From positions 1 through 50,671 of the forward strand of contig JAAZJL010000093.1 in the NCBI GenBank assembly GCA_012800355.1: DNA of 50,671 nucleotides, in the 5' to 3' direction. The stretch comes from Erysipelotrichia bacterium. GTDB taxonomy: Bacteria > Bacillota_I > Bacilli_A > Erysipelotrichales > Erysipelotrichaceae. Of the stretch, positions 1 through 50,671 are shown one piece after another (position 1 is the first letter of the stretch; the number at the start of each line of letters is the position of its first letter). The position numbers and the translations under genes are program-made. The notes beneath the pieces were generated by a model. That model did no database searches, was not told the origin of the DNA, and saw only the letters and a program-made list of their open reading frames with translations.

Positions 1-149
1 AAACGTTGTCTTCCTGTATAAAATGGATGACAGTTTGAACAAGTGTCAACCTTGATTTCTTTTTTAGTAGAATGTGTTGAGAATTCTGTTCCACAAGAAG
101 CACAAGTAACTGTTATTTGGTAAACGTTTGGATGAATATCTTTCTTCAT
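1..149 (-). CDS. rpmE: 50S ribosomal protein L31, 3' end cut by window edge
   Basis: Reading the minus strand from an ATG at 147-149 gives 49 codons starting [20 protein letters not shown] and ending at the window edge, so the C-terminus is missing. The start is supported by AAAGGAG about eight bases upstream. Four cysteines at residues 16, 19, 37 and 40 (CASC and CSNC) are the zinc site of the C+ form of L31, and the [14 protein letters not shown] segment is characteristic of the family. L31 sits on the large ribosomal subunit and helps hold the subunits together. It lies downstream of murA on the same strand. In Bacillus subtilis a murA paralogue and rpmE also lie in the same neighbourhood, so the order is plausible. 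This gene was too short and incomplete for a simple ORF scan, but the identity is clear. Confidence 0.93.
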
Positions 150-270
150 AATACAATCTCCTTTCGCCTTGGATTACATGCGAATCCAAAGTAAGTGCTT
201 TAACATATTAACATAGTTAATAAGCTTTTTCAATACTTAAATTGCTGATTTTATCTTAAAACAAGGTATT
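150..270 (-). promoter_or_regulatory. rpmE promoter and leader with hairpin
   Basis: On the minus strand TTGAAA (plus-strand 228-233) and TAATAT (205-210) are separated by 17 bases and can serve as -35 and -10 boxes for rpmE, placing a start near 198. The short leader contains a perfect 7-bp stem, TTGGATT/AATCCAA (169-189, 7-base loop), just upstream of the Shine-Dalgarno sequence. L31 mRNA leaders of Firmicutes are a described regulatory RNA class, so this hairpin could be an autoregulatory L31 leader. That link is inference, since only the hairpin is seen. I see no convincing murA terminator in the rest of the gap. Confidence 0.5.
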
Positions 271-1536
271 TTAATCAATAATTTCTCGATAAATATCAGC
301 ACCTAAAGCTGATAGTTTAGCGACAATATCTTCATAACCACGATCAATATGATAGATGTCGTGAATTGTAGTAGTACCACTGGCAATTAATCCAGCAACA
401 ACTAGGGCTGCACCACATCTTAAGTCAGTAGCTTTAACATCACAACCAGTCAATTCTGTTGGTCCTACAACGGTTGCTGAAGGGGAAGCGGTAATGATAT
501 TAGCTCCCATTTTATTTAATTCATTACAGTGCTTAAATCTTTCTATATAAATGGTTTCAGTAATTTTACTATTGCCTATTGCTTGAGTCAATAAGGCAGT
601 GAGTGGTGCTTGTAAGTCGGTAGCATAACCAGGAAATGGCATCGTTTTAACATTTGTACTTTCGTAAGGTTTATCATTTTTAGCAACTTCAACTTGATCA
701 TACGAGAAAGAAATATTGACTCCTATTTCCTTTAATTTAGAAATTAATGAATCCAAGTGATAAGGAATAACATTATCTATAATTACATGTTCGCCCATAG
801 CAGCAGCTAAAATAATATAAGTCCCAGCCTCAATTCTATCAGGAATAATTTCATGAAAACAACCTTCTAGTTTTTCAACACCATCAATAACGATATTGCT
901 GGTTCCCCCACCTCTGATCCTAGCTCCCATTTTATTTAGCATGTTGATGCAGTCAATAATTTCTGGCTCTCTAGCAGCATTTTCAATAATTGTTTGACCC
1001 TTAGCATAAACAGCTGCCATCAAAATATTAATGGTAGCTCCAACAGAAGCGAAGTCTAAGTAGATTCTTGTGCCAATTAATTCATCAGCACTAAGAATAT
1101 AGTTGCCATTATCATATTCTATTTTAGCTCCTAAAGCTTCAAAACCTTTGATGTGTAAATCTATTGGTCTAGGACCTAGATTACAACCGCCAGGCATTCT
1201 AATAGCCACATGTTTATATTTCCCAAGTAAGGAACCCATAAAGTAATAAGAAGCTCTAAGTTTGCTAACAGCATCAATTACTAAAGGTTTATTAACCATA
1301 TTTGTTGTATCAATTACTATCTCATCAATGTTGGGAGTAGTTACTTTTACATTCATGTATTCTAAAATTTCTTCTAAACTTTTAACATCTGAAATATCTG
1401 GAATACCAACAATTTTCACCTTTCCATAAGCCAAAACAGCAGCTGGTATTAAAGCTACCGTAGCATTTTTAGCTCCTGAAACTCTGATGGTTCCATTAAG
1501 TGGTTTTCCACCATTAATTTTAATTACTTCTTCCAT
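271..1536 (-). CDS. murA: UDP-N-acetylglucosamine 1-carboxyvinyltransferase
   Basis: MurA transfers enolpyruvate from PEP to UDP-GlcNAc, the first committed step of peptidoglycan synthesis, in the cytosol. The 421-residue length is typical. The N-terminus has the SGAKNA motif with the substrate-binding Lys (K23), and the active-site loop is present as RMPGGCNLGPRPIDLH, with the PEP-adducting Cys at about position 118. The sequence PFPGYATDLQAP carries the catalytic Asp. Because the Cys is present (not Asp), fosfomycin sensitivity is expected from family knowledge. The ATG start has only a weak upstream GGTGAT. A -35/-10 pair facing leftward, TTGTAT (1577-1582) and TATACT (1554-1559) with a 17-base spacer, would give a leader of only about 11 bases. 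It is divergent from the MFS gene and upstream of rpmE. Whether it corresponds to MurAA or MurAB cannot be decided here. Confidence 0.96.
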   Translation of the reverse strand: MEEVIKINGGKPLNGTIRVSGAKNATVALIPAAVLAYGKVKIVGIPDISDVKSLEEILEYMNVKVTTPNIDEIVIDTTNMVNKPLVIDAVSKLRASYYFMGSLLGKYKHVAIRMPGGCNLGPRPIDLHIKGFEALGAKIEYDNGNYILSADELIGTRIYLDFASVGATINILMAAVYAKGQTIIENAAREPEIIDCINMLNKMGARIRGGGTSNIVIDGVEKLEGCFHEIIPDRIEAGTYIILAAAMGEHVIIDNVIPYHLDSLISKLKEIGVNISFSYDQVEVAKNDKPYESTNVKTMPFPGYATDLQAPLTALLTQAIGNSKITETIYIERFKHCNELNKMGANIITASPSATVVGPTELTGCDVKATDLRCGAALVVAGLIASGTTTIHDIYHIDRGYEDIVAKLSALGADIYREIID

Positions 1537-1603
1537 AATTAATCACCATAAATAGTATATAATAATTTTCAATGTGATACAATTAATTAAAGAGGTGAGG
1601 GGA
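1537..1603. promoter_or_regulatory. Overlapping divergent promoters, murA / MFS transporter
   Basis: This 67-base gap carries promoter elements on both strands. Leftward for murA: TTGTAT at 1577-1582 and TATACT at 1554-1559 (read on the minus strand), 17 bases apart. Rightward: an extended -10, TGaTACAAT, at 1575-1583, and another TATAAT at 1558-1563, without a good -35. The murA -35 and the rightward -10 share bases, so the two promoters should compete for polymerase. AGAGGTGAGGGG directly before 1604 is the MFS ribosome binding site. Confidence 0.5.
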
Positions 1604-2776
1604 ATGAACGACCAGAAAAAAATAATAATGTTTTCTATAACTAACCTGCTGAATTATATTGCTGAGGGGGTAGGTTATTGTATGTTAATTGCCTATTTGA
1701 TAGCGATAGGTTATACAGCAACGCAAAGAAGTATAATGTTTTCTTTTGGCGCCTTATTGTCAATGGTTGTCCAATTTCTAGTTGGGTATCTCTGTGATAA
1801 AAATAAGACTGTTAGAAGATATGTTATCTATGGTTATATCGTCTATTCAATAGTGGTACTAGCTTTATATAGTTATAACACCTATAATTTCTATGTTCAT
1901 TTTGTTTTGGTTTCTTTAAATACAGTAATGTTTAGAGTTAGTATGGGCTTATTAGATTCGTGGGTCTTAGAAAGTGGAGAATATTGTAAGACAAATTATG
2001 GCTTTATCAGAGCTTTTGGTTCAATAGGCTGGGTAATTGGTTCTTGGCTTACCGCAATTGTTATTGACTATTTAGGTTATATTTATATTGGAGTAGTTTT
2101 TACGCTTATAAACATTGTCTTGATTATAATCAATCTGAAAATGGATGATGTTGTAAAAGAAAGTCAAGAAAAAATAGATTTAAAATCAGTAGGAAAGCTT
2201 TTTGAAAATAAAGGTTATGTATATTTGATTGTATTAATGTTTTTCATTTTTATGATGCAAACAGCTTTAGACTACACTATAGTAAGTAAACTAGATGCTT
2301 TAAAGGCTAGCAATGCTCAAATAAGTTATTATTGGATGATAACAGGAATTATTGAACTGCCAATGTTCTTTTTTGGTGCTAAAGCAGTTAAAAAATTTGG
2401 GTCAATTCCACTGTTAATAGTATCAATCCTTTCTTATGGATTAAGATTCTTCTTATATGGCATTTCAGTAAGTGTAGTACAAGTCTTAACGATTTCCTTA
2501 CTGCAGGTTACCTGTTTTCCAATTATGAATGTAGTTTCTAAGCAGTTAATAGATGATGAGTCTCCAGCTAGTTTGAAAAGTAGTGGTCAACAAGTAGGCT
2601 TAGCACTTTATTCATCAGTCAGCGCTTTAATAGCACCGCTGATAACTGGGGTGCTTGAAGATGTATTTAGCATAAATACTGCGCTATTTGTGATAGGTAG
2701 TTTTGCTTTGTTTTCATTGCTATTTACCGCTTTCTATGTGCAGGAAAAGAAAAAACAAGGTTTATTTATTAGATAA
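1604..2776 (+). CDS. MFS transporter, LacY/oligosaccharide:H+ symporter-like
   Basis: This is an integral membrane protein of about 390 residues with roughly 12 hydrophobic segments, the usual MFS size. The segment around residues 135-165 (YGFIRAFGSIGWVIGSW, followed by an Asp-containing helix) resembles the FGRARMFGCVGW stretch of LacY and relatives, which suggests the MFS_1-like/oligosaccharide symporter group. Substrate cannot be read from sequence, and a sugar or nucleoside is my inference. I chose ATG 1604 because AGAGGTGAGGGG lies just before it. A GTG at 1574 would add ten residues but falls inside the promoter (its bases overlap TGaTACAAT). No typical terminator follows, and ptsH begins about 100 bases downstream with its own -10 box. 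Confidence 0.85.
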   Translation: MNDQKKIIMFSITNLLNYIAEGVGYCMLIAYLIAIGYTATQRSIMFSFGALLSMVVQFLVGYLCDKNKTVRRYVIYGYIVYSIVVLALYSYNTYNFYVHFVLVSLNTVMFRVSMGLLDSWVLESGEYCKTNYGFIRAFGSIGWVIGSWLTAIVIDYLGYIYIGVVFTLINIVLIIINLKMDDVVKESQEKIDLKSVGKLFENKGYVYLIVLMFFIFMMQTALDYTIVSKLDALKASNAQISYYWMITGIIELPMFFFGAKAVKKFGSIPLLIVSILSYGLRFFLYGISVSVVQVLTISLLQVTCFPIMNVVSKQLIDDESPASLKSSGQQVGLALYSSVSALIAPLITGVLEDVFSINTALFVIGSFALFSLLFTAFYVQEKKKQGLFIR

Positions 2777-2798
2777 ATATCATCTTATTAATTAGTTC

Positions 2799-2822
2799 TT
2801 GAAAACCTTTTCAAAATATAAT
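2799..2822 (+). promoter_or_regulatory. ptsH -10 box with adjoining palindrome (candidate operator)
   Basis: A perfect 16-base palindrome, TTGAAAACCTTTTCAA (2799-2814), sits two bases upstream of a TATAAT box (2817-2822). No good -35 is found at 16-18 bases, so the palindrome occupies the spacer of a weak or activator-dependent promoter. This arrangement suits a repressor or activator site for ptsH. The bound protein is unknown. Confidence 0.4.
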
Positions 2823-2873
2823 AAAATCAATGTAGATTATAAAATATTGATTAACAAGGAGGTTTTAATAATT

Positions 2874-3140
2874 ATGACAGAAGTTAAAGTTTTAGTTATC
2901 GATCCAGTAGGACTGCACGCACGTCCAGCTACAGTTGCGGTGAATGCAGCCAGCAAATGCAAATGTAAGGTAACGGTTTCATTCAAAGGACGTTCAGTTG
3001 ATATGAAATCAATTATGGGTGTTATGTCTTTAGGTATCCCTACTCAATCTGAAATAATAATTACTTGTGATGGGGAAGGCGAAGAAGAAGCTATCAATTC
3101 TATCGTTGAAACATTAAAGGCTCAAAAGGTTATCGGATAA
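2874..3140 (+). CDS. ptsH: Phosphocarrier protein HPr
   Basis: HPr is the general phosphocarrier of the sugar phosphotransferase system in the cytosol. The 88-residue product has His15 in GLHARPA, which takes phosphate from PEP via Enzyme I, and Ser46 in MKSIMGVMSLG, the site phosphorylated by HPr kinase in Gram-positives for CcpA-dependent catabolite control. The ATG at 2874 gives the standard HPr N-terminus. AAGGAGG lies about 11 bases upstream, slightly far. An upstream in-frame TTG at 2799 would add 25 non-conserved residues and lies inside a palindrome, so I rejected it. Enzyme I is not adjacent (ptsI usually follows), so the gene is a lone ptsH followed by a terminator. The cre-like site near 48938 fits with regulation through Ser46. 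Confidence 0.95.
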   Translation: MTEVKVLVIDPVGLHARPATVAVNAASKCKCKVTVSFKGRSVDMKSIMGVMSLGIPTQSEIIITCDGEGEEEAINSIVETLKAQKVIG

Positions 3141-3151
3141 TTAGAAAAACA

Positions 3152-3177
3152 AAGGGAAGGGATGCTTCCCTCTTTTT
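3152..3177 (+). terminator. Intrinsic terminator after ptsH
   Basis: Stem AGGGAAG/CTTCCCT (3153-3159 and 3165-3171) with a five-base loop is followed by CTTTTT. It lies 12 bases after the ptsH stop and ends the transcript before the phosphoglucomutase gene. Confidence 0.85.
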
Positions 3178-3198
3178 AAATTAGGAGAAGTGATAATA

Positions 3199-4887
3199 AT
3201 GAATATAGAAAATAAATATTTAACATGGTTAAATCATCCTTTCATGGATGAAGATTTAAAACAAGAATTAAAAAATATGAATGAAGCTCAAAAAAAGGAC
3301 GCTTTCTATAAGGATGCCGAATTTGGTACTGCTGGAATGCGTAATATTTTGGGAGCTGGTACAAACAGATTAAATGTTTATACCGTTAGAAAAGCTTCAG
3401 TTGGTTTTGGCAATTATTTAAACAGAAAAAAAGGAGAAGTTTCTATTGCTATTGCTTATGATAATAGATATAAATCTACTGAATTTGCGATGGAATCAGC
3501 AAGAATTATGGCTTCTTTGGGTATTAAGTCATATGTTTATAAGACACTTAGAACAACTCCTCAATTAAGCTTTACTGTCAGACATTTAAATTGTGATGGT
3601 GGTATTATGATTACCGCTTCACATAACCCAAAAGAATATAATGGATACAAAGTATACGATAAAAACGGCTGTCAATTAATTCCAGAATTGATTGAAGGAG
3701 TAATTGAAGAAATTGGAAAACTAGGCAATGGCTTTATTGAAGCCCCAAAATTAACTGCCCAGCAAGAAAAACTTATCAATTTTGTTGGCAAGGAAGTTGA
3801 TGAAGCTTATTTAAATGAAGTATTAAAAATACAGTTAAATCCAGATCTTTCAAAAGACAATTTTAAAGTTGTTTATACTCCACAACATGGAACAAGTTTA
3901 AAACCTGTAAAAGCACTATTTGAAAATGTAGGGTATGATACTGTTTATGTTGAGGAACAATGCACATTTGACCCTGCTTTCTCAAATACTTTGGTACCAA
4001 ATCCCGAAGATCCAGATGCATATATTTTAGGTATTGAATATGCTAGAAAAACAAATGCTGATATTGTTTTAGCCACTGACCCTGATGGCGATAGATTAGG
4101 AGTAGCAGTAAAAGATGGTGATGACTATACTTTAATGACTGGAAATCAAACTGGTTCAGTATTAATTGAATACATTTTATCTCAAATGCAACAAAAAGGT
4201 ATTATGCCTGAAAATCCAGTAATGTTTAATACAGTTGTTACTTCAGATTTAGGCGAGATTATCGCTAAGGAATATGGAGTAGAAACAGAAAAAACCTTGA
4301 CAGGGTTTAAATATATCGGGGATAAGATTGAAGGATATAGAATCAGTAAAGAAAAGAATTTTGTCTTTGGTTATGAAGAAAGTTATGGCTATTTGGTTAA
4401 AGAATTTGTCAGAGATAAAGATGCTAACCAGTCATGTCTAATAATTGCTGAATGTGCAAACTTCTATAAGAAAAAAGGTTTAACCCTTCTTGATGTTTTA
4501 AATCAGTTATATGAAAAGCACGGCACTTATTTAGAAACAGTTGAGTCAATAACTTTAACAGGTGCTGATGGAGCAGAAAAACTAAAAAAACTATTAGCTG
4601 ATTTAAGAGCTAATGTTCCTAGTGAAATTGGTGGGTATAAGGTTATTAAATATCAAGACTTTAGAACTGCTAAAAGTTTAGAAAATGGGGTAGAAACAGA
4701 TATTGTTGGTTTTGATAAAAGTGATGTTTTAAAATATTTCTTAGAAGATGGTTCTTGGATTGCCATAAGACCTTCTGGAACTGAACCAAAGTGTAAGTTT
4801 TATTACTGCATTAAGGGGAAAGATCAAAGAGATGTCGAAACTAAAAAAGAAAAATACTTTAAAGCAATTGAAGAAATGACAAAATAA
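3199..4887 (+). CDS. Phosphoglucomutase / phosphohexomutase (alpha-PGM, PgcA type)
   Basis: The enzyme interconverts glucose-6-phosphate and glucose-1-phosphate and so connects glycolysis to the glycogen cluster in this window. All hallmarks of the alpha-D-phosphohexomutase superfamily are in order: the phosphoserine loop TASHNPKEYNGYK (about residue 135), the metal loop DPDGDRLGV (about 290), a sugar-binding loop GYEESYGY (about 395), and the C-terminal phosphate-binding RPSGTEPKCKFY. Length (562 residues) matches PgcA-like enzymes of Firmicutes, which are larger than ManB types. ATG 3199 is preferred over GTG 3190 because the AGGAG at 3183 is only two bases from the GTG. Family members can also act on mannose phosphates, so strict specificity is not provable. 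The gene is flanked by terminators on both sides and appears monocistronic. Confidence 0.92.
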   Translation: MNIENKYLTWLNHPFMDEDLKQELKNMNEAQKKDAFYKDAEFGTAGMRNILGAGTNRLNVYTVRKASVGFGNYLNRKKGEVSIAIAYDNRYKSTEFAMESARIMASLGIKSYVYKTLRTTPQLSFTVRHLNCDGGIMITASHNPKEYNGYKVYDKNGCQLIPELIEGVIEEIGKLGNGFIEAPKLTAQQEKLINFVGKEVDEAYLNEVLKIQLNPDLSKDNFKVVYTPQHGTSLKPVKALFENVGYDTVYVEEQCTFDPAFSNTLVPNPEDPDAYILGIEYARKTNADIVLATDPDGDRLGVAVKDGDDYTLMTGNQTGSVLIEYILSQMQQKGIMPENPVMFNTVVTSDLGEIIAKEYGVETEKTLTGFKYIGDKIEGYRISKEKNFVFGYEESYGYLVKEFVRDKDANQSCLIIAECANFYKKKGLTLLDVLNQLYEKHGTYLETVESITLTGADGAEKLKKLLADLRANVPSEIGGYKVIKYQDFRTAKSLENGVETDIVGFDKSDVLKYFLEDGSWIAIRPSGTEPKCKFYYCIKGKDQRDVETKKEKYFKAIEEMTK

Positions 4888-4917
4888 AAAAAGCGGGCTT
4901 AAAAAAGCCCGTTTTTT
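4888..4917 (+). terminator. Strong intrinsic terminator after phosphoglucomutase
   Basis: CGGGCTT/AAGCCCG (4894-4900 and 4905-4911) forms a GC-rich stem with a four-base A loop, followed by six T. A run of A before it makes it partly symmetric. Confidence 0.92.
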
Positions 4918-4960
4918 ATGACAGGCCTTTTTTTATGTAGTATAATCAAAAAGTCAGGAG
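4918..4960 (+). promoter_or_regulatory. Promoter and ribosome binding site of the tldD operon
   Basis: ATGACA (4918-4923), a 17-base spacer and TATAAT (4941-4946) form a near-consensus vegetative promoter right after the preceding terminator. AGGAG at 4956-4960 would lie only a few bases inside the transcript. Confidence 0.7.
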
Positions 4961-4973
4961 TGTGATTATTGAA

Positions 4974-6374
4974 ATGATTTCAAAAAAGTTAGCGATAGAT
5001 GTATTGAATATCGCCACAAAAACAGGTGCTGATTTTGCTGAAATATATTTAGAAGAAGAAAATTCAGTAGATATTAGCGTAGATAACGGCAAAGTAGAAG
5101 CATGTAATGATTCTTTAACCTATGGAGCTGGTATTAGACTTTTAAAAGATTTACAAAGCGTTTACGGTTATACTAACGACATTACTGCTAAAGGATTAAA
5201 AAAACTAGCAAATGATTTATCTGCTTCATTTACTGGTGAAAGAGTTATAGAAGTTAAAACAATTAAGAAAGTAAAACCAGGAAAGAAAAACCAATCAAAA
5301 ATTCCTTATGATAGTTATCCAAGAAAAAAGATAGTAGAAATGTTAAAACAAGCATCAGAAGTGATGAAAAACTATGATGAGTCAATCGTTAGAACAACAG
5401 TTTCATTTGCTTACAATATTAAAAAAGTCTCAATTTTTAATACTGATGAAAAACAATTTTCTGATACTCGCCCTAAAGGTAGAGCAGGCTTAGTTGCCAT
5501 TGCTTCAAAAGATGGCAAAATTGAAACATTCTATTCAGCTCCAGGAGCTCAAAAAGGAATGGAATTTTTCTTAGAAGAAATTGATTTAAATAAAATTGCT
5601 AAAGACACTGCTGCTTCAGCAGTAACTATGTTATCAGCTGTTGATTGTCCATCAGGGAAAATGCCAGTAGTTATTGGCAATGGTTTTGGTGGAGTTATTT
5701 TTCATGAAGCTTGTGGACATTCACTAGAAGCTACCTCAGTGGCTAAAGGATTATCGGTCTTCTCGGGTAAAAAGGGCGAAAAGATTGCTTCAAGCATTGT
5801 TAGTGCTGTGGATGATGGCACTATTGATGGTGCTTGGGGTTCAGGCAATATTGATGATGAAGGAAATAAAACTCAAAGAAATTTATTAATCAAAAAGGGC
5901 ATTTTAAATTCTTATTTAGTAGATAATTTTAACGGTCGCAGAATGAACGAAAAAGGAAATGGTGCTACTAGAAGACAGTCATATAAATTTGAACCAACTA
6001 GTAGAATGAGCAATACTTTTATATTGCCTGGGAAATCTACACCAGAAGAAATTATCGCCAGTACAAAATATGGTTTATATGCTAAGAGTATGGGTGGAGG
6101 AAGTGTTAGTCCAGCTACAGGAGAGTTTAACTTTGCGGTTGTTGAGGGCTATTTGATTCAAGATGGCAAGATTAGCCATCCAGTTAAGGGCGCTACTTTA
6201 ATTGGTTCGGGAAAAGATATCTTATTAAATATTGATATGGTTGGAAATGATTTAAAACGAGCTCAAGGAATGTGTGGTTCAAGTTCTGGAATGATTCCTA
6301 CAGATGTGGGACAACCAACAATTAGAGTAAGTGAAATCACAGTTGGTGGAACAGGAGAAGTTAACAATGACTAA
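4974..6374 (+). CDS. tldD: Metalloprotease TldD
   Basis: TldD is the zinc-bearing half of the TldD/TldE heterodimeric cytosolic protease, known for trimming unfolded peptides, for microcin B17 maturation and for CcdA turnover in enterobacteria. The product (about 466 residues) has the HEACGH metal motif at residues 244-249 (HExxxH) and the late Gly-x-Cys segment GMCGSSSG with C434, followed by the usual IRVSEITVGGTG end. The ATG at 4974 is the first in-frame ATG. It lies 13 bases from the AGGAG, whereas GTG 4962 is one base from it and ATT 4968 would be a rare start, so the exact start is slightly uncertain. The last eight bases overlap tldE. Confidence 0.94.
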   Translation: MISKKLAIDVLNIATKTGADFAEIYLEEENSVDISVDNGKVEACNDSLTYGAGIRLLKDLQSVYGYTNDITAKGLKKLANDLSASFTGERVIEVKTIKKVKPGKKNQSKIPYDSYPRKKIVEMLKQASEVMKNYDESIVRTTVSFAYNIKKVSIFNTDEKQFSDTRPKGRAGLVAIASKDGKIETFYSAPGAQKGMEFFLEEIDLNKIAKDTAASAVTMLSAVDCPSGKMPVVIGNGFGGVIFHEACGHSLEATSVAKGLSVFSGKKGEKIASSIVSAVDDGTIDGAWGSGNIDDEGNKTQRNLLIKKGILNSYLVDNFNGRRMNEKGNGATRRQSYKFEPTSRMSNTFILPGKSTPEEIIASTKYGLYAKSMGGGSVSPATGEFNFAVVEGYLIQDGKISHPVKGATLIGSGKDILLNIDMVGNDLKRAQGMCGSSSGMIPTDVGQPTIRVSEITVGGTGEVNND

Positions 6375-7692
6375 ATATAAAAATTTTTTTATAAAAGCTA
6401 AAGAAGAAAACTTGGAAGCTTTAGAACTAACAATTAGAAAATCAAGCAATTTCTCTTTTTCTTTTTTCAACAATGAAATTGACTCTTATAAAATGAGTGA
6501 TTCATTTAAAATATCAGCTAGAGGAATTTATAATGGTAAGATGGGAACTGCTGAAAGTGAAAAGTTGGATAAAAATACTATAGATTATATTATTTCTCGC
6601 ATTAAAGAAAATGCTATGTTATTAGATGGTGAAGATAAACCATTTATTTTTGAAGGATCAAAATCTTATAAAAAGAAAAATGTCTTCAATAAAAAACTAG
6701 CTATTACTACAGCTCAAGAAAAAGTACAAAAAATTAAAACATTAGATACAAAAGTAAAAAGTGCTAGTGATTTAATCTTAAATGTTGAAACTCAATATCA
6801 TGAAGAAATGCAAGAATATACAATGTTAAATTCTTATGGTTTAAAACTTACTTCAAAAACCAACTATGCTTTGGTATATAGTTCAGCAACAGCTAATGAT
6901 GAAATGGGCGAAACTAAAGTTGGCTTTGCCTATCGTTTTATTACTGACTTAGATAATTTAAACCAAGAAGAGTTTGCCAAAGAGGTTGCTGAAAAGACTA
7001 TTTCTCAATTTGGTTCTGCACCATGTGCTTCTGGCAAATACAAATGTGTATTTTCACCAAGTGCAACAAGTTCGCTTTTAGAAGCATTATTATCAAATGT
7101 TTCAGCAGAACAAGTTCAAAAGAAGTCATCTTTACTGGCAGATAAACTGGAACAAAAAATTTGTTCAAGCAAAGTCACAATTACAGAATCTCCGTTAAAG
7201 AAAAACCCGTTCTTTAGATATTTTGATGATGAAGGTGTTGCAACTTATGATAAAACCTTAATAAAAAATGGTGTGTTAAAAACATATGCTTACAACTTAC
7301 AAACAGCATATAAAGATCAAGTACAGTCAACGGGCAATGGTTATAAGTCAAGAGGGAAGATGGGAATTGAATTAGTTAACGTGGCAATGAAACCAGGAAG
7401 GTTAAATAAAGAGCAACTTATTGAAAAAGCAGACAAGGGAATTTATATTGATGATATAAGTGGTGTTCATTCAGGATTACATCCAGAATCAGGAAACTTC
7501 TCTTTGATTGCTAGTGGATTTATGATTGAAGATGGCAAAAAAGCTAAACCAGTATCACTAATTACTGTTGCAGGCAATGTTTTTGATGTTTTTAATGATG
7601 TAATCGCTATTGGAAATGATTTAGACTTACAATTCAATGGTTATGAAGTGCCTTCAATGTTAATTAAACAGATTGCGGTATCAGGTAAATAA
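6367..7692 (+). CDS. tldE: TldE/PmbA family protease subunit
   Basis: This is the catalytically inert partner of TldD. It shares the fold and C-terminal glycine-rich blocks (SGVHSGLHPESGNFSLIASG; VAGNVFDVFNDVIAIGNDL) but lacks the HExxxH motif, as expected for TldE. The product is 441 residues, the usual size. ATG 6367 has AGGAG nine bases upstream within tldD and overlaps the tldD stop by eight bases, a sign of translational coupling and equimolar synthesis. An upstream GTG at 6331 in the same frame would extend it into tldD without family support. Together with the next gene it forms a peptide-degrading operon. No RiPP precursor or modification gene is near, so housekeeping proteolysis is the simplest role. 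Confidence 0.92.
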   Translation: MTKYKNFFIKAKEENLEALELTIRKSSNFSFSFFNNEIDSYKMSDSFKISARGIYNGKMGTAESEKLDKNTIDYIISRIKENAMLLDGEDKPFIFEGSKSYKKKNVFNKKLAITTAQEKVQKIKTLDTKVKSASDLILNVETQYHEEMQEYTMLNSYGLKLTSKTNYALVYSSATANDEMGETKVGFAYRFITDLDNLNQEEFAKEVAEKTISQFGSAPCASGKYKCVFSPSATSSLLEALLSNVSAEQVQKKSSLLADKLEQKICSSKVTITESPLKKNPFFRYFDDEGVATYDKTLIKNGVLKTYAYNLQTAYKDQVQSTGNGYKSRGKMGIELVNVAMKPGRLNKEQLIEKADKGIYIDDISGVHSGLHPESGNFSLIASGFMIEDGKKAKPVSLITVAGNVFDVFNDVIAIGNDLDLQFNGYEVPSMLIKQIAVSGK

Positions 7693-7694
7693 TT

Positions 7695-8951
7695 ATGATT
7701 AATGAAAAAAGACAATGGGATTTATTAAAGAAGATAGGTTTTACTAGAGTAGGTGGCTCCAAAGAAGAAAGACAAGCTGCCGAAATATTAAAACAAACAG
7801 TAGAAGCTACAGGTAATGAAGCTGTTATCGAAGAATTTGAAGTTGACTGGCAAGAGATAAAAGTTGCAAGTTTAAAAACCACAAATAAACAGTACCATGT
7901 AACAGCCTATTATCAATGTGCTAATACTGATGAAAGTGGTTTAACAGCTCCGTTTTACTATTTGTCAACCGATAATGCAGTGGGGCTAAAAAACTGTGAA
8001 GGTAAAATTGTTTTAGTTAATGGTTATTTAAGACTTAAAACTTATGAAAAACTAGTTGAAGCAAAAGCAGTTGGTTTTATCACTTTTTCAGGAGATTTAA
8101 GAGATTCCAAAGAAGATACTGATTTAGAAAACAGAGAATTAAGACAACAATTAAGAGAAAAAGGTAATCTACCAGGAGTACATATGACTATTCATGATGC
8201 TATGGAGTTAGCTTTAGAAAATCCTGAAGAAATTACTATCAATATTCAGCAAGAAACATTTAAAGTAAATTCACAAAATGTAATTGCTGAAATCAAAGGA
8301 AAAACTCATCCTAATGAAGTAATAATGTTTACAGCTCATTATGATTCGGTACAATATTCTGCTGGTGTTTATGATAATGGAGCAGGAAGTGTAATATTAA
8401 TGGAGCTTCATCACTACTTTTTAGAAAACAAACCAGCAAGAACAGTTAGATTTGTTTGGTGTGGTTCTGAAGAAAGAGGACTGCTTGGTTCTAAAGCTTA
8501 TGTAAAAAAGCATGAAGACTTATTAGAAAACATTGTTTTAAATATCAATGTTGATGTGGCAGGACCAGTTTTGGGAAGTGATTCAGCAATTGTTACTGGT
8601 CCAGAATGTCTAGTAAATTACATTGATTATTTAGCTAAAGAAGTAGGTTTTGAAATAAAAACTAAACAAGATATATATTCTTCTGACAATATGCCTTTAG
8701 CAGACAAAAAAATACCTGCGGTATCATTTGCTAGATTTGGTGGATCAGGACAAGCTTATATTCATAATAGATATGATCAGTTGTTTTTTATGGATTCAAA
8801 AAACTTATACCGCACAGCACAGTTTGTTAAAGTATTTGCAGAAAGAGTAATTAATAGTTATGTTTTTCCAGTCCCTAGAGAAATGCCGGAAAATATGGTT
8901 AAGAAAATTGATAAATACTTAAATAAAAAACCACAAGAAAAAGAAAAATAA
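7695..8951 (+). CDS. M28 family zinc aminopeptidase
   Basis: This is a cytosolic peptidase of the M28 clan. All five metal-ligand positions can be seen: H215 (FTAHYDS), D227 (VYDNGAG), the E259/E260 pair (CGSEERG), D287 (NINVDVAG) and H357 (YIHNRYD). The central segment at about residues 85-190 looks like a PA (protease-associated) insertion, common in this family. There is no signal peptide or membrane segment, so it should act on intracellular peptides, probably as an aminopeptidase downstream of TldD/TldE. It begins two bases after the tldE stop with only a weak AGGT, implying translational coupling. Exact peptide preference is not readable. Confidence 0.9.
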   Translation: MINEKRQWDLLKKIGFTRVGGSKEERQAAEILKQTVEATGNEAVIEEFEVDWQEIKVASLKTTNKQYHVTAYYQCANTDESGLTAPFYYLSTDNAVGLKNCEGKIVLVNGYLRLKTYEKLVEAKAVGFITFSGDLRDSKEDTDLENRELRQQLREKGNLPGVHMTIHDAMELALENPEEITINIQQETFKVNSQNVIAEIKGKTHPNEVIMFTAHYDSVQYSAGVYDNGAGSVILMELHHYFLENKPARTVRFVWCGSEERGLLGSKAYVKKHEDLLENIVLNINVDVAGPVLGSDSAIVTGPECLVNYIDYLAKEVGFEIKTKQDIYSSDNMPLADKKIPAVSFARFGGSGQAYIHNRYDQLFFMDSKNLYRTAQFVKVFAERVINSYVFPVPREMPENMVKKIDKYLNKKPQEKEK

Positions 8952-8966
8952 CCTTAAATTTAAAGA

Positions 8967-9011
8967 GAGGCAAGAAATCATTTGAATAAATGAGATTAAT
9001 TGTCTTTTTTT
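8967..9011 (+). terminator. Probable imperfect terminator after tldD-tldE-M28 operon
   Basis: AGGCAA (8968-8973) pairs with TTGTCT (9000-9005, one G-T pair). Inside it an interrupted stem, AATC-ATTT/AAAT-GATT, continues around a GAAT loop, and the hairpin is followed by seven T. The stem has an internal loop and a bulge, so the call is moderate. Confidence 0.5.
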
Positions 9012-9019
9012 GTTATAAT
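9011..9019 (+). promoter_or_regulatory. Extended -10 promoter of the ADP-ribosylglycohydrolase operon
   Basis: TGtTATAAT is an extended -10. No good -35 lies at 16-18 bases. The predicted start near 9026 leaves about 19 bases before the ATG, with AAGGAAG at 9031-9037 as ribosome binding site. It overlaps the T-run of the preceding terminator. Confidence 0.6.
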
Positions 9020-9044
9020 GTTTATGTAAAAAGGAAGTAAATTT

Positions 9045-10040
9045 ATGAGCAAATATAAAAAGATTTTGGGAGGGTTACTAGCAGCTGCTGTAGGAGATGC
9101 TATGGGAGCAGCTACTGAAACAAGAAATACAGATCAAATAAAAGAAAAATTTGGTGGTTTTGTGACAGATTTTGTTACTCCACCAGATGATGTATTTGCT
9201 CGCGGATTAGAAAGAGGAAGTGTTACTGATGATTTTTCGTTAGCATACTATACAGCAATGGCAATAATAAACCATAAGGGTATAATTAATGACACCACTG
9301 CTCATGCAGCGCTGATAAATTGGTCAAAAACACCTTATTATAGACTTGCTGGTCCAACGACAACAGCAGCAATAAATAGAATAATGGGAAAAGAAGAAAA
9401 CAAGAATGTTTTCAAACCAGCATATGATAATTCAAAAGGAACAAATGGGGGAGCGATGAAAATTTCTCCTGTTGCTTTAGCAAGTGATGGAAATATTAAT
9501 AAAGCCATTATGGATGCTATTACTATTTGTAAGCCAACCCATAACAATAACACTGCCTTAAGTGGAGCATGTGCTGTAGCAGCAGCAATAGCACAAGCAT
9601 TAAATGAAGATGCGACAGTAGATTCTATGATTGAAGCAGGACTAAAAGGGGCATTAGAAGGTGAAAAGCATGGAATTAAACTGGCAAATCCTTCAGTTTA
9701 TAAAAGACTGCTTTTAGCTGTTAATATTGGTAGAAAATGTAAAAATGATATTGCCAAGGCTATGAAGGAACTATCGGAAATTATTGGTTGTGGTCTTTCA
9801 GCTGCTGAAGCAGTGCCAACCGCTTTTGGGCTTTTAGCAGCAAGTGATGGAGATGTTGAAAAAGCCATAATAGCCGCAGTAAATATTGGAAATGATACTG
9901 ATACAATTGCAACTATTGTTGGAGCAATGGCAGGAACATTAAACAGTTATTATCATAAAGAATACTTAGATTTAATTAATCAGGTAAACAGATTTGATTT
10001 AGAATATATTGCGATTAAATTGGTGCACCTATATGAATAA
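9045..10040 (+). CDS. ADP-ribosylglycohydrolase family protein
   Basis: This is a member of the DraG/ARH superfamily, binuclear Mg/Mn hydrolases that cleave N- or O-glycosidic bonds to ADP-ribose or related ribosides. The protein (331 residues) is all-helical by composition and has the N-terminal GDAMGAATE, the first metal motif T61-D62-D63 (SVTDDFS), the NGGAMKISPVAL block and the C-terminal metal motif G282-N-D284-T-D286-T (GNDTDTIATIVGA). All catalytic positions look intact. The gene overlaps the PfkB kinase by eight bases, which is followed by an aldolase. That context favours metabolism of a sugar released from a riboside over reversal of protein ADP-ribosylation, and no ADP-ribosyltransferase gene is in the window. 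Substrate is unknown. Confidence 0.92.
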   Translation: MSKYKKILGGLLAAAVGDAMGAATETRNTDQIKEKFGGFVTDFVTPPDDVFARGLERGSVTDDFSLAYYTAMAIINHKGIINDTTAHAALINWSKTPYYRLAGPTTTAAINRIMGKEENKNVFKPAYDNSKGTNGGAMKISPVALASDGNINKAIMDAITICKPTHNNNTALSGACAVAAAIAQALNEDATVDSMIEAGLKGALEGEKHGIKLANPSVYKRLLLAVNIGRKCKNDIAKAMKELSEIIGCGLSAAEAVPTAFGLLAASDGDVEKAIIAAVNIGNDTDTIATIVGAMAGTLNSYYHKEYLDLINQVNRFDLEYIAIKLVHLYE

Positions 10041-10959
10041 ACACATGTTGATGATTGCTGGAAGTGATATAGATACTTTTTATCAAGTGGAAGCTTTTCC
10101 TATGGCTGGTGATGGAACAATGGCCAAACCTTTGGGTGATAAAGTAGGAGGATGTGTTTTAAATGTTGCAGCAATCAGCGCTGCTTTGGGTAGTGATGTA
10201 AAAGTAATAGATTATTTAAGAGCTGATGATGAAAAAACATTATGGCTAGTTGATGAAATAAAAAAGAAACAAGTTGATGTTTCAAATTTACAGTATGGTA
10301 AAGATGTTATTAATGGTAGTTGTTTAATCATGCAGTGTAAAGATGAAAAATGTATATTTGTCATTGAACCAAAAAGACCTTTTTTTGAGGTAGATGATAA
10401 AATGCAAGAGTTGTTAAATAATTCATCGTATATTTATAGTTTAATGCATACATTAATGATTTCTTTTGAACAATTTGATTGTCTAATAAAAGCTAAAAAA
10501 AATGGTGCAAAAATAATTTTTGATGGTGCTAGTCAATACACTGATATAAGGGAAGCACAGATAATCGTTGATTTAGCTGATGGTTTATTTATAAATAAAC
10601 AATCATATGAAAGACTATGCGCTGTTTTAGGTTATGATGTTAAAGAACTTTTAGAAGATAAAATGGAATTTATTTGTGTAACTGAAGGAGCAAATGGTGC
10701 TACTTGTTACATAAAAGACAATAAATATTACTCTAAACCAATGAAGGTTGAAGTAATAGATTCTACTGGAGCAGGTGATTCTTTTGCTGGATGTTTCCTA
10801 CATTTTTTAAATAAAGGATATGATTATGAAGTTTGTCTAAAATTAGCAATAGTAAATGGTGGTTATGCTTGTACTGTTGTTGGAGGAAATAGTGGTACTT
10901 TAACAGAAAAAGAATTGTTTGATTTAGCGAAAAAGAATAATTTTGAGGTGGGAATATGA
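10033..10959 (+). CDS. PfkB/ribokinase family sugar kinase
   Basis: This is a cytosolic ATP-dependent kinase of the ribokinase fold (308 residues). It has the N-terminal substrate region with GDKVGGCVLNVAAISAALG (PfkB signature 1) and the C-terminal signature DSTGAGDSFAGCFLHF with catalytic base D249. Specificity within the family (ribose, fructose, nucleosides, fructose-1-phosphate and others) cannot be read from these motifs. The gene starts inside the last codons of the ADP-ribosylglycohydrolase (ATG 10033; a second ATG at 10045 is possible) and its TGA overlaps the aldolase ATG, so the three proteins are probably made together. My inference is that it phosphorylates the sugar released by the upstream hydrolase. 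Confidence 0.88.
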   Translation: MNKHMLMIAGSDIDTFYQVEAFPMAGDGTMAKPLGDKVGGCVLNVAAISAALGSDVKVIDYLRADDEKTLWLVDEIKKKQVDVSNLQYGKDVINGSCLIMQCKDEKCIFVIEPKRPFFEVDDKMQELLNNSSYIYSLMHTLMISFEQFDCLIKAKKNGAKIIFDGASQYTDIREAQIIVDLADGLFINKQSYERLCAVLGYDVKELLEDKMEFICVTEGANGATCYIKDNKYYSKPMKVEVIDSTGAGDSFAGCFLHFLNKGYDYEVCLKLAIVNGGYACTVVGGNSGTLTEKELFDLAKKNNFEVGI

Positions 10960-11615
10960 AATTAATAATTGATACAGCTAATGCAAAAGAAATTAAAAGA
11001 TTATGTGAAATCTTAAATGTTTGGGGTGTAACTACCAACCCAACAATTATTACAAGAGAAAACAAACCATTTGAAAAAGTTATTGATGAAATTGATAAAG
11101 TATTAAATGAAGATCAAGTGTTGTTTGCTCAAGTAATTTCAACTGATTATAAGTCGATGGTCGAAGAAGGAAGATATATTGCTTCCTTAAGAAAGAATAT
11201 GGTAGTAAAAATACCAGTTACCGCTGAGGGATTAAAGGCGATAAAAACTTTACATAAGGAAGGCATTAAAGTTTTAGCTACCATTATTTTTAACGCAAAC
11301 CAAGGATTTTTAGCAGCTTTAAATGGAGCGGAATACTTGGCTCCTTATGTTGACAAAATATGTAACTATACTGATGGTGTTGAAGAGACGATAATTTTAC
11401 AAGAAATGTTAGATGCTAATGGTATAAATAGTGAAATTATTGCTGCTTCACTTAAAAATACCGATCAAGTAAAACAGTTAATTAGAAATGGAATTGCTGC
11501 AGTTACAGTTCCAGTAGATATTGCTGATTTAATGTATTTAAGTCCTATAACTGATGAGTCAGTAAATACTTTTACTAAAAATTGGTTTAAAGCTTACAAT
11601 AAAAAAAGCTTATAA
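10956..11615 (+). CDS. fsa: Fructose-6-phosphate aldolase / transaldolase-like (FSA/TalC type)
   Basis: This is a class I aldolase of the small transaldolase subfamily (219 residues, family size about 220). The Schiff-base lysine is K85 in VVKIPVTAEG. Gln59 in FAQV is the position that marks fructose-6-phosphate aldolases as opposed to true transaldolases (Glu there), and Tyr131 in APYV is conserved. Numbering matches E. coli FsaA. It would cleave fructose-6-phosphate (or a related ketose phosphate) to glyceraldehyde-3-phosphate and dihydroxyacetone, or act as a transaldolase. Many Firmicutes TalC proteins with this architecture are annotated as transaldolase, so activity is not certain. ATGA overlap with the kinase gene and GAGGTGG before the ATG indicate coupled translation. 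Confidence 0.88.
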   Translation: MKLIIDTANAKEIKRLCEILNVWGVTTNPTIITRENKPFEKVIDEIDKVLNEDQVLFAQVISTDYKSMVEEGRYIASLRKNMVVKIPVTAEGLKAIKTLHKEGIKVLATIIFNANQGFLAALNGAEYLAPYVDKICNYTDGVEETIILQEMLDANGINSEIIAASLKNTDQVKQLIRNGIAAVTVPVDIADLMYLSPITDESVNTFTKNWFKAYNKKSL

Positions 11616-11678
11616 ACTTTTTAATTTGAATATATAGTGTAGTTGAGAAAATTTAAAACTTTTTTGTAGGAGGAAAAT

Positions 11679-12608
11679 ATGAGAAAAATAATGATAATAA
11701 TTTTGATTCTTTTACTTGCTGTTGGCTGTAATAAGCAAACAGTAATAAATGAAGAAACTGAGACACTTAAGATATTTGCTCAATCATATGCTGAAGAGCA
11801 TTTAGAATTTAATAATCTATACGATAAAAACAAGGAATATTATATTTCTTATCCAGAAAGTGAGGAAGCAGTTTATGAATACTTCTTGTTCTGTGATGGA
11901 AATTGTATTGCCAAAATAGAGCTTTCTTACTCAGAAGAAATGCAATATTTTGTGAGAAGTTGCAAATACAAAGATGGTTATATAATTGGAACTATAACTG
12001 AAGAGAACAATAGTGATAAAAAAATTGGCTCTAATAAAATCTATCTTAACGATAGTATAGAAATGAGTTATATAACAAATATAAAGGTTGAAAAATTTGA
12101 GCTGTCTAAAGAACAAGATAGTAAGATGAGACAAAAAGTCATTGATATAGTTGAAACAGATTATCTAGCACACAATAAAGAAGATAATGCTAAATATCAA
12201 TTGATATCTCCTATCAGTTTTTATGTTTGCTCTGTTGCAGCGGATAAAGAAACATTACTAATTAAAGAAACAAGTGTGTATGATTATGTTTTACTCAAAG
12301 ATGGAATACCAGTATTTACAATCAGATTAGATGTAACTAATGATGAACAATACACAACCTCAGAATATTACAATCATTTTAATATTGACTTTAGTAAGGC
12401 AGCGAATGTGAAAAAAGCATTTATGTTAGTTGGCGGAAGATATTATTATAGTAACGTGATTGTAATCTCGGATAATGATTATTTAAATAAAATATATTTA
12501 GATAACCAGTTGTGTACAACTTTTGTTATTAAAAAAGTTTATGAAAAAGCCTTTGAGATATTAGAGGATATTGCTGAATTAACTGTTATAAAAAGCTGGG
12601 GAAATTAG
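11679..12608 (+). CDS. Putative lipoprotein of unknown function
   Basis: Not recognised. The N-terminus is a classic lipoprotein signal, a hydrophobic stretch followed by AVGC with Cys17 as the lipidated residue, so the mature 293-residue protein should be anchored on the outer face of the membrane. The rest is hydrophilic with alternating short beta-like segments. Two regions look alike (about residues 50-95 and 185-230), each with a tyrosine-rich strand, a D-G turn and an I-x-L strand, which suggests a duplicated small domain. AGGAGG is seven bases before the ATG. It stands alone between the aldolase gene and a terminator, with no functional hint from its neighbours. Confidence 0.75.
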   Translation: MRKIMIIILILLLAVGCNKQTVINEETETLKIFAQSYAEEHLEFNNLYDKNKEYYISYPESEEAVYEYFLFCDGNCIAKIELSYSEEMQYFVRSCKYKDGYIIGTITEENNSDKKIGSNKIYLNDSIEMSYITNIKVEKFELSKEQDSKMRQKVIDIVETDYLAHNKEDNAKYQLISPISFYVCSVAADKETLLIKETSVYDYVLLKDGIPVFTIRLDVTNDEQYTTSEYYNHFNIDFSKAANVKKAFMLVGGRYYYSNVIVISDNDYLNKIYLDNQLCTTFVIKKVYEKAFEILEDIAELTVIKSWGN

Positions 12609-12624
12609 CATATTTAAATAAAAG

Positions 12625-12652
12625 ACAATAGTTTAATTGCTATTGTTTTTTT
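12625..12652 (+). terminator. Intrinsic terminator after the lipoprotein gene
   Basis: ACAATAG/CTATTGT (12625-12631 and 12640-12646) with an eight-base loop is followed by a run of seven T. Confidence 0.8.
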
Positions 12653-12753
12653 ATGTTTTATTTTCAATAATTTATTACATCCACAACAAGTTTCAGATTA
12701 TGGAACTCTATTTTTTGTCGAAAAGTAAAGTATACGTAAAGATTAAATATAAA

Positions 12754-12795
12754 TAGTAAACAGGTGTTTACTAAGAGGAAAAATGGTTGTATAAT
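12754..12795 (+). promoter_or_regulatory. TetR-type operator overlapping the promoter of the ABC transporter operon
   Basis: A 20-base perfect palindrome, arms TAGTAAACA and TGTTTACTA around a central GG, spans 12754-12773. Its right arm contains TTTACT (12767-12772), which is a -35 exactly 17 bases before TATAAT (12790-12795). Binding of a dimer here would block polymerase. It lies directly upstream of a TetR-family gene, so autoregulation is the simple reading. The sequence symmetry is seen, and the identity of the bound protein is inferred. Confidence 0.75.
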
Positions 12796-12813
12796 AAGGT
12801 CCGGGAGTTTATT

Positions 12814-13446
12814 ATGACGCAATTATCAAGAGAAAAAGTTAGAAACAAAATAATAGCTGCAGCTAAAGAAGAATTCTTAAAAAAAGGGTATAAAGAAGCC
12901 AGTATGAGATCAATTGCAAGAAAGTGCATGATGACAGCTGGTAATTTATATCGCTATTTTTCTAGTAAGGAAGAGTTAACTGTGCAGATTGTTTCTGAAC
13001 CAATGTTATTGTTAGATAAACTTCTAAAAAGAATAACTAATAACAAACTTACTTTTTATTCTGAAGACTTTGATTTGAGTGGAGATAACCTATCAAACTT
13101 AAAAGATAAGATAAATGTCTTTGTTGATGAAATGGTCGATATTTATCAACAACACAAAGCTGAGTTTAACATTTTGTTGATGCATTCAGAGGTGAATAAT
13201 AACATTATTAAATGGTGTGCGAACTTAACGAAATATCTTCTGGTTGGCAGAAATAATATAAATGAGTTTGACGAGGAAGCATCTATTTTGGCTCAAAGTT
13301 ATGCAGTTGGCCTATTTAATGGATTAAAGGAAATATTTGCTATTAGTGAATTGGATGGTGATAGAATGAAAAAGGTAACTAAATTATATTTAGAAAGTTG
13401 TCTATCGTTGTTTCAATCTGATATTAGAAAGAGTTTAGGTAACTAA
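12814..13446 (+). CDS. TetR/AcrR family transcriptional regulator
   Basis: The protein has 210 residues. The N-terminal DNA-binding domain (about residues 8-55) includes EASMRSIARKCMMTAGNLYRYFSSKEEL, the standard TetR helix-turn-helix. The remaining 150 residues form a variable helical ligand or dimer domain. GGGAG ends six bases before ATG 12814, and a TTG at 12787 in the same frame overlaps the -10 box and is rejected. It is the first gene of an apparent three-gene operon with an ABC ATPase and a large permease, behind a palindromic operator, so it probably represses its own operon until a ligand or membrane stress relieves it. Ligand unknown. Confidence 0.9.
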   Translation: MTQLSREKVRNKIIAAAKEEFLKKGYKEASMRSIARKCMMTAGNLYRYFSSKEELTVQIVSEPMLLLDKLLKRITNNKLTFYSEDFDLSGDNLSNLKDKINVFVDEMVDIYQQHKAEFNILLMHSEVNNNIIKWCANLTKYLLVGRNNINEFDEEASILAQSYAVGLFNGLKEIFAISELDGDRMKKVTKLYLESCLSLFQSDIRKSLGN

Positions 13447-13447
13447 G

Positions 13448-14149
13448 ATGAGTTTTATAGAATTTAAAAATGTTTCAAAAATATATAAAATGGGTGAAGT
13501 TGAGATAAAAGCTTTAGATGATATTTCATTTGAAGTGGAAAAAGGCGAGTTTGTTTGTGTTTTAGGTGCTTCAGGTGCTGGTAAAACAACAATACTCAAT
13601 ATTTTAGGCGGAATGGATAGTGCAACAAACGGTACTATTATTGTTGATGACAAAGATATTTCTAATGCTGATGATAAGCAGTTATGTGAATATCGTCGTT
13701 ATGATATAGGTTTTGTTTTCCAGTTTTATAACTTAGTACAAAACTTAACAGCTTTGGAAAATGTTGAACTGGCCACTCAAATAGCGGAAGATCCTATGAG
13801 TTCAAGAGAAGTATTAAAAATTGTTGGTTTACAAGATAGAATGCATAATTTCCCATCACAACTTTCAGGTGGGGAACAGCAACGTGTAGCTATTGCTAGA
13901 GCAGTAGCCAAAAACCCTAAGCTTTTACTATGTGATGAGCCAACAGGTGCGTTGGATTACGTGACTGGTAAACAAGTTTTAAAAGTTTTGCAAGACATGT
14001 GCAATAATCATGGTATGACAGTTGTCATGATTACTCATAATGCCGCTTTAGCTGATATGGCTGACAAAGTTATTAGGGTAAAAAGCGGCACAATTAGTAG
14101 CATTAAAATTAATGAAAATCCAAAGGATGTAGAGGATATTGAATACTAA
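13448..14149 (+). CDS. ABC transporter ATP-binding protein (MacB/LolD/FtsE-like)
   Basis: This 233-residue ATPase is of the type that partners FtsX-fold permeases. Walker A is GASGAGKTT, followed by a Q-loop VFQFYNL, signature [14 protein letters not shown], Walker [13 protein letters not shown] and switch His in ITHN. It starts two bases after the TetR stop, and its stop shares a base with the permease ATG (TAATG), so stoichiometric coupled synthesis is likely. Members of this group drive mechanotransmission (MacB-like) across the membrane rather than classical substrate import. Acts with the next gene. Confidence 0.93.
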
Positions 14150-17100
14150 TGTTTACAAAAGATACATTTAGATTAATAAAAAGAAGTTTAAACAGATTCT
14201 TATCACTGGTTAGCATTGTCATTATCGGTGTAGGTTTTATGATGGGCTTGCTTTCAACTTCAACACTGATGAGAAACAGCGTTGACAAATATAACATTGA
14301 CTCAAATCTACACGATATTCAACTTTTCTCACCATATGGATTCTGTGATGAAGATATAGATGCAATTAAAAAAATCGATTTTATCGATGGTGTTTTTGCT
14401 TCTAAAATGCAAGATGTAATTATCGATGTTGAAAATAATGGAGAAAAGGTAGTTAGATTAAGAGAATTAGAAAGTGATGTAAACAAATTTGAGCTAATTG
14501 AAGGAAGACTGCCAATGAAAGCAACTGAAGCGGTATATGTTGTAGGAGAATTTGCTGCTTTTGAGATAGGTGATAAAATAAAAATATATTTAGAAGATTC
14601 TGATGTTACGGAAGTGATTAAAAATACTGAGTTTACAATAGTAGGCAAGGTTAAAAGTAGCGAGTATATGTCACTGTTTTTATCGACTTCACTATTAAAG
14701 AACCTGGATTTAGAAAATGTTTTCTATATTCCGAAAATAAATTTTATCAGCGATTACTATACAACGGTATATTTATCAGTAAGAGATGCTCAAAAGTTTC
14801 AAACAACTACTGATGAATACTTTAATTATGTTGATAAAAAGGGAGAAGATTTAGAAATTATTACCTTAGACCAACAAGATTTTTTAAAAGAAAAATTGAT
14901 GGTTGAGATTGAAAACAAACTAGTTGAAAACGAATTATTGTTCCAAGAGAAAAAGGAAGAAGGGGAAAAAGAACTAGAAGCAGCAAAAGCAAAACTAGAA
15001 GAAGCTAATTTAATGCTGATTTTGGCTCAGATGGAAATCGATAACAACTATTTAATGTTAAAAGCTAATGAAAGGAAACTACAAGAAAATGAAAAGCTTG
15101 TAGATGCCAATTTAAAACAAGTTAATGAAGCAATAAAAGAGATAGAGACTGCTCAAGGTAAGAGCATTGATGAAATATACAATCAAACTACAACGCTATA
15201 TCAAACATATAAAGCCTTAGAAAGAATTGGTGAAATAGAAAGTGAAACAAGCGAAAATTTATATTCTGAAATTATCAATCAAAACAATAATTTAAAATTA
15301 ATTATTAGTGAAAACAAGGTTTTAAAACAACAATATGAAGCCGAACTAATCGTGGTAAATAATAGGCTAGCAACAGAAACAGATCCAGAAGAGATTTCAA
15401 ATTTAAATTCACAAAAAGAAAATTTACAAACAAGAATTAATACCTGTAATATTACAATCGAGACCTGTCAGAATATTGTTGATATAAATGAAACGATTCT
15501 TGAAAATGTAGATGAGTATCCTGGTGGAGCGACAAACCCAACAAAAGTAGCAATGGATGAAATTGATGAAATGGCAGGCGGCTCAATTGAAACCACCTAT
15601 ATTCAGATGACTCAACTTGTTCAAGGGAAAAAAGATTTAGAAGCAGCAAAATTAGAAATAGAGGAAGGCAAAAAACAAATTGCTGATGGTAAACAGAAAC
15701 TTGATGCTGCTCAAAGAGAATTAAATGTTAATAAAAAAGCCTACTTGGATGGTTTAGAAGAGTATAAAGAAGGTTTAATTAAATTTAATATTGAAATAGA
15801 AAAAGCAGAAACTGAATTAAAATTGGCTAGACAGCAATTAAAGGAATTGCCAGATGCTCAATGGATGATTTTAAATAGAGATTATCATTACTCAAGCATT
15901 ATGTTTAAAAACACTGTTAAACAAATGCGATCAATAGGTAGAATTTTACCACTATTATTTTATCTAGTTGCAGCGCTAATATGTATGACTACGATGAAAC
16001 GCTTGATAGATGAGCAAAGAGGTCAAATAGGAATATTTAGAGCTTTAGGATTTTACAAATATCAAATTGTTGGAAAGTATTTATTATACGCATTTTTAGC
16101 TACAATTATAGGCTCTTTAGCTGGCATAACATTTGGTCAATTGGTTTTTCCAATTGTTATATACAATACTTGGCGTTTAATGTATGATTTACCAAAACTA
16201 CTTATCTCTTATCCGGTTGATAACATGGTAATTTGTTTTATTAGCTTTAGCAGTTTAATGATGGCTGTTACTGCTGGTGTTGTAAGTAGAAGTTTAAAAG
16301 AAGCGCCAGCTCAATTGATGAGACCAAAGGCTCCAAAAAAAGCCAAGAAAGTATTCTTGGAAAAAATTAAATTTATTTGGAGTAAGTTGTCTTTTACTAG
16401 CAAAATTACAGTCAGGAATTTGTTTAGATATAAATCAAGGTTCTTTATGACAGTAATTGGAGTAGCAGGATGTACTGGTTTATTAGTTCTTGGATTTGGT
16501 ATTAAGGATTCAATTAGTAATATCGTAAATATTCAATATAATGAATTTTGGAATTATAATAGTATTGTTCATTTAGAAAACGATCATAATTTTGAAGAAA
16601 TATTAACTGTTTTAGAAAGTGATTTAGATAATGATTTCATTGTACCAATGATGTCATATAATGGTAAAGTTTATGCTGATCGTAAAGAAGCAACAATCGT
16701 GGTTGAAGTTTTAGATGCTAGAGAAAGCAGTAATATCTTTAATTTATATGATTCAAAAACAGGAGAAAGACTAAGATTAAATAATAATGGTGTTATTATT
16801 TCTGAAAAGTTTGCGAAAAACACTGGCTTAAAGGCTGGAGATTTTATAACACTTGAATCTATTAATGGAATTAAAGCTGAAGTACAAGTTATAGATATAT
16901 GCAAAATGTATTTCCAACATTATTTATATATTTCAGAGGCTAATTATCGACAATTATTTGAAGAAAACATTCACTATAATAAGATTGCGATTACTAATGC
17001 TAAAGGCTATCAAGATGTGCAAGAAAGAGTAGAAGGAATTAAAAATATTGCAGCAGTTACCGATTTTGCTTCATTTGTTGATCAATTTAATACAATTGTT

Positions 17101-17508
17101 GAGTCTTTAAACATTATTATTGGTGCTGTTATTATAACTTCAGGCGCTTTAGCATTTGTTGTTTTACTGAATTTAACTCAAGTTAATATTTCAGAAAGAA
17201 CAAGAGAAATTGCGACTTTAAAAGTAATAGGCTTAAGAGATAATGAAATTTACAGTTATTTGTTTAAAGAAATTATATTATTATCGTTTATTGGTGGTAT
17301 AGCCGGTCTGCCACTGGGTGCTGCTGCTTTAAAACTTGTTATGTCGATAATAGAAATGGATATGATTTTATTCCCTACTGAAATAAAATGGTTGAGTTAT
17401 GTTTTATCTTATGGGATGACATTTATTTTCACTTGCATTGTCTTATTATTCACTAGAAAGCCATTAAGAAAAATTCAAATGGTTGAGAGTTTAAAGTCAG
17501 TTGAATAA
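14149..17508 (+). CDS. Giant FtsX-fold ABC permease with long extracellular coiled coil
   Basis: The membrane protein has 1119 residues. The order is: TM helix near residues 18-38; an extracellular MacB-like domain to about 250; a Lys/Glu/Gln/Ala-rich, heptad-like segment of about 300 residues (about 255-575) expected to form long coiled coils; a three-helix FtsX block (about 600-720); a linker with KITVRNLFRYKSR leading to another TM helix; a second extracellular domain; and a final three-helix FtsX block ending near the C-terminus. The two FtsX blocks make it a fused pair of half-permeases. It should work with the upstream ATPase. Such coiled-coil permeases occur in clostridia and streptococci, with no settled function; efflux, envelope sensing or control of a wall hydrolase are possible. 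Full length, with no frameshift seen. Confidence 0.85.
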   Translation: MFTKDTFRLIKRSLNRFLSLVSIVIIGVGFMMGLLSTSTLMRNSVDKYNIDSNLHDIQLFSPYGFCDEDIDAIKKIDFIDGVFASKMQDVIIDVENNGEKVVRLRELESDVNKFELIEGRLPMKATEAVYVVGEFAAFEIGDKIKIYLEDSDVTEVIKNTEFTIVGKVKSSEYMSLFLSTSLLKNLDLENVFYIPKINFISDYYTTVYLSVRDAQKFQTTTDEYFNYVDKKGEDLEIITLDQQDFLKEKLMVEIENKLVENELLFQEKKEEGEKELEAAKAKLEEANLMLILAQMEIDNNYLMLKANERKLQENEKLVDANLKQVNEAIKEIETAQGKSIDEIYNQTTTLYQTYKALERIGEIESETSENLYSEIINQNNNLKLIISENKVLKQQYEAELIVVNNRLATETDPEEISNLNSQKENLQTRINTCNITIETCQNIVDINETILENVDEYPGGATNPTKVAMDEIDEMAGGSIETTYIQMTQLVQGKKDLEAAKLEIEEGKKQIADGKQKLDAAQRELNVNKKAYLDGLEEYKEGLIKFNIEIEKAETELKLARQQLKELPDAQWMILNRDYHYSSIMFKNTVKQMRSIGRILPLLFYLVAALICMTTMKRLIDEQRGQIGIFRALGFYKYQIVGKYLLYAFLATIIGSLAGITFGQLVFPIVIYNTWRLMYDLPKLLISYPVDNMVICFISFSSLMMAVTAGVVSRSLKEAPAQLMRPKAPKKAKKVFLEKIKFIWSKLSFTSKITVRNLFRYKSRFFMTVIGVAGCTGLLVLGFGIKDSISNIVNIQYNEFWNYNSIVHLENDHNFEEILTVLESDLDNDFIVPMMSYNGKVYADRKEATIVVEVLDARESSNIFNLYDSKTGERLRLNNNGVIISEKFAKNTGLKAGDFITLESINGIKAEVQVIDICKMYFQHYLYISEANYRQLFEENIHYNKIAITNAKGYQDVQERVEGIKNIAAVTDFASFVDQFNTIVESLNIIIGAVIITSGALAFVVLLNLTQVNISERTREIATLKVIGLRDNEIYSYLFKEIILLSFIGGIAGLPLGAAALKLVMSIIEMDMILFPTEIKWLSYVLSYGMTFIFTCIVLLFTRKPLRKIQMVESLKSVE

Positions 17509-17511
17509 GAA

Positions 17512-17547
17512 AAAAAGCTACAGAACAAAAAAGTCCTATAGCTTTTT
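17512..17547 (+). terminator. Intrinsic terminator after the ABC permease
   Basis: AAAAAGCTA (17512-17520) pairs with TAGCTTTTT (17539-17547), with further AG/CT pairing across a mismatch. The T-rich right arm serves as the tail. It lies four bases after the permease stop. Confidence 0.7.
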
Positions 17548-17553
17548 ATAAAA

Positions 17554-17578
17554 ATGTAGTACAATACATACTGGAGGG
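17554..17578 (+). promoter_or_regulatory. Probable glgB promoter region and ribosome binding site
   Basis: A -10-like TACAAT (17560-17565) lies within a small dyad ATGTA-N6-TACAT (17554-17569), followed by GGAGGG (17573-17578) eight bases before the glgB ATG. No convincing -35 is present, so initiation may depend on an activator. Weak evidence. Confidence 0.35.
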
Positions 17579-17585
17579 TTGTCGG

Positions 17586-19400
17586 ATGAACTTAGATAAG
17601 CTTAAAAGTTTTTATGATGGGTATGGAATGCAAAGTTATGAAATCTTTGGCGCTCATCTCCATGAAAATGGAACAATCTTTAGAGTATATGCTCCAAATG
17701 CTAAAAGTGTAAGAATAATTGGTGACTTCAATTATTGGAATGAGCACGAAACTTTTATGTTTAAATCGGACTTGGGTTTTTGGGAGATCTTTTTAGAAAA
17801 TGTTGGCGAATATGCCAGATATAAATATGTTATTGAAGACAAAAAAGGTAATTTAGTCCAAAAAGCTGACCCATATGGCTTTTATAATGAACTCAGACCT
17901 GGTTTTTGCAGCAAAGTAGTTTCTTTGGAATATCCTTGGCAAGACCACCAGTGGATGGCAAACAGAGACAAATGTTTTGATAAACCACTTAATATTTATG
18001 AAGTTCATTTAGGAGGATTTAAACTCAACTCTGAAGGCAAATGGCTAAATTATTATGAGATGATTGATGTGATAATTCCTTATGTTGTCGAAATGGGATA
18101 TACCCATATTGAACTTTTACCACTTAACGAACATTCTTTAGACCAGTCATGGGGATATCAACAATATGGTTACCATTCAATTACTTCTAGATATGGTTCA
18201 CCATATCAGTTAATGATGTTTATTGATGCTTGTCATCAAGCAAATATCGGAGTTATTATGGATGTCGTGTTGGTTCATTTCTTAAAAGATACTTTTGGAC
18301 TGGCAAAATTTGATGGAACAGCGCTTTATGAATCAAGTAATAAAAAATATAACGAGAGTCAATGGGGAACATACTACTTTGATTTTTCTAAAAATATCGT
18401 TAAAAGTTTCTTACTAAGTAGTGTTTGTTTATGGTTGGATAAGTATCATATTGATGGTGTCAGAGTAGATGCTGTAAGCAATCTTATTTATTACCATGGC
18501 AACAAACAACTTGGCGAAAATAAAGAAGCAATAAGTTTCATTAAGCGTTTTAACTATCATATTCACGATAACTATCCAAGTGTAATTACAATAGCCGAAG
18601 ATAGCAGTGATTATCCGAAAGTTACTGGAAATGAGGTTGAAGGATTAGGTTTTGATTATAAATGGGATTTAGGCTGGATGAATGATACCTTGAAGTATTA
18701 TGAAATGGATCCAGAATATCGCAAATATAATCATACTTTAATTAATTTCTCCATGGCATATTTTTACTCAGAAAGATTTATCTGTCCATTTTCTCACGAT
18801 GAAGTTGTACATTCCAAAAAAACAATAGTTGATAAAATGTGGGGTAGTTATGAAGATAAATTTAAACAATGTAGAAACTTGATGGTTTATATGTATACTC
18901 ATCCTGGGAAAAAATTAAATTTTATGGGCAATGAAATTGCTTCATTTAGAGAGTTTGATGAATTAAAAGAGTTAGATTGGTTTATCTTGCAATATCCAAT
19001 TCACGATAGTTTTAAAAGATTGTGCCGAGATTTAAATATGATTTATAAATCTCATCCTGCTTTCTATAAATATGATTATGACTATAAAGGATTTAAATGG
19101 ATTGATGCTGATAACAACGAGCAAAGAATCTATAGTTATGTTAGATTTGATGACGAAAAATGTTATGTAGTAGTATTAAATATGGCTCCTATTGCCTATG
19201 AAGATTTTGAAATAGGAGTGCCAACTTATGGATTTTATACTGAAATTATGAATTCAGAAAAAGATATTTATGGTGGATGCAATATGTGTAATTTCAAAAA
19301 AATTCAAGCTAGAAAAGGTAATATACACAACATGAACTACAAATTAAATATCAGAGTCGCGCCTTATGCAGCCATAATTTTTGAAGCAAAATTACGATAA
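17586..19400 (+). CDS. glgB: 1,4-alpha-glucan branching enzyme
   Basis: GlgB cuts alpha-1,4 chains and rejoins them as alpha-1,6 branches in glycogen, in the cytosol. The N-terminal CBM48 (about residues 20-105, with the VRIIGDFNYWNEHE strand) is followed by a GH13 barrel carrying the four conserved regions: DVVLVHF (226-232), GVRVDAV with nucleophile D295, TIAEDS with acid E338, and FSHDEVVH with the transition-state Asp D405. At 604 residues it is shorter than E. coli GlgB because the extra N-terminal module is absent, as in many Firmicutes. It is the first gene of the glycogen cluster, with glgP 12 bases downstream. GGAGGG supports ATG 17586. Confidence 0.95.
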   Translation: MNLDKLKSFYDGYGMQSYEIFGAHLHENGTIFRVYAPNAKSVRIIGDFNYWNEHETFMFKSDLGFWEIFLENVGEYARYKYVIEDKKGNLVQKADPYGFYNELRPGFCSKVVSLEYPWQDHQWMANRDKCFDKPLNIYEVHLGGFKLNSEGKWLNYYEMIDVIIPYVVEMGYTHIELLPLNEHSLDQSWGYQQYGYHSITSRYGSPYQLMMFIDACHQANIGVIMDVVLVHFLKDTFGLAKFDGTALYESSNKKYNESQWGTYYFDFSKNIVKSFLLSSVCLWLDKYHIDGVRVDAVSNLIYYHGNKQLGENKEAISFIKRFNYHIHDNYPSVITIAEDSSDYPKVTGNEVEGLGFDYKWDLGWMNDTLKYYEMDPEYRKYNHTLINFSMAYFYSERFICPFSHDEVVHSKKTIVDKMWGSYEDKFKQCRNLMVYMYTHPGKKLNFMGNEIASFREFDELKELDWFILQYPIHDSFKRLCRDLNMIYKSHPAFYKYDYDYKGFKWIDADNNEQRIYSYVRFDDEKCYVVVLNMAPIAYEDFEIGVPTYGFYTEIMNSEKDIYGGCNMCNFKKIQARKGNIHNMNYKLNIRVAPYAAIIFEAKLR

Positions 19401-19412
19401 TGGGAGGAATTT

Positions 19413-21812
19413 ATGTTTAATAATAAAGAAGAATTCAAAACACAATACTGTCAAACAGTAATTGAAAAGTATGGTCACAGCGTTGAATATACTCGTCCAT
19501 CGGAAAGATATTTAGTATTAGGAGAAATGGTTAAAGACTATGCTTCTAGAAACTGGAAAGAGTCAAAAGAAGCAGTCATTAAAAATGAACAAAAGCAGTT
19601 GTTCTATTTTTCAATGGAGTTTTTGATCGGCAGACTTTTAACAAGTAACTTAATGAACTTGGGCATCTATGACATTGTTAAAGAAGGTTTAGCGGAATTA
19701 GGTTTCGATATCAACGAAATTGAAGGACTTGAAACTGATGCCGGTTTAGGTAATGGTGGTTTAGGAAGGCTAGCAGCTTGTTTTCTAGATTCTATTGCTA
19801 CATTAAATTTGCCAGGTCATGGTAATACTATTAGATACGAGTATGGGCTTTTTAAACAAAAAATCGAAAATGACAAACAGGTAGAAGTGCCTGATATCTG
19901 GTTAAAATATGGAAATCCATGGGAAGTAAGAAAGTCAGATAGTGCGGTAGAAGTTAAATTCTATGGTCATGTGGAAACTTTCTGGAACCAATATGGGATT
20001 ATGGATGTCAAACATGTGGATGCGGTAATCGTTAGGGCTGTTCCATATGATATGGCAGTTATTGGTGCTAACAATAAGTGTGTTAATACATTGAGATTAT
20101 GGAAACCAGAAGCAAGTGATAATGCTCCTGCTGGACAAGACTTTATAAAATATATTCAAGAGGTTAATAAGATTTGTCAAAATGTTTATCCTGATGATTC
20201 AACCGAAGAAGGCAGGATGTTAAGAATTAAACAAGAATATTTCTTTGTATCAGCTGGTTTACAAACAGTTATTAAAGGTCATTATGAAAATTATAAGACC
20301 TTGGATAATTTACACGAAAAAGTTGTTATTCAATTAAATGACACCCATCCAATTTTGATTATTCCAGAATTGATGAGAATAATGTTAGATGAATTCCATT
20401 ATAAATGGGATAAAGCTTGGAAAATTGTTTCTAAAACAGTAGCTTATACTAATCATACAATTATGCAGGAAGCTTTAGAAAAATGGCCTGTGACAATGAT
20501 TAGTAAATTACTTCCAAGAATTTATATTTTAATTCAAGAAATTGATAATCGCTTTAGAGCAGAAGTATATTCAAAAACACATGATTTTGAATTAGTTAAT
20601 AGAGTGGCTATCATTAGAGATGGCATGGTTCATATGTCAAATATGGCTAATGCAACAGTGTTTTCTATTAATGGTGTAGCAGAAATTCATACCCAAATCT
20701 TAAAGGATGATGTGATGAAAGATTTCTATCGCCTATATCCTTACAAATTCAACAATAAGACAAATGGAGTTACTCCAAGAAGATGGTTATACTATTCAAA
20801 TCCACAGTTAACCAACTTATTAAGGGAAACTATTGGTGATGGATTTTTAACGGACTTAACAAAATTAAAAGATTTGCATAAGTTTGTTGAAAATCAGGAA
20901 GTTATCGACAAATTTAATGAAGTTAAATTACAAAGAAAGCATATTTTAGCAGATTATATTAAGGAAACAATGGGATTGGAAATTAATCCTCATAGTATCT
21001 TTGATGTCCAAGCAAAACGTTTACATGCTTATAAGCGTCAAATGCTGAACTGCATGAATATCATTTACTTATATCAAAAGATTAAGAGCAATCCTAACTT
21101 TAAAATGCATCCAACCACTTTCCTATTTAGCGCAAAAGCCGCACCAAGTTATATATTTGCGAAAAAGGTTATCCAATTAATCAACACTTTACAAAGAGTT
21201 ATTAATAATGATCCAGAAGTTAACAAGTATATTAATGTGGTGTTTATTCCAAACTACAGTGTTTCAATTGCAGAAATATTATTAAATGCAGCAAACGTAA
21301 GTGAGCAAATTTCAACAGCTGGTAAAGAGGCAAGTGGTACTGGAAATATGAAGTTGATGATGAATGGTGCTATCACAATAGGAACATTAGATGGAGCTAA
21401 TGTTGAAATTAAAGAATGTGTGGGAGAAGAAAATATCTTCATCTTTGGTAAAACAGTCGAAGAACTACAAGTGTTAAGAAATACTGGCTATAATGCTTTT
21501 GATTATTACTATAATGATCCAGAAATTATGAAAGTTATGGATTCGCTGATTGACGGAACATGGTCTGAAAACATAGACGAATTTAAAGGCATCTTTGATG
21601 AAATCATGTACAGAAACGATGAGTTCTTCTTACTAGCAGATTTTAAAGATTATGTAGAAACTCAAAGAAAAATCAATGAGTTATATCAAGATAGAAATGC
21701 CTTTGCTACAATGTGTTTAAAAAATATTGCAAGTAGCGCATATTTCTCATCTGATAGAACAATCAAAGATTACAACAATGATATTTGGCATTTAGAGGAG
21801 ATTAAATTTTAA
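19413..21812 (+). CDS. glgP: Glycogen/maltodextrin phosphorylase
   Basis: This PLP enzyme (GT35, 799 residues) releases glucose-1-phosphate from glycogen or maltodextrin ends. Diagnostic blocks include EGLETDAGLGNGGLGRLAACF near residues 105-125, YTNHTIMQEALEKWP, and the PLP site EASGTGNMKLMMNG with K647, followed by GTLDGANVEI. GGGAGG lies before the ATG. Its product feeds the phosphoglucomutase at 3199-4887. The stop abuts the next ATG directly, so it is co-translated with the debranching enzyme, which makes biochemical sense because phosphorolysis stalls near branches. Confidence 0.96.
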   Translation: MFNNKEEFKTQYCQTVIEKYGHSVEYTRPSERYLVLGEMVKDYASRNWKESKEAVIKNEQKQLFYFSMEFLIGRLLTSNLMNLGIYDIVKEGLAELGFDINEIEGLETDAGLGNGGLGRLAACFLDSIATLNLPGHGNTIRYEYGLFKQKIENDKQVEVPDIWLKYGNPWEVRKSDSAVEVKFYGHVETFWNQYGIMDVKHVDAVIVRAVPYDMAVIGANNKCVNTLRLWKPEASDNAPAGQDFIKYIQEVNKICQNVYPDDSTEEGRMLRIKQEYFFVSAGLQTVIKGHYENYKTLDNLHEKVVIQLNDTHPILIIPELMRIMLDEFHYKWDKAWKIVSKTVAYTNHTIMQEALEKWPVTMISKLLPRIYILIQEIDNRFRAEVYSKTHDFELVNRVAIIRDGMVHMSNMANATVFSINGVAEIHTQILKDDVMKDFYRLYPYKFNNKTNGVTPRRWLYYSNPQLTNLLRETIGDGFLTDLTKLKDLHKFVENQEVIDKFNEVKLQRKHILADYIKETMGLEINPHSIFDVQAKRLHAYKRQMLNCMNIIYLYQKIKSNPNFKMHPTTFLFSAKAAPSYIFAKKVIQLINTLQRVINNDPEVNKYINVVFIPNYSVSIAEILLNAANVSEQISTAGKEASGTGNMKLMMNGAITIGTLDGANVEIKECVGEENIFIFGKTVEELQVLRNTGYNAFDYYYNDPEIMKVMDSLIDGTWSENIDEFKGIFDEIMYRNDEFFLLADFKDYVETQRKINELYQDRNAFATMCLKNIASSAYFSSDRTIKDYNNDIWHLEEIKF

Positions 21813-23774
21813 ATGAATGAATATTTTATCAGAGCATATCTAGATGATTATAAACTGATCACTATTGAAATGGATATCAGTTTCTTTGGTGGTGAATGTA
21901 AAAGATTTGATTTGATAAAAGATGAAGTAATTATTCCATTAAATTTTATTAGCAAAACAAAAAAGAATACTTATTTTGAATATAAGTATTCTTTTGACAC
22001 TGATATAGTTATTTCACAACCTTATGAAGTAATGGGCATAAATGGATACACGACACCTCTTGTTTATCGCTACATTGTCAAAACAGAACAGTTTAATCAA
22101 CAATACTATTATGATAACGATGATTTAGGTTCGGTAGTTGCCAATGGAATTACAACCTTTAAATTATGGGCTCCAACAGCAAATAATGTTGTTTTAAGTA
22201 TCAATGATAAATACTTTAAAATGAATAGAAATGATGTTAATGGAATCTATTCTTTATCTTTTAATGGTGATTTATCAGGTAGTATTTACAATTATATTGT
22301 TTCAGTAAACGGAAACACATATACAACTGTTGACCCATACGGGAAAGCTAGTACTGCCAATAGTAAAAATTCAGTTGTAGCTAATATGGAAAAAGCCAAA
22401 GACAGCGAACTTGAAAAAACTGAAGATCCAATCATTTATGAAGTGGCCATTAGAGATTATAGTGAAGAAGGTACGTTTAACGGTCTAATACCACATTTAG
22501 ATTACATCAGTGATTTAGGAATCACCCATATTCAACTGTTACCAGTAAATGATTTTGGCAGTGTCAACGATTATCACAAAGAGATTTATTATAACTGGGG
22601 TTATGATCCAGTTCAATATCAGACCTTAGAAGGAAGTTATTGTTCTGATCCAACTAATCCTTTACTAATAATGGAAGAATTTAAAAACTTATGTAATGAA
22701 ATTCATGATAGAAAAATGAAAGTTATTTTAGATGTTGTTTTTAATCATCATTATCACGCTTTAAGAAGTAGTTTTAATAAAGTAGTTCCTTATTACTACT
22801 TTAGATATGATGAAAACAATAAATTTTGTGAAGGGTCATTTTGTGGTGCTGAATTAGATACAAAATTAAAAATGTGTCGTAAGTATATAATTGATACTTT
22901 AGTATATTTTGTTAGACAGTTTGATGTTGATGGCTATAGATTTGACTTAATGAGTTTCATTGATGTTGACACAATGCTGGAAATTGAAAAGAGTCTAAAA
23001 GATTTTAAAGAAGATGTTATGTTATTTGGCGAAGGCTGGATAATGAAAACAGGAGAAAAACAGTTAAAACTAGCCAACTACAGCAATAGTAAATTAATAG
23101 AAAATATCGGTTTCTTTAATGATGAGTTTAGAGATGTTATCAAAGGCAACAGTTTTGATTGTTGTGCTACTGGTTATGGAACTGGTAATGTCTGGCAAGC
23201 CAAAAAAGCTATTGAAGTAATGAAGGCGAAAAGGTTTTATAAGTCTTCTCAATCTATTAATTATGTTGAATGTCATGATGATATGACTTGTTTTGACAAG
23301 ATTAAACACTGCTGCATTAATGAGGATTTTCAACAGTTGGTAAAAAGACAGAAATTAATAATTTCATGTGTTTTATTAGCTAAGGGCGTTAGTTTTTTAC
23401 ATGCTGGTCAGGAATTCTGTCGTAGCAAACAAGGTTTACAAAATACTTATAATGCTCCAGATAGCATAAATAAGATTAATCACAGACAAAAAGAAGAATA
23501 TCAAAATGTTATTAAGTTTACTAAGGACTTGATAGAAATTAAAAAAGAATATTGTTTTGGCTTAGCAGATGTTAAGTATTCTGAAAAAGAAGGAACAATA
23601 ATTGGAAAATATCAAGATTTAACATTTATTATTAACCCTTCTCAGCAGGACTTTATCTATAGTTTTAAAGGAAAAAAACAAGTTATCTTAAATGAAGAAG
23701 GAAAACAAGACTTTGTGGTTGAAAAAGAGCTAGTTATTAAAAGTATTACAACCGTTGTTTTAAAGGAGTTATAG
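21813..23774 (+). CDS. pulA: Type I pullulanase, cytosolic glycogen debranching enzyme
   Basis: This GH13 pullulanase hydrolyses alpha-1,6 bonds. The N-terminal module (about 1-100) is followed by a CBM48-like domain (about 105-195) and a GH13 barrel with the pullulanase signature YNWGYDP (260-266), DVVFNHHYH (307-315), GYRFDLMS with nucleophile D378, LFGEGW with acid E407, and ECHDDM with D489. There is no signal peptide, so unlike secreted pullulanases it should work on internal glycogen, taking the place of GlgX. It starts at the base after the glgP stop; GAGGAG is 12 bases upstream, inside glgP. 653 residues, complete. Confidence 0.92.
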   Translation: MNEYFIRAYLDDYKLITIEMDISFFGGECKRFDLIKDEVIIPLNFISKTKKNTYFEYKYSFDTDIVISQPYEVMGINGYTTPLVYRYIVKTEQFNQQYYYDNDDLGSVVANGITTFKLWAPTANNVVLSINDKYFKMNRNDVNGIYSLSFNGDLSGSIYNYIVSVNGNTYTTVDPYGKASTANSKNSVVANMEKAKDSELEKTEDPIIYEVAIRDYSEEGTFNGLIPHLDYISDLGITHIQLLPVNDFGSVNDYHKEIYYNWGYDPVQYQTLEGSYCSDPTNPLLIMEEFKNLCNEIHDRKMKVILDVVFNHHYHALRSSFNKVVPYYYFRYDENNKFCEGSFCGAELDTKLKMCRKYIIDTLVYFVRQFDVDGYRFDLMSFIDVDTMLEIEKSLKDFKEDVMLFGEGWIMKTGEKQLKLANYSNSKLIENIGFFNDEFRDVIKGNSFDCCATGYGTGNVWQAKKAIEVMKAKRFYKSSQSINYVECHDDMTCFDKIKHCCINEDFQQLVKRQKLIISCVLLAKGVSFLHAGQEFCRSKQGLQNTYNAPDSINKINHRQKEEYQNVIKFTKDLIEIKKEYCFGLADVKYSEKEGTIIGKYQDLTFIINPSQQDFIYSFKGKKQVILNEEGKQDFVVEKELVIKSITTVVLKEL

Positions 23775-24434
23775 ATGATAAATAAAAGTTGGGACGATTT
23801 TTTAAATGAGCAGTTTAATCAAGACTATTTTAAAAAGTTGTCTTCTTTTTTAAGACAAGAATATCTTGATAAAACAATTTATCCACCAAAGGTGGAAGTT
23901 TTTTCATCGTTTTATTTTACTGATTTAGATAAGGTCAAAGTAGTAATATTAGGACAAGATCCTTATCATCAAGAAAATCAAGCTTGTGGGCTAGCTTTTG
24001 CGGTTAAACCAAATGTGGCTTTACCACCATCACTAATAAACATCTATAAAGAAATTGAAGATGATTTAAATGTGAAGATGTCTAATAATGGTTATTTAGT
24101 GAAATGGGCAAAACAAGGAGTAATGTTACTTAATGCAGTTTTAACAGTAGAACAGTCAAAGGCTAATTCTCATCGAGGTAAAGGATGGGAAATTTTTACC
24201 GATAATGTAATTGCCCATTTGAACAAACAAAATCAACCAATAGTTTTCTTATTGTGGGGAAATAATGCTAAAGAAAAAATAAGGTTATTAGATAATCCTA
24301 ACCATTTGGTATTAACTAGTGTTCATCCTTCACCACTAAGCGCTCACAGAGGATTTTTGGGTTGTAAACATTTTTCAAAAGCTAATGATTTTTTGATTAA
24401 AAATGGTGTTGAACCAATAGATTGGACAATGTAA
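23775..24434 (+). CDS. ung: Uracil-DNA glycosylase, family 1
   Basis: Ung removes uracil from DNA to start base excision repair. The 219-residue product has the catalytic water-activating motif GQDPYH (D62), the LLLNAVLTVEQ uracil/backbone segment, and the DNA-intercalation motif HPSPLSAHRGF (H184). It starts exactly after the pullulanase stop with AAGGAG upstream, so it is embedded in the glycogen transcript although functionally unrelated. The placement is probably opportunistic packing, not a shared role. Confidence 0.97.
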   Translation: MINKSWDDFLNEQFNQDYFKKLSSFLRQEYLDKTIYPPKVEVFSSFYFTDLDKVKVVILGQDPYHQENQACGLAFAVKPNVALPPSLINIYKEIEDDLNVKMSNNGYLVKWAKQGVMLLNAVLTVEQSKANSHRGKGWEIFTDNVIAHLNKQNQPIVFLLWGNNAKEKIRLLDNPNHLVLTSVHPSPLSAHRGFLGCKHFSKANDFLIKNGVEPIDWTM

Positions 24435-24435
24435 G

Positions 24436-25644
24436 ATGTTTGAAAATGTACAGCAAGCAATAGATTGGATAATAAAAAGAAGAAAAAGCGAGCATCAATT
24501 CTCAGATTTTTATAATTATGTCAAAAGGATAAATAATCCTCAAGATAAACTAAAGTGTATCCATGTTGGTGGAACTAATGGTAAAGGGTCAACAACTAAC
24601 TATTTAAGAAACATTTTACAGGTTGCTGGTTATAAAGTTGGTAGTTTTACTTCGCCTCACTTAGTTACTCATTTAGATAGAATTAGAATTAATGACGAAA
24701 ATATTACTGAAGAATATTTTTTAAATAAATGCAACGAAAACTACAAACTGTGGCAACAACTGGATTTGACAATGTTTGAAATTGATATGTTAATTTCTAT
24801 TGATTACTTTTTAGATAATAAGGTTGATTATGTAGTTTATGAAGTTGGCTTAGGTGGTAGACTTGATGCGACAAATATTATTAAGCCATTGGCTTCAGTT
24901 ATCACCAACATTGACTTAGAACATACTCAAATATTAGGAAATACAATTGATAAAATTGCCTATGAAAAAGCAGGTATAATTAAAGAAAAAACGACAGTAA
25001 TTACTTGTGAAAAGAAAAAAGAAGCTTTAATTGTTTTTGAAAAAGTATGTAATGAAAAACAATCAAAGTTAATAAAAACTAAAAAAGTTACAAAACTAAT
25101 GGAAAATAAGGGGATTAGTTTTAAATATGATAATGATAAATACTTTATTCCAACAGCTGCTAGATATCAGATTAACAATGCAGTTTTAGCTGTTGAAACA
25201 ATAAAACAACTAAACAAAGAAAATCTTTTAAACATTAAAGAAGAGGATATTAAAAAAGGACTTTTGACTAATTGGGCAGGACGCTTTGAAACAATTAGTG
25301 AAAATCCCAAAATAATAATAGATGGTGCTCATAATGTCAGTGGTATAGATGCTTTGATTTCTTCGCTAAATGAAAATGAAGATTATATTTTTGTTTTTAC
25401 AGCTTTAGCGGACAAAAACTATAAACTGATGTTAAAAAAACTTGTTAGTAAGGGCGAAGTAATTGTTACCGAGTTTGAAAGTAATCGAAAAATGAGAGCT
25501 TTAGATTTAGCGCAGGGACAGGATGTTTTAATTTGTCATGATTACTTAATAGCTATTAAACATGCCTTAACAAAAAACAAAACTCTGATTATCACAGGTT
25601 CTTTATACTTTGTATCTTTAATCAGAAATTACTTTGTTAAATAG
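24436..25644 (+). CDS. folC: Folylpolyglutamate / dihydrofolate synthase
   Basis: FolC adds glutamate to folates (and, in bifunctional forms, to dihydropteroate), retaining folates in the cell. The Mur-ligase-like fold is shown by the P-loop HVGGTNGKGST near residues 42-53, SFTSPHL, YEVGLGGRLDATN, NIDLEHTQILG and the C-terminal DGAHN motif. The length of 402 residues is within the family range. It begins one base after the ung stop (TAAGATG). Whether it also makes dihydrofolate cannot be told, as no other folate gene is in the window. The glgC promoter's -35 lies inside its last codons. Confidence 0.93.
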   Translation: MFENVQQAIDWIIKRRKSEHQFSDFYNYVKRINNPQDKLKCIHVGGTNGKGSTTNYLRNILQVAGYKVGSFTSPHLVTHLDRIRINDENITEEYFLNKCNENYKLWQQLDLTMFEIDMLISIDYFLDNKVDYVVYEVGLGGRLDATNIIKPLASVITNIDLEHTQILGNTIDKIAYEKAGIIKEKTTVITCEKKKEALIVFEKVCNEKQSKLIKTKKVTKLMENKGISFKYDNDKYFIPTAARYQINNAVLAVETIKQLNKENLLNIKEEDIKKGLLTNWAGRFETISENPKIIIDGAHNVSGIDALISSLNENEDYIFVFTALADKNYKLMLKKLVSKGEVIVTEFESNRKMRALDLAQGQDVLICHDYLIAIKHALTKNKTLIITGSLYFVSLIRNYFVK

Positions 25645-25662
25645 ATAAATGTAGTTTATAAT
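25634..25662 (+). promoter_or_regulatory. Promoter of glgC-glgD-glgA
   Basis: TTGTTA (25634-25639), a 17-base spacer and TATAAT (25657-25662) form a good vegetative promoter that starts within the end of folC. It gives the synthesis genes (glgCDA) expression independent of the degradation genes upstream. The following leader of about 50 bases shows no hairpin. AGAAAGGACG precedes the glgC ATG. Confidence 0.7.
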
Positions 25663-25718
25663 GAATATATAAAGATAAATAATTGAGGTTATATAGATAA
25701 TTAAGAAAGGACGTTATT

Positions 25719-26837
25719 ATGAAAACAGAAATGTTGGCAATGATTTTGGCAGGAGGTAGAGGAACCCGTCTGATGGAACTCACCGAAAAGGCCGCTAAAC
25801 CAGCAGTTCATTTTGGGGGCAAGTATCGAATAATTGACTTTCCACTAAGTAACTGCGCAAACTCTAAGATTAGATATGTTGGAGTTTTAACTCAATACGA
25901 ATCAATTGTTTTGAATTCGTATGTTTCTCAAGCATCGTTTTGGGGATTAGATGGTAGAGATAAAGGAACATTCGTTTTAAATCCTCGTGAAAAGGTAAGT
26001 GGTTTTAGCCTTTATATGGGCACTGCTGATGCTATTTATCAAAACATCGATTTTATTGATCAATATGAACCTGAATATGTATTGATTTTATCAGGTGACC
26101 ATATTTATAAAATGGATTATGATCACATGTTAGACTTCCATAAGCAAAACAATGCTGATCTAACAATTGCTGGATTAACAGTTACATTAGAAGAGGCAAG
26201 TCGCTTTGGAATTATGAATACTAATAAAGACTATAGTATTTATGAATTTGAAGAAAAACCTCCAGTACCAAAAAACAATTTGGCTAGTATGGGTATTTAT
26301 ATTTTCAATTATGACGTTTTAAGAAAAGCGTTGATTGAAGATGCAATGCAAGATAGTTCTCATGACTTTGGTAAAAACATAATTCCTAATTTATTAAACG
26401 AAGGTAAGCGCTTGTTTGCTTATCCTTTTGCTGGTTATTGGAAAGATGTTGGAACTATTGATTCATTGTGGCAAGCACATATGGACTTATTAGCTCAAGG
26501 TGATCCATTAAAACTGGATGATGAAAATTGGAAAATATATACCGAAGATATTCCAACTACACCTCAATTTATTGGGCCAAATGCTGATCTAAAAGGAAGT
26601 AGTATTAATCAGGGATGTATTGTTGATGGAACAGTCATTAATAGTGTCTTATTTAGAGATGTTGTGGTTGAAAAAGGGGCAGAAATAATTAATTCAGTAA
26701 TTATGCCAGAATCAGTGGTTGAAAAAGGAGCAAAGATTAAAAATTGCATCGTAGGAGAAAAACAACTTATCCTTGAAAACGAAGTTATAGGTAGTGATGA
26801 TAGAATAGAATTATTCACTTCAAGGGAGGTAAAGTAA
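25719..26837 (+). CDS. glgC: Glucose-1-phosphate adenylyltransferase, catalytic subunit
   Basis: GlgC makes ADP-glucose from ATP and glucose-1-phosphate, the committed step of bacterial glycogen synthesis. The 372-residue product has the nucleotide-binding loop LAGGRGTRL, the [22 protein letters not shown] block, [11 protein letters not shown], the glucose-phosphate segment EFEEKP, and a C-terminal left-handed beta helix (hexapeptide-like repeats from about residue 285). It is followed after one base by glgD. Such GlgC proteins form heterotetramers with GlgD in Firmicutes, typically with less allosteric control than the E. coli enzyme. Confidence 0.96.
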
Positions 26838-26838
26838 G

Positions 26839-27957
26839 ATGAGAGATATTTTAGGTATTGTTAATTTTGAAAACGAAAAAGTAAGAGTTGAAGGGTTGTC
26901 TAATTTTCGTTCAATTCCAGCAATTTCTTTCTTAGGAAGGTATCGTGTTATAGACTTTGTTTTAAGTAATATGGTTAATTCAGGAATTGATCATATTAAA
27001 GTATTAGTCAAAGATAAACCTAGATCATTAATAGAGCACATCGGAATTGGATCACACTATAATATCAACTCAAAGAGTGGATCTTTGCAAATTCTTTATA
27101 CAGACAAAGATATTACAAACAAACTGTATTTTACAGATGTAAACTTATTAAATCAATATTCATCATATATCAAAAACTCTAATCAAGACTATGTTGTTAT
27201 TGCGCCTAGTTATATGATTTGTCAGATTAACTATCAGGATGTTGTTGAACAACACATTAAAACTGGTGCTGATATAACTTGTGTGTACAAACAAATTAAT
27301 GATGGACATAAGCGCTTTGTTGGCTGTGAAGAGTTTGACATTGTCAACAATAGAATAAAGGTAATAAAAGTTAGCCACGGTTCAACAAGTGTCAAGAACA
27401 TTTCTTTAGAAACATATGTTATGCATAAAGATTTCTTGTTAGATTTAATTGATGAAGCCTCTCATCAATCTGCAGCCTATTCATTAACATCTTTCTTATC
27501 AAACAACGACAACATTAGCTTCATTAACATGCAAGGCTACAAGTATGAGGGATACTTAGCTTGCATCAATTCATTAGAAGAGTATTATCAAACTAACATT
27601 GATTTAATCAATTATGAAAAAGCTAAAGAATTGTTTAGCCGTGATTGGCCAGTTTATACTAAGACTAACGATTCTCCTCCAGCTCACTACACTTCAAAAG
27701 CAGAAGTAAAAAATTGTATGGTCGCAAATGGTTGTGTAGTACAAGGAAAAATTGAAAATTGTATCTTAGGAAGGGCAGTTAAAATCAAAAAAGGAGCAGT
27801 AGTTAAAAACTCAGTGGTTTTGCCTAACGCAATTATTGGTGAAGGAGCAGTTGTTGAAAATGCGGTAATTGATAAAGGAGCGAAAATTATTGTAAATAAA
27901 GAAATCATTGGTGATGAAAAACAAATTGCCTATGTTAGAAGAGGAGATACAATATAA
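26839..27957 (+). CDS. glgD: GlgD, non-catalytic ADP-glucose pyrophosphorylase subunit
   Basis: This is a 372-residue paralogue of GlgC with the same domain order (nucleotidyltransferase-like then beta helix), but the GGRGTRL loop is replaced by a degenerate sequence (IVNFENEKVRVEG) while RYRVIDFVLSN persists. That combination defines GlgD, which modulates GlgC in Bacilli and related Firmicutes. AAGGGAGG-type spacing upstream and a one-base gap to glgC indicate coupled synthesis of the two subunits. Confidence 0.93.
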   Translation: MRDILGIVNFENEKVRVEGLSNFRSIPAISFLGRYRVIDFVLSNMVNSGIDHIKVLVKDKPRSLIEHIGIGSHYNINSKSGSLQILYTDKDITNKLYFTDVNLLNQYSSYIKNSNQDYVVIAPSYMICQINYQDVVEQHIKTGADITCVYKQINDGHKRFVGCEEFDIVNNRIKVIKVSHGSTSVKNISLETYVMHKDFLLDLIDEASHQSAAYSLTSFLSNNDNISFINMQGYKYEGYLACINSLEEYYQTNIDLINYEKAKELFSRDWPVYTKTNDSPPAHYTSKAEVKNCMVANGCVVQGKIENCILGRAVKIKKGAVVKNSVVLPNAIIGEGAVVENAVIDKGAKIIVNKEIIGDEKQIAYVRRGDTI

Positions 27958-27959
27958 TT

Positions 27960-29381
27960 ATGAAAGGGTTATTATTTGCAGCTAGTGAAGGATTGCCTTT
28001 CATTAAATCTGGTGGATTGGCTGATGTAATTGGCTCACTTCCGCAATGTATTAATGATCATGAGTTTAGGGTTGCGGTAGTAATGCCTTTATACAAAAAA
28101 ATAATGGATAATTTCGAACTTGAAGAAGTTGACAGTTTCCATGTTCAATCTGGATTAATTGATAAAGAGGCAGTACTTTATCACACAAATTTAAATGATA
28201 TTGATTACTACTTTATTAGGCAAGATGATTATTTCAATCGTGATGGAATGTATGGTTTTGCTGATGATGGTGAAAGATTTGCTTTTTACAATAAGGCAGT
28301 TTTGGAAATGCTTCCATTTTTGCCTTTTGAAGTTAATATTATCCACAGTCATGACTGGCATACGGGAATGATTCCAATTTTATGCAAACAAGAATATCGT
28401 GATAAAAAATATCATAAGATTAAACATGTTTACACAATTCATAATTTAGCATTTCAAGGAAACTTTCCAAAAGAAATGACAAGATATTTCAATTTAGATT
28501 ACAAGTTCTACCAATATGGTGATATCAAGTTTGACGATGGAATAAGTTTTATGAAAGCAGCAGTTACTTATGCTGATAAAGTTACGACTGTTAGTGAAAG
28601 CTATGCTCAAGAAATATTAACAGATGAATTTGGCGAAAGAATGCAAAGTGTTTTAAATAGTCGTAAGGCAGACCTAGTGGGTATTGTTAATGGTATTGAT
28701 ACGGAAATTTGGAATCCTGAAACAGATAAATATATTCCATATAATTACAGCGTAAATGCCTTAGCTAACAAGAAAAAGTGTAAAAATGCTTTACAGAATC
28801 GTTTAGGTTTAAGAGTGGCAGATGATGTCTTGCTAGTTGGAATGGTTTCAAGACTTACCTGGCAAAAAGGTGCGGCATTATTAATTGAAAAAATGCACCA
28901 AATTATGGGACAAGATATTCAACTGGTAATTTTGGGTACTGGTGACAACTACATTGAAAACCAGCTCAAAAAGATTGAATACGACTATCCACATAGAGCG
29001 GTATTCTATTGTGGTTATTCTGAAGAATTAGCTCATGAAGTATATGCTGGGGTAGATTTATTTTTAATGCCATCACTATTTGAGCCATGTGGAATTTCTC
29101 AACTTATTTCAATGAGATATGGGACCTTACCACTGGTAAGAGAAACTGGGGGATTAAAAGATACTGTTGAACCATATAATGAATATGATCAAACAGGAAC
29201 AGGGTTCTCATTTAAATACTTTAGTGGTGATGAGTTAATGTACATCTTAAAATATGCAATTCATGTTTACTACTACAAACAAAAAGATTGGAAGAAGTTA
29301 ATGAGAAATGCAATGAAGAAAGATGTAAGTTGGCAATTATCAGCCAAGAAATACGAAAAGTTATACAAGTCATTATTTTAG
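27960..29381 (+). CDS. glgA: Glycogen synthase (ADP-glucose, GT5)
   Basis: GlgA extends alpha-1,4-glucan from ADP-glucose. The 473-residue product has the N-terminal KSGGLADV motif (ADP-glucose binding), SHDWHTGMIP, the VNGID segment, MVSRLTWQKG, and the C-terminal catalytic region SLFEPCGISQLISMRYGTLPLVRETGGLKDTV typical of GT5. It ends the glycogen cluster. All enzymes needed to build, branch, phosphorolyse and debranch glycogen are therefore in one 12-kb block. A perfect palindromic terminator follows. Confidence 0.96.
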   Translation: MKGLLFAASEGLPFIKSGGLADVIGSLPQCINDHEFRVAVVMPLYKKIMDNFELEEVDSFHVQSGLIDKEAVLYHTNLNDIDYYFIRQDDYFNRDGMYGFADDGERFAFYNKAVLEMLPFLPFEVNIIHSHDWHTGMIPILCKQEYRDKKYHKIKHVYTIHNLAFQGNFPKEMTRYFNLDYKFYQYGDIKFDDGISFMKAAVTYADKVTTVSESYAQEILTDEFGERMQSVLNSRKADLVGIVNGIDTEIWNPETDKYIPYNYSVNALANKKKCKNALQNRLGLRVADDVLLVGMVSRLTWQKGAALLIEKMHQIMGQDIQLVILGTGDNYIENQLKKIEYDYPHRAVFYCGYSEELAHEVYAGVDLFLMPSLFEPCGISQLISMRYGTLPLVRETGGLKDTVEPYNEYDQTGTGFSFKYFSGDELMYILKYAIHVYYYKQKDWKKLMRNAMKKDVSWQLSAKKYEKLYKSLF

Positions 29382-29400
29382 TTTATAAAAGATGATAAAA

Positions 29401-29434
29401 AAGAAAGATGGATTTTTAAAAATCCATCTTTCTT
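29401..29434. terminator. Bidirectional terminator between glgA and the LysR gene
   Basis: A perfect 34-base palindrome, arms AAGAAAGATGGATTTTT and its complement (29401-29417 / 29418-29434), separates two convergent genes. The A- and T-rich ends give a U-rich tail in both directions, and the inner TTTTTAAAAA supplies the loop. Confidence 0.85.
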
Positions 29435-29467
29435 ATGGTTAACTTATTGATAAAAGTGCAACAACTT

Positions 29468-30358
29468 CTAATTTGATAACTCTTTATATAATCTTAGAAT
29501 GTCATTTAAAATGTGTGTATGAATGAAATCGTTATTATAAACAAGATTAGTTTCTCGAATCATTGATAGGTTTTCAATCGGTAAAGCAGTAAGTCTGTTT
29601 TTTCTAACATCATTTTCACAGCTGCTTTTCGGCAAGATTGAAACACCAATATCTTTTCTTACTAAGTCTTTAATGGTTGAGATATTGTCTACTTCTAAAA
29701 CGATATTAAAATAATCAATAGACTCATTAATGCTTCTAAGAGTTGAATCAAATAACTTTCTAGTAGCACTGGTTGGTAAACGCATAATCATCTTTTCTTT
29801 TTTTAAGTCATTTATTGTTACCATTGATTGTTTGGCTAATCTATTATCGTTTGAAAGAATACATAATAGGTAGTCTGTATCCAACATTAGAAATCTAAGA
29901 TTGGGTTTGTTAAGTTTTTCTTCAACTATTATCAAATCTAACTCATAATTTTCTAACATTCTATAAAGATTTTTTATTACATCAGTAATAATTGTTATAG
30001 AAATGGAATCATTCATACTACTATATTTGCCTAAAGTTTCCGCAATAAGGTTATTTTCTGCTGTATGGGTGACACCAATTTTAATTTTAGTAGGTTTATT
30101 GTCGCTGGCTAAAAGTTCATCGAGCAATTTAAAGTATAAAGCATTCATTCTTTTGCCATAATTAATCACTATTTTTCCTTGTTCAGTGGGTTTTACTTCG
30201 TTTTTGCTGCGAATAAATAGTTTACAGTTAAACTGTTCTTCTAACTGTTTGATGTGAGTTGAAACAGCTGGTTGAGTAATTCTTAGTCTATTTGAGGCTT
30301 TGGTGAAGTTGCCTTCTTCGGATAACACAAGAAGGGTTTCTAATTTTGGATCTAACAT
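29468..30358 (-). CDS. LysR family transcriptional regulator
   Basis: This 296-residue LysR protein has an N-terminal winged helix (residues 1-62) containing GNFTKASNRLRITQPAVSTHIKQLEE, the standard LysR HTH, followed by a linker helix and a periplasmic-binding-like effector domain with the IGVTHTAENNLIAETLGKY start. AGGAGA is five bases before the ATG. It is transcribed away from the adjacent antiporter gene, the usual arrangement for a LysR protein and its target, so control of the antiporter is the leading hypothesis. The effector is unknown. Confidence 0.92.
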   Translation of the reverse strand: MLDPKLETLLVLSEEGNFTKASNRLRITQPAVSTHIKQLEEQFNCKLFIRSKNEVKPTEQGKIVINYGKRMNALYFKLLDELLASDNKPTKIKIGVTHTAENNLIAETLGKYSSMNDSISITIITDVIKNLYRMLENYELDLIIVEEKLNKPNLRFLMLDTDYLLCILSNDNRLAKQSMVTINDLKKEKMIMRLPTSATRKLFDSTLRSINESIDYFNIVLEVDNISTIKDLVRKDIGVSILPKSSCENDVRKNRLTALPIENLSMIRETNLVYNNDFIHTHILNDILRLYKELSN

Positions 30359-30463
30359 ATTAATTCTCCTATAAAATATATTTATATATATATTAAATAA
30401 TATAATTTGATTTTATGCAAGTTACTATGTAGAATTGGTTTACGTCATTTTAGGAGAGATACA
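30359..30463. promoter_or_regulatory. Divergent AT-rich control region, LysR / antiporter
   Basis: A nearly pure A/T stretch (about 30371-30407) includes TATAAT at 30401-30406, usable as a -10 for the antiporter. TTG-N8-CAA at 30407-30420 has the T-N11-A form of LysR sites but is imperfect. AGGAG at 30452-30456 is the antiporter's ribosome binding site. AGGAGA for LysR is on the other strand at 30365-30370. Confidence 0.4.
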
Positions 30464-31708
30464 GTGATTGTCAATTTATTACACTTTTTAAAAGATAGTT
30501 TGTTAGTGCAAGTGCCAGAAAATACTAGGATTGTTATGTATTTAGCAATCATGCTTTTGTCTGGGTTTGGATTAACTAGAATAACTAAATTAATGCATCT
30601 GCCTAATGTAACAGCTTATATTGTTTCTGGAGTATTAATTGGACCACATGGTTTAAATTTGATTTCTAAAGAGTTTATAGAAGCAACTTCTTTTTTGTCT
30701 GATATTGCTTTATCGTTGATTGCTTTTAGCGCTGGTCAGTTTTTTAAAATGAAAAGATTAAAAAGAGGAATCATTCCTTCTACAATTATTGCTTTATCAG
30801 AAACATTGTTGTGTAGTTTATTAATGTTTTTTGTTTTTTATGTAATTTTAAAAGTTAACTTGCCTTTTTCTTTAATATTATCTTCAATTGCAGGAACAAC
30901 AGCTCCAACTAGTACAATTATGACAATTAGACAAAAAAAGGCTAAGGGTAATTTTGTCTATACCTTAATTCAAGTAATTGCGATGGATGATTTAATTAGT
31001 TTGTTGAGTTTTTCAGTTAGTTTATCAGTCGCGATAGGATTAATGCATGAACAATTTATTTTAAAGGATGTCTTTGTACCAGTGTTTTATAACATAATTA
31101 TTATTGTTGCAGGCGCACTTGCGGGGTTATTATTAAAGTTTTTACTTCCAGATTCTCGCAGTGAAGATAATAGATTAATTATAGCTTTGGCTATACTATT
31201 GGGGTTTAGTGGTATTTGTGCTATATATGATGTTTCACCATTACTTGGTTGTATGTCGATGGGAATGGTATACATTAATATTTCTAATGATGAAAAATTG
31301 TTTGAGCAAGTCAATATTTTCAGTCCATCTATACTGATGTTGTTCTTTGTTAGAAGTGGCATCAATTTTAATATGGATGGTTTATTTAACAGCTCTCTTG
31401 CCATTGATTCCATACCATTAATAATACTAATAATAGTCTATTTTACAGTTAGATTTATTGGTAAATATATTGGCGCCTTTATTGGATGTAAGATTACTGA
31501 CAAAGATGAATTAACAACTCAAAATTTAGGTTTAGCTTTATATCCTCAAGCTGGAGTGGCAATCGCTTTAGCAGCGATGGCTTCAAGATCTCTTAAAGGA
31601 AACTTAGGTTTATCTTTAGAAACAGTAGTTGTTGCTGCATCAATTTTGTATGAATTTATTGGACCAGCAATGGCCAAATCGGCTTTAAAAAGAGCAAAGA
31701 CATATTAG
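30464..31708 (+). CDS. CPA2 family cation:proton antiporter
   Basis: This membrane protein of about 414 residues has around 12 hydrophobic segments. The N-terminal LPNVTAYIVSGVLIGPHGLNLI is typical of the KefB/NapA-type CPA2 family. The core contains AGTTAPTSTIMTIRQ and a paired Asp in IAMDDLISLLSF, resembling the DD site of electrogenic antiporters. There is no C-terminal RCK/TrkA domain, unlike KefB/C. Expected function is Na+ or K+ exchange for protons. I chose GTG 30464 because AGGAG is seven bases upstream; starts further upstream add a hydrophilic, non-family tail that overlaps the -10 box. LysR lies divergent. Confidence 0.85.
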   Translation: MIVNLLHFLKDSLLVQVPENTRIVMYLAIMLLSGFGLTRITKLMHLPNVTAYIVSGVLIGPHGLNLISKEFIEATSFLSDIALSLIAFSAGQFFKMKRLKRGIIPSTIIALSETLLCSLLMFFVFYVILKVNLPFSLILSSIAGTTAPTSTIMTIRQKKAKGNFVYTLIQVIAMDDLISLLSFSVSLSVAIGLMHEQFILKDVFVPVFYNIIIIVAGALAGLLLKFLLPDSRSEDNRLIIALAILLGFSGICAIYDVSPLLGCMSMGMVYINISNDEKLFEQVNIFSPSILMLFFVRSGINFNMDGLFNSSLAIDSIPLIILIIVYFTVRFIGKYIGAFIGCKITDKDELTTQNLGLALYPQAGVAIALAAMASRSLKGNLGLSLETVVVAASILYEFIGPAMAKSALKRAKTY

Positions 31709-31739
31709 AACTTTTCAGAATATTTCCTTTCTTTTATTT

Positions 31740-31777
31740 AAAATAGTTATCAAGTAAGATAACTATTTTATTTTTTT
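31740..31777 (+). terminator. Intrinsic terminator after the antiporter
   Basis: A 12-bp stem AAAATAGTTATC/GATAACTATTTT (31740-31751 and 31758-31769) with a six-base loop is followed by ATTTTTTT. Confidence 0.85.
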
Positions 31778-31828
31778 AATTAACAAACGATTTAATGTAT
31801 AATTAAGGTAATGAAAAAGGGGGTCTAT

Positions 31829-32833
31829 ATGAGATCAGTTGGTTTTACAAAGAATAACGAAGAAATTTTTGAGTATATCATTGAAGATAAAGACTTACAA
31901 GTAACGGTATTAAATTATGGAGCTACAATAACAAAAATAATCTATAGGGGTATTGATGTAGCTTTAGGTTACGAAAACATTGATGATTATTTTGATAATG
32001 GAGCAGCTTTTGGTATGACTGTTATGCCAAACTGTAATAGGATTAAAGATGCTGAGGTAACTGTAGACAACAAGAGATATAAATTAGAAGTAAATGATAG
32101 AACTAACAATTTACACTCTCATACAACTAATAGTTGTCAAAAAAGAATTTATGATGTAGAAAAAGTAGCAAATAATAAATTAGTTTGTAAAGTTAAATTA
32201 GCTCATTTAGAAGATAATTTCCCAGGAAATAGAGATTATGAAATTATTTATACTATAAAAAATAATGGATTACATCAATCTTTTAGTTGTGTTTCCGATA
32301 CAAAAACAATATTTAATCCAACTCAACATACTTACTTTAATTTGGATGGTCATAATCAGGGAAACATTTTAAATCATCAATTAAAAATAAATGCTGGTTT
32401 TTATACTCCAACTGATAAAGAACTAATTCCAACAGGAGAAATATTAGCAGTAGATAATACACCTGTTGATTTTAGAGGATTCAAGGCTATTGGAAAAGAT
32501 ATTAGGGAAAATTTTCAACCACTTGTTTATGGTAAAGGCTATGATTTGAATTTTGTTATAAAAAATTATGATGGAAAATTACAAGAAGTTGCTTATTTAA
32601 AAAATGAAAATATATTATTAACAGTTGAAAGCGATCAACCAGGCTTACAGATTTATACTGGCAATTATTTAGATGGGCAATTGGGAAAGGGAAATTACAT
32701 TTATAAAGAAAATAGTGGAGTAGCAATGGAAACTCAACTATTCCCAGACAATAATCATAACAGTCATTTCTTTAGCAGTATAATAAATGCTGGTGAAAAG
32801 AAAACTTATAATGTAATTTACAGGTTTAAATAA
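31829..32833 (+). CDS. galM: Aldose 1-epimerase (galactose mutarotase)
   Basis: GalM interconverts alpha and beta anomers of glucose or galactose in the cytosol. The product (about 334 residues) has FGMTVMPNCNRI, the first histidine segment NLHSHTTNS (usually NxLHGG, so slightly divergent), the catalytic acid His in NPTQHTYFNLDGH, and the catalytic base Glu in GVAMETQLFPDN. ATG 31829 follows AAGGGGG closely. An in-frame ATG at 31811 would start almost at the predicted transcription start (TATAAT at 31798-31803) and add six residues. No other galactose gene is present, so a general hexose role is likely. The next gene starts at the base after the stop. Confidence 0.9.
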   Translation: MRSVGFTKNNEEIFEYIIEDKDLQVTVLNYGATITKIIYRGIDVALGYENIDDYFDNGAAFGMTVMPNCNRIKDAEVTVDNKRYKLEVNDRTNNLHSHTTNSCQKRIYDVEKVANNKLVCKVKLAHLEDNFPGNRDYEIIYTIKNNGLHQSFSCVSDTKTIFNPTQHTYFNLDGHNQGNILNHQLKINAGFYTPTDKELIPTGEILAVDNTPVDFRGFKAIGKDIRENFQPLVYGKGYDLNFVIKNYDGKLQEVAYLKNENILLTVESDQPGLQIYTGNYLDGQLGKGNYIYKENSGVAMETQLFPDNNHNSHFFSSIINAGEKKTYNVIYRFK

Positions 32834-33397
32834 ATGAAAAAAATATTTATTATTTTAACAAAATCACCAACTTTATTATCTAGGTCAATAGGTTGGATTA
32901 CTAAGGATGAGTACACTCATTCTTCAATTAGTTTTAATAGTACTATTCAACCAATGTATTCAGCGGGAAGAAAGTACGCTTTTAGTATGTTTCCTGCTAG
33001 TTTAAAAGTAGAACCATTAGATAAAAGTTTTTATAAATATTTTAACAAATCTAAAATGGGAATCTATTATATAGAGGTGAGTGATCAGGCTTACTACAAA
33101 ACAAAAGAATATGTAGAAACAATGGTAGCTAAAAGATTGCCTTTTAATGCTATTGGCCTTTTATTGTGCAAGACAAAAATTGACTATCCTAGAAAAGGTC
33201 GTTTTTTCTGTTCGGAGTTTGTTTCAACAGCTTTACAGCAAAGTGGGGAAATAGAAATTATAAAAAAACCGAACTTATTTAGACCAGAGGATTTTCTCAA
33301 AATCAAGGGTATAAAGTTTGTTTATAAAGGAATAATTAAAGATGCTGTTGGTAGAGATTTTAAAGATTTACTGCCAAAAGAAGAAGATAACCAATAA
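32834..33397 (+). CDS. Permuted papain-like (YiiX/C92-type) putative cysteine hydrolase
   Basis: This small 187-residue protein has no signal peptide. A His in YTHSSI (H29) precedes a Cys in FFCSEFVSTAL (C126), the order expected for circularly permuted NlpC/P60 (YiiX/YebB, MEROPS C92-like) proteins. The segment between is compatible with the beta core, and a basic region and PEDFLKIKG follow. The family includes amidases or thioesterases acting on lipids, peptides or wall fragments, so the substrate cannot be given. It starts at the base after the galM stop and is probably co-translated with it. Family placement is by motif only. Confidence 0.65.
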   Translation: MKKIFIILTKSPTLLSRSIGWITKDEYTHSSISFNSTIQPMYSAGRKYAFSMFPASLKVEPLDKSFYKYFNKSKMGIYYIEVSDQAYYKTKEYVETMVAKRLPFNAIGLLLCKTKIDYPRKGRFFCSEFVSTALQQSGEIEIIKKPNLFRPEDFLKIKGIKFVYKGIIKDAVGRDFKDLLPKEEDNQ

Positions 33398-33472
33398 GGT
33401 TATTAGATTGAATAATTTGTAGGAAAGAAATTGTTCATAAAGAAACAAATGTATAGTAAAGTAAAAATAAGT

Positions 33473-33478
33473 TATAAT
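33473..33478 (+). promoter_or_regulatory. -10 box of the DUF2207 gene
   Basis: TATAAT lies about 19 bases before the chosen ATG, with no clear -35. The implied leader is only about 12 bases and begins next to the AGAGGG ribosome binding site. Confidence 0.45.
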
Positions 33479-33496
33479 TAAAGAGGGCGAATGTTT

Positions 33497-35383
33497 ATGA
33501 AAAGATTAATTAAATTACTTACAGCTATATTAATCTGTGTAGCTATCATTAATGTGAAAGAAGTAAATGCTTTAGAAGCATTTGATATTGATTTTCATAA
33601 TGTTGATATTGTAGTTAATGAAGATGGTTCACTTTTAATTACTGAGACAATGAGGGTTCATTTCAATAAAAATCGTCATGGAATTTATGTAAATCTTACT
33701 GATGAGTATTATATGGATTGGGAAGTAAATGGACAAATATTAAAAAAATACTATCGTTTTCCAATTAGCAAAGTAAAAGTTTTATCTTCTCATAAATATA
33801 ATGTTAATTATTATAGTGGCGACTATCAAATAAAAATAGGTGATCCAGACCGTTATGCCAATGCTTATGAAACATATAAATGGCAATATGTAATTCATAC
33901 AACTGATTTGGATTTAGATGGCCAAGATATGTTATTTATGAACATTATCACCAGTGGATGGGATACCTATACTCATAGTTGTGAGTTTACAATTCAATTT
34001 CCTGCTTCTTTTGATAATAAAGATATTTTTGTAGCTTCACCAGAGGGGATGTTAAATAATGTTGGTACTTTGGGTGAGTTAACGATTGAAAGAGTCGGCA
34101 ATAAAATAATAGGAAAATATAATGGTAAAATAGCCCCAGATGAAAGTATAACCATTCAAGTTTTATTAGGACAGGATTATTTTAAGTTTCCAAATCCTAA
34201 TGAATATGGTTTTATTGCTGCTATAGTGGCTATTATTTCAGGAATAATATATGTTGTTTTATTCTTCATCTTTGGTAAAGATGATCCAATTATGCCTCTG
34301 GTAGAATATCATGCTCCAAAAGATGTTACCTCAGCAGAAGTAGGGGTGATTATTGATGAGGAAGTAAATAATTCTGATTTAACTTCTTTAATTTTAGATT
34401 GGGGCAGAAGAGGCCTTATTACAATTGAAGAAACCGATGATGATTTAGTTTTGACCATGGTTAATGGTTTGAACGTTGATGCTAAAAGTTTTGAATGTAT
34501 TCTATTTAATGGGTTGTTTAAAAAGACAAATACAGTAGTTATTAGTACACTGAAAGATTCTTTTTATACAACAATGGATAGAGCAAAAGAATCATTGAGA
34601 AACTACTATACTAAAGAAAAAAGAAGACTATCGACCTCTAGTTCGATAGCAATTCAAATAACTTGTTCAATATTTAGTTTTGTCCCTTTCTTAGTTACTT
34701 TCTTACTTGTTGAATTGGTGTACAATCGTTCTTTTGCAATGATAGGATTTGGTGTATCTGGCTGTATAGCGATAATTATAGGAAGTTTTTTACTAAACTA
34801 CCTATATCAAAAAAGATTTGTGTTCAAATGGTGGCATAAACTTTTACTAATTATAGCTATCCTGATTTTAGAGATTAAACCTATGTTATTATTAGCATTT
34901 ATCTTTAATAAAACTAAAACCAATGCCTATCACTTGATAACTATATCAGTCTTCCAAGCTCTGATTTTGGTTATGACAATGTTGATGCGCAAAAAAACGG
35001 AGTATGGTAATGAAATGCTATCGAGAATACTTGGTTTAAGAGAATTTATTATTCATGCAAATCAAGAAAAAATAGAAGACTTAATAGAAAGAAACCCATA
35101 TTATTTCTATGACATCTTGCCATTTGCTTATGCTCTTGGTTTATCAAATGTTTGGAATGAGCATTTTAGAAATTTAACTTTTGCTCAGTGTGATTGGTAT
35201 AGTTCCCCTTACTACTATCATGATAGTTATCATATGATGCATTCAATGGATTCGCACTTAAATACAATGCAAAGAACAATGACATCAAGTCCTTCGGATA
35301 GTGGTGATGGTGGAGGTTCATCTTCTGGAGGTGGCTTTTCTTCAGGTGGTGGCTTTGGTGGAAGCAGTGGTGGAAGTTGGTAA
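33497..35383 (+). CDS. DUF2207 membrane protein with Gly/Ser-rich tail
   Basis: This is a predicted membrane protein of 628 residues. A signal peptide (about 1-27, ending near VNA-LEA) is followed by an extracellular beta-rich DUF2207 domain (about 28-235, with VDIVVNEDGSLLITETMRVHF), a TM helix (about 240-262), a cytosolic segment, a cluster of four hydrophobic helices (about 390-510) and a C-terminal tail ending in GGGSSSGGGFSSGGGFGGSSGGSW. This order is typical of DUF2207/YciQ proteins, whose function is unknown. ATG 33497 is nine bases from AGAGGG, and the in-frame ATG 33491 is only three bases away. It is flanked by its own -10 box and a terminator. Confidence 0.85.
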   Translation: MKRLIKLLTAILICVAIINVKEVNALEAFDIDFHNVDIVVNEDGSLLITETMRVHFNKNRHGIYVNLTDEYYMDWEVNGQILKKYYRFPISKVKVLSSHKYNVNYYSGDYQIKIGDPDRYANAYETYKWQYVIHTTDLDLDGQDMLFMNIITSGWDTYTHSCEFTIQFPASFDNKDIFVASPEGMLNNVGTLGELTIERVGNKIIGKYNGKIAPDESITIQVLLGQDYFKFPNPNEYGFIAAIVAIISGIIYVVLFFIFGKDDPIMPLVEYHAPKDVTSAEVGVIIDEEVNNSDLTSLILDWGRRGLITIEETDDDLVLTMVNGLNVDAKSFECILFNGLFKKTNTVVISTLKDSFYTTMDRAKESLRNYYTKEKRRLSTSSSIAIQITCSIFSFVPFLVTFLLVELVYNRSFAMIGFGVSGCIAIIIGSFLLNYLYQKRFVFKWWHKLLLIIAILILEIKPMLLLAFIFNKTKTNAYHLITISVFQALILVMTMLMRKKTEYGNEMLSRILGLREFIIHANQEKIEDLIERNPYYFYDILPFAYALGLSNVWNEHFRNLTFAQCDWYSSPYYYHDSYHMMHSMDSHLNTMQRTMTSSPSDSGDGGGSSSGGGFSSGGGFGGSSGGSW

Positions 35384-35388
35384 ATTGC

Positions 35389-35414
35389 AAAGGGATTAGT
35401 ATAGTCCCTTTTTT
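35389..35414 (+). terminator. Intrinsic terminator after the DUF2207 gene
   Basis: AAAGGGA/TCCCTTT (35389-35395 and 35405-35411) with a nine-base loop runs directly into TTTTTT. Confidence 0.85.
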
Positions 35415-35449
35415 CAAGATATGTTATTATATAAAATGAGGTAAGATGT

Positions 35450-36295
35450 ATGAATGAAAAAATTAAAAGTGTATTATTGATTATTTTAGGAAATTTTATA
35501 TTTTCAATAGCAATAGTATATTTTGTTTTACCATATAACATTTTATCTGGTGGTTGTGCAGGGATAGGAATAATTGTAGAAGAATTATTTGGCATAAGTG
35601 CGACAATTGTAATTGATGTTTTAGTTATATCAACCTTTATCGTAGGATATTTTGTTTTAGGAAAGGCTTTTGCCTTAAAGACTTTAATAAGTTCAATTGT
35701 CTATCCTATCTTTTTAACTGTTTTAAGTTATTTTCCTTATCACATTGAAGCTGATCCAATGTTAATTGTCATTTATGCTAGTGTACTAACTGGAATAGGA
35801 CTGGCATTAGTTTTAAGGGAAGATGCTTCAACTGGTGGAACAGATATACCAGCGATAGTCTTACATAAATTTACTGGTTTATCAATACCGATAACATTTT
35901 TTATAATTGATGGAATAATTGCTATAGTTGGGACCTTGGTATTCAGTTTACAAGATGTAATGGTTGGATTAATATATGTTTATTTGTATAATTCTATAAT
36001 TAATAAGATGATGGTTCCAAAAACGGATAGGGCTATTTCGTTATTTATAATTTCTGAAAAGAAAGAGGAAATTAATACCTACATTCATGAAAAGCTCGAT
36101 AGGGGAACAACTCTTGTTCCGATAAAGGGCGGGTATACTGATGAAGAAAAAGAAGCCATCATGACAGTGGTCTCAAAACCACAATATCATCAATTAGAAA
36201 AAGTAATTGAAAAAATAGATAAATTTGCCTTTGTAATTGTCTCAGATGCCAAAGAGATCAAGGGAGAAGGCTTCACCTATGAAATAAGAGTATAA
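35450..36295 (+). CDS. YitT family membrane protein (DUF161 + DUF2179)
   Basis: The product has 281 residues. About five to six N-terminal TM helices include GNFIFSIAIVYFVLPYNILSGGCAGIG, the YitT start, and EDASTGGTDIPAIVL. A cytosolic C-terminal DUF2179 domain (about 195-281) contains LDRGTTLVPIKGGYTDEEKEAIMTVV. The family is widespread in Firmicutes and of unknown transport role. GAGGT is seven bases before ATG 35450, and a TATAAA sequence (35430-35435) may be its -10. FtsE follows after 50 bases with its own -10. Confidence 0.9.
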   Translation: MNEKIKSVLLIILGNFIFSIAIVYFVLPYNILSGGCAGIGIIVEELFGISATIVIDVLVISTFIVGYFVLGKAFALKTLISSIVYPIFLTVLSYFPYHIEADPMLIVIYASVLTGIGLALVLREDASTGGTDIPAIVLHKFTGLSIPITFFIIDGIIAIVGTLVFSLQDVMVGLIYVYLYNSIINKMMVPKTDRAISLFIISEKKEEINTYIHEKLDRGTTLVPIKGGYTDEEKEAIMTVVSKPQYHQLEKVIEKIDKFAFVIVSDAKEIKGEGFTYEIRV

Positions 36296-36297
36296 TT

Positions 36298-36306
36298 TGA
36301 TATAAT
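36298..36306 (+). promoter_or_regulatory. Extended -10 promoter of the ftsEX operon
   Basis: TGaTATAAT just after the YitT stop is an extended -10. No matching -35 is visible. AGGAG at 36334-36338 precedes the ftsE ATG. Confidence 0.5.
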
Positions 36307-36345
36307 TATTTAATGATATTAATAGTTTAATTTAGGAGAGTATGT

Positions 36346-37029
36346 ATGATTATCTTAGAGAATGTTTCAAAGATTTATAAAAATGGGACAAAGGCCTTAA
36401 ATGACTTTTCTTTAGAAATACAAGATGGAGAGTTTGTTTATATAATTGGAGAAACAGGTTCAGGGAAAAGCACCCTTATTAAATTATTGAATGGTGAAGA
36501 AATTCCAACAAAAGGAAGGGTTATGGTTGATGGAACAAATGTAGGGCGTTTACGTTTTGGGAAAGTGCCTTTATATCGACGTAAAATCGGAGTAGTTTTC
36601 CAAGATTATCAACTGTTAAAAAAGAAGACTGTCTATGACAATATTGCCTTTGCTTTAGAAGTTATTAATAAATCAAAAGAGGAAGTACGCAATAGAGTAA
36701 AAGAAGTTTTAGAAATTATTGATTTAGCCAATGAGTTTAACAGTTATCCAACTCAACTTTCAGGTGGTCAACAACAAAGAGTAGTTATTGGCAGAGCTAT
36801 TTCCAATAATCCACGTATTTTGATTTGTGATGAACCTACTGGAAACTTAGATCCAAGGCATTCAAAAGAAATTATTGAATTATTAGAAAAAATAAATAAG
36901 TCAGGAACAACAGTTATTGTTGTAACTCATGACGATGTTTTAGTTAATACATATAAAAAGAGAACAATTCTTTTAGATAATGGCAGTATTATTTCAGATA
37001 ATCCTGAAGGAGGCTATATTCATGTTTAG
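36346..37029 (+). CDS. ftsE: Cell division ATP-binding protein FtsE
   Basis: This 227-residue ABC ATPase is the cytosolic partner of FtsX. Walker A is GETGSGKST, followed by VVFQDYQLLKKKTVYDNIAFAL (Q-loop, FtsE-like), signature LSGGQQQRVVIGRA, Walker B ILICDEPTGNLD and H-loop VTHD. ATP hydrolysis drives a conformational change through FtsX that switches on an extracellular peptidoglycan hydrolase. Its stop overlaps the ftsX ATG by eight bases, and the M23 hydrolase follows, which settles the FtsE (not generic ABC) assignment. Confidence 0.95.
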   Translation: MIILENVSKIYKNGTKALNDFSLEIQDGEFVYIIGETGSGKSTLIKLLNGEEIPTKGRVMVDGTNVGRLRFGKVPLYRRKIGVVFQDYQLLKKKTVYDNIAFALEVINKSKEEVRNRVKEVLEIIDLANEFNSYPTQLSGGQQQRVVIGRAISNNPRILICDEPTGNLDPRHSKEIIELLEKINKSGTTVIVVTHDDVLVNTYKKRTILLDNGSIISDNPEGGYIHV

Positions 37030-37918
37030 AAGAATAGGTCGTGCTTTCAAAGAAGCTTGGTGGGGTATAAGGCAACATTTTGCGATGGTATCTTCTACAG
37101 CAGTAACTATTACTATTACATTAGTACTATTGAGTGTTTTAAGTTTGTTAATTGCTAATATTAACCAAATTACTTATGATGTAGAAGAAGAAATTCAAGT
37201 TTTTGTAAAAATAGATGATGATGTTGAAGAAAAAGACATCGATGCTCTTAAAACAAGAGTAGGAAGAATTGCTGGCGTTTCTGATGTTGTTTATTCAGAT
37301 GCTGATTCTGAACTTACTTATTTTATTGAGCAATATGGTGAAGCAGGAAAGATTTTTGAGATTTATCGTAATGACAACCCATTATCTAGAGCTTTTATTA
37401 TTTCTGTAGCTACAGGATATTCAATTTCTGAAGTTTCAAGACAAATTGAAGTCATTGACGGAATTTCAGAAGTAAACTTTGGTGGAGCTACAATTGAAGA
37501 CTTCATCAACTTATTAAACGGAACTAGAAAAGTGGGCTTAATATTTACTGCTTCTTTGGCGGTACTAGCAATCTACTTGATTTATAACACTATTAAAATT
37601 ACAATACATTCAAGAAGAGAAGAAATAGGAATTATGAGACTTGTGGGAGCAACAAATAGTTACATTAGAGTTCCACTTGTTCTAGAAGGAATCTTTATTG
37701 GTATTATAGGTTCAGTTTTTCCTTGTTTGCTGACCGTTTTTGGTTATAAATATATTTATGATGTTATGGACGGACAATTGGTTTCAGGTATATTAAAACT
37801 AATCGATGTATTCCCATTTACTTTGTATGTTAGCGGATTTGTTTTGACAGTAGGAGTTCTTGTTGGTCTGATTGGATCTTGGCTGTCAGCTTCTCGCTCA
37901 TTGAGGTGGAAACGATGA
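37022..37918 (+). CDS. ftsX: Cell division protein FtsX
   Basis: This 298-residue four-TM permease has a first TM near residues 22-45, an extracellular domain to about 165 with the FtsX ECD pattern (EIQVFVKIDDDVEEKDIDAL; NFGGATIEDFINLL), and then three TM helices. GRAFKEAWWGIRQHFAMVSS is the typical FtsX N-terminus. ATG 37022 follows AAGGAGG by eight bases; an in-frame ATG at 36980 is inside ftsE with no ribosome site. The ECD normally binds the coiled coil of the hydrolase encoded next, with which its stop overlaps (ATGA). Confidence 0.95.
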   Translation: MFRRIGRAFKEAWWGIRQHFAMVSSTAVTITITLVLLSVLSLLIANINQITYDVEEEIQVFVKIDDDVEEKDIDALKTRVGRIAGVSDVVYSDADSELTYFIEQYGEAGKIFEIYRNDNPLSRAFIISVATGYSISEVSRQIEVIDGISEVNFGGATIEDFINLLNGTRKVGLIFTASLAVLAIYLIYNTIKITIHSRREEIGIMRLVGATNSYIRVPLVLEGIFIGIIGSVFPCLLTVFGYKYIYDVMDGQLVSGILKLIDVFPFTLYVSGFVLTVGVLVGLIGSWLSASRSLRWKR

Positions 37919-39351
37919 AAATATTTAAGAAGTTTTTTAAATTATTATTAGTTACTTTATGCATACTGATTTCTTTCAGTACTTTTCAAGTTGAAAAAAG
38001 TGTTTTAGCTGAGGATGATGATTTCGAAGATAGATATGAATATTATTGTGAGTTATGTTCAACTCAAACACAGTTGACGGAAGAAGAAAAACAAATTTGT
38101 ATTCGTTTTAGAAATTATGAGCAAAAGAAACTAGATGAATTGAAAGATTTGTTAGATGAAACAGCTGATAATTTAAACAGTTTAAAAGCTAATATTCTTG
38201 CTGAGGGTAGAAAAGTTCAACTACTTACCAATAAAATTGCCTCATTAGAAAAAGAAATAAAAGCGATACAAAATTCAATAGAAATTATAGAAACGAATAT
38301 TGAAGAGCTAAATATTAAAATTGAAGAAAGAAAAATAAAAATTGAAAACTTAAACAATCAAATTAAAGATAGAATGGCTGCAGCGCAATCTAATGTTAGA
38401 ACCAATTCTTATATTAAGTTTATTATGGGGGCTGATAGTTTTATTGATTTATTAAGAAGAATAAGTGCAGTAGCTGAAATTAGCAACTATGATATGCTTA
38501 AAATTGATGAGATGCAAAAAGAAAAAGAATTATTAGAAGAAGATGTTGCAGAACTAGAAACACAAAAATCTAATCTATTTGTTCAACAGACGACTTTAGA
38601 AACTCAAAAAAGCGGTTTAGAAAGGTTAAAAGCTACAACAATAGAATTGATAGAGGAATATGAAAAAAAGGAAGCTGAATTTATTGAGCAGATGGATGCT
38701 TTAGAAGAAGACCGTGGTGAACTTGAAGATAGAATTGATGCAATTAATGCAGCAATTAACGATTTGTATCCTTCTGAAGGCTTTGCTCCGTTTTTTAAAA
38801 ATACTTGTTTTAGAATTTCTGCTGGCTGTTACTACTATTCTAGTGGTGGATTCCATGCTGCAATTGATACTGCAATACGCATTGGAACAAACTTATATCC
38901 AGTATCTAATGGAATAGTCATTGATGCTAGAGGAGGTTGTCCTTATAATGGTGGCTATGTTGGTAATAGATGTAACTATGGTCGTGGTAACTATGTTTTC
39001 TATTTAGCATTAATTGGCAATGAATATTACTTTATTCAATGTGACCATTTGAAAGATATATATGTTGTGAAAGAACAATTATTATATCAAGGCAAGACTT
39101 TAATAGGAACAACAGGAAATAGTGGCAGTTCTTCAGGGCCACATCTGCATTTTGCGATTACTTTCTTAGGAACTACATCTACAACAACTGTTAAAAAAAT
39201 ATTAAGAGATTACATACGTTACGGAAACACTTTCGGATTATCATACCATATTAGAAACGCATGTGTTAATAAAGGATGGAAAGCTCCGTGTTTTGTAAAT
39301 CCAACTGATATCTATGGATATCATTATGGCAAACGTTATTGTGTAGATTAA
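37915..39351 (+). CDS. Secreted coiled-coil M23 (LytM) peptidoglycan hydrolase, EnvC-like FtsEX partner
   Basis: The product has 478 residues. A signal peptide (about 1-31, ...SVLA-ED) is followed by a Cys-containing short segment, a long coiled coil (about 65-285, interrupted near 155-180 by the NSYIKFIMGADSFIDLL hinge found in EnvC/CwlO-type proteins) and a LytM domain (about 295-440). The M23 zinc and catalytic positions are present: H314 and D318 (HAAID), H378 (CDHL), H410 and H412 (GPHLHF). In E. coli EnvC these are degenerate, so this protein may itself cut the wall, gated by FtsEX. GAGGTGG precedes ATG 37915, which overlaps the ftsX stop. A terminator overlaps its stop codon. Confidence 0.9.
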   Translation: MKIFKKFFKLLLVTLCILISFSTFQVEKSVLAEDDDFEDRYEYYCELCSTQTQLTEEEKQICIRFRNYEQKKLDELKDLLDETADNLNSLKANILAEGRKVQLLTNKIASLEKEIKAIQNSIEIIETNIEELNIKIEERKIKIENLNNQIKDRMAAAQSNVRTNSYIKFIMGADSFIDLLRRISAVAEISNYDMLKIDEMQKEKELLEEDVAELETQKSNLFVQQTTLETQKSGLERLKATTIELIEEYEKKEAEFIEQMDALEEDRGELEDRIDAINAAINDLYPSEGFAPFFKNTCFRISAGCYYYSSGGFHAAIDTAIRIGTNLYPVSNGIVIDARGGCPYNGGYVGNRCNYGRGNYVFYLALIGNEYYFIQCDHLKDIYVVKEQLLYQGKTLIGTTGNSGSSSGPHLHFAITFLGTTSTTTVKKILRDYIRYGNTFGLSYHIRNACVNKGWKAPCFVNPTDIYGYHYGKRYCVD

Positions 39352-39375
39352 GGTGCATCTTGTGGCACCTTTTTT
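39350..39375 (+). terminator. Intrinsic terminator after the M23 hydrolase gene
   Basis: AAGGTGC/GCACCTT (39350-39356 and 39365-39371) with an eight-base loop, followed by T5. The stem begins inside the stop codon. Confidence 0.88.
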
Positions 39376-39388
39376 ATTGTGCTAGAAT
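39360..39388 (+). promoter_or_regulatory. Promoter of the S41 peptidase gene inside the preceding terminator
   Basis: An extended -10, TGcTAGAAT (39380-39388), has TTGTGG (39360-39365) 17 bases before TAGAAT. The -35 lies in the terminator loop. The implied leader is about 11 bases, with AAGGTGA at its 5' end. Confidence 0.5.
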
Positions 39389-39405
39389 ATTAAAAGGTGA
39401 TTTAT

Positions 39406-40818
39406 ATGAGAAATTTTTTAAAAGGTTTATTTAAAGTATTATTGGTTGTTCTGCTATGTGCTGTAACATTTGTTGGTGGACTAGTTGTAGGAAGTTATAA
39501 TGGTGGAACAACATTAGATAGAAAGTTTAAAACTTTACAAACAGTACATGAAATATTATTAAACGATTTTTATTTTGGCCAAAGTACAGATGAATATAGT
39601 CAAAAACTAGTGGATGATGCAATTTATGGAATGGTTAAAGCCCAAGGAGATATTCACAGTGAGTATATGAGTGCTAGTGAATTAGCTAAATTTACTGGAT
39701 CACTAGAATCATCTTTTGTTGGAATTGGTGTTACTTATACAGTTGTTGACAATCAAATTTTAGTAGTTAATGTTATAAGATCTTCACCTGCTGAAGCAAG
39801 CGGGGTATTAGCGGGAGATATTATTGTTGCTGTTGATGGAGAAAGTGTAGAGTCAATAGGTGTAGATAATATTGCTGATCGAATTAAAGGTAAAGTTGGT
39901 ACTGAAGTAGTAGTAACGGTTTTAAGAGGAATAGAAAACATTGATATTTCAATTATTAGAAACACTATTTCAAATACAGTATTCTCAGAAGTTATTGATG
40001 GAATCGGGGTTATTACCTTAACATCTTTCTCTGATGGAACTGGCAAAGAGTTTAAAAATCATCTTGATTATTTAAAAGAAAACAATGTAACAAAACTCAT
40101 TATTGATTTAAGAGATAATGGTGGTGGTTATGCCTCAACTTTAAATACAATTTCTTCTTATTTTCTAGATAAAGGCGATATCGTTATGAGAGAGTATGAT
40201 CGAGAAGGTAATGAGATTTTGGATGTAGCAAAAGGTGGCGACAAATATTATTACGATAAGATTATTCTTCTAGCAAATGGTTACTCAGCAAGTAGTTCAG
40301 AAGTGTTTATCTTAGCGATGAAAGAAAACTGCAATGCGATTATTGTTGGTGAAAAAACATATGGCAAAGGTGTTGCGCAAGTTACCAAAATGTTAATGGA
40401 TGGCAGCGCTATTAAGTATACCGATTTAATTTGGAAGAGTGGTAATGGTGTTTATATTGGAGGAACAGGTATTGCTCCTGATTATGAAGTTAAATTACAT
40501 GATGTTCTCTATATGAATTATCTAAATATTGATGAGGGTGCATTTTATCATTACGATACTGTTTCTGATAAAGTAGCTCAAATGCAATTAATGTTGGATT
40601 TTTTAGGCTATGGTGTTGACAGAGTAGATGGCTATTTTTCACAGATGACTAAAGAAGCATTAGTTTCTTTCCAAAAAGACAGAAAACTTGAAGTTAGTGG
40701 TGTTTTAGATGAAGCAAGTGCCAGTGCTTTAAATAGTGCGGTTGCTAGAAGTTGGCAACTGGAAACTGAAAAATATGATACACAGATGAATTTTGCTTTA
40801 GATTTAATTAAACAATAA
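39406..40818 (+). CDS. S41 (CtpA/CtpB-like) serine protease with PDZ and peptidoglycan-binding domains
   Basis: The product has 470 residues. An N-terminal signal-anchor (about 5-28) is followed by a PDZ domain (about 100-180, GIGVTYTVVDNQILVVNVIRSSPAE), an S41 catalytic core with the nucleophile region ANGYSASSSEVF and the catalytic lysine in GEKTYGKGVAQ, and a C-terminal PG_binding_1 domain (about 385-450, VAQMQLMLDFLGYGVDRVDGYF). It probably processes wall-associated proteins outside the membrane. It directly follows the FtsEX-hydrolase genes but has its own promoter. Family relatives cleave or activate wall hydrolases and their regulators, so control of the M23 enzyme is an attractive inference. 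AAGGTGA precedes ATG 39406. Confidence 0.92.
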   Translation: MRNFLKGLFKVLLVVLLCAVTFVGGLVVGSYNGGTTLDRKFKTLQTVHEILLNDFYFGQSTDEYSQKLVDDAIYGMVKAQGDIHSEYMSASELAKFTGSLESSFVGIGVTYTVVDNQILVVNVIRSSPAEASGVLAGDIIVAVDGESVESIGVDNIADRIKGKVGTEVVVTVLRGIENIDISIIRNTISNTVFSEVIDGIGVITLTSFSDGTGKEFKNHLDYLKENNVTKLIIDLRDNGGGYASTLNTISSYFLDKGDIVMREYDREGNEILDVAKGGDKYYYDKIILLANGYSASSSEVFILAMKENCNAIIVGEKTYGKGVAQVTKMLMDGSAIKYTDLIWKSGNGVYIGGTGIAPDYEVKLHDVLYMNYLNIDEGAFYHYDTVSDKVAQMQLMLDFLGYGVDRVDGYFSQMTKEALVSFQKDRKLEVSGVLDEASASALNSAVARSWQLETEKYDTQMNFALDLIKQ

Positions 40819-40821
40819 AAT

Positions 40822-40848
40822 AAGGGTTCAGTAAAAACTGAACCTTTT
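40822..40848 (+). terminator. Intrinsic terminator after the S41 peptidase gene
   Basis: AAGGGTTCAGT (40822-40832) pairs with ACTGAACCTTTT (40837-40848) over 11 base pairs, one of them G-T, with a four-A loop. Confidence 0.85.
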
Positions 40849-40886
40849 AATTTGTTAATGAATAATTATTACAGCTAGAGATAGTG

Positions 40887-40892
40887 TATAAT
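40887..40892 (+). promoter_or_regulatory. uvrB -10 box placing transcription start at the ATG
   Basis: TATAAT ends six bases before ATG 40899, so the usual start site would be the A of that ATG. No Shine-Dalgarno sequence precedes either ATG 40893 or 40899. A clear -35 is not seen. Confidence 0.5.
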
Positions 40893-40898
40893 ATGCAT

Positions 40899-42878
40899 AT
40901 GGGAAAATTTCAATTAGTAAGCAATTATACTCCAAAAGGAGATCAGCCTAAAGCAATAGAACAACTGGTTTTAGGATTGAAAGAGAATAAAAAATATCAG
41001 GTTCTATTGGGAGCAACAGGAACTGGTAAGACTTTTACTGTGGCTAATGTTATTGCCCAAATCAATAAGCCAACATTGGTGTTTGCTCACAATAAGACTT
41101 TGGCAGGTCAGTTATATTCGGAATTAAAAGAGCTTTTCCCTCATAATCATGTGGAGTACTTTGTTTCTAACTTCGATTATTATCAGCCAGAAGCTTATTT
41201 GCCAAAGACAGATACCTACATTGAGAAAAACTCGATGATTAATGAAGAGTTAGATATGCTACGTTTAGCTGCTTATAATGCTGTATTAGAACATAGAGAT
41301 ACGATAATAGTAGCTTCTGTAGCTTGTATTTATGCTGCAAGTGACCCAAAACAATATAAGGATTTGTTTTTTACTATTAAAACTAATCAAAAAATAACCA
41401 GAAAAGAACTGTTAATGATGTTAGTAGATAGACAATATAATCGCAATGACATTGAACAAAAAAGGGGAACCTTTAGAGTTAGAGGAGATGTCATTGATGT
41501 AAGTTTAGGTCATACTGACAACTATTTTTTAAGAATTGAGTTGTTTGATGATGAAATAGATCGAATCAGTGAAATAGATACAATTACTAATAAGACCTTG
41601 GAAAATTATACAGTTTACAATATTTTCCCAGCTACTGGTTATGCTAAAAGCAAAGAAGATATTATAAAGGCTTGCGAAAATATTGAAATTGAATTAAAAG
41701 ACAGATTAGATTATTTTGAAAAAGAAGGTAAGCTATTAGAAAAACAAAGACTGGAACAAAGATGCACCTATGATTTAGAAGCACTAAGAGAATTTGGAGT
41801 TTGTCCTGGAATAGAAAACTATTCACGTCATTTAGAATTTAGAGCGCCAGGTTCAAAGCCTTGGACATTATTTGATTATTTTGGTGAAGATTTTTTAATG
41901 ATTGTTGATGAATCACATGTTTCACTTCCTCAAGTAAGAGGAATGTATAATGGCGATAGAAGCAGAAAGGAAACATTAGTAAATTTTGGTTTTCGACTTC
42001 CAAGTGCTTTAGATAACCGTCCATTAAAATTCAAAGAATTTGAAAAGGCTATAAAGCAAGTTATCTGTGTCAGTGCTACTCCAGGAGATTATGAACTTGA
42101 TAAAGTTAATGGGCAGGTAGTTGAACAGATTATTCGTCCAACAGGTTTGTTAGATCCAGAAGTTGAAGTTCGTCCTTCCAAAGGTCAAATAGATGATTTA
42201 TCTTATGAAATTGATTTAAGAATAGAAAAAGAAGAAAGAGTATTAGTTACTACCTTAACGGTAAAGATGGCTGAAGAATTAACTAAATACTTACAAAATA
42301 GAATGTATAAAGTAGCATATTTGCATCATGAAACCAAAACATTAGAAAGAATAGAAATTATTCGTGATTTAAGAAAAGGAAAATATGATGTATTAGTGGG
42401 TATAAATTTGTTAAGAGAAGGTTTAGATATTCCAGAAGTTTCTTTGGTTGCGATTATTGACGCTGATAAGGAAGGTTTTTTACGAAGTGAGAGAAGCTTG
42501 ATTCAAACTATTGGTCGAGCAGCTAGAAATAGCAACGGAAAGGTCATCATGTATGGGGATAACATAACAGGTTCAATGTCTAGAGCTATTAAAGAAACAA
42601 ATCGTCGCAGAAAAATTCAGCAAGAGTTTAATGAAGAAAATGGTATTATTCCAACTACGATTAAAAAAGAAATTAGAGAAGCAATACGTTCAAAAGAAAC
42701 GCATGAAATGGCTGTTAAATATCTTAATAAAAAAATTAAAAAACAATCTAAAGCTGAAGTTGAACAATTAATAACTAGATTAGATAAAGAGATGAGAGAA
42801 GCTGCTAGAATCTTAGATTTTGAAAGAGCAGCCCAGTTGAGAGATATGATTTTAGAAATCAAAGGAGAATTAAGGTGA
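40899..42878 (+). CDS. uvrB: Excinuclease ABC subunit B
   Basis: UvrB is the damage-verifying helicase of nucleotide excision repair. The product (about 659 residues) begins [20 protein letters not shown], matching the family N-terminus. It has Walker A GATGTGKT (38-45), the beta-hairpin region [24 protein letters not shown], the [22 protein letters not shown] motif, helicase motifs near [16 protein letters not shown] and QTIGRAARN, and a C-terminal UVR domain that contacts UvrC (about 620-655). Start choice: ATG 40899 aligns with the family; GTG 40884 and ATG 40893 are upstream and lie in or near the TATAAT box. uvrA and uvrC are not in the window. Its TGA overlaps the maf GTG. Confidence 0.96.
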
Positions 42879-43432
42879 AAAAGCTAATATTGGCGAGTAA
42901 ATCGCCTAGAAGAAAAGAACTATTAGAATTATTAGGTTTTGATTTTGAAGTTGTATCTTCAGATGTAAATGAATCAGCATCTGATAATTTATCACCTGAA
43001 GAATTGGTAAAAACCTTAGCTTATCAAAAGGCCTTAGCTGTCTATAAAACTCATCCTGATGATTTAATTTTAGGTAGTGATACGATTGTAGTTGTTGATA
43101 ATGAAATTTTAGGAAAACCAAAAAATCAACAAGAAGCCAAAGAAATGATTTTAAAAATGAAAAATAGAGAACATCAGGTTATTACAGGTGTTGCTTTATT
43201 GTCAAAAGAAGAAAATGTTATTTTTTCCAATACTTCAATTGTTCATTTCAATGATATTGAAGAAGAAGAAATAGATAAGTATGTTACAACTTCTGAACCA
43301 TATGATAAAGCTGGAGGATATGCAATTCAAGGTTGGGCAGCAAGGTATATTTCTGCCATTGAAGGTAATTACTATACGATAATGGGGCTGCCTCTTGATA
43401 AAGTCTTTGCAAGTGTAAATAAAATGCTATAA
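42875..43432 (+). CDS. maf: Maf family nucleotide pyrophosphatase
   Basis: Maf/YhdE proteins hydrolyse non-canonical or methylated (d)NTPs (dTTP/UTP-type in this subgroup) and influence septation. The 185-residue product has [31 protein letters not shown] with the catalytic Asp, and the C-terminal [31 protein letters not shown]. The GTG start overlaps the uvrB stop (GTGA) and is preceded by GGAG about eight bases away, so translation is coupled to uvrB. Pairing of a repair gene with a nucleotide-pool sanitiser is functionally sensible. Confidence 0.94.
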
Positions 43433-43452
43433 TTACTTTACAGGAGTAAAGT

Positions 43453-44805
43453 ATGAGTAAAGAAACGGGTGTTTCGTTAACAGAAGGAAACATTTTTAAG
43501 CAGTTATTAAAATTTGTTTGGCCAATATTACTAGCTAATGTTTTTGAACAAATTTATAATTTAACAAACGCTATGATTGTTGGAAACTATGTTTCTAAAG
43601 AAGCATTAAGTGCTGTTAGTGCTTCTAGTACCATAGCTAATGTATATAATTATCTTTTCTATGGCTTAGGACTGGGTTCGGGCATTGTTATTGCGACTTA
43701 TTATGGAGCAAAAAGAAAAGATAAAATCAAAGAGTCTATTGAAACAAGTTTAATAATAGCGGTTATAGGCGGAATATTATTAACGATAATTTCTCAACTG
43801 TTAATTCCGTTTTTAATGGATGTCAGCAATATTAAACCTGAACTTTATAATTTGACCTATGATTATTTAAGTGTTTATGTTTTGGGAACTGCAGCAGTTT
43901 TGACATATAAAATGTGTTTCTTTATTTTAAGAAGCATTGGCGATTCTAAAACGCCATTAAAATATTTAGTACTTTCGTGTTTAATTAATTTAGTACTAGG
44001 CATTATTTTTGTAAGATTTTTAAATTTAAGTGTTATTGGAACAGCGTTAGCAACGATAATTTCTCAATTTATAGCTGACATTTTATGTTTGAGGAAACTT
44101 CTTTCTTTAAAAGAAGTTCAATTTGATATCAAAAATATTAGCTTTAGCTGGCGAATATTCTGGAAGATTTGTGGTTTAGGAATACCAGCTGGAATTCAAA
44201 ACATGCTTATTGCGGTAAGTACGATGATGGTTCAATCGTATGTAAATTTACTTCCTAACGAATATATTGCTGGAATAGGAGTATCTGATAGAGTTTCAGT
44301 ATTTGCTCATATTCCGATGGGAGCTATTTCAACAGTTACAGTTAACATGGTTTCTCAAAATATGGGGGCCAAATTATATGAACGAGCTCAACGAGTTATT
44401 AAAAATAGTATCAAAATCTATAATATAATAACTTTAATTACAAGCACGACACTATTTATAACAGCGCCTTTCTGGGTCAGTTTGTTCAATAAAGATCCTC
44501 TTATCATCTCAACTGGAGCTACAGCAATAAGAATAACGGTTTATAGTTATATTCCTCTTGGCTGGTCACATGTCTATCATGGAGCTATAAGAGGAGCGGG
44601 CAATGTCAGAGAACCAATGATGATAGCGATATTTGCTCAATGTATCTGCAGATACTTATTTGTTTATTTTGGGTTAAAATTACTTCCAGGAAATATTTAT
44701 GTTATCTATATGTCCTCAGCATTTGGATTTACTTTAGCTGGAATAATTGCCAGTTTATATTTCCATAATAGTAGCTGGACAAAAGAAAAAAGATTAAGAG
44801 TTTAA
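43453..44805 (+). CDS. MATE family efflux transporter
   Basis: The product has 450 residues and about 12 TM helices. FVWPILLANVFEQIYNLTNAMIVG at the N-terminus and GLGSGIVIATYYGAKR are typical of MATE proteins of the DinF/NorM-like clostridial group. The second half repeats the pattern (CGLGIPAGIQNMLIAVSTMMVQ). It exports cationic drugs or metabolites using Na+ or H+ gradients; substrate unknown. CAGGAG is six bases before ATG 43453. It follows maf by 20 bases and is probably on the uvrB-maf transcript. Confidence 0.9.
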   Translation: MSKETGVSLTEGNIFKQLLKFVWPILLANVFEQIYNLTNAMIVGNYVSKEALSAVSASSTIANVYNYLFYGLGLGSGIVIATYYGAKRKDKIKESIETSLIIAVIGGILLTIISQLLIPFLMDVSNIKPELYNLTYDYLSVYVLGTAAVLTYKMCFFILRSIGDSKTPLKYLVLSCLINLVLGIIFVRFLNLSVIGTALATIISQFIADILCLRKLLSLKEVQFDIKNISFSWRIFWKICGLGIPAGIQNMLIAVSTMMVQSYVNLLPNEYIAGIGVSDRVSVFAHIPMGAISTVTVNMVSQNMGAKLYERAQRVIKNSIKIYNIITLITSTTLFITAPFWVSLFNKDPLIISTGATAIRITVYSYIPLGWSHVYHGAIRGAGNVREPMMIAIFAQCICRYLFVYFGLKLLPGNIYVIYMSSAFGFTLAGIIASLYFHNSSWTKEKRLRV

Positions 44806-44830
44806 AAACTATCAAAAAAAGATAGTTTTT
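44804..44830 (+). terminator. Intrinsic terminator after the MATE gene
   Basis: AAAAACTATC/GATAGTTTTT (44804-44813 and 44821-44830) with a seven-A loop. The stem starts within the stop codon. Confidence 0.85.
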
Positions 44831-44832
44831 AT

Positions 44833-44887
44833 TTGACAAGAGCTAAAAAGATGATATAATCAAATTAACAATTGAACAATTGTTCAA
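44833..44887 (+). promoter_or_regulatory. Strong promoter with ArsR/SmtB-type operator for the metal efflux operon
   Basis: TTGACA (44833-44838), a 16-base spacer and an extended -10 TGaTATAAT (44852-44860) form a nearly perfect promoter. Just downstream, at about +5 to +21, lies a perfect 16-base palindrome TTGAACAATTGTTCAA (44872-44887). Its TGAACA-N2-TGTTCA core matches the known operator pattern of SmtB/CzrA/CadC-type repressors. A strong promoter with the operator in the initially transcribed region is suited to metal-released repression by the ArsR-family protein at 47003-47299. Confidence 0.85.
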
Positions 44888-44905
44888 ATGAGAAGAGGTA
44901 CTATT

Positions 44906-45124
44906 ATGAAAAAAAGTTATAAAATTGAAGTAGATTGTGCAGCATGTGCAATAAAAATGGAAGATGCTACAAAAAAGACTTGTGGAGTAAAAGATGCTAC
45001 CGTAAATTACATGACCCAAAAATTAATTGTTGATTTTGAAGATGGTGCTAAAAAAGAAGAAGTTATGAAGGAAGTCTTAAATAATTGCAAGAAAGTTGAT
45101 AGAGATTGTGAGATTTTCTTATAA
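44906..45124 (+). CDS. Stand-alone heavy-metal-associated (HMA) domain protein
   Basis: This is a 72-residue ferredoxin-like HMA domain. The metal loop is VDCAACAIKME with C11 and C14; DCxxC (not MTCxxC) is the form found at the N-terminus of Zn/Cd/Co ATPases such as ZntA and CadA. The rest (VKDATVNYMTQKLIVDF) follows the HMA pattern. An additional Cys pair appears near the C-terminus (NNCKKVDRDCEIF), which may provide further ligands. It ends one base before the ATPase, which lacks its own HMA domain, so it probably acts in trans as metal donor or regulator. AGAGGT precedes ATG 44906; the in-frame ATG 44888 abuts the operator. Confidence 0.88.
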   Translation: MKKSYKIEVDCAACAIKMEDATKKTCGVKDATVNYMTQKLIVDFEDGAKKEEVMKEVLNNCKKVDRDCEIFL

Positions 45125-46987
45125 ATGAATAAAAAACAGAAGAGAATGCTGATAAGAATCATCTTGTCAGCCATTTTATTAATTATATTTAATATGCTTC
45201 AAATTGAAGGGATGTTAGGATTTGTACTTAATCTAGTTCCTTATTTTATCATTGGTTATGATGTCCTTATTGGGGCTTTTAAGGGGATAGTTGACAAACA
45301 ACCTTTTGATGAAAACTTTTTAATGGCCATTGCTACAGTGGGAGCAATATTTTTAAAAGACTTTAATGAGGCTATTGCTGTCATGCTCTTTTATCAAATT
45401 GGTGAACTTTTTCAAAGTTATGCTATTGGAAAAAGTAGAAAAAGCATTACTGCTTTAATGGATATTAGACCAGATTATGCCAATATTGAAGAAGATGGGA
45501 AATTTGTAATAGTTGATCCTTATGAGGTTGAAATAGGTACAGTTATAACTATTTTGCCAGGAGAAAAAGTTCCAATTGATGGGGTAATTGTAGAAGGCCA
45601 ATCAGTGCTAGATGTGGTTGCTTTAACTGGTGAATCAATGCCCAAAGAGGTAGGAATTAACGATGAAATCTTATCAGGGAGTGTTAATATTTCTGGTTTA
45701 ATAAAAGTTCAAACAACAAAAGAATTTGATGAATCTACAGCTAGTAAGATTTTGGATTTGGTAGAGAATGCCAGTAATTTAAAAAGTAAGAGCGAAGACT
45801 TTATCAGCAAGTTTGCTAGAATTTACACTCCAATAGTTGTTTATAGTGCCTTAGCTTTAGCAGTGATTGTTCCACTTATTAATTATTTAACTAGCAGTCC
45901 AGTTGATTTATCAAAATGGGTTTATAGAGCTTTAACATTTTTGGTTATCTCTTGTCCTTGCGCTCTGGTTATTTCCATACCTCTTAGTTTTTTTGCTGGA
46001 ATTGGAGCAGCTAGTAGTCAGGGGATTTTGATTAAGGGATCAAACTATTTGGAAACTTTAGCTAATATAAAATTATTGATGCTGGATAAAACAGGAACGC
46101 TTACCAAAGGAGTATTTGCGGTTAATGCTATTCATCATAGTGAAGATGATGATTATATTATTAAATTAGCTGCTTATGGTGAGTATTATTCAAATCATCC
46201 AATTGCTAAATGTATTGTTAAAGAATATGGTAAAGAAATTGATGAAACAAGAATTAGTGATGTTAAAGAAATTGCTGGTAAGGGAATAGTTTGTAATTAT
46301 CAGGGTAAACAATTAGCTGTTGGAAACGATAAACTAATGAGCCAATTGGAAATTGACTATGAAAGTTGTGAAAGTATCGGAACTATTGTTCATGTCAGTT
46401 TAGAAGATGAATATTTAGGGCATTTAGTAATTAATGATGTAATTAAAGAAAATACTGAAGAAGCTATTGAAAAACTTAAAGAAATCGGTGTTAAAGACAT
46501 CTATATGCTAACTGGCGATAATGAAAAAGTAGCTAAAGATGTGGCTGAAAAAGTAAAAATTGAAAACATCCATTATCAACTATTGCCTAATGATAAATTA
46601 GAGATTGTTAAAAAGATTATTGAAGAAAAACCTGAAAACCAAAAATTAGCTTTTGTTGGAGATGGAATAAATGATGCTCCAGCTTTATCGATTTCAGATA
46701 TTGGTATTGCTATGGGTGCATTAGGCAGTGATGCTGCTATTGAAGCAGCCGATGTAGTTTTAATGGATGATGATTTGTTAAAATTAGTAAAAGCAATAAA
46801 ACTTAGCAAAAAAACTTTAGGAATTGTTTATCAAAATATAATATTTGCTATAGTTGTTAAAGTAGGAAGTTTAATATTAGGCGCTTTAGGTTTTGCAGAT
46901 ATGTGGTTAGCAATATTTGCTGATGTTGGAGTAATGGTTATCGCGGTATTAAATGCGATGAGAATATTGTTCTTTAAAAATATGTAA
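45125..46987 (+). CDS. P1B-type Zn/Cd/Pb-exporting ATPase (CadA/ZntA class)
   Basis: This is a 620-residue heavy-metal exporting ATPase. It has no N-terminal HMA domain. It shows the TM metal site SCPCALVISIP with C277-P-C279, phosphorylation site DKTGT (D321), an HP motif in SNHPIAKC, and the hinge GDGINDAPALS. C-terminal TM helices carry the Lys of VVKVGS and the Asp of IFADVGVMV, both marks of the P1B-2 (Zn2+/Cd2+/Pb2+) group. It pumps metal out across the plasma membrane. The gene abuts the HMA gene and is followed after 15 bases by an SmtB-type regulator, an operon order consistent with metal-inducible efflux. Confidence 0.93.
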   Translation: MNKKQKRMLIRIILSAILLIIFNMLQIEGMLGFVLNLVPYFIIGYDVLIGAFKGIVDKQPFDENFLMAIATVGAIFLKDFNEAIAVMLFYQIGELFQSYAIGKSRKSITALMDIRPDYANIEEDGKFVIVDPYEVEIGTVITILPGEKVPIDGVIVEGQSVLDVVALTGESMPKEVGINDEILSGSVNISGLIKVQTTKEFDESTASKILDLVENASNLKSKSEDFISKFARIYTPIVVYSALALAVIVPLINYLTSSPVDLSKWVYRALTFLVISCPCALVISIPLSFFAGIGAASSQGILIKGSNYLETLANIKLLMLDKTGTLTKGVFAVNAIHHSEDDDYIIKLAAYGEYYSNHPIAKCIVKEYGKEIDETRISDVKEIAGKGIVCNYQGKQLAVGNDKLMSQLEIDYESCESIGTIVHVSLEDEYLGHLVINDVIKENTEEAIEKLKEIGVKDIYMLTGDNEKVAKDVAEKVKIENIHYQLLPNDKLEIVKKIIEEKPENQKLAFVGDGINDAPALSISDIGIAMGALGSDAAIEAADVVLMDDDLLKLVKAIKLSKKTLGIVYQNIIFAIVVKVGSLILGALGFADMWLAIFADVGVMVIAVLNAMRILFFKNM

Positions 46988-47002
46988 AAAAGGGGTGATA
47001 AA

Positions 47003-47299
47003 ATGGCAAACAAAAAAATTGAAGAGAATATGCTTTATGATTTAGCGGATTTATTTAAATTATTTGGCGATTCCACCAGAATTAAAATCTTGTATACACT
47101 ATATGAGAAAGAACTTTCAGTAAGTGAAATTGCTGAAGAGCTAAAGATGACAATTTCAGCTGTTTCTCACCAACTTAGAGTTTTAAAACAAGGAAAGTTG
47201 GTCAAATTTAGAAGAGATGGGAAACAAGTTTACTATTCCTTGGACGATGATCATGTAAAAACTATCATCGCGATGGGAAGAGAACATATTGAAGAATAG
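47003..47299 (+). CDS. ArsR/SmtB family metal-sensing repressor
   Basis: This 98-residue winged-helix protein has LFKLFGDSTRIKILYTL, the recognition segment SVSEIAEELKMTISAVSHQLRVLK and the wing RRDGKQVYYSLDD. The C-terminal helix holds D82-x-H84 ... H95-x-x-E98, the spacing of the alpha-5 zinc site of SmtB (Asp, His, His, Glu). The alpha-3 cysteines of CadC-type Cd/Pb sensors are absent (ELSVSEI in place of ELCVCDI). A Zn or Co/Ni sensor is therefore expected. AAAGGGGTGA precedes the ATG. It is the last gene of the efflux operon, and its terminator overlaps the final codons. Confidence 0.93.
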   Translation: MANKKIEENMLYDLADLFKLFGDSTRIKILYTLYEKELSVSEIAEELKMTISAVSHQLRVLKQGKLVKFRRDGKQVYYSLDDDHVKTIIAMGREHIEE

Positions 47300-47317
47300 C
47301 AAGGACTATTCTTTTTT
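47292..47317 (+). terminator. Intrinsic terminator at the end of the metal efflux operon
   Basis: AAGAATAG/CTATTCTT (47292-47299 and 47306-47313) with a six-base loop and T tail. The left arm covers the last codons and stop of the repressor gene. Confidence 0.85.
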
Positions 47318-47374
47318 ACACCTTATTTACACACTATTACCTTATAATAATAAGAGAATAGGAGTGGATGATTT

Positions 47375-48829
47375 ATGCCTAGTGTTTTAGCCCATTGCTT
47401 ATGTGGAGATGAAGCTATTAATAAGTGTAGTAGCGAAACTATTAAAAAAATAATTGAGAGAAATGAAGATATTTTTCATTTGGGATGTCAAGGGCCTGAT
47501 CCTTTTATGTTTTATCATTACTTGCCACACCAAAGTAAAAAAAGGACAAAATTAGTTAGAAGCTCTTCTCAATTAATTCACAAAAACAAGGTTAATGACT
47601 TTTTTGCTTCGATGTTAAAGTATGCTAAAAGAAAAAAAGATGAACAGTTATTAGTGTATGTTGCAGGATTTTTAGCTCATAATGCTTTAGACAGTATTGC
47701 TCATCCATATATTAATTATCAGACTTCTTCAATTTATAAAAACAATTTAAGATTGCACCAAATATTTGAAAATCAAATTGATCTTGCTATGTTAAAACTT
47801 AAGGGACTTGAACCTAAAGATTATAGAGCTGATAAAAAGATTGTAAAAATAAAAGATTCTTCAACAAAGATATCGGAAATGATGGTGCATTGTCTTAAAG
47901 AAGTTTTTAATCGTGAACTAACTATTAATGATGTAAGGGATAGTTTTGATGATATGGCTACTATTGAAAAAATATTAACTGATACGACAAATAATAAACG
48001 TAAACTTTTTAAACTAATCGAAAAGTTGGCTAAAAAACCAAATGTGGTTGTCAGCATGATGTTGCCATCAGAATATGATGAAAAAATGGATGCGATGAAC
48101 TATCGTCAGGAAGTTTGGTATGATCCTTGTGATTTGTCACTGTCGAGTGCTGAGACATTTAAAGATTTGTTTGATAAAGCAGCAAAACAGACAACAAATA
48201 TTTATAATCTTTTAGAAAGTTATATTGAAGATGAAATAGATGAACAACCTATCTTAAAAATTGTTGACAATCGAAACTACGATAGTGGTAGAAATGATGG
48301 TTTAGAAATGAAGTATTTCAAGATGGATCTGGGTATAGGAGATTATAAAATTAGATTGATGAAACTAGATGACCTTAAACAAGTTAATGAAATCTATCAA
48401 GAAGCTAGAGATTTTATGCGAGAAACTGGAAATCAAGATCAGTGGAAGGACAATCATCCATCTAATGAAATAATAAATAAGGATATTGAGGAAAAGACAG
48501 GTTTTGTTGTTGAACTAGATGGAGAAATTGTTGGAGTGTTTGCTTTTATCTTAGGAGAAGATGTTACCTATAAACATATTGAAGGGCAATGGCTTAATAA
48601 TTTTTCCTATGGAACAATTCATAGGATTGCTTCAAAAAGAAAAGTAAAAGGAGTGCTAAAAGCAGCAGTAAGCTATGCTAGTCGATATACTAATAATATA
48701 AGAATTGATACACATAAAGATAACAAGGTTATGCAGCATTTACTGAATCAATTACAGTTTAAAAAATGTGGAATAATCTATTTGTTAGATGGTAATCCTC
48801 GTATTGCTTATCAAAAAGAAGTTGGTTAG
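47375..48829 (+). CDS. Zinc-dependent phospholipase C-like domain fused to a GNAT acetyltransferase
   Basis: A single uninterrupted 484-residue frame. Residues 1-300 resemble the zinc-dependent phospholipase C family (PF00882 type): an early H7 (MPSVLAHCL), FHLGCQGPD (H35, D42), and GFLAHNALDSIAHPYI with H102, D106 and H110, followed by H128 and E132, all plausible metal ligands. No signal peptide is seen, so it appears intracellular. Residues 325-484 resemble a GNAT N-acetyltransferase, from IRLMKLDDLKQVNEIYQEARDFM through GFVVELDGEIVGVFAFI to GTIHRIASKRKVKGVLKAA (acetyl-CoA loop region) and a late FKKCGIIYLLDG. GGAG lies ten bases before the ATG, and TATAAT at 47343-47348 may be its promoter. 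Substrates are unknown. Confidence 0.75.
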   Translation: MPSVLAHCLCGDEAINKCSSETIKKIIERNEDIFHLGCQGPDPFMFYHYLPHQSKKRTKLVRSSSQLIHKNKVNDFFASMLKYAKRKKDEQLLVYVAGFLAHNALDSIAHPYINYQTSSIYKNNLRLHQIFENQIDLAMLKLKGLEPKDYRADKKIVKIKDSSTKISEMMVHCLKEVFNRELTINDVRDSFDDMATIEKILTDTTNNKRKLFKLIEKLAKKPNVVVSMMLPSEYDEKMDAMNYRQEVWYDPCDLSLSSAETFKDLFDKAAKQTTNIYNLLESYIEDEIDEQPILKIVDNRNYDSGRNDGLEMKYFKMDLGIGDYKIRLMKLDDLKQVNEIYQEARDFMRETGNQDQWKDNHPSNEIINKDIEEKTGFVVELDGEIVGVFAFILGEDVTYKHIEGQWLNNFSYGTIHRIASKRKVKGVLKAAVSYASRYTNNIRIDTHKDNKVMQHLLNQLQFKKCGIIYLLDGNPRIAYQKEVG

Positions 48830-49044
48830 AAGATTGAAAATAAAGAGTTTTCCAATGACCGTTATGGAAACGCATTTCTAATATTAAAAGAAAGAACATT
48901 TATGATATAAAGATTTTATGTTTCTTAATTAATAAAATGTAAACGATTACATTTTTTGTTGCTTTACTAAAAACAATAGTTTATAATAACTAAAGAGTAA
49001 GATGAAAAATAATATCTTACATATTTTTTCGAAGGGAGAAAACA
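48830..49044 (+). promoter_or_regulatory. Control region of the binding-protein gene: cre-like site, promoter, leader hairpin
   Basis: This 215-base gap holds no gene. TGTAAACGATTACA (48938-48951) matches the CcpA cre consensus TGWAANCGNTNWCA at every position and sits in a longer palindrome with 9-base arms (48934-48955). TTGCTT (48959-48964), a 17-base spacer and TATAAT (48982-48987) form the promoter, giving a start near 48994. The transcript would begin with a hairpin GTAAGAT/ATCTTAC (48997-49003 and 49014-49020) followed by ATATTTTTT, then the GAAGGGAG ribosome binding site. A LacI-family MalR-like repressor could also use the palindrome. No terminator for the upstream gene is evident. 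Confidence 0.75.
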
Positions 49045-50586
49045 ATGAAAAAATTATTATTAATTGCTCTTACAGCATGTATGTTATTAGTCTTCACTGG
49101 TTGTAATAAACCAAAAGAAGAAGAATATAAGATTACTGTATGGGTAAGTGAATCCGAAGGGGTTAAAGAATTGACAGAACAGCAAATTGCTAGATTCTGT
49201 GAAGAAAATGGCGTAAAAATTAACGCTACAGTAGAAGGTATTTCAGAAGCTGATTCAGCTACTATAATGATTACTTCAGTTGAAGATGGCGCAGATCTCT
49301 TCAGTTTCTCACAAGACCAATTGGCACGCTTAGTTCAAGCTGGAGCTTTACAGGTTTTAGGTGAGGCAGCAAGTGCAACAGTTACTGAATTAAATGATGA
49401 AATTTCAGTAAAAGCTGCTACAGTTAATGGACAATTATATTGTTATCCATTAACAAGTGACAATGGATACTTTATGTATTATGACAAGAGTGTTGTTAAA
49501 GAAGAACACTTAGATTCTTTAGAAGATATCATCGCTGATTGTGAAAAGGCAGGTAAAATGTTCTCTTTCCATTTAGATGATAACGCATGGTACACAGCAT
49601 CATTCTTCTTTGCTACTGGTGCTGTAAGCGAATGGCAAACTGATGAGTCAGGTGCGTTTATTTCAGTTAATGACACATTCAATTCAGAAGCTGGAATTAT
49701 CGCATTAAAAGGTATGCAGAAGTTACTAAAATCTAAAGTTTACAACTCATCTTCAAATGCTGCTGACTTCTCAGCTGCAATTCCAAGTGCTGTATTAATT
49801 TCTGGCACATGGTCAGTAAGTGATGTAAAAGCGGCATTAGGTGATAATTTTGGCGCAACAGATTTACCTTCATTTACAGTTGATGGAAAAACTTATCATT
49901 TAGGTTCATTCTCAGGAAACAAGTTAATGGGTGTTAAACCTCAAACTGATGCTAACAAAGCAGCATTGTTACAAAAATTAGCTTTATACCTAACAAATGA
50001 AAAATGTCAAGTTGAAAGATTTGAGTTAAAAGGATGGGGTCCATCTAACTTAGCTGCTCAACAATTAGATAGCGTTAAATCTGATGTAGCATTAGCGGCA
50101 TTAAATGCTCAAAATGCTTACGCAACTCCACAAGGACAAATCCATGGTTCATGGTGGAGCATTGTTAATGTGCTACCAATAAGCGCAAAAACAGCTACTA
50201 CTGATGGCGAATTACAAGCAGCTTTAGATGCTTACAAACAAGCAATTGATGCACTATTTGCATTAGATACTAGTGGATTAATCTTCGTTGGACAATGGAA
50301 CAATTGGGACAATACTGATGATGCATTTAGAATGACTAAAGAAAATGAAACATTCACAATCACAGTAACTGTTACTGAAGATTTACCATATTTTGGCGGA
50401 AGAATTGTTACTCCAGGTGAGTGGGAAAATGACAAAGGTGTTACAGCTGTAACTGTTGGTACTGAATTAATTAAACCAGCTGACCCAGAAGAAAATAAAG
50501 ATAATAACATTATCTTCTTAGAACCTGGTACTTATGAAGTAAGTTACAATGCAACTACTGGCGAAATCGCTATCGAAAAGAAATAA
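49045..50586 (+). CDS. Maltodextrin-type ABC solute-binding lipoprotein with C-terminal starch-binding-like domain
   Basis: The product has 513 residues. A lipoprotein signal with lipobox FTGC (C20) anchors it outside the membrane. Residues about 28-400 form a family 1 (MalE-like) solute-binding fold (YKITVWVSESEGVKELTEQQIARFCEEN; DNGYFMYYDKS; GKTYHLGSFSGNKLMGV). After a helix (about 385-408), residues 410-513 form an extra beta domain with VGQWNNWD (W418, W421) and PGTYEVSYNATTGEIAI, resembling starch-binding modules (CBM48/SusE-F-like). Normal MalE proteins end near residue 400-420, so this tail is an addition. It probably captures alpha-glucans. A stem-loop and the start of a further gene follow, likely permeases. 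Confidence 0.85.
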   Translation: MKKLLLIALTACMLLVFTGCNKPKEEEYKITVWVSESEGVKELTEQQIARFCEENGVKINATVEGISEADSATIMITSVEDGADLFSFSQDQLARLVQAGALQVLGEAASATVTELNDEISVKAATVNGQLYCYPLTSDNGYFMYYDKSVVKEEHLDSLEDIIADCEKAGKMFSFHLDDNAWYTASFFFATGAVSEWQTDESGAFISVNDTFNSEAGIIALKGMQKLLKSKVYNSSSNAADFSAAIPSAVLISGTWSVSDVKAALGDNFGATDLPSFTVDGKTYHLGSFSGNKLMGVKPQTDANKAALLQKLALYLTNEKCQVERFELKGWGPSNLAAQQLDSVKSDVALAALNAQNAYATPQGQIHGSWWSIVNVLPISAKTATTDGELQAALDAYKQAIDALFALDTSGLIFVGQWNNWDNTDDAFRMTKENETFTITVTVTEDLPYFGGRIVTPGEWENDKGVTAVTVGTELIKPADPEENKDNNIIFLEPGTYEVSYNATTGEIAIEKK

Positions 50587-50607
50587 TTAATAACAATTAA
50601 TTGTGTA

Positions 50608-50654
50608 CAAAGCAGGTTGGGGTATTGTCTTCCAACCTGCTTGTTTATTATTTT
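50608..50654 (+). terminator. Strong stem-loop after the binding-protein gene
   Basis: AAGCAGGTTGG (50610-50620) pairs with CCAACCTGCTT (50632-50642) over 11 base pairs, extendable by G-T pairs into the loop. The tail TTGTTTATTATTTT is T-rich but interrupted. It may be a leaky terminator or an mRNA-stabilising hairpin that keeps the binding protein in excess over downstream permeases. Confidence 0.75.
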
Positions 50655-50666
50655 GGGGAGGTTTGT

Positions 50667-50671
50667 ATGAG
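50667..50671 (+). CDS. Start of next gene, cut by window edge (probably ABC permease)
   Basis: GGGGAGG (50655-50661) is followed after five bases by ATG and two more bases before the window ends. Only the start codon is visible. A sugar ABC permease is expected from position but cannot be confirmed. Confidence 0.45.

What the first reader, a model, noticed from the sequence alone, without database searches (positions are those of the whole stretch)
36346..40818. FtsEX paired with an M23 hydrolase that keeps its catalytic residues, plus an S41 protease
Known FtsEX partners are degenerate EnvC (activates other amidases), or CHAP and NlpC/P60 hydrolases in Firmicutes. Here the coiled-coil protein has intact H314/D318/H378/H410/H412, so the EnvC-like partner may itself be the endopeptidase. 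An S41 protease with a peptidoglycan-binding domain follows and could clip the hydrolase or its regulators.
Basis: partly seen in the sequence, partly recalled or inferred. Interest (0 to 1): 0.5.

Follow-up and report, generated by a model that had tools for sequence, protein, structure and literature searches.

The report
FtsEX operon with active-site-intact M23 hydrolase
This is a cell-division control complex (FtsE and FtsX) encoded next to a wall-cutting enzyme that has its own intact M23 active site, an arrangement that proves common and strictly conserved in this bacterium's relatives but for which we found no laboratory study.

Summary
In detail: ftsE, ftsX, a secreted coiled-coil protein with an M23 domain, and an S41/PDZ/PG-binding protease lie in order at 36346-40818. 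H314, D318, H378, H410 and H412 are all present, and are invariant in 125 of 125 ftsX-adjacent coiled-coil/M23 proteins compared (97 same family, 28 from five other Bacilli families).

The partner is not EnvC-like. Its stalk is of PcsB type, and related proteins carry CHAP or NlpC/P60 on the same stalk, so this is a catalytic-domain exchange on the known FtsEX-hydrolase scaffold. The window's genome (81% complete) shows no Amidase_3, Amidase_2 or NlpC/P60. Best reading: FtsEX gates this M23 endopeptidase directly. Activity, FtsX binding and autoinhibition were not tested; the structure model resolves only the coil. No evidence was found that the S41 protease clips the hydrolase; it sits behind a terminator-like hairpin.

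Relatives gave something less expected: 28 same-family genomes carry two diverged ftsX genes, mostly around one hydrolase, and 25 of the 28 have exactly one ftsE over the family cut-off. That suggests two FtsX subunits sharing one ATPase. The window organism has a single ftsX.

The parts
36346..37029 (+). ftsE, ATPase of FtsEX, 227 aa
   Evidence: TIGR02673 272 bits vs cut-off 264.85; only FtsE over the cut-off among the matches listed for G000
37022..37918 (+). ftsX, membrane subunit with extracellular domain, 298 aa from ATG 37022; overlaps ftsE by 8 nt
   Evidence: NF038347 286.8 bits vs 225; Pfam FtsX_ECD 58.9 and FtsX 55.7 bits; start judged
37915..39351 (+). coiled-coil/M23 FtsEX-partner hydrolase, 478 aa; ATG overlaps the ftsX stop by 4 nt
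   Evidence: Pfam CC_PcsB and Peptidase_M23 over cut-off; coordinates
38047..38100 (+). N-terminal cysteine loop (C45, C48, C62) just before the coil
   Evidence: C48 and C62 both present (within 3 columns) in 92 of 97 same-family proteins; a similar Cys pair is visible in the NlpC/P60 and CHAP relatives
38080..38763 (+). antiparallel coiled-coil hairpin, residues 56-283
   Evidence: AlphaFold2 helices 56-162 and 176-283, most blocks with pLDDT over 75; Pfam CC_PcsB at 136-209; PcsB 4cgk match 87-277
38851..39165 (+). M23 catalytic domain, residues 313-417 (H314, D318, H378, H410, H412)
   Evidence: invariance
39350..39371 (+). terminator-like hairpin between the hydrolase and the S41 gene
   Evidence: 3 found vs 1.4 expected, so weak alone; the same hairpin at the same place in three relatives L036-L038
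39406..40818 (+). S41 C-terminal processing protease with PDZ and PG_binding_1 domains
   Evidence: Pfam S41 138.7, PDZ_2 44, PG_binding_1 46.7 bits; the Ser...Lys...Gln motif is visible in the window protein and found in 71 of 73 same-family S41 proteins

Best explanation
ftsE, ftsX and the coiled-coil/M23 gene encode one machine. FtsE hydrolyses ATP under the membrane; FtsX passes the movement to its extracellular domain; that domain grips the PcsB-type coil of the secreted protein, and the coil's movement exposes the M23 zinc active site, which itself cuts peptide cross-links of peptidoglycan during division or elongation. It is a direct FtsEX-hydrolase (PcsB/CwlO/RipC logic) in which the cutting head is an M23 endopeptidase instead of CHAP or NlpC/P60. 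Shown: gene order, overlapping genes, domains, intact and invariant active site, PcsB-type coil, domain exchange on the same stalk in relatives. Inferred: binding to FtsX, gating, autoinhibition, endopeptidase activity and its bond.
For: Domains and cut-offs. Five catalytic residues in the window and in 125 of 125 ftsX-adjacent relatives. ftsX followed directly by coiled-coil/M23 in 96 of 105 same-family loci and in 28 of 40 loci fetched from other families (40 of the 47 full-length non-family hits), in families f7, f11, f12, f22, f26. Coil matches PcsB. Same stalk with CHAP in same-family L173 and NlpC/P60 in sister-family L076 (further NlpC/P60). No Amidase_3, Amidase_2 or NlpC/P60 found in the window's genome; of 17 same-family genomes without any Amidase_3 match, the window and 12 others are in the set with the intact M23 partner. 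The direct-release mechanism for PcsB, CwlO and RipC is proposed in PMC7668044 (passages) and PMC11627006 (passages).
Against: No experiment. The structure model is unreliable for the M23 part (pLDDT under 50 for 285-478), so neither the zinc site geometry nor an autoinhibitory arm could be checked. The genome is 81% complete, so missing amidases could be gaps; 40 of 57 same-family genomes do have an Amidase_3 match. Selection for CC+M23 used an M23 profile at 15 bits or more, which would still admit a domain with a few lost residues but not a wholly decayed one.
Confidence: 0.78

Rival explanations
1. It works like EnvC: the M23 domain mainly recruits and switches on another hydrolase, and the intact residues are structural or a relic.
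For: EnvC has the same layout of coil plus LytM domain (PMC7668044, passages). 40 of 57 same-family genomes have an Amidase_3 match that could be a client.
Against: A relic would not keep all five residues in 125 of 125; EnvC has lost its zinc residues (PMC11627006, passages). No Amidase_3 or Amidase_2 in the window's genome, and 12 other genomes without Amidase_3 keep the intact partner. The stalk is PcsB-type.
Confidence: 0.1
2. The M23 protein is an ordinary autolysin that happens to lie next to ftsEX and is not gated by it.
For: No binding data. In L155 and L163 the coiled-coil/M23 gene is not directly downstream of ftsX; M23-bearing ORFs lie upstream of yitT in the stretches read there.
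Against: Adjacency in 96 of 105 same-family loci and 28 of 40 others, usually overlapping the ftsX stop, and the PcsB-type coil that is the FtsX-binding part in known systems.
Confidence: 0.07
3. The S41 protease belongs to the machine and matures or removes the M23 hydrolase.
For: S41 lies within about 4.7 kb downstream in 71 of 97 same-family hydrolase loci and next to it in f7, most f12 and f26 loci. Its catalytic motif is kept in 71 of 73.
Against: 16 of 97 with more than 4.5 kb of room have none there, 10 are too short to tell. In many loci 1.2-3.3 kb of other sequence lies in between. Terminator-like hairpin between the genes in the window and three congeners. None of the 20 f11 or 4 f22 loci shows an S41 gene among the three ORFs listed after ftsX. 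No cleavage site was or could be tested.
Confidence: 0.2

Closest known systems
PcsB of Streptococcus pneumoniae with FtsEX
   Same: FtsEX partner, PcsB-type coiled coil (Pfam CC_PcsB; solved structure 4cgk matches residues 87-277), catalytic head at the C-terminus
   Different: Head is M23 metallopeptidase, not CHAP; NCBIfam PcsB equivalog not met (38.1 vs 450 bits); gene lies in the ftsEX operon
CwlO of Bacillus subtilis with FtsEX
   Same: FtsEX-dependent coiled-coil hydrolase of a Gram-positive; sister-family relatives here have NlpC/P60 heads on the related stalk
   Different: Head is M23; no NlpC/P60 found in the window's genome; SweC/SweD cofactors were not searched for
EnvC of Escherichia coli
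   Same: Coil plus M23-fold domain driven by FtsEX
   Different: EnvC lacks the zinc residues and acts through amidases (PMC11627006 and PMC7668044, passages); here all five residues are present
EnvC homologue of Fusobacterium nucleatum
   Same: Encoded with ftsX, called membrane-bound metallopeptidase, co-precipitates with FtsX (PMC5915739, passages)
   Different: Gram-negative; 'hydrolase activity', 'zymogram' and 'LytM' occur nowhere in that paper's main text, and its residues were not compared here
SpM23_A of Staphylococcus pettenkoferi
   Same: M23 hydrolase whose gene lies near an ABC transporter resembling FtsEX (PMC8498115, passages)
   Different: Neighbourhood remark only; no coil or FtsX contact is described in the passages seen

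Membership tests
FtsEX-gated coiled-coil peptidoglycan hydrolases (PcsB/CwlO/RipC kind) | Genuine FtsE and FtsX encoded with it | tested here: met
   FtsE and FtsX over curated cut-offs, genes overlapping
FtsEX-gated coiled-coil peptidoglycan hydrolases (PcsB/CwlO/RipC kind) | Long antiparallel coiled coil of the partner family | tested here: met
   CC_PcsB 49.3 vs 27 bits; helix hairpin in model; PcsB match. The Foldseek search gave only generic coiled coils and does not help
FtsEX-gated coiled-coil peptidoglycan hydrolases (PcsB/CwlO/RipC kind) | Intact catalytic head on the same chain | tested here: met
   Five residues present, invariant in 125 of 125
FtsEX-gated coiled-coil peptidoglycan hydrolases (PcsB/CwlO/RipC kind) | Binds FtsX extracellular domain and is released from autoinhibition by it | not testable with these tools
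   Needs protein work; the model of the head is too poor
FtsEX-gated coiled-coil peptidoglycan hydrolases (PcsB/CwlO/RipC kind) | Signal peptide | not tested
   Hydrophobic N-terminus read by eye only; no predictor was run
PcsB proper (NF046104) | Score over the equivalog cut-off and CHAP head | tested here: not met
   38.1 vs 450 bits; no CHAP, M23 instead
EnvC | M23-fold domain without zinc ligands that activates amidases | tested here: not met
   All ligands present; amidase activation itself not testable
Peptidase M23 | HxxxD, distal His and HxH motifs; Pfam cut-off | tested here: met
   36.8 vs 28.7 bits; residues
Peptidase M23 | Zinc-dependent cleavage of peptidoglycan peptides | not testable with these tools
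   Needs enzyme assay
lmo1851-family S41 protease (NF052377) | Score over curated cut-off | tested here: not met
   307.1 vs 725 bits; TIGR00225 prc subfamily is met, 247.4 vs 218.6

The most novel reading that the evidence does not exclude
In a large branch of the window's family, FtsEX has become an asymmetric machine: two diverged FtsX proteins (FtsX1 and FtsX2) pair as a heterodimer over a shared FtsE dimer and hold one M23 hydrolase between two different extracellular domains. The window organism keeps the simpler one-FtsX form.
Probability: 0.5. Interest if true: 0.65.

Novelty: new variant of a known kind. Interest (0 to 1): 0.42.

Why it matters
The FtsEX partners described in the papers seen here are either enzymes with CHAP or NlpC/P60 heads or an inactive M23-fold activator (EnvC). 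An FtsEX partner with a complete M23 site shows that FtsEX can be wired to a third kind of cutting head, and that the stalk, not the head, is what evolution keeps: M23, CHAP and NlpC/P60 heads occur on related stalks within one order. This gives a natural series for asking how a coil gates unrelated enzymes. The twin-FtsX relatives offer a test of whether FtsX works as two unequal subunits, in line with the unequal binding sites on EnvC in the published structure.

Tried and rejected
The Foldseek search with that model returned generic coiled coils (SMC arms and others) and was dropped as evidence.

Disulfides: C48/C62 (both in 92 of 97), C450/C459 (both in 96, neither in 1) and C342/C353 (both in 64, neither in 32, one in 1) behave as pairs, but no VKOR was found in 57 of 57 same-family genomes, DsbA-like matches occur in only 14 of 57 and not in the window's genome, and 33 of 97 proteins have an odd cysteine count. 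A disulfide-stabilised head is therefore a lead, not a claim.

Operon with the S41 protease: promoter-like scan equals shuffles (25 vs 24.4) and terminators 3 vs 1.4, so only the hairpin shared with three congeners carries weight.

Whether Clostridia have the same arrangement is therefore not tested here. Naming f1 as Erysipelotrichaceae rests on two record titles whose contig lengths equal those of G006 and G004; f2 as Coprobacillaceae and f12 as Turicibacteraceae would be recall and guess.

Literature: no paper on FtsEX in Erysipelotrichaceae (0 papers) and none on paired FtsX (listings only, no such title) was found in the open-licence library; subscription papers and preprints are not in it. 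Other searches.

Full report
What is there. Gene order in the window is yitT, ftsE (36346-37029), ftsX (37022-37918), coiled-coil/M23 (37915-39351), S41 (39406-40818), uvrB, maf. FtsE and FtsX pass the curated cut-offs. The third protein has a PcsB-type coil (Pfam CC_PcsB 49.3 bits, cut-off 27) and an M23 domain (36.8, cut-off 28.7). ftsX overlaps ftsE by 8 nt, and the hydrolase start overlaps the ftsX stop as ATGA. Between hydrolase and S41 lies a hairpin followed by T (39350-39371), seen at the same place in L036, L037 and L038.

Where it comes from. The window is contig C47 of a 1.48 Mb assembly, 80.7% complete. The two close named relatives are Erysipelotrichia/Erysipelotrichaceae assemblies (84% and 79% identical hydrolase). 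I call the window's family f1, as the tool does.

How general. I fetched ftsX loci and called ORFs with profiles built from the window's proteins. Of 105 f1 loci with an FtsX over 250 aa, 96 have coiled-coil/M23 directly after an ftsX, 4 have a coil without a recognised M23 head in the same ORF, 4 have none and 1 has no room. The 4 coil-only loci are L173 (CHAP), L138 and L144 (the coil ORFs are only 269 and 117 aa long; read as cut by the contig end, L138's stretch ends at the contig end, L144 not checked further) and L193 (coil and M23 in two neighbouring ORFs). The 4 without are L155 and L163 (see below), L140 (broken ftsX and hydrolase fragments) and L202 (half of G111). In the class sample, 198 genomes were searched for FtsX; outside f1 I counted 47 full-length hits and fetched 40. 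28 of these 40 have coiled-coil/M23 next to ftsX: f11 16 of 20, f12 5 of 7, f22 4 of 4, f7 2 of 2, f26 1 of 1; f2 0 of 4 and f24 0 of 2. Absences may also be gene order: the coil/hydrolase of f2 lies elsewhere and carries NlpC/P60.

Active site. I aligned the 125 ftsX-adjacent coiled-coil/M23 proteins over 330 aa (window, 96 f1 loci, 28 others). All five catalytic columns are H, D, H, H, H in 125 of 125. The choice required an M23 profile score of 15 bits or more. A domain used only as an amidase switch should lose its zinc ligands, as EnvC has (PMC11627006, passages).

Stalk and heads. Compared with solved structures, residues 87-277 match PcsB (4cgk, E 3.3e-5) while the head matches TagE, ShyA and lysostaphin; no EnvC entry is among the 40 matches with E up to 1. 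Within f1, L173 (genome G134) has CC_PcsB plus CHAP (68.7 bits); in sister family f2, L076 has CC_PcsB plus NlpC/P60 (87.4 bits). These share with the window a cysteine pair just ahead of the coil. The head has thus been exchanged on a common stalk.

Possible clients. The window's genome shows no Amidase_3, Amidase_2 or NlpC/P60; with 81% completeness this is suggestive only. It has three M23 loci, this one the weakest scoring. In the family sample 40 of 57 genomes have an Amidase_3 match and 17 none. Of the 17, the window itself and 12 others are in the set with the intact partner; G011 is not in the set, and G022, G078 and G084 have no fetched locus.

Mechanism. The published scheme is that ATP binding in FtsE moves FtsX, whose extracellular domains squeeze the coil and free the head; it was extended by prediction to PcsB, CwlO and RipC (PMC7668044, passages). 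I place the window's protein in that scheme with the M23 head as the cutter. Anatomy is shown; binding, gating and cutting are inferred. The model could not show a restraining arm because its head part is unreliable.

S41 protease. It has S41, PDZ and PG_binding_1 domains and the Ser/Lys/Gln motif kept in 71 of 73 f1 proteins by a relaxed pattern (a stricter pattern gave 50 of 73). It follows the hydrolase within about 4.7 kb in 71 of 97 f1 loci; 16 with room have none, 10 are too short. Neighbourhood is thus common but loose; its substrate is unknown. That Bacillus subtilis also has an S41 gene (ctpB) beside ftsEX is recall, not from a call.

Twin FtsX in relatives. 27 f1 loci hold two ftsX: 20 as ftsX1-hydrolase-ftsE-ftsX2, 3 as ftsE-ftsX1-hydrolase-ftsE-ftsX2, 3 as ftsE-ftsX1-hydrolase-ftsX2, and L173 as ftsE-ftsX-ftsX-CHAP hydrolase; G111 has the same two genes on two contigs. 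Genome-wide, 25 of these 28 genomes have exactly one FtsE over the cut-off (the three with two are G012, G072, G081), with a clear gap from 268 to 229 bits down to other ATPases. In a quick tree all FtsX1 except that of L173 group together and all FtsX2 except that of L173 fall in another group, with support of 90 (FtsX1) and 98 (FtsX2 plus one single-ftsX row, L140, and G111's second contig); a few single-ftsX rows lie near the FtsX2 side, so the exact number of duplications is open, and L173 is a separate case. The two copies diverge in step (r = 0.87 over 325 pairs, not corrected for shared ancestry). Either ftsE has been lost: the tree needs 4 changes for the first and 1 for the second (starred branches alone force fewer). 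Both FtsX keep motifs of the membrane part near FtsE (EI.IMR.VGA). Four genomes (G012, G072, G081, G115) have yet another ftsX plus hydrolase without its own ftsE in the stretch read (L059, L198-L200). The simplest reading is that one FtsE serves two FtsX. Whether they form a heterodimer or two separate homodimers cannot be told from sequence.

Verdict. The finding is real and its main idea is probably right, but for an ordinary reason: it is a PcsB-type FtsEX partner with an M23 head. As a variant it is widespread, and I found no laboratory study of it in the searches. Papers were seen as search listings, except PMC11627006, PMC7668044, PMC5915739, PMC6705773, PMC8498115 and PMC6403190, of which matching passages were read.

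Noticed in passing
L051, L054-L057, L060, L063, L127, L128, L130, L132, L136, L137, L150, L162, L167, L170, L171, L175, L176, L178, L181, L186, L187, L189, L195, L173; L202/L203: Two diverged ftsX genes, mostly around one M23 hydrolase; 25 of 28 genomes have one FtsE over the family cut-off. Suggests two FtsX sharing one ATPase.
   Followed up: partly
L059, L198, L199, L200: A further ftsX plus coiled-coil/M23 hydrolase without its own ftsE in four genomes that already have twin ftsX.
   Followed up: no
L173:7250-8575 (-): Same-family locus with a CHAP head on the PcsB-type stalk after two ftsX.
   Followed up: partly
L129, L131: Two coiled-coil/M23 hydrolases in tandem after one ftsX.
   Followed up: no
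L193: Coil and M23 head lie in two neighbouring ORFs, as if the hydrolase were split.
   Followed up: no
L155, L163: ftsEX is followed directly by S41; M23-bearing ORFs lie upstream of yitT, as if the hydrolase had moved.
   Followed up: no
window 38047-39342: The mature hydrolase has 11 cysteines; several behave as pairs across the family although no VKOR is found in it.
   Followed up: partly
genomes G022 and G084: No candidates at all in FtsX, Amidase_3, VKOR and DsbA searches despite high stated completeness; their data may be unusable.
   Followed up: no
window 13457-14089: A second FtsE-like ABC ATPase in the window, well below the FtsE cut-off (210.5 bits).
   Followed up: no

Follow-up and report, generated by a model that had tools for sequence, protein, structure and literature searches.

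The frame at 49045-50586 of the window, that is, of the whole 50,671-nucleotide stretch of Erysipelotrichia DNA analysed here, encodes a lipoprotein in which a solute-binding core of the maltodextrin type is joined to a C-terminal domain resembling the starch-binding modules of SusE and SusF. We consider that this surface lipoprotein probably serves as both receptor and docking point for α-glucan uptake, with glucan binding by the tail predicted. We favour this reading because the tail folds independently, because its top structural matches are starch-binding proteins and starch-active enzymes and because counterparts of the AMPK contact residues are conserved in it. The core, too, is nearest to maltodextrin-type binders and the genes sit in an importer and starch-enzyme context with pullulanase neighbours, while every close homologue found by core-only searches is extended at its C terminus and the tail has been exchanged at least five times.

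Domain layout of the lipoprotein

The gene (49045-50586, plus strand) is complete, starts with ATG and specifies 513 amino acids. Its lipoprotein signal peptide (49045-49104, plus) ends in a lipobox-like FTGC whose Cys20, invariant in a nine-row alignment, is the predicted lipidation site. The solute-binding core follows as residues 21-406 (49105-50262, plus) and the C-terminal module as residues 407-513 (50263-50583, plus). Within the core, SBP_bac_8 (PF13416) spans residues 47-352 with an e-value of 3.6e-27 and 96.3 bits, well above the gathering cut-off of 27.

The model of the mature full-length protein is of high confidence (pLDDT 93.1, pTM 0.82). Its core matches the maltotriose-binding protein EUR_01830 of Eubacterium (Agathobacter) rectale (PDB 4ua8) with a VIA Z of 42.5 at 25% identity and Lactobacillus casei MalE1 with a VIA Z of 42.3; indeed, the top 14 structural matches (Z 42.5-35.6) are all binders of maltotriose, maltodextrin or cyclodextrin. 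As modelled, the core therefore has the maltodextrin-type (CUT1) binding-protein fold, and maltooligosaccharide binding is predicted for it. Structural similarity to maltodextrin-binding proteins extends as far as mature residue ~386, equivalent to residue ~406, and the 4ua8 chain (383 residues modelled) lacks any counterpart of the C-terminal module.

The initial annotation had noted that the frame runs some 104 residues beyond a MalE-like fold, and this is borne out by a separate domain of about 107 residues after residue ~406. The sequence details it gave are also correct: VGQWNNWD, placed near residue 415, occupies residues 415-422, the protein ends in PGTYEVSYNATTGEI as quoted, and GDFNYWN is found at residue 46 of the window's own GlgB (17586-19400). 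The domain layout is thus confirmed. An origin through frame fusion or assembly error might be suspected from the end of the contig only 85 bases downstream of the gene, yet full-length orthologues with the same architecture are present in three other genomes of the genus (98, 88 and 86% identity) and no close homologue found lacks a tail. Such an artefact is accordingly rejected as having a negligible chance of being true.

Two candidate regulatory elements flank the gene. Upstream, the near-palindrome ATGTAAACGATTACAT (48937-48952), a putative LacI/CcpA (cre)-type operator, fits the pattern WTGNAANCGNWNNCAW, which matches the window twice, once on each strand of this single site, against 0.21 expected by chance. 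With a stricter core pattern, the site is also seen in the corresponding position of three related genomes, and the loci examined contain no other occurrence. Downstream, a stem-loop of 13 pairs with a T-rich 3' side (50610-50642, plus) lies between the gene and that of a permease, and the stem is also present in three related genomes. By analogy, it may act as an attenuator or 3'-end stabiliser, raising the level of the binding protein over that of the permease.

Fold and contact residues of the tail

An AlphaFold2 model of the tail, built with 47 related tails, is again confident (pLDDT 95.6, pTM 0.87). The best solved match is SusF (4fe9, residues 275-383), with a Z of 10.0 over 96 aligned residues at 2.6 Å, followed by the X25 module of pullulanase (2wan, Z 9.2), SusE (4fem and 4fch, 8.9 and 8.8) and X25-2 of Ruminococcus bromii Sca5 (7rpy, 8.6). 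The N-terminal domain of the alkaline amylase Amy703 (Z 6.8) and AMPK CBM48 (5.1 and 4.6) match less well. The Z values are middling, and middling values are common, but the leading structures are all starch-related proteins and rank above unrelated entries at Z 4-5. Foldseek alone found nothing under an e-value of 1e-3 for the tail, its first three entries being 2wan, 7rpy and 4fe9.

The initial annotation had proposed a SusE/SusF- or CBM48-like β domain, and had regarded two outcomes as damaging to the idea: that the tail would prove part of the binding-protein core, or that it would match a non-carbohydrate domain. In the models the tail folds independently of the core, so that its assignment to the core is rejected, and SusF, pullulanase X25, SusE and Sca5 X25-2 head the structure search. 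Together with the conserved CBM48 contact residues described below, these fold matches support the proposal.

Sequence profiles are less forthcoming. The window tail is unlisted at e ≤ 0.1 by both SusF_SusE (PF16411, gathering cut-off 27.5 bits) and X25_BaPul_like (PF22058, cut-off 27 bits), and scores 14.8 bits with CBM53 (PF16760, cut-off 27.6) and 13.8 bits with AMPK1_CBM/CBM48 (PF16561, cut-off 26.8). It thus lies under every Pfam gathering cut-off, which counts against the α-glucan docking reading, and we reject its assignment to any named CBM family. Among related tails of the same kind, which we call type A, SusF_SusE is listed at e ≤ 0.1 in 30 of 47, with a best value of 1.7e-6, and X25_BaPul_like appears weakly in 10 of 47, its likeness to the tail being one of fold (Z 9.2 and 8.6). 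Searching PDB sequences with the tail profiles (hmmsearch) gave nothing significant.

Each of the structural relatives differs from the tail in its setting. SusE and SusF of Bacteroides thetaiotaomicron, for which a starch-binding role is proposed, share the fold (Z 8.8-10.0), but in that diderm they are proteins in their own right, containing two and three modules (PMC9112005), whereas here one module is fused to the receptor of an ABC importer. Like the window tail, the X25 modules found in R. bromii Sca5/Sas20 and in Bacillus acidopullulyticus pullulanase (7rpy, 2wan) belong to monoderm starch systems, but their carriers are scaffoldins, a dockerin protein or an enzyme rather than a solute-binding protein. 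CBM48 of AMPK β has a similar sandwich fold at lower similarity, but differs in length and in its loops.

We aligned the AMPK β1 CBM (the sequence used is identical to PDB 6e4t_B over 90 residues) with 59 type-A tails and 33 units of a second tail type, type B, using MAFFT. The AMPK residues W100, K126, W133 and N150, which we take to be those that contact glycogen, align with Trp421 (50305-50307, plus), Arg453 (50401-50403, plus), Trp460 (50422-50424, plus) and Asn487, the last being the first of the pair Asn487-Asn488 (50503-50508, plus) that corresponds to AMPK Asn150-Asn151. The set of W, K/R, W and N expected of CBM48-type glycogen contacts is therefore present in the window tail, and its four positions, along with the second Asn, are invariant in 59/59 type-A tails. 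In type-B units the Arg453 position is Lys in 31/33, while Trp460 and the second Asn are matched in 33/33. Their first Trp is invariant in 27 aligned units, although it is placed a few columns off AMPK W100.

Distribution and exchange of the tails

A scan with core patterns of one genome per GTDB species gave at least 595 stretches with at least 532 confirmed relatives. The 80 of these that were examined come mostly from gut or rumen MAGs and belong to Erysipelotrichaceae, Lachnospiraceae, Oscillospiraceae, Acholeplasmatales and unclassified Clostridia or Bacilli. The initial annotation had supposed that a tailed importer protein would be unusual in a monoderm; in fact such proteins are widespread among the Erysipelotrichaceae, Lachnospiraceae and further Clostridia of the gut.

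Because ranking that scan's hits by the full-length query gives tailed members an advantage, the search was repeated with the core only. In the window's family (245 genomes), the 26 matches with at least 49% identity all come from frames of 478 residues or longer, and every one of them whose DNA was read bears a tail of type A or type B; the matches with 41% identity or less are all in frames of 253-447 residues. A phylum-wide sample gave a similar pattern, with a 45% member tailed (582-residue frame) and a 40% member in a frame of 433 residues. Among the intact homologues read, therefore, the tail is present in every one with a core identity of at least 45% and in none at 41% or below. The plasmids searched contained only distant solute-binding proteins, under 60% identical and none covering 80% of the query.

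Some members carry the pair of domains in larger settings. At locus L228 (G592:C211, 5508-14495, minus) a core with a type-A tail is part of a secreted protein of 2995 residues with nine Big_2 repeats, and two PnrA/Bmp-type domains and one more SBP_bac_8 domain lie further downstream, placing several solute-binding domains in one chain. At L229 (G598:C144, 2989-5442, minus; 817 residues) the core and type-A tail are joined to cell-wall-binding CWB2 repeats, so that the pair also occurs on a wall anchor. The 757-residue protein of L147 (265-2538, plus) has a core, a type-B tail and a C-terminal extension of about 250 residues with internal repeats.

The tails read comprise 61 of type A, the kind seen in the window, and 25 of type B, which are SusF/X25-like, single or tandem, and reach an e-value of 2.5e-5 with SusF_SusE, just under the cut-off. 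In a quick tree of the cores, made without bootstrap and having several long branches, the tailed proteins lie on one side of a branch with support 100, and the type-A label needs eight changes, of which at least five are on well-supported branches (shuffled mean 31). On this core tree, the tail was gained once and its type was then exchanged at least five times. Individual loci illustrate the process: L067 and L112 are 88% identical in the core but 33% in the tail, while L067 and L060 are 78% identical in the core and 88% in the tail. One starch-binding-like module has thus been replaced by an unlike one that keeps equivalent contact residues.

These observations bear on whether the tail binds glucan, for which affinity is predicted. 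The fold by itself is no proof of binding, and the tail might instead be a structural or protein-docking module, attaching for example to MalF, the amylase lipoprotein or the cell wall, in which glycan binding has been lost. Its confinement to one kind of protein in the genomes searched would fit such a role: the type-A profile matches one protein per genome in 13/196 genomes of the family, in frames of 509-538 residues, the size of the window protein, and the type-B profile matched only solute-binding proteins of the window kind (11/16 genomes). Nonetheless, four contact positions are invariant, and the swap for an unlike tail (25-35% identical) with equivalent residues is hard to reconcile with a fixed protein interface. 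We therefore regard loss of binding in favour of docking to a protein as unlikely.

The weakest step of the proposed mechanism is the binding of glucan by one module alone. According to PMC9112005, side chains of Trp, Lys, Glu and Asn hold the ligand in Sca5 X25-2, while single X25 modules of Sca5 fail to bind maltooligosaccharides alone, two modules being needed, in contrast to the modules of SusE and SusF, which do bind. The behaviour of the single Sca5 modules counts against the α-glucan docking reading and in favour of a docking module for proteins, and, by analogy, a lone tail might bind with low affinity.

Operon context and the substrate

In relatives, the gene for the binding protein is followed by those for MalF-like and MalG-like permeases, an MsmK-like ATPase, a GH13 amylase lipoprotein and GH77. 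In the window, the MalF-like permease gene is represented by its first bases, ATGAG (50667-50671, plus), where it is cut by the contig end; the related genome G006 continues as ATGAGTGAATACAAAG..., the permease start, and a longer stretch of the gene is readable in G001. Because contig C47 of the window's genome stops at the permease start and C58 opens at the ATPase start, malF and malG fall in the assembly gap between the two, which counts against the α-glucan docking reading. The MsmK-type ATPase, GH13 lipoprotein and GH77 genes of this genome are ordered as in G001:C20, where the binding protein opens the transporter block.

The operons of relatives often include further genes: a GH53 without and a GH53 with a lipoprotein signal, pullulanase genes, which adjoin several members, or a protein of about 600 residues. 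The paired GH53 genes stand beside an apparent α-glucan importer at G001:C20, at G004:C24 and at many further loci, among them L033, L043, L057 and L062. The ~600-residue protein, conserved at L062 (6703-8502), L057 (6689-8485) and L106 (6044-7846), is possibly an unclassified enzyme; that of L062 has no Pfam (e ≤ 0.01), NCBIfam (e ≤ 0.001) or convincing PDB sequence match.

GH53 raises the question of whether the substrate is galactan. The Bacillus ganSPQAB genes form a galactan operon, and its GanS resembles the window system in combining a solute-binding protein with MalF/MalG-type permeases. By this comparison, the core would be a receptor for β-1,4-galactooligosaccharides and the tail would bind galactan. 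A GH53 gene adjoins that of the binding protein in G001, G004, G010 and many other loci, and GH53 is found near 49 of 85 members, which counts against α-glucan docking, as does the fact that the NCBIfam model for GanS (NF053763) outscores that for MalE (NF007011), at 82 versus 67.7 bits, both being far below their curated cut-offs of 700 and 291. The GanS model has 420 positions and its match stops at residue 403, ahead of the tail.

Against a galactan substrate, GH13 is no less common than GH53 as a neighbour (53 versus 49 of 85), and GH42 and GH2 occur only once or twice each among 74 sampled unclassified neighbours. GH53 was not found in the window's genome, G000 (80.67% complete), or in its sister G006 (83%). 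Both are incomplete, but the syntenic GH53 sites are closed up with intact junctions: the binding protein directly follows a GNAT-domain gene in both genomes, and on C58 the GH13 and GH77 genes adjoin each other, whereas in G001 and G004 they are separated by GH53. The binding protein, GH13 and GH77 remain. The nearest structures of the tail, moreover, are starch-related. Galactan thus seems to us an improbable substrate, and an α-glucan is favoured as the better reading, since GH53 is missing with its sites closed up and the nearest structures of the core are binders of maltotriose, maltodextrin and cyclodextrin.

With an α-glucan as substrate, chains of starch, glycogen or long maltodextrins would be retained on the cell surface by the tail and cut there by the neighbouring GH13 amylase lipoprotein. 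The core would capture the maltooligosaccharides released and deliver them to MalFG/MsmK, for processing inside by GH77. Keeping polymer and product near one lipid anchor may lower diffusion loss, which a monoderm has no periplasm to limit.

An open-access literature search (titles, abstracts and term counts) surfaced no solute-binding protein fused to a starch-binding module, which is weak evidence of novelty. The parts are already known; what appears to be new is that they are fused in one importer receptor, that this fusion is so broadly distributed and that its tails have been repeatedly exchanged. More broadly, we give about even chances to the idea that these proteins form a class of starch receptors, made of a single polypeptide and widespread among monoderm gut bacteria, each an importer binding protein with an exchangeable α-glucan-binding module, doing in one chain the job of SusE/SusF and a separate receptor in Bacteroides. 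The repeated swap between two types would then mean that glucan docking itself is the selected trait. A receptor with its own polymer-binding module offers a simple, testable answer to how gut Firmicutes, having no periplasm, keep starch fragments from their neighbours. Sequence libraries currently label such proteins merely as extracellular solute-binding proteins; found in hundreds of gut genomes, the fusion would be a useful marker of starch scavengers.
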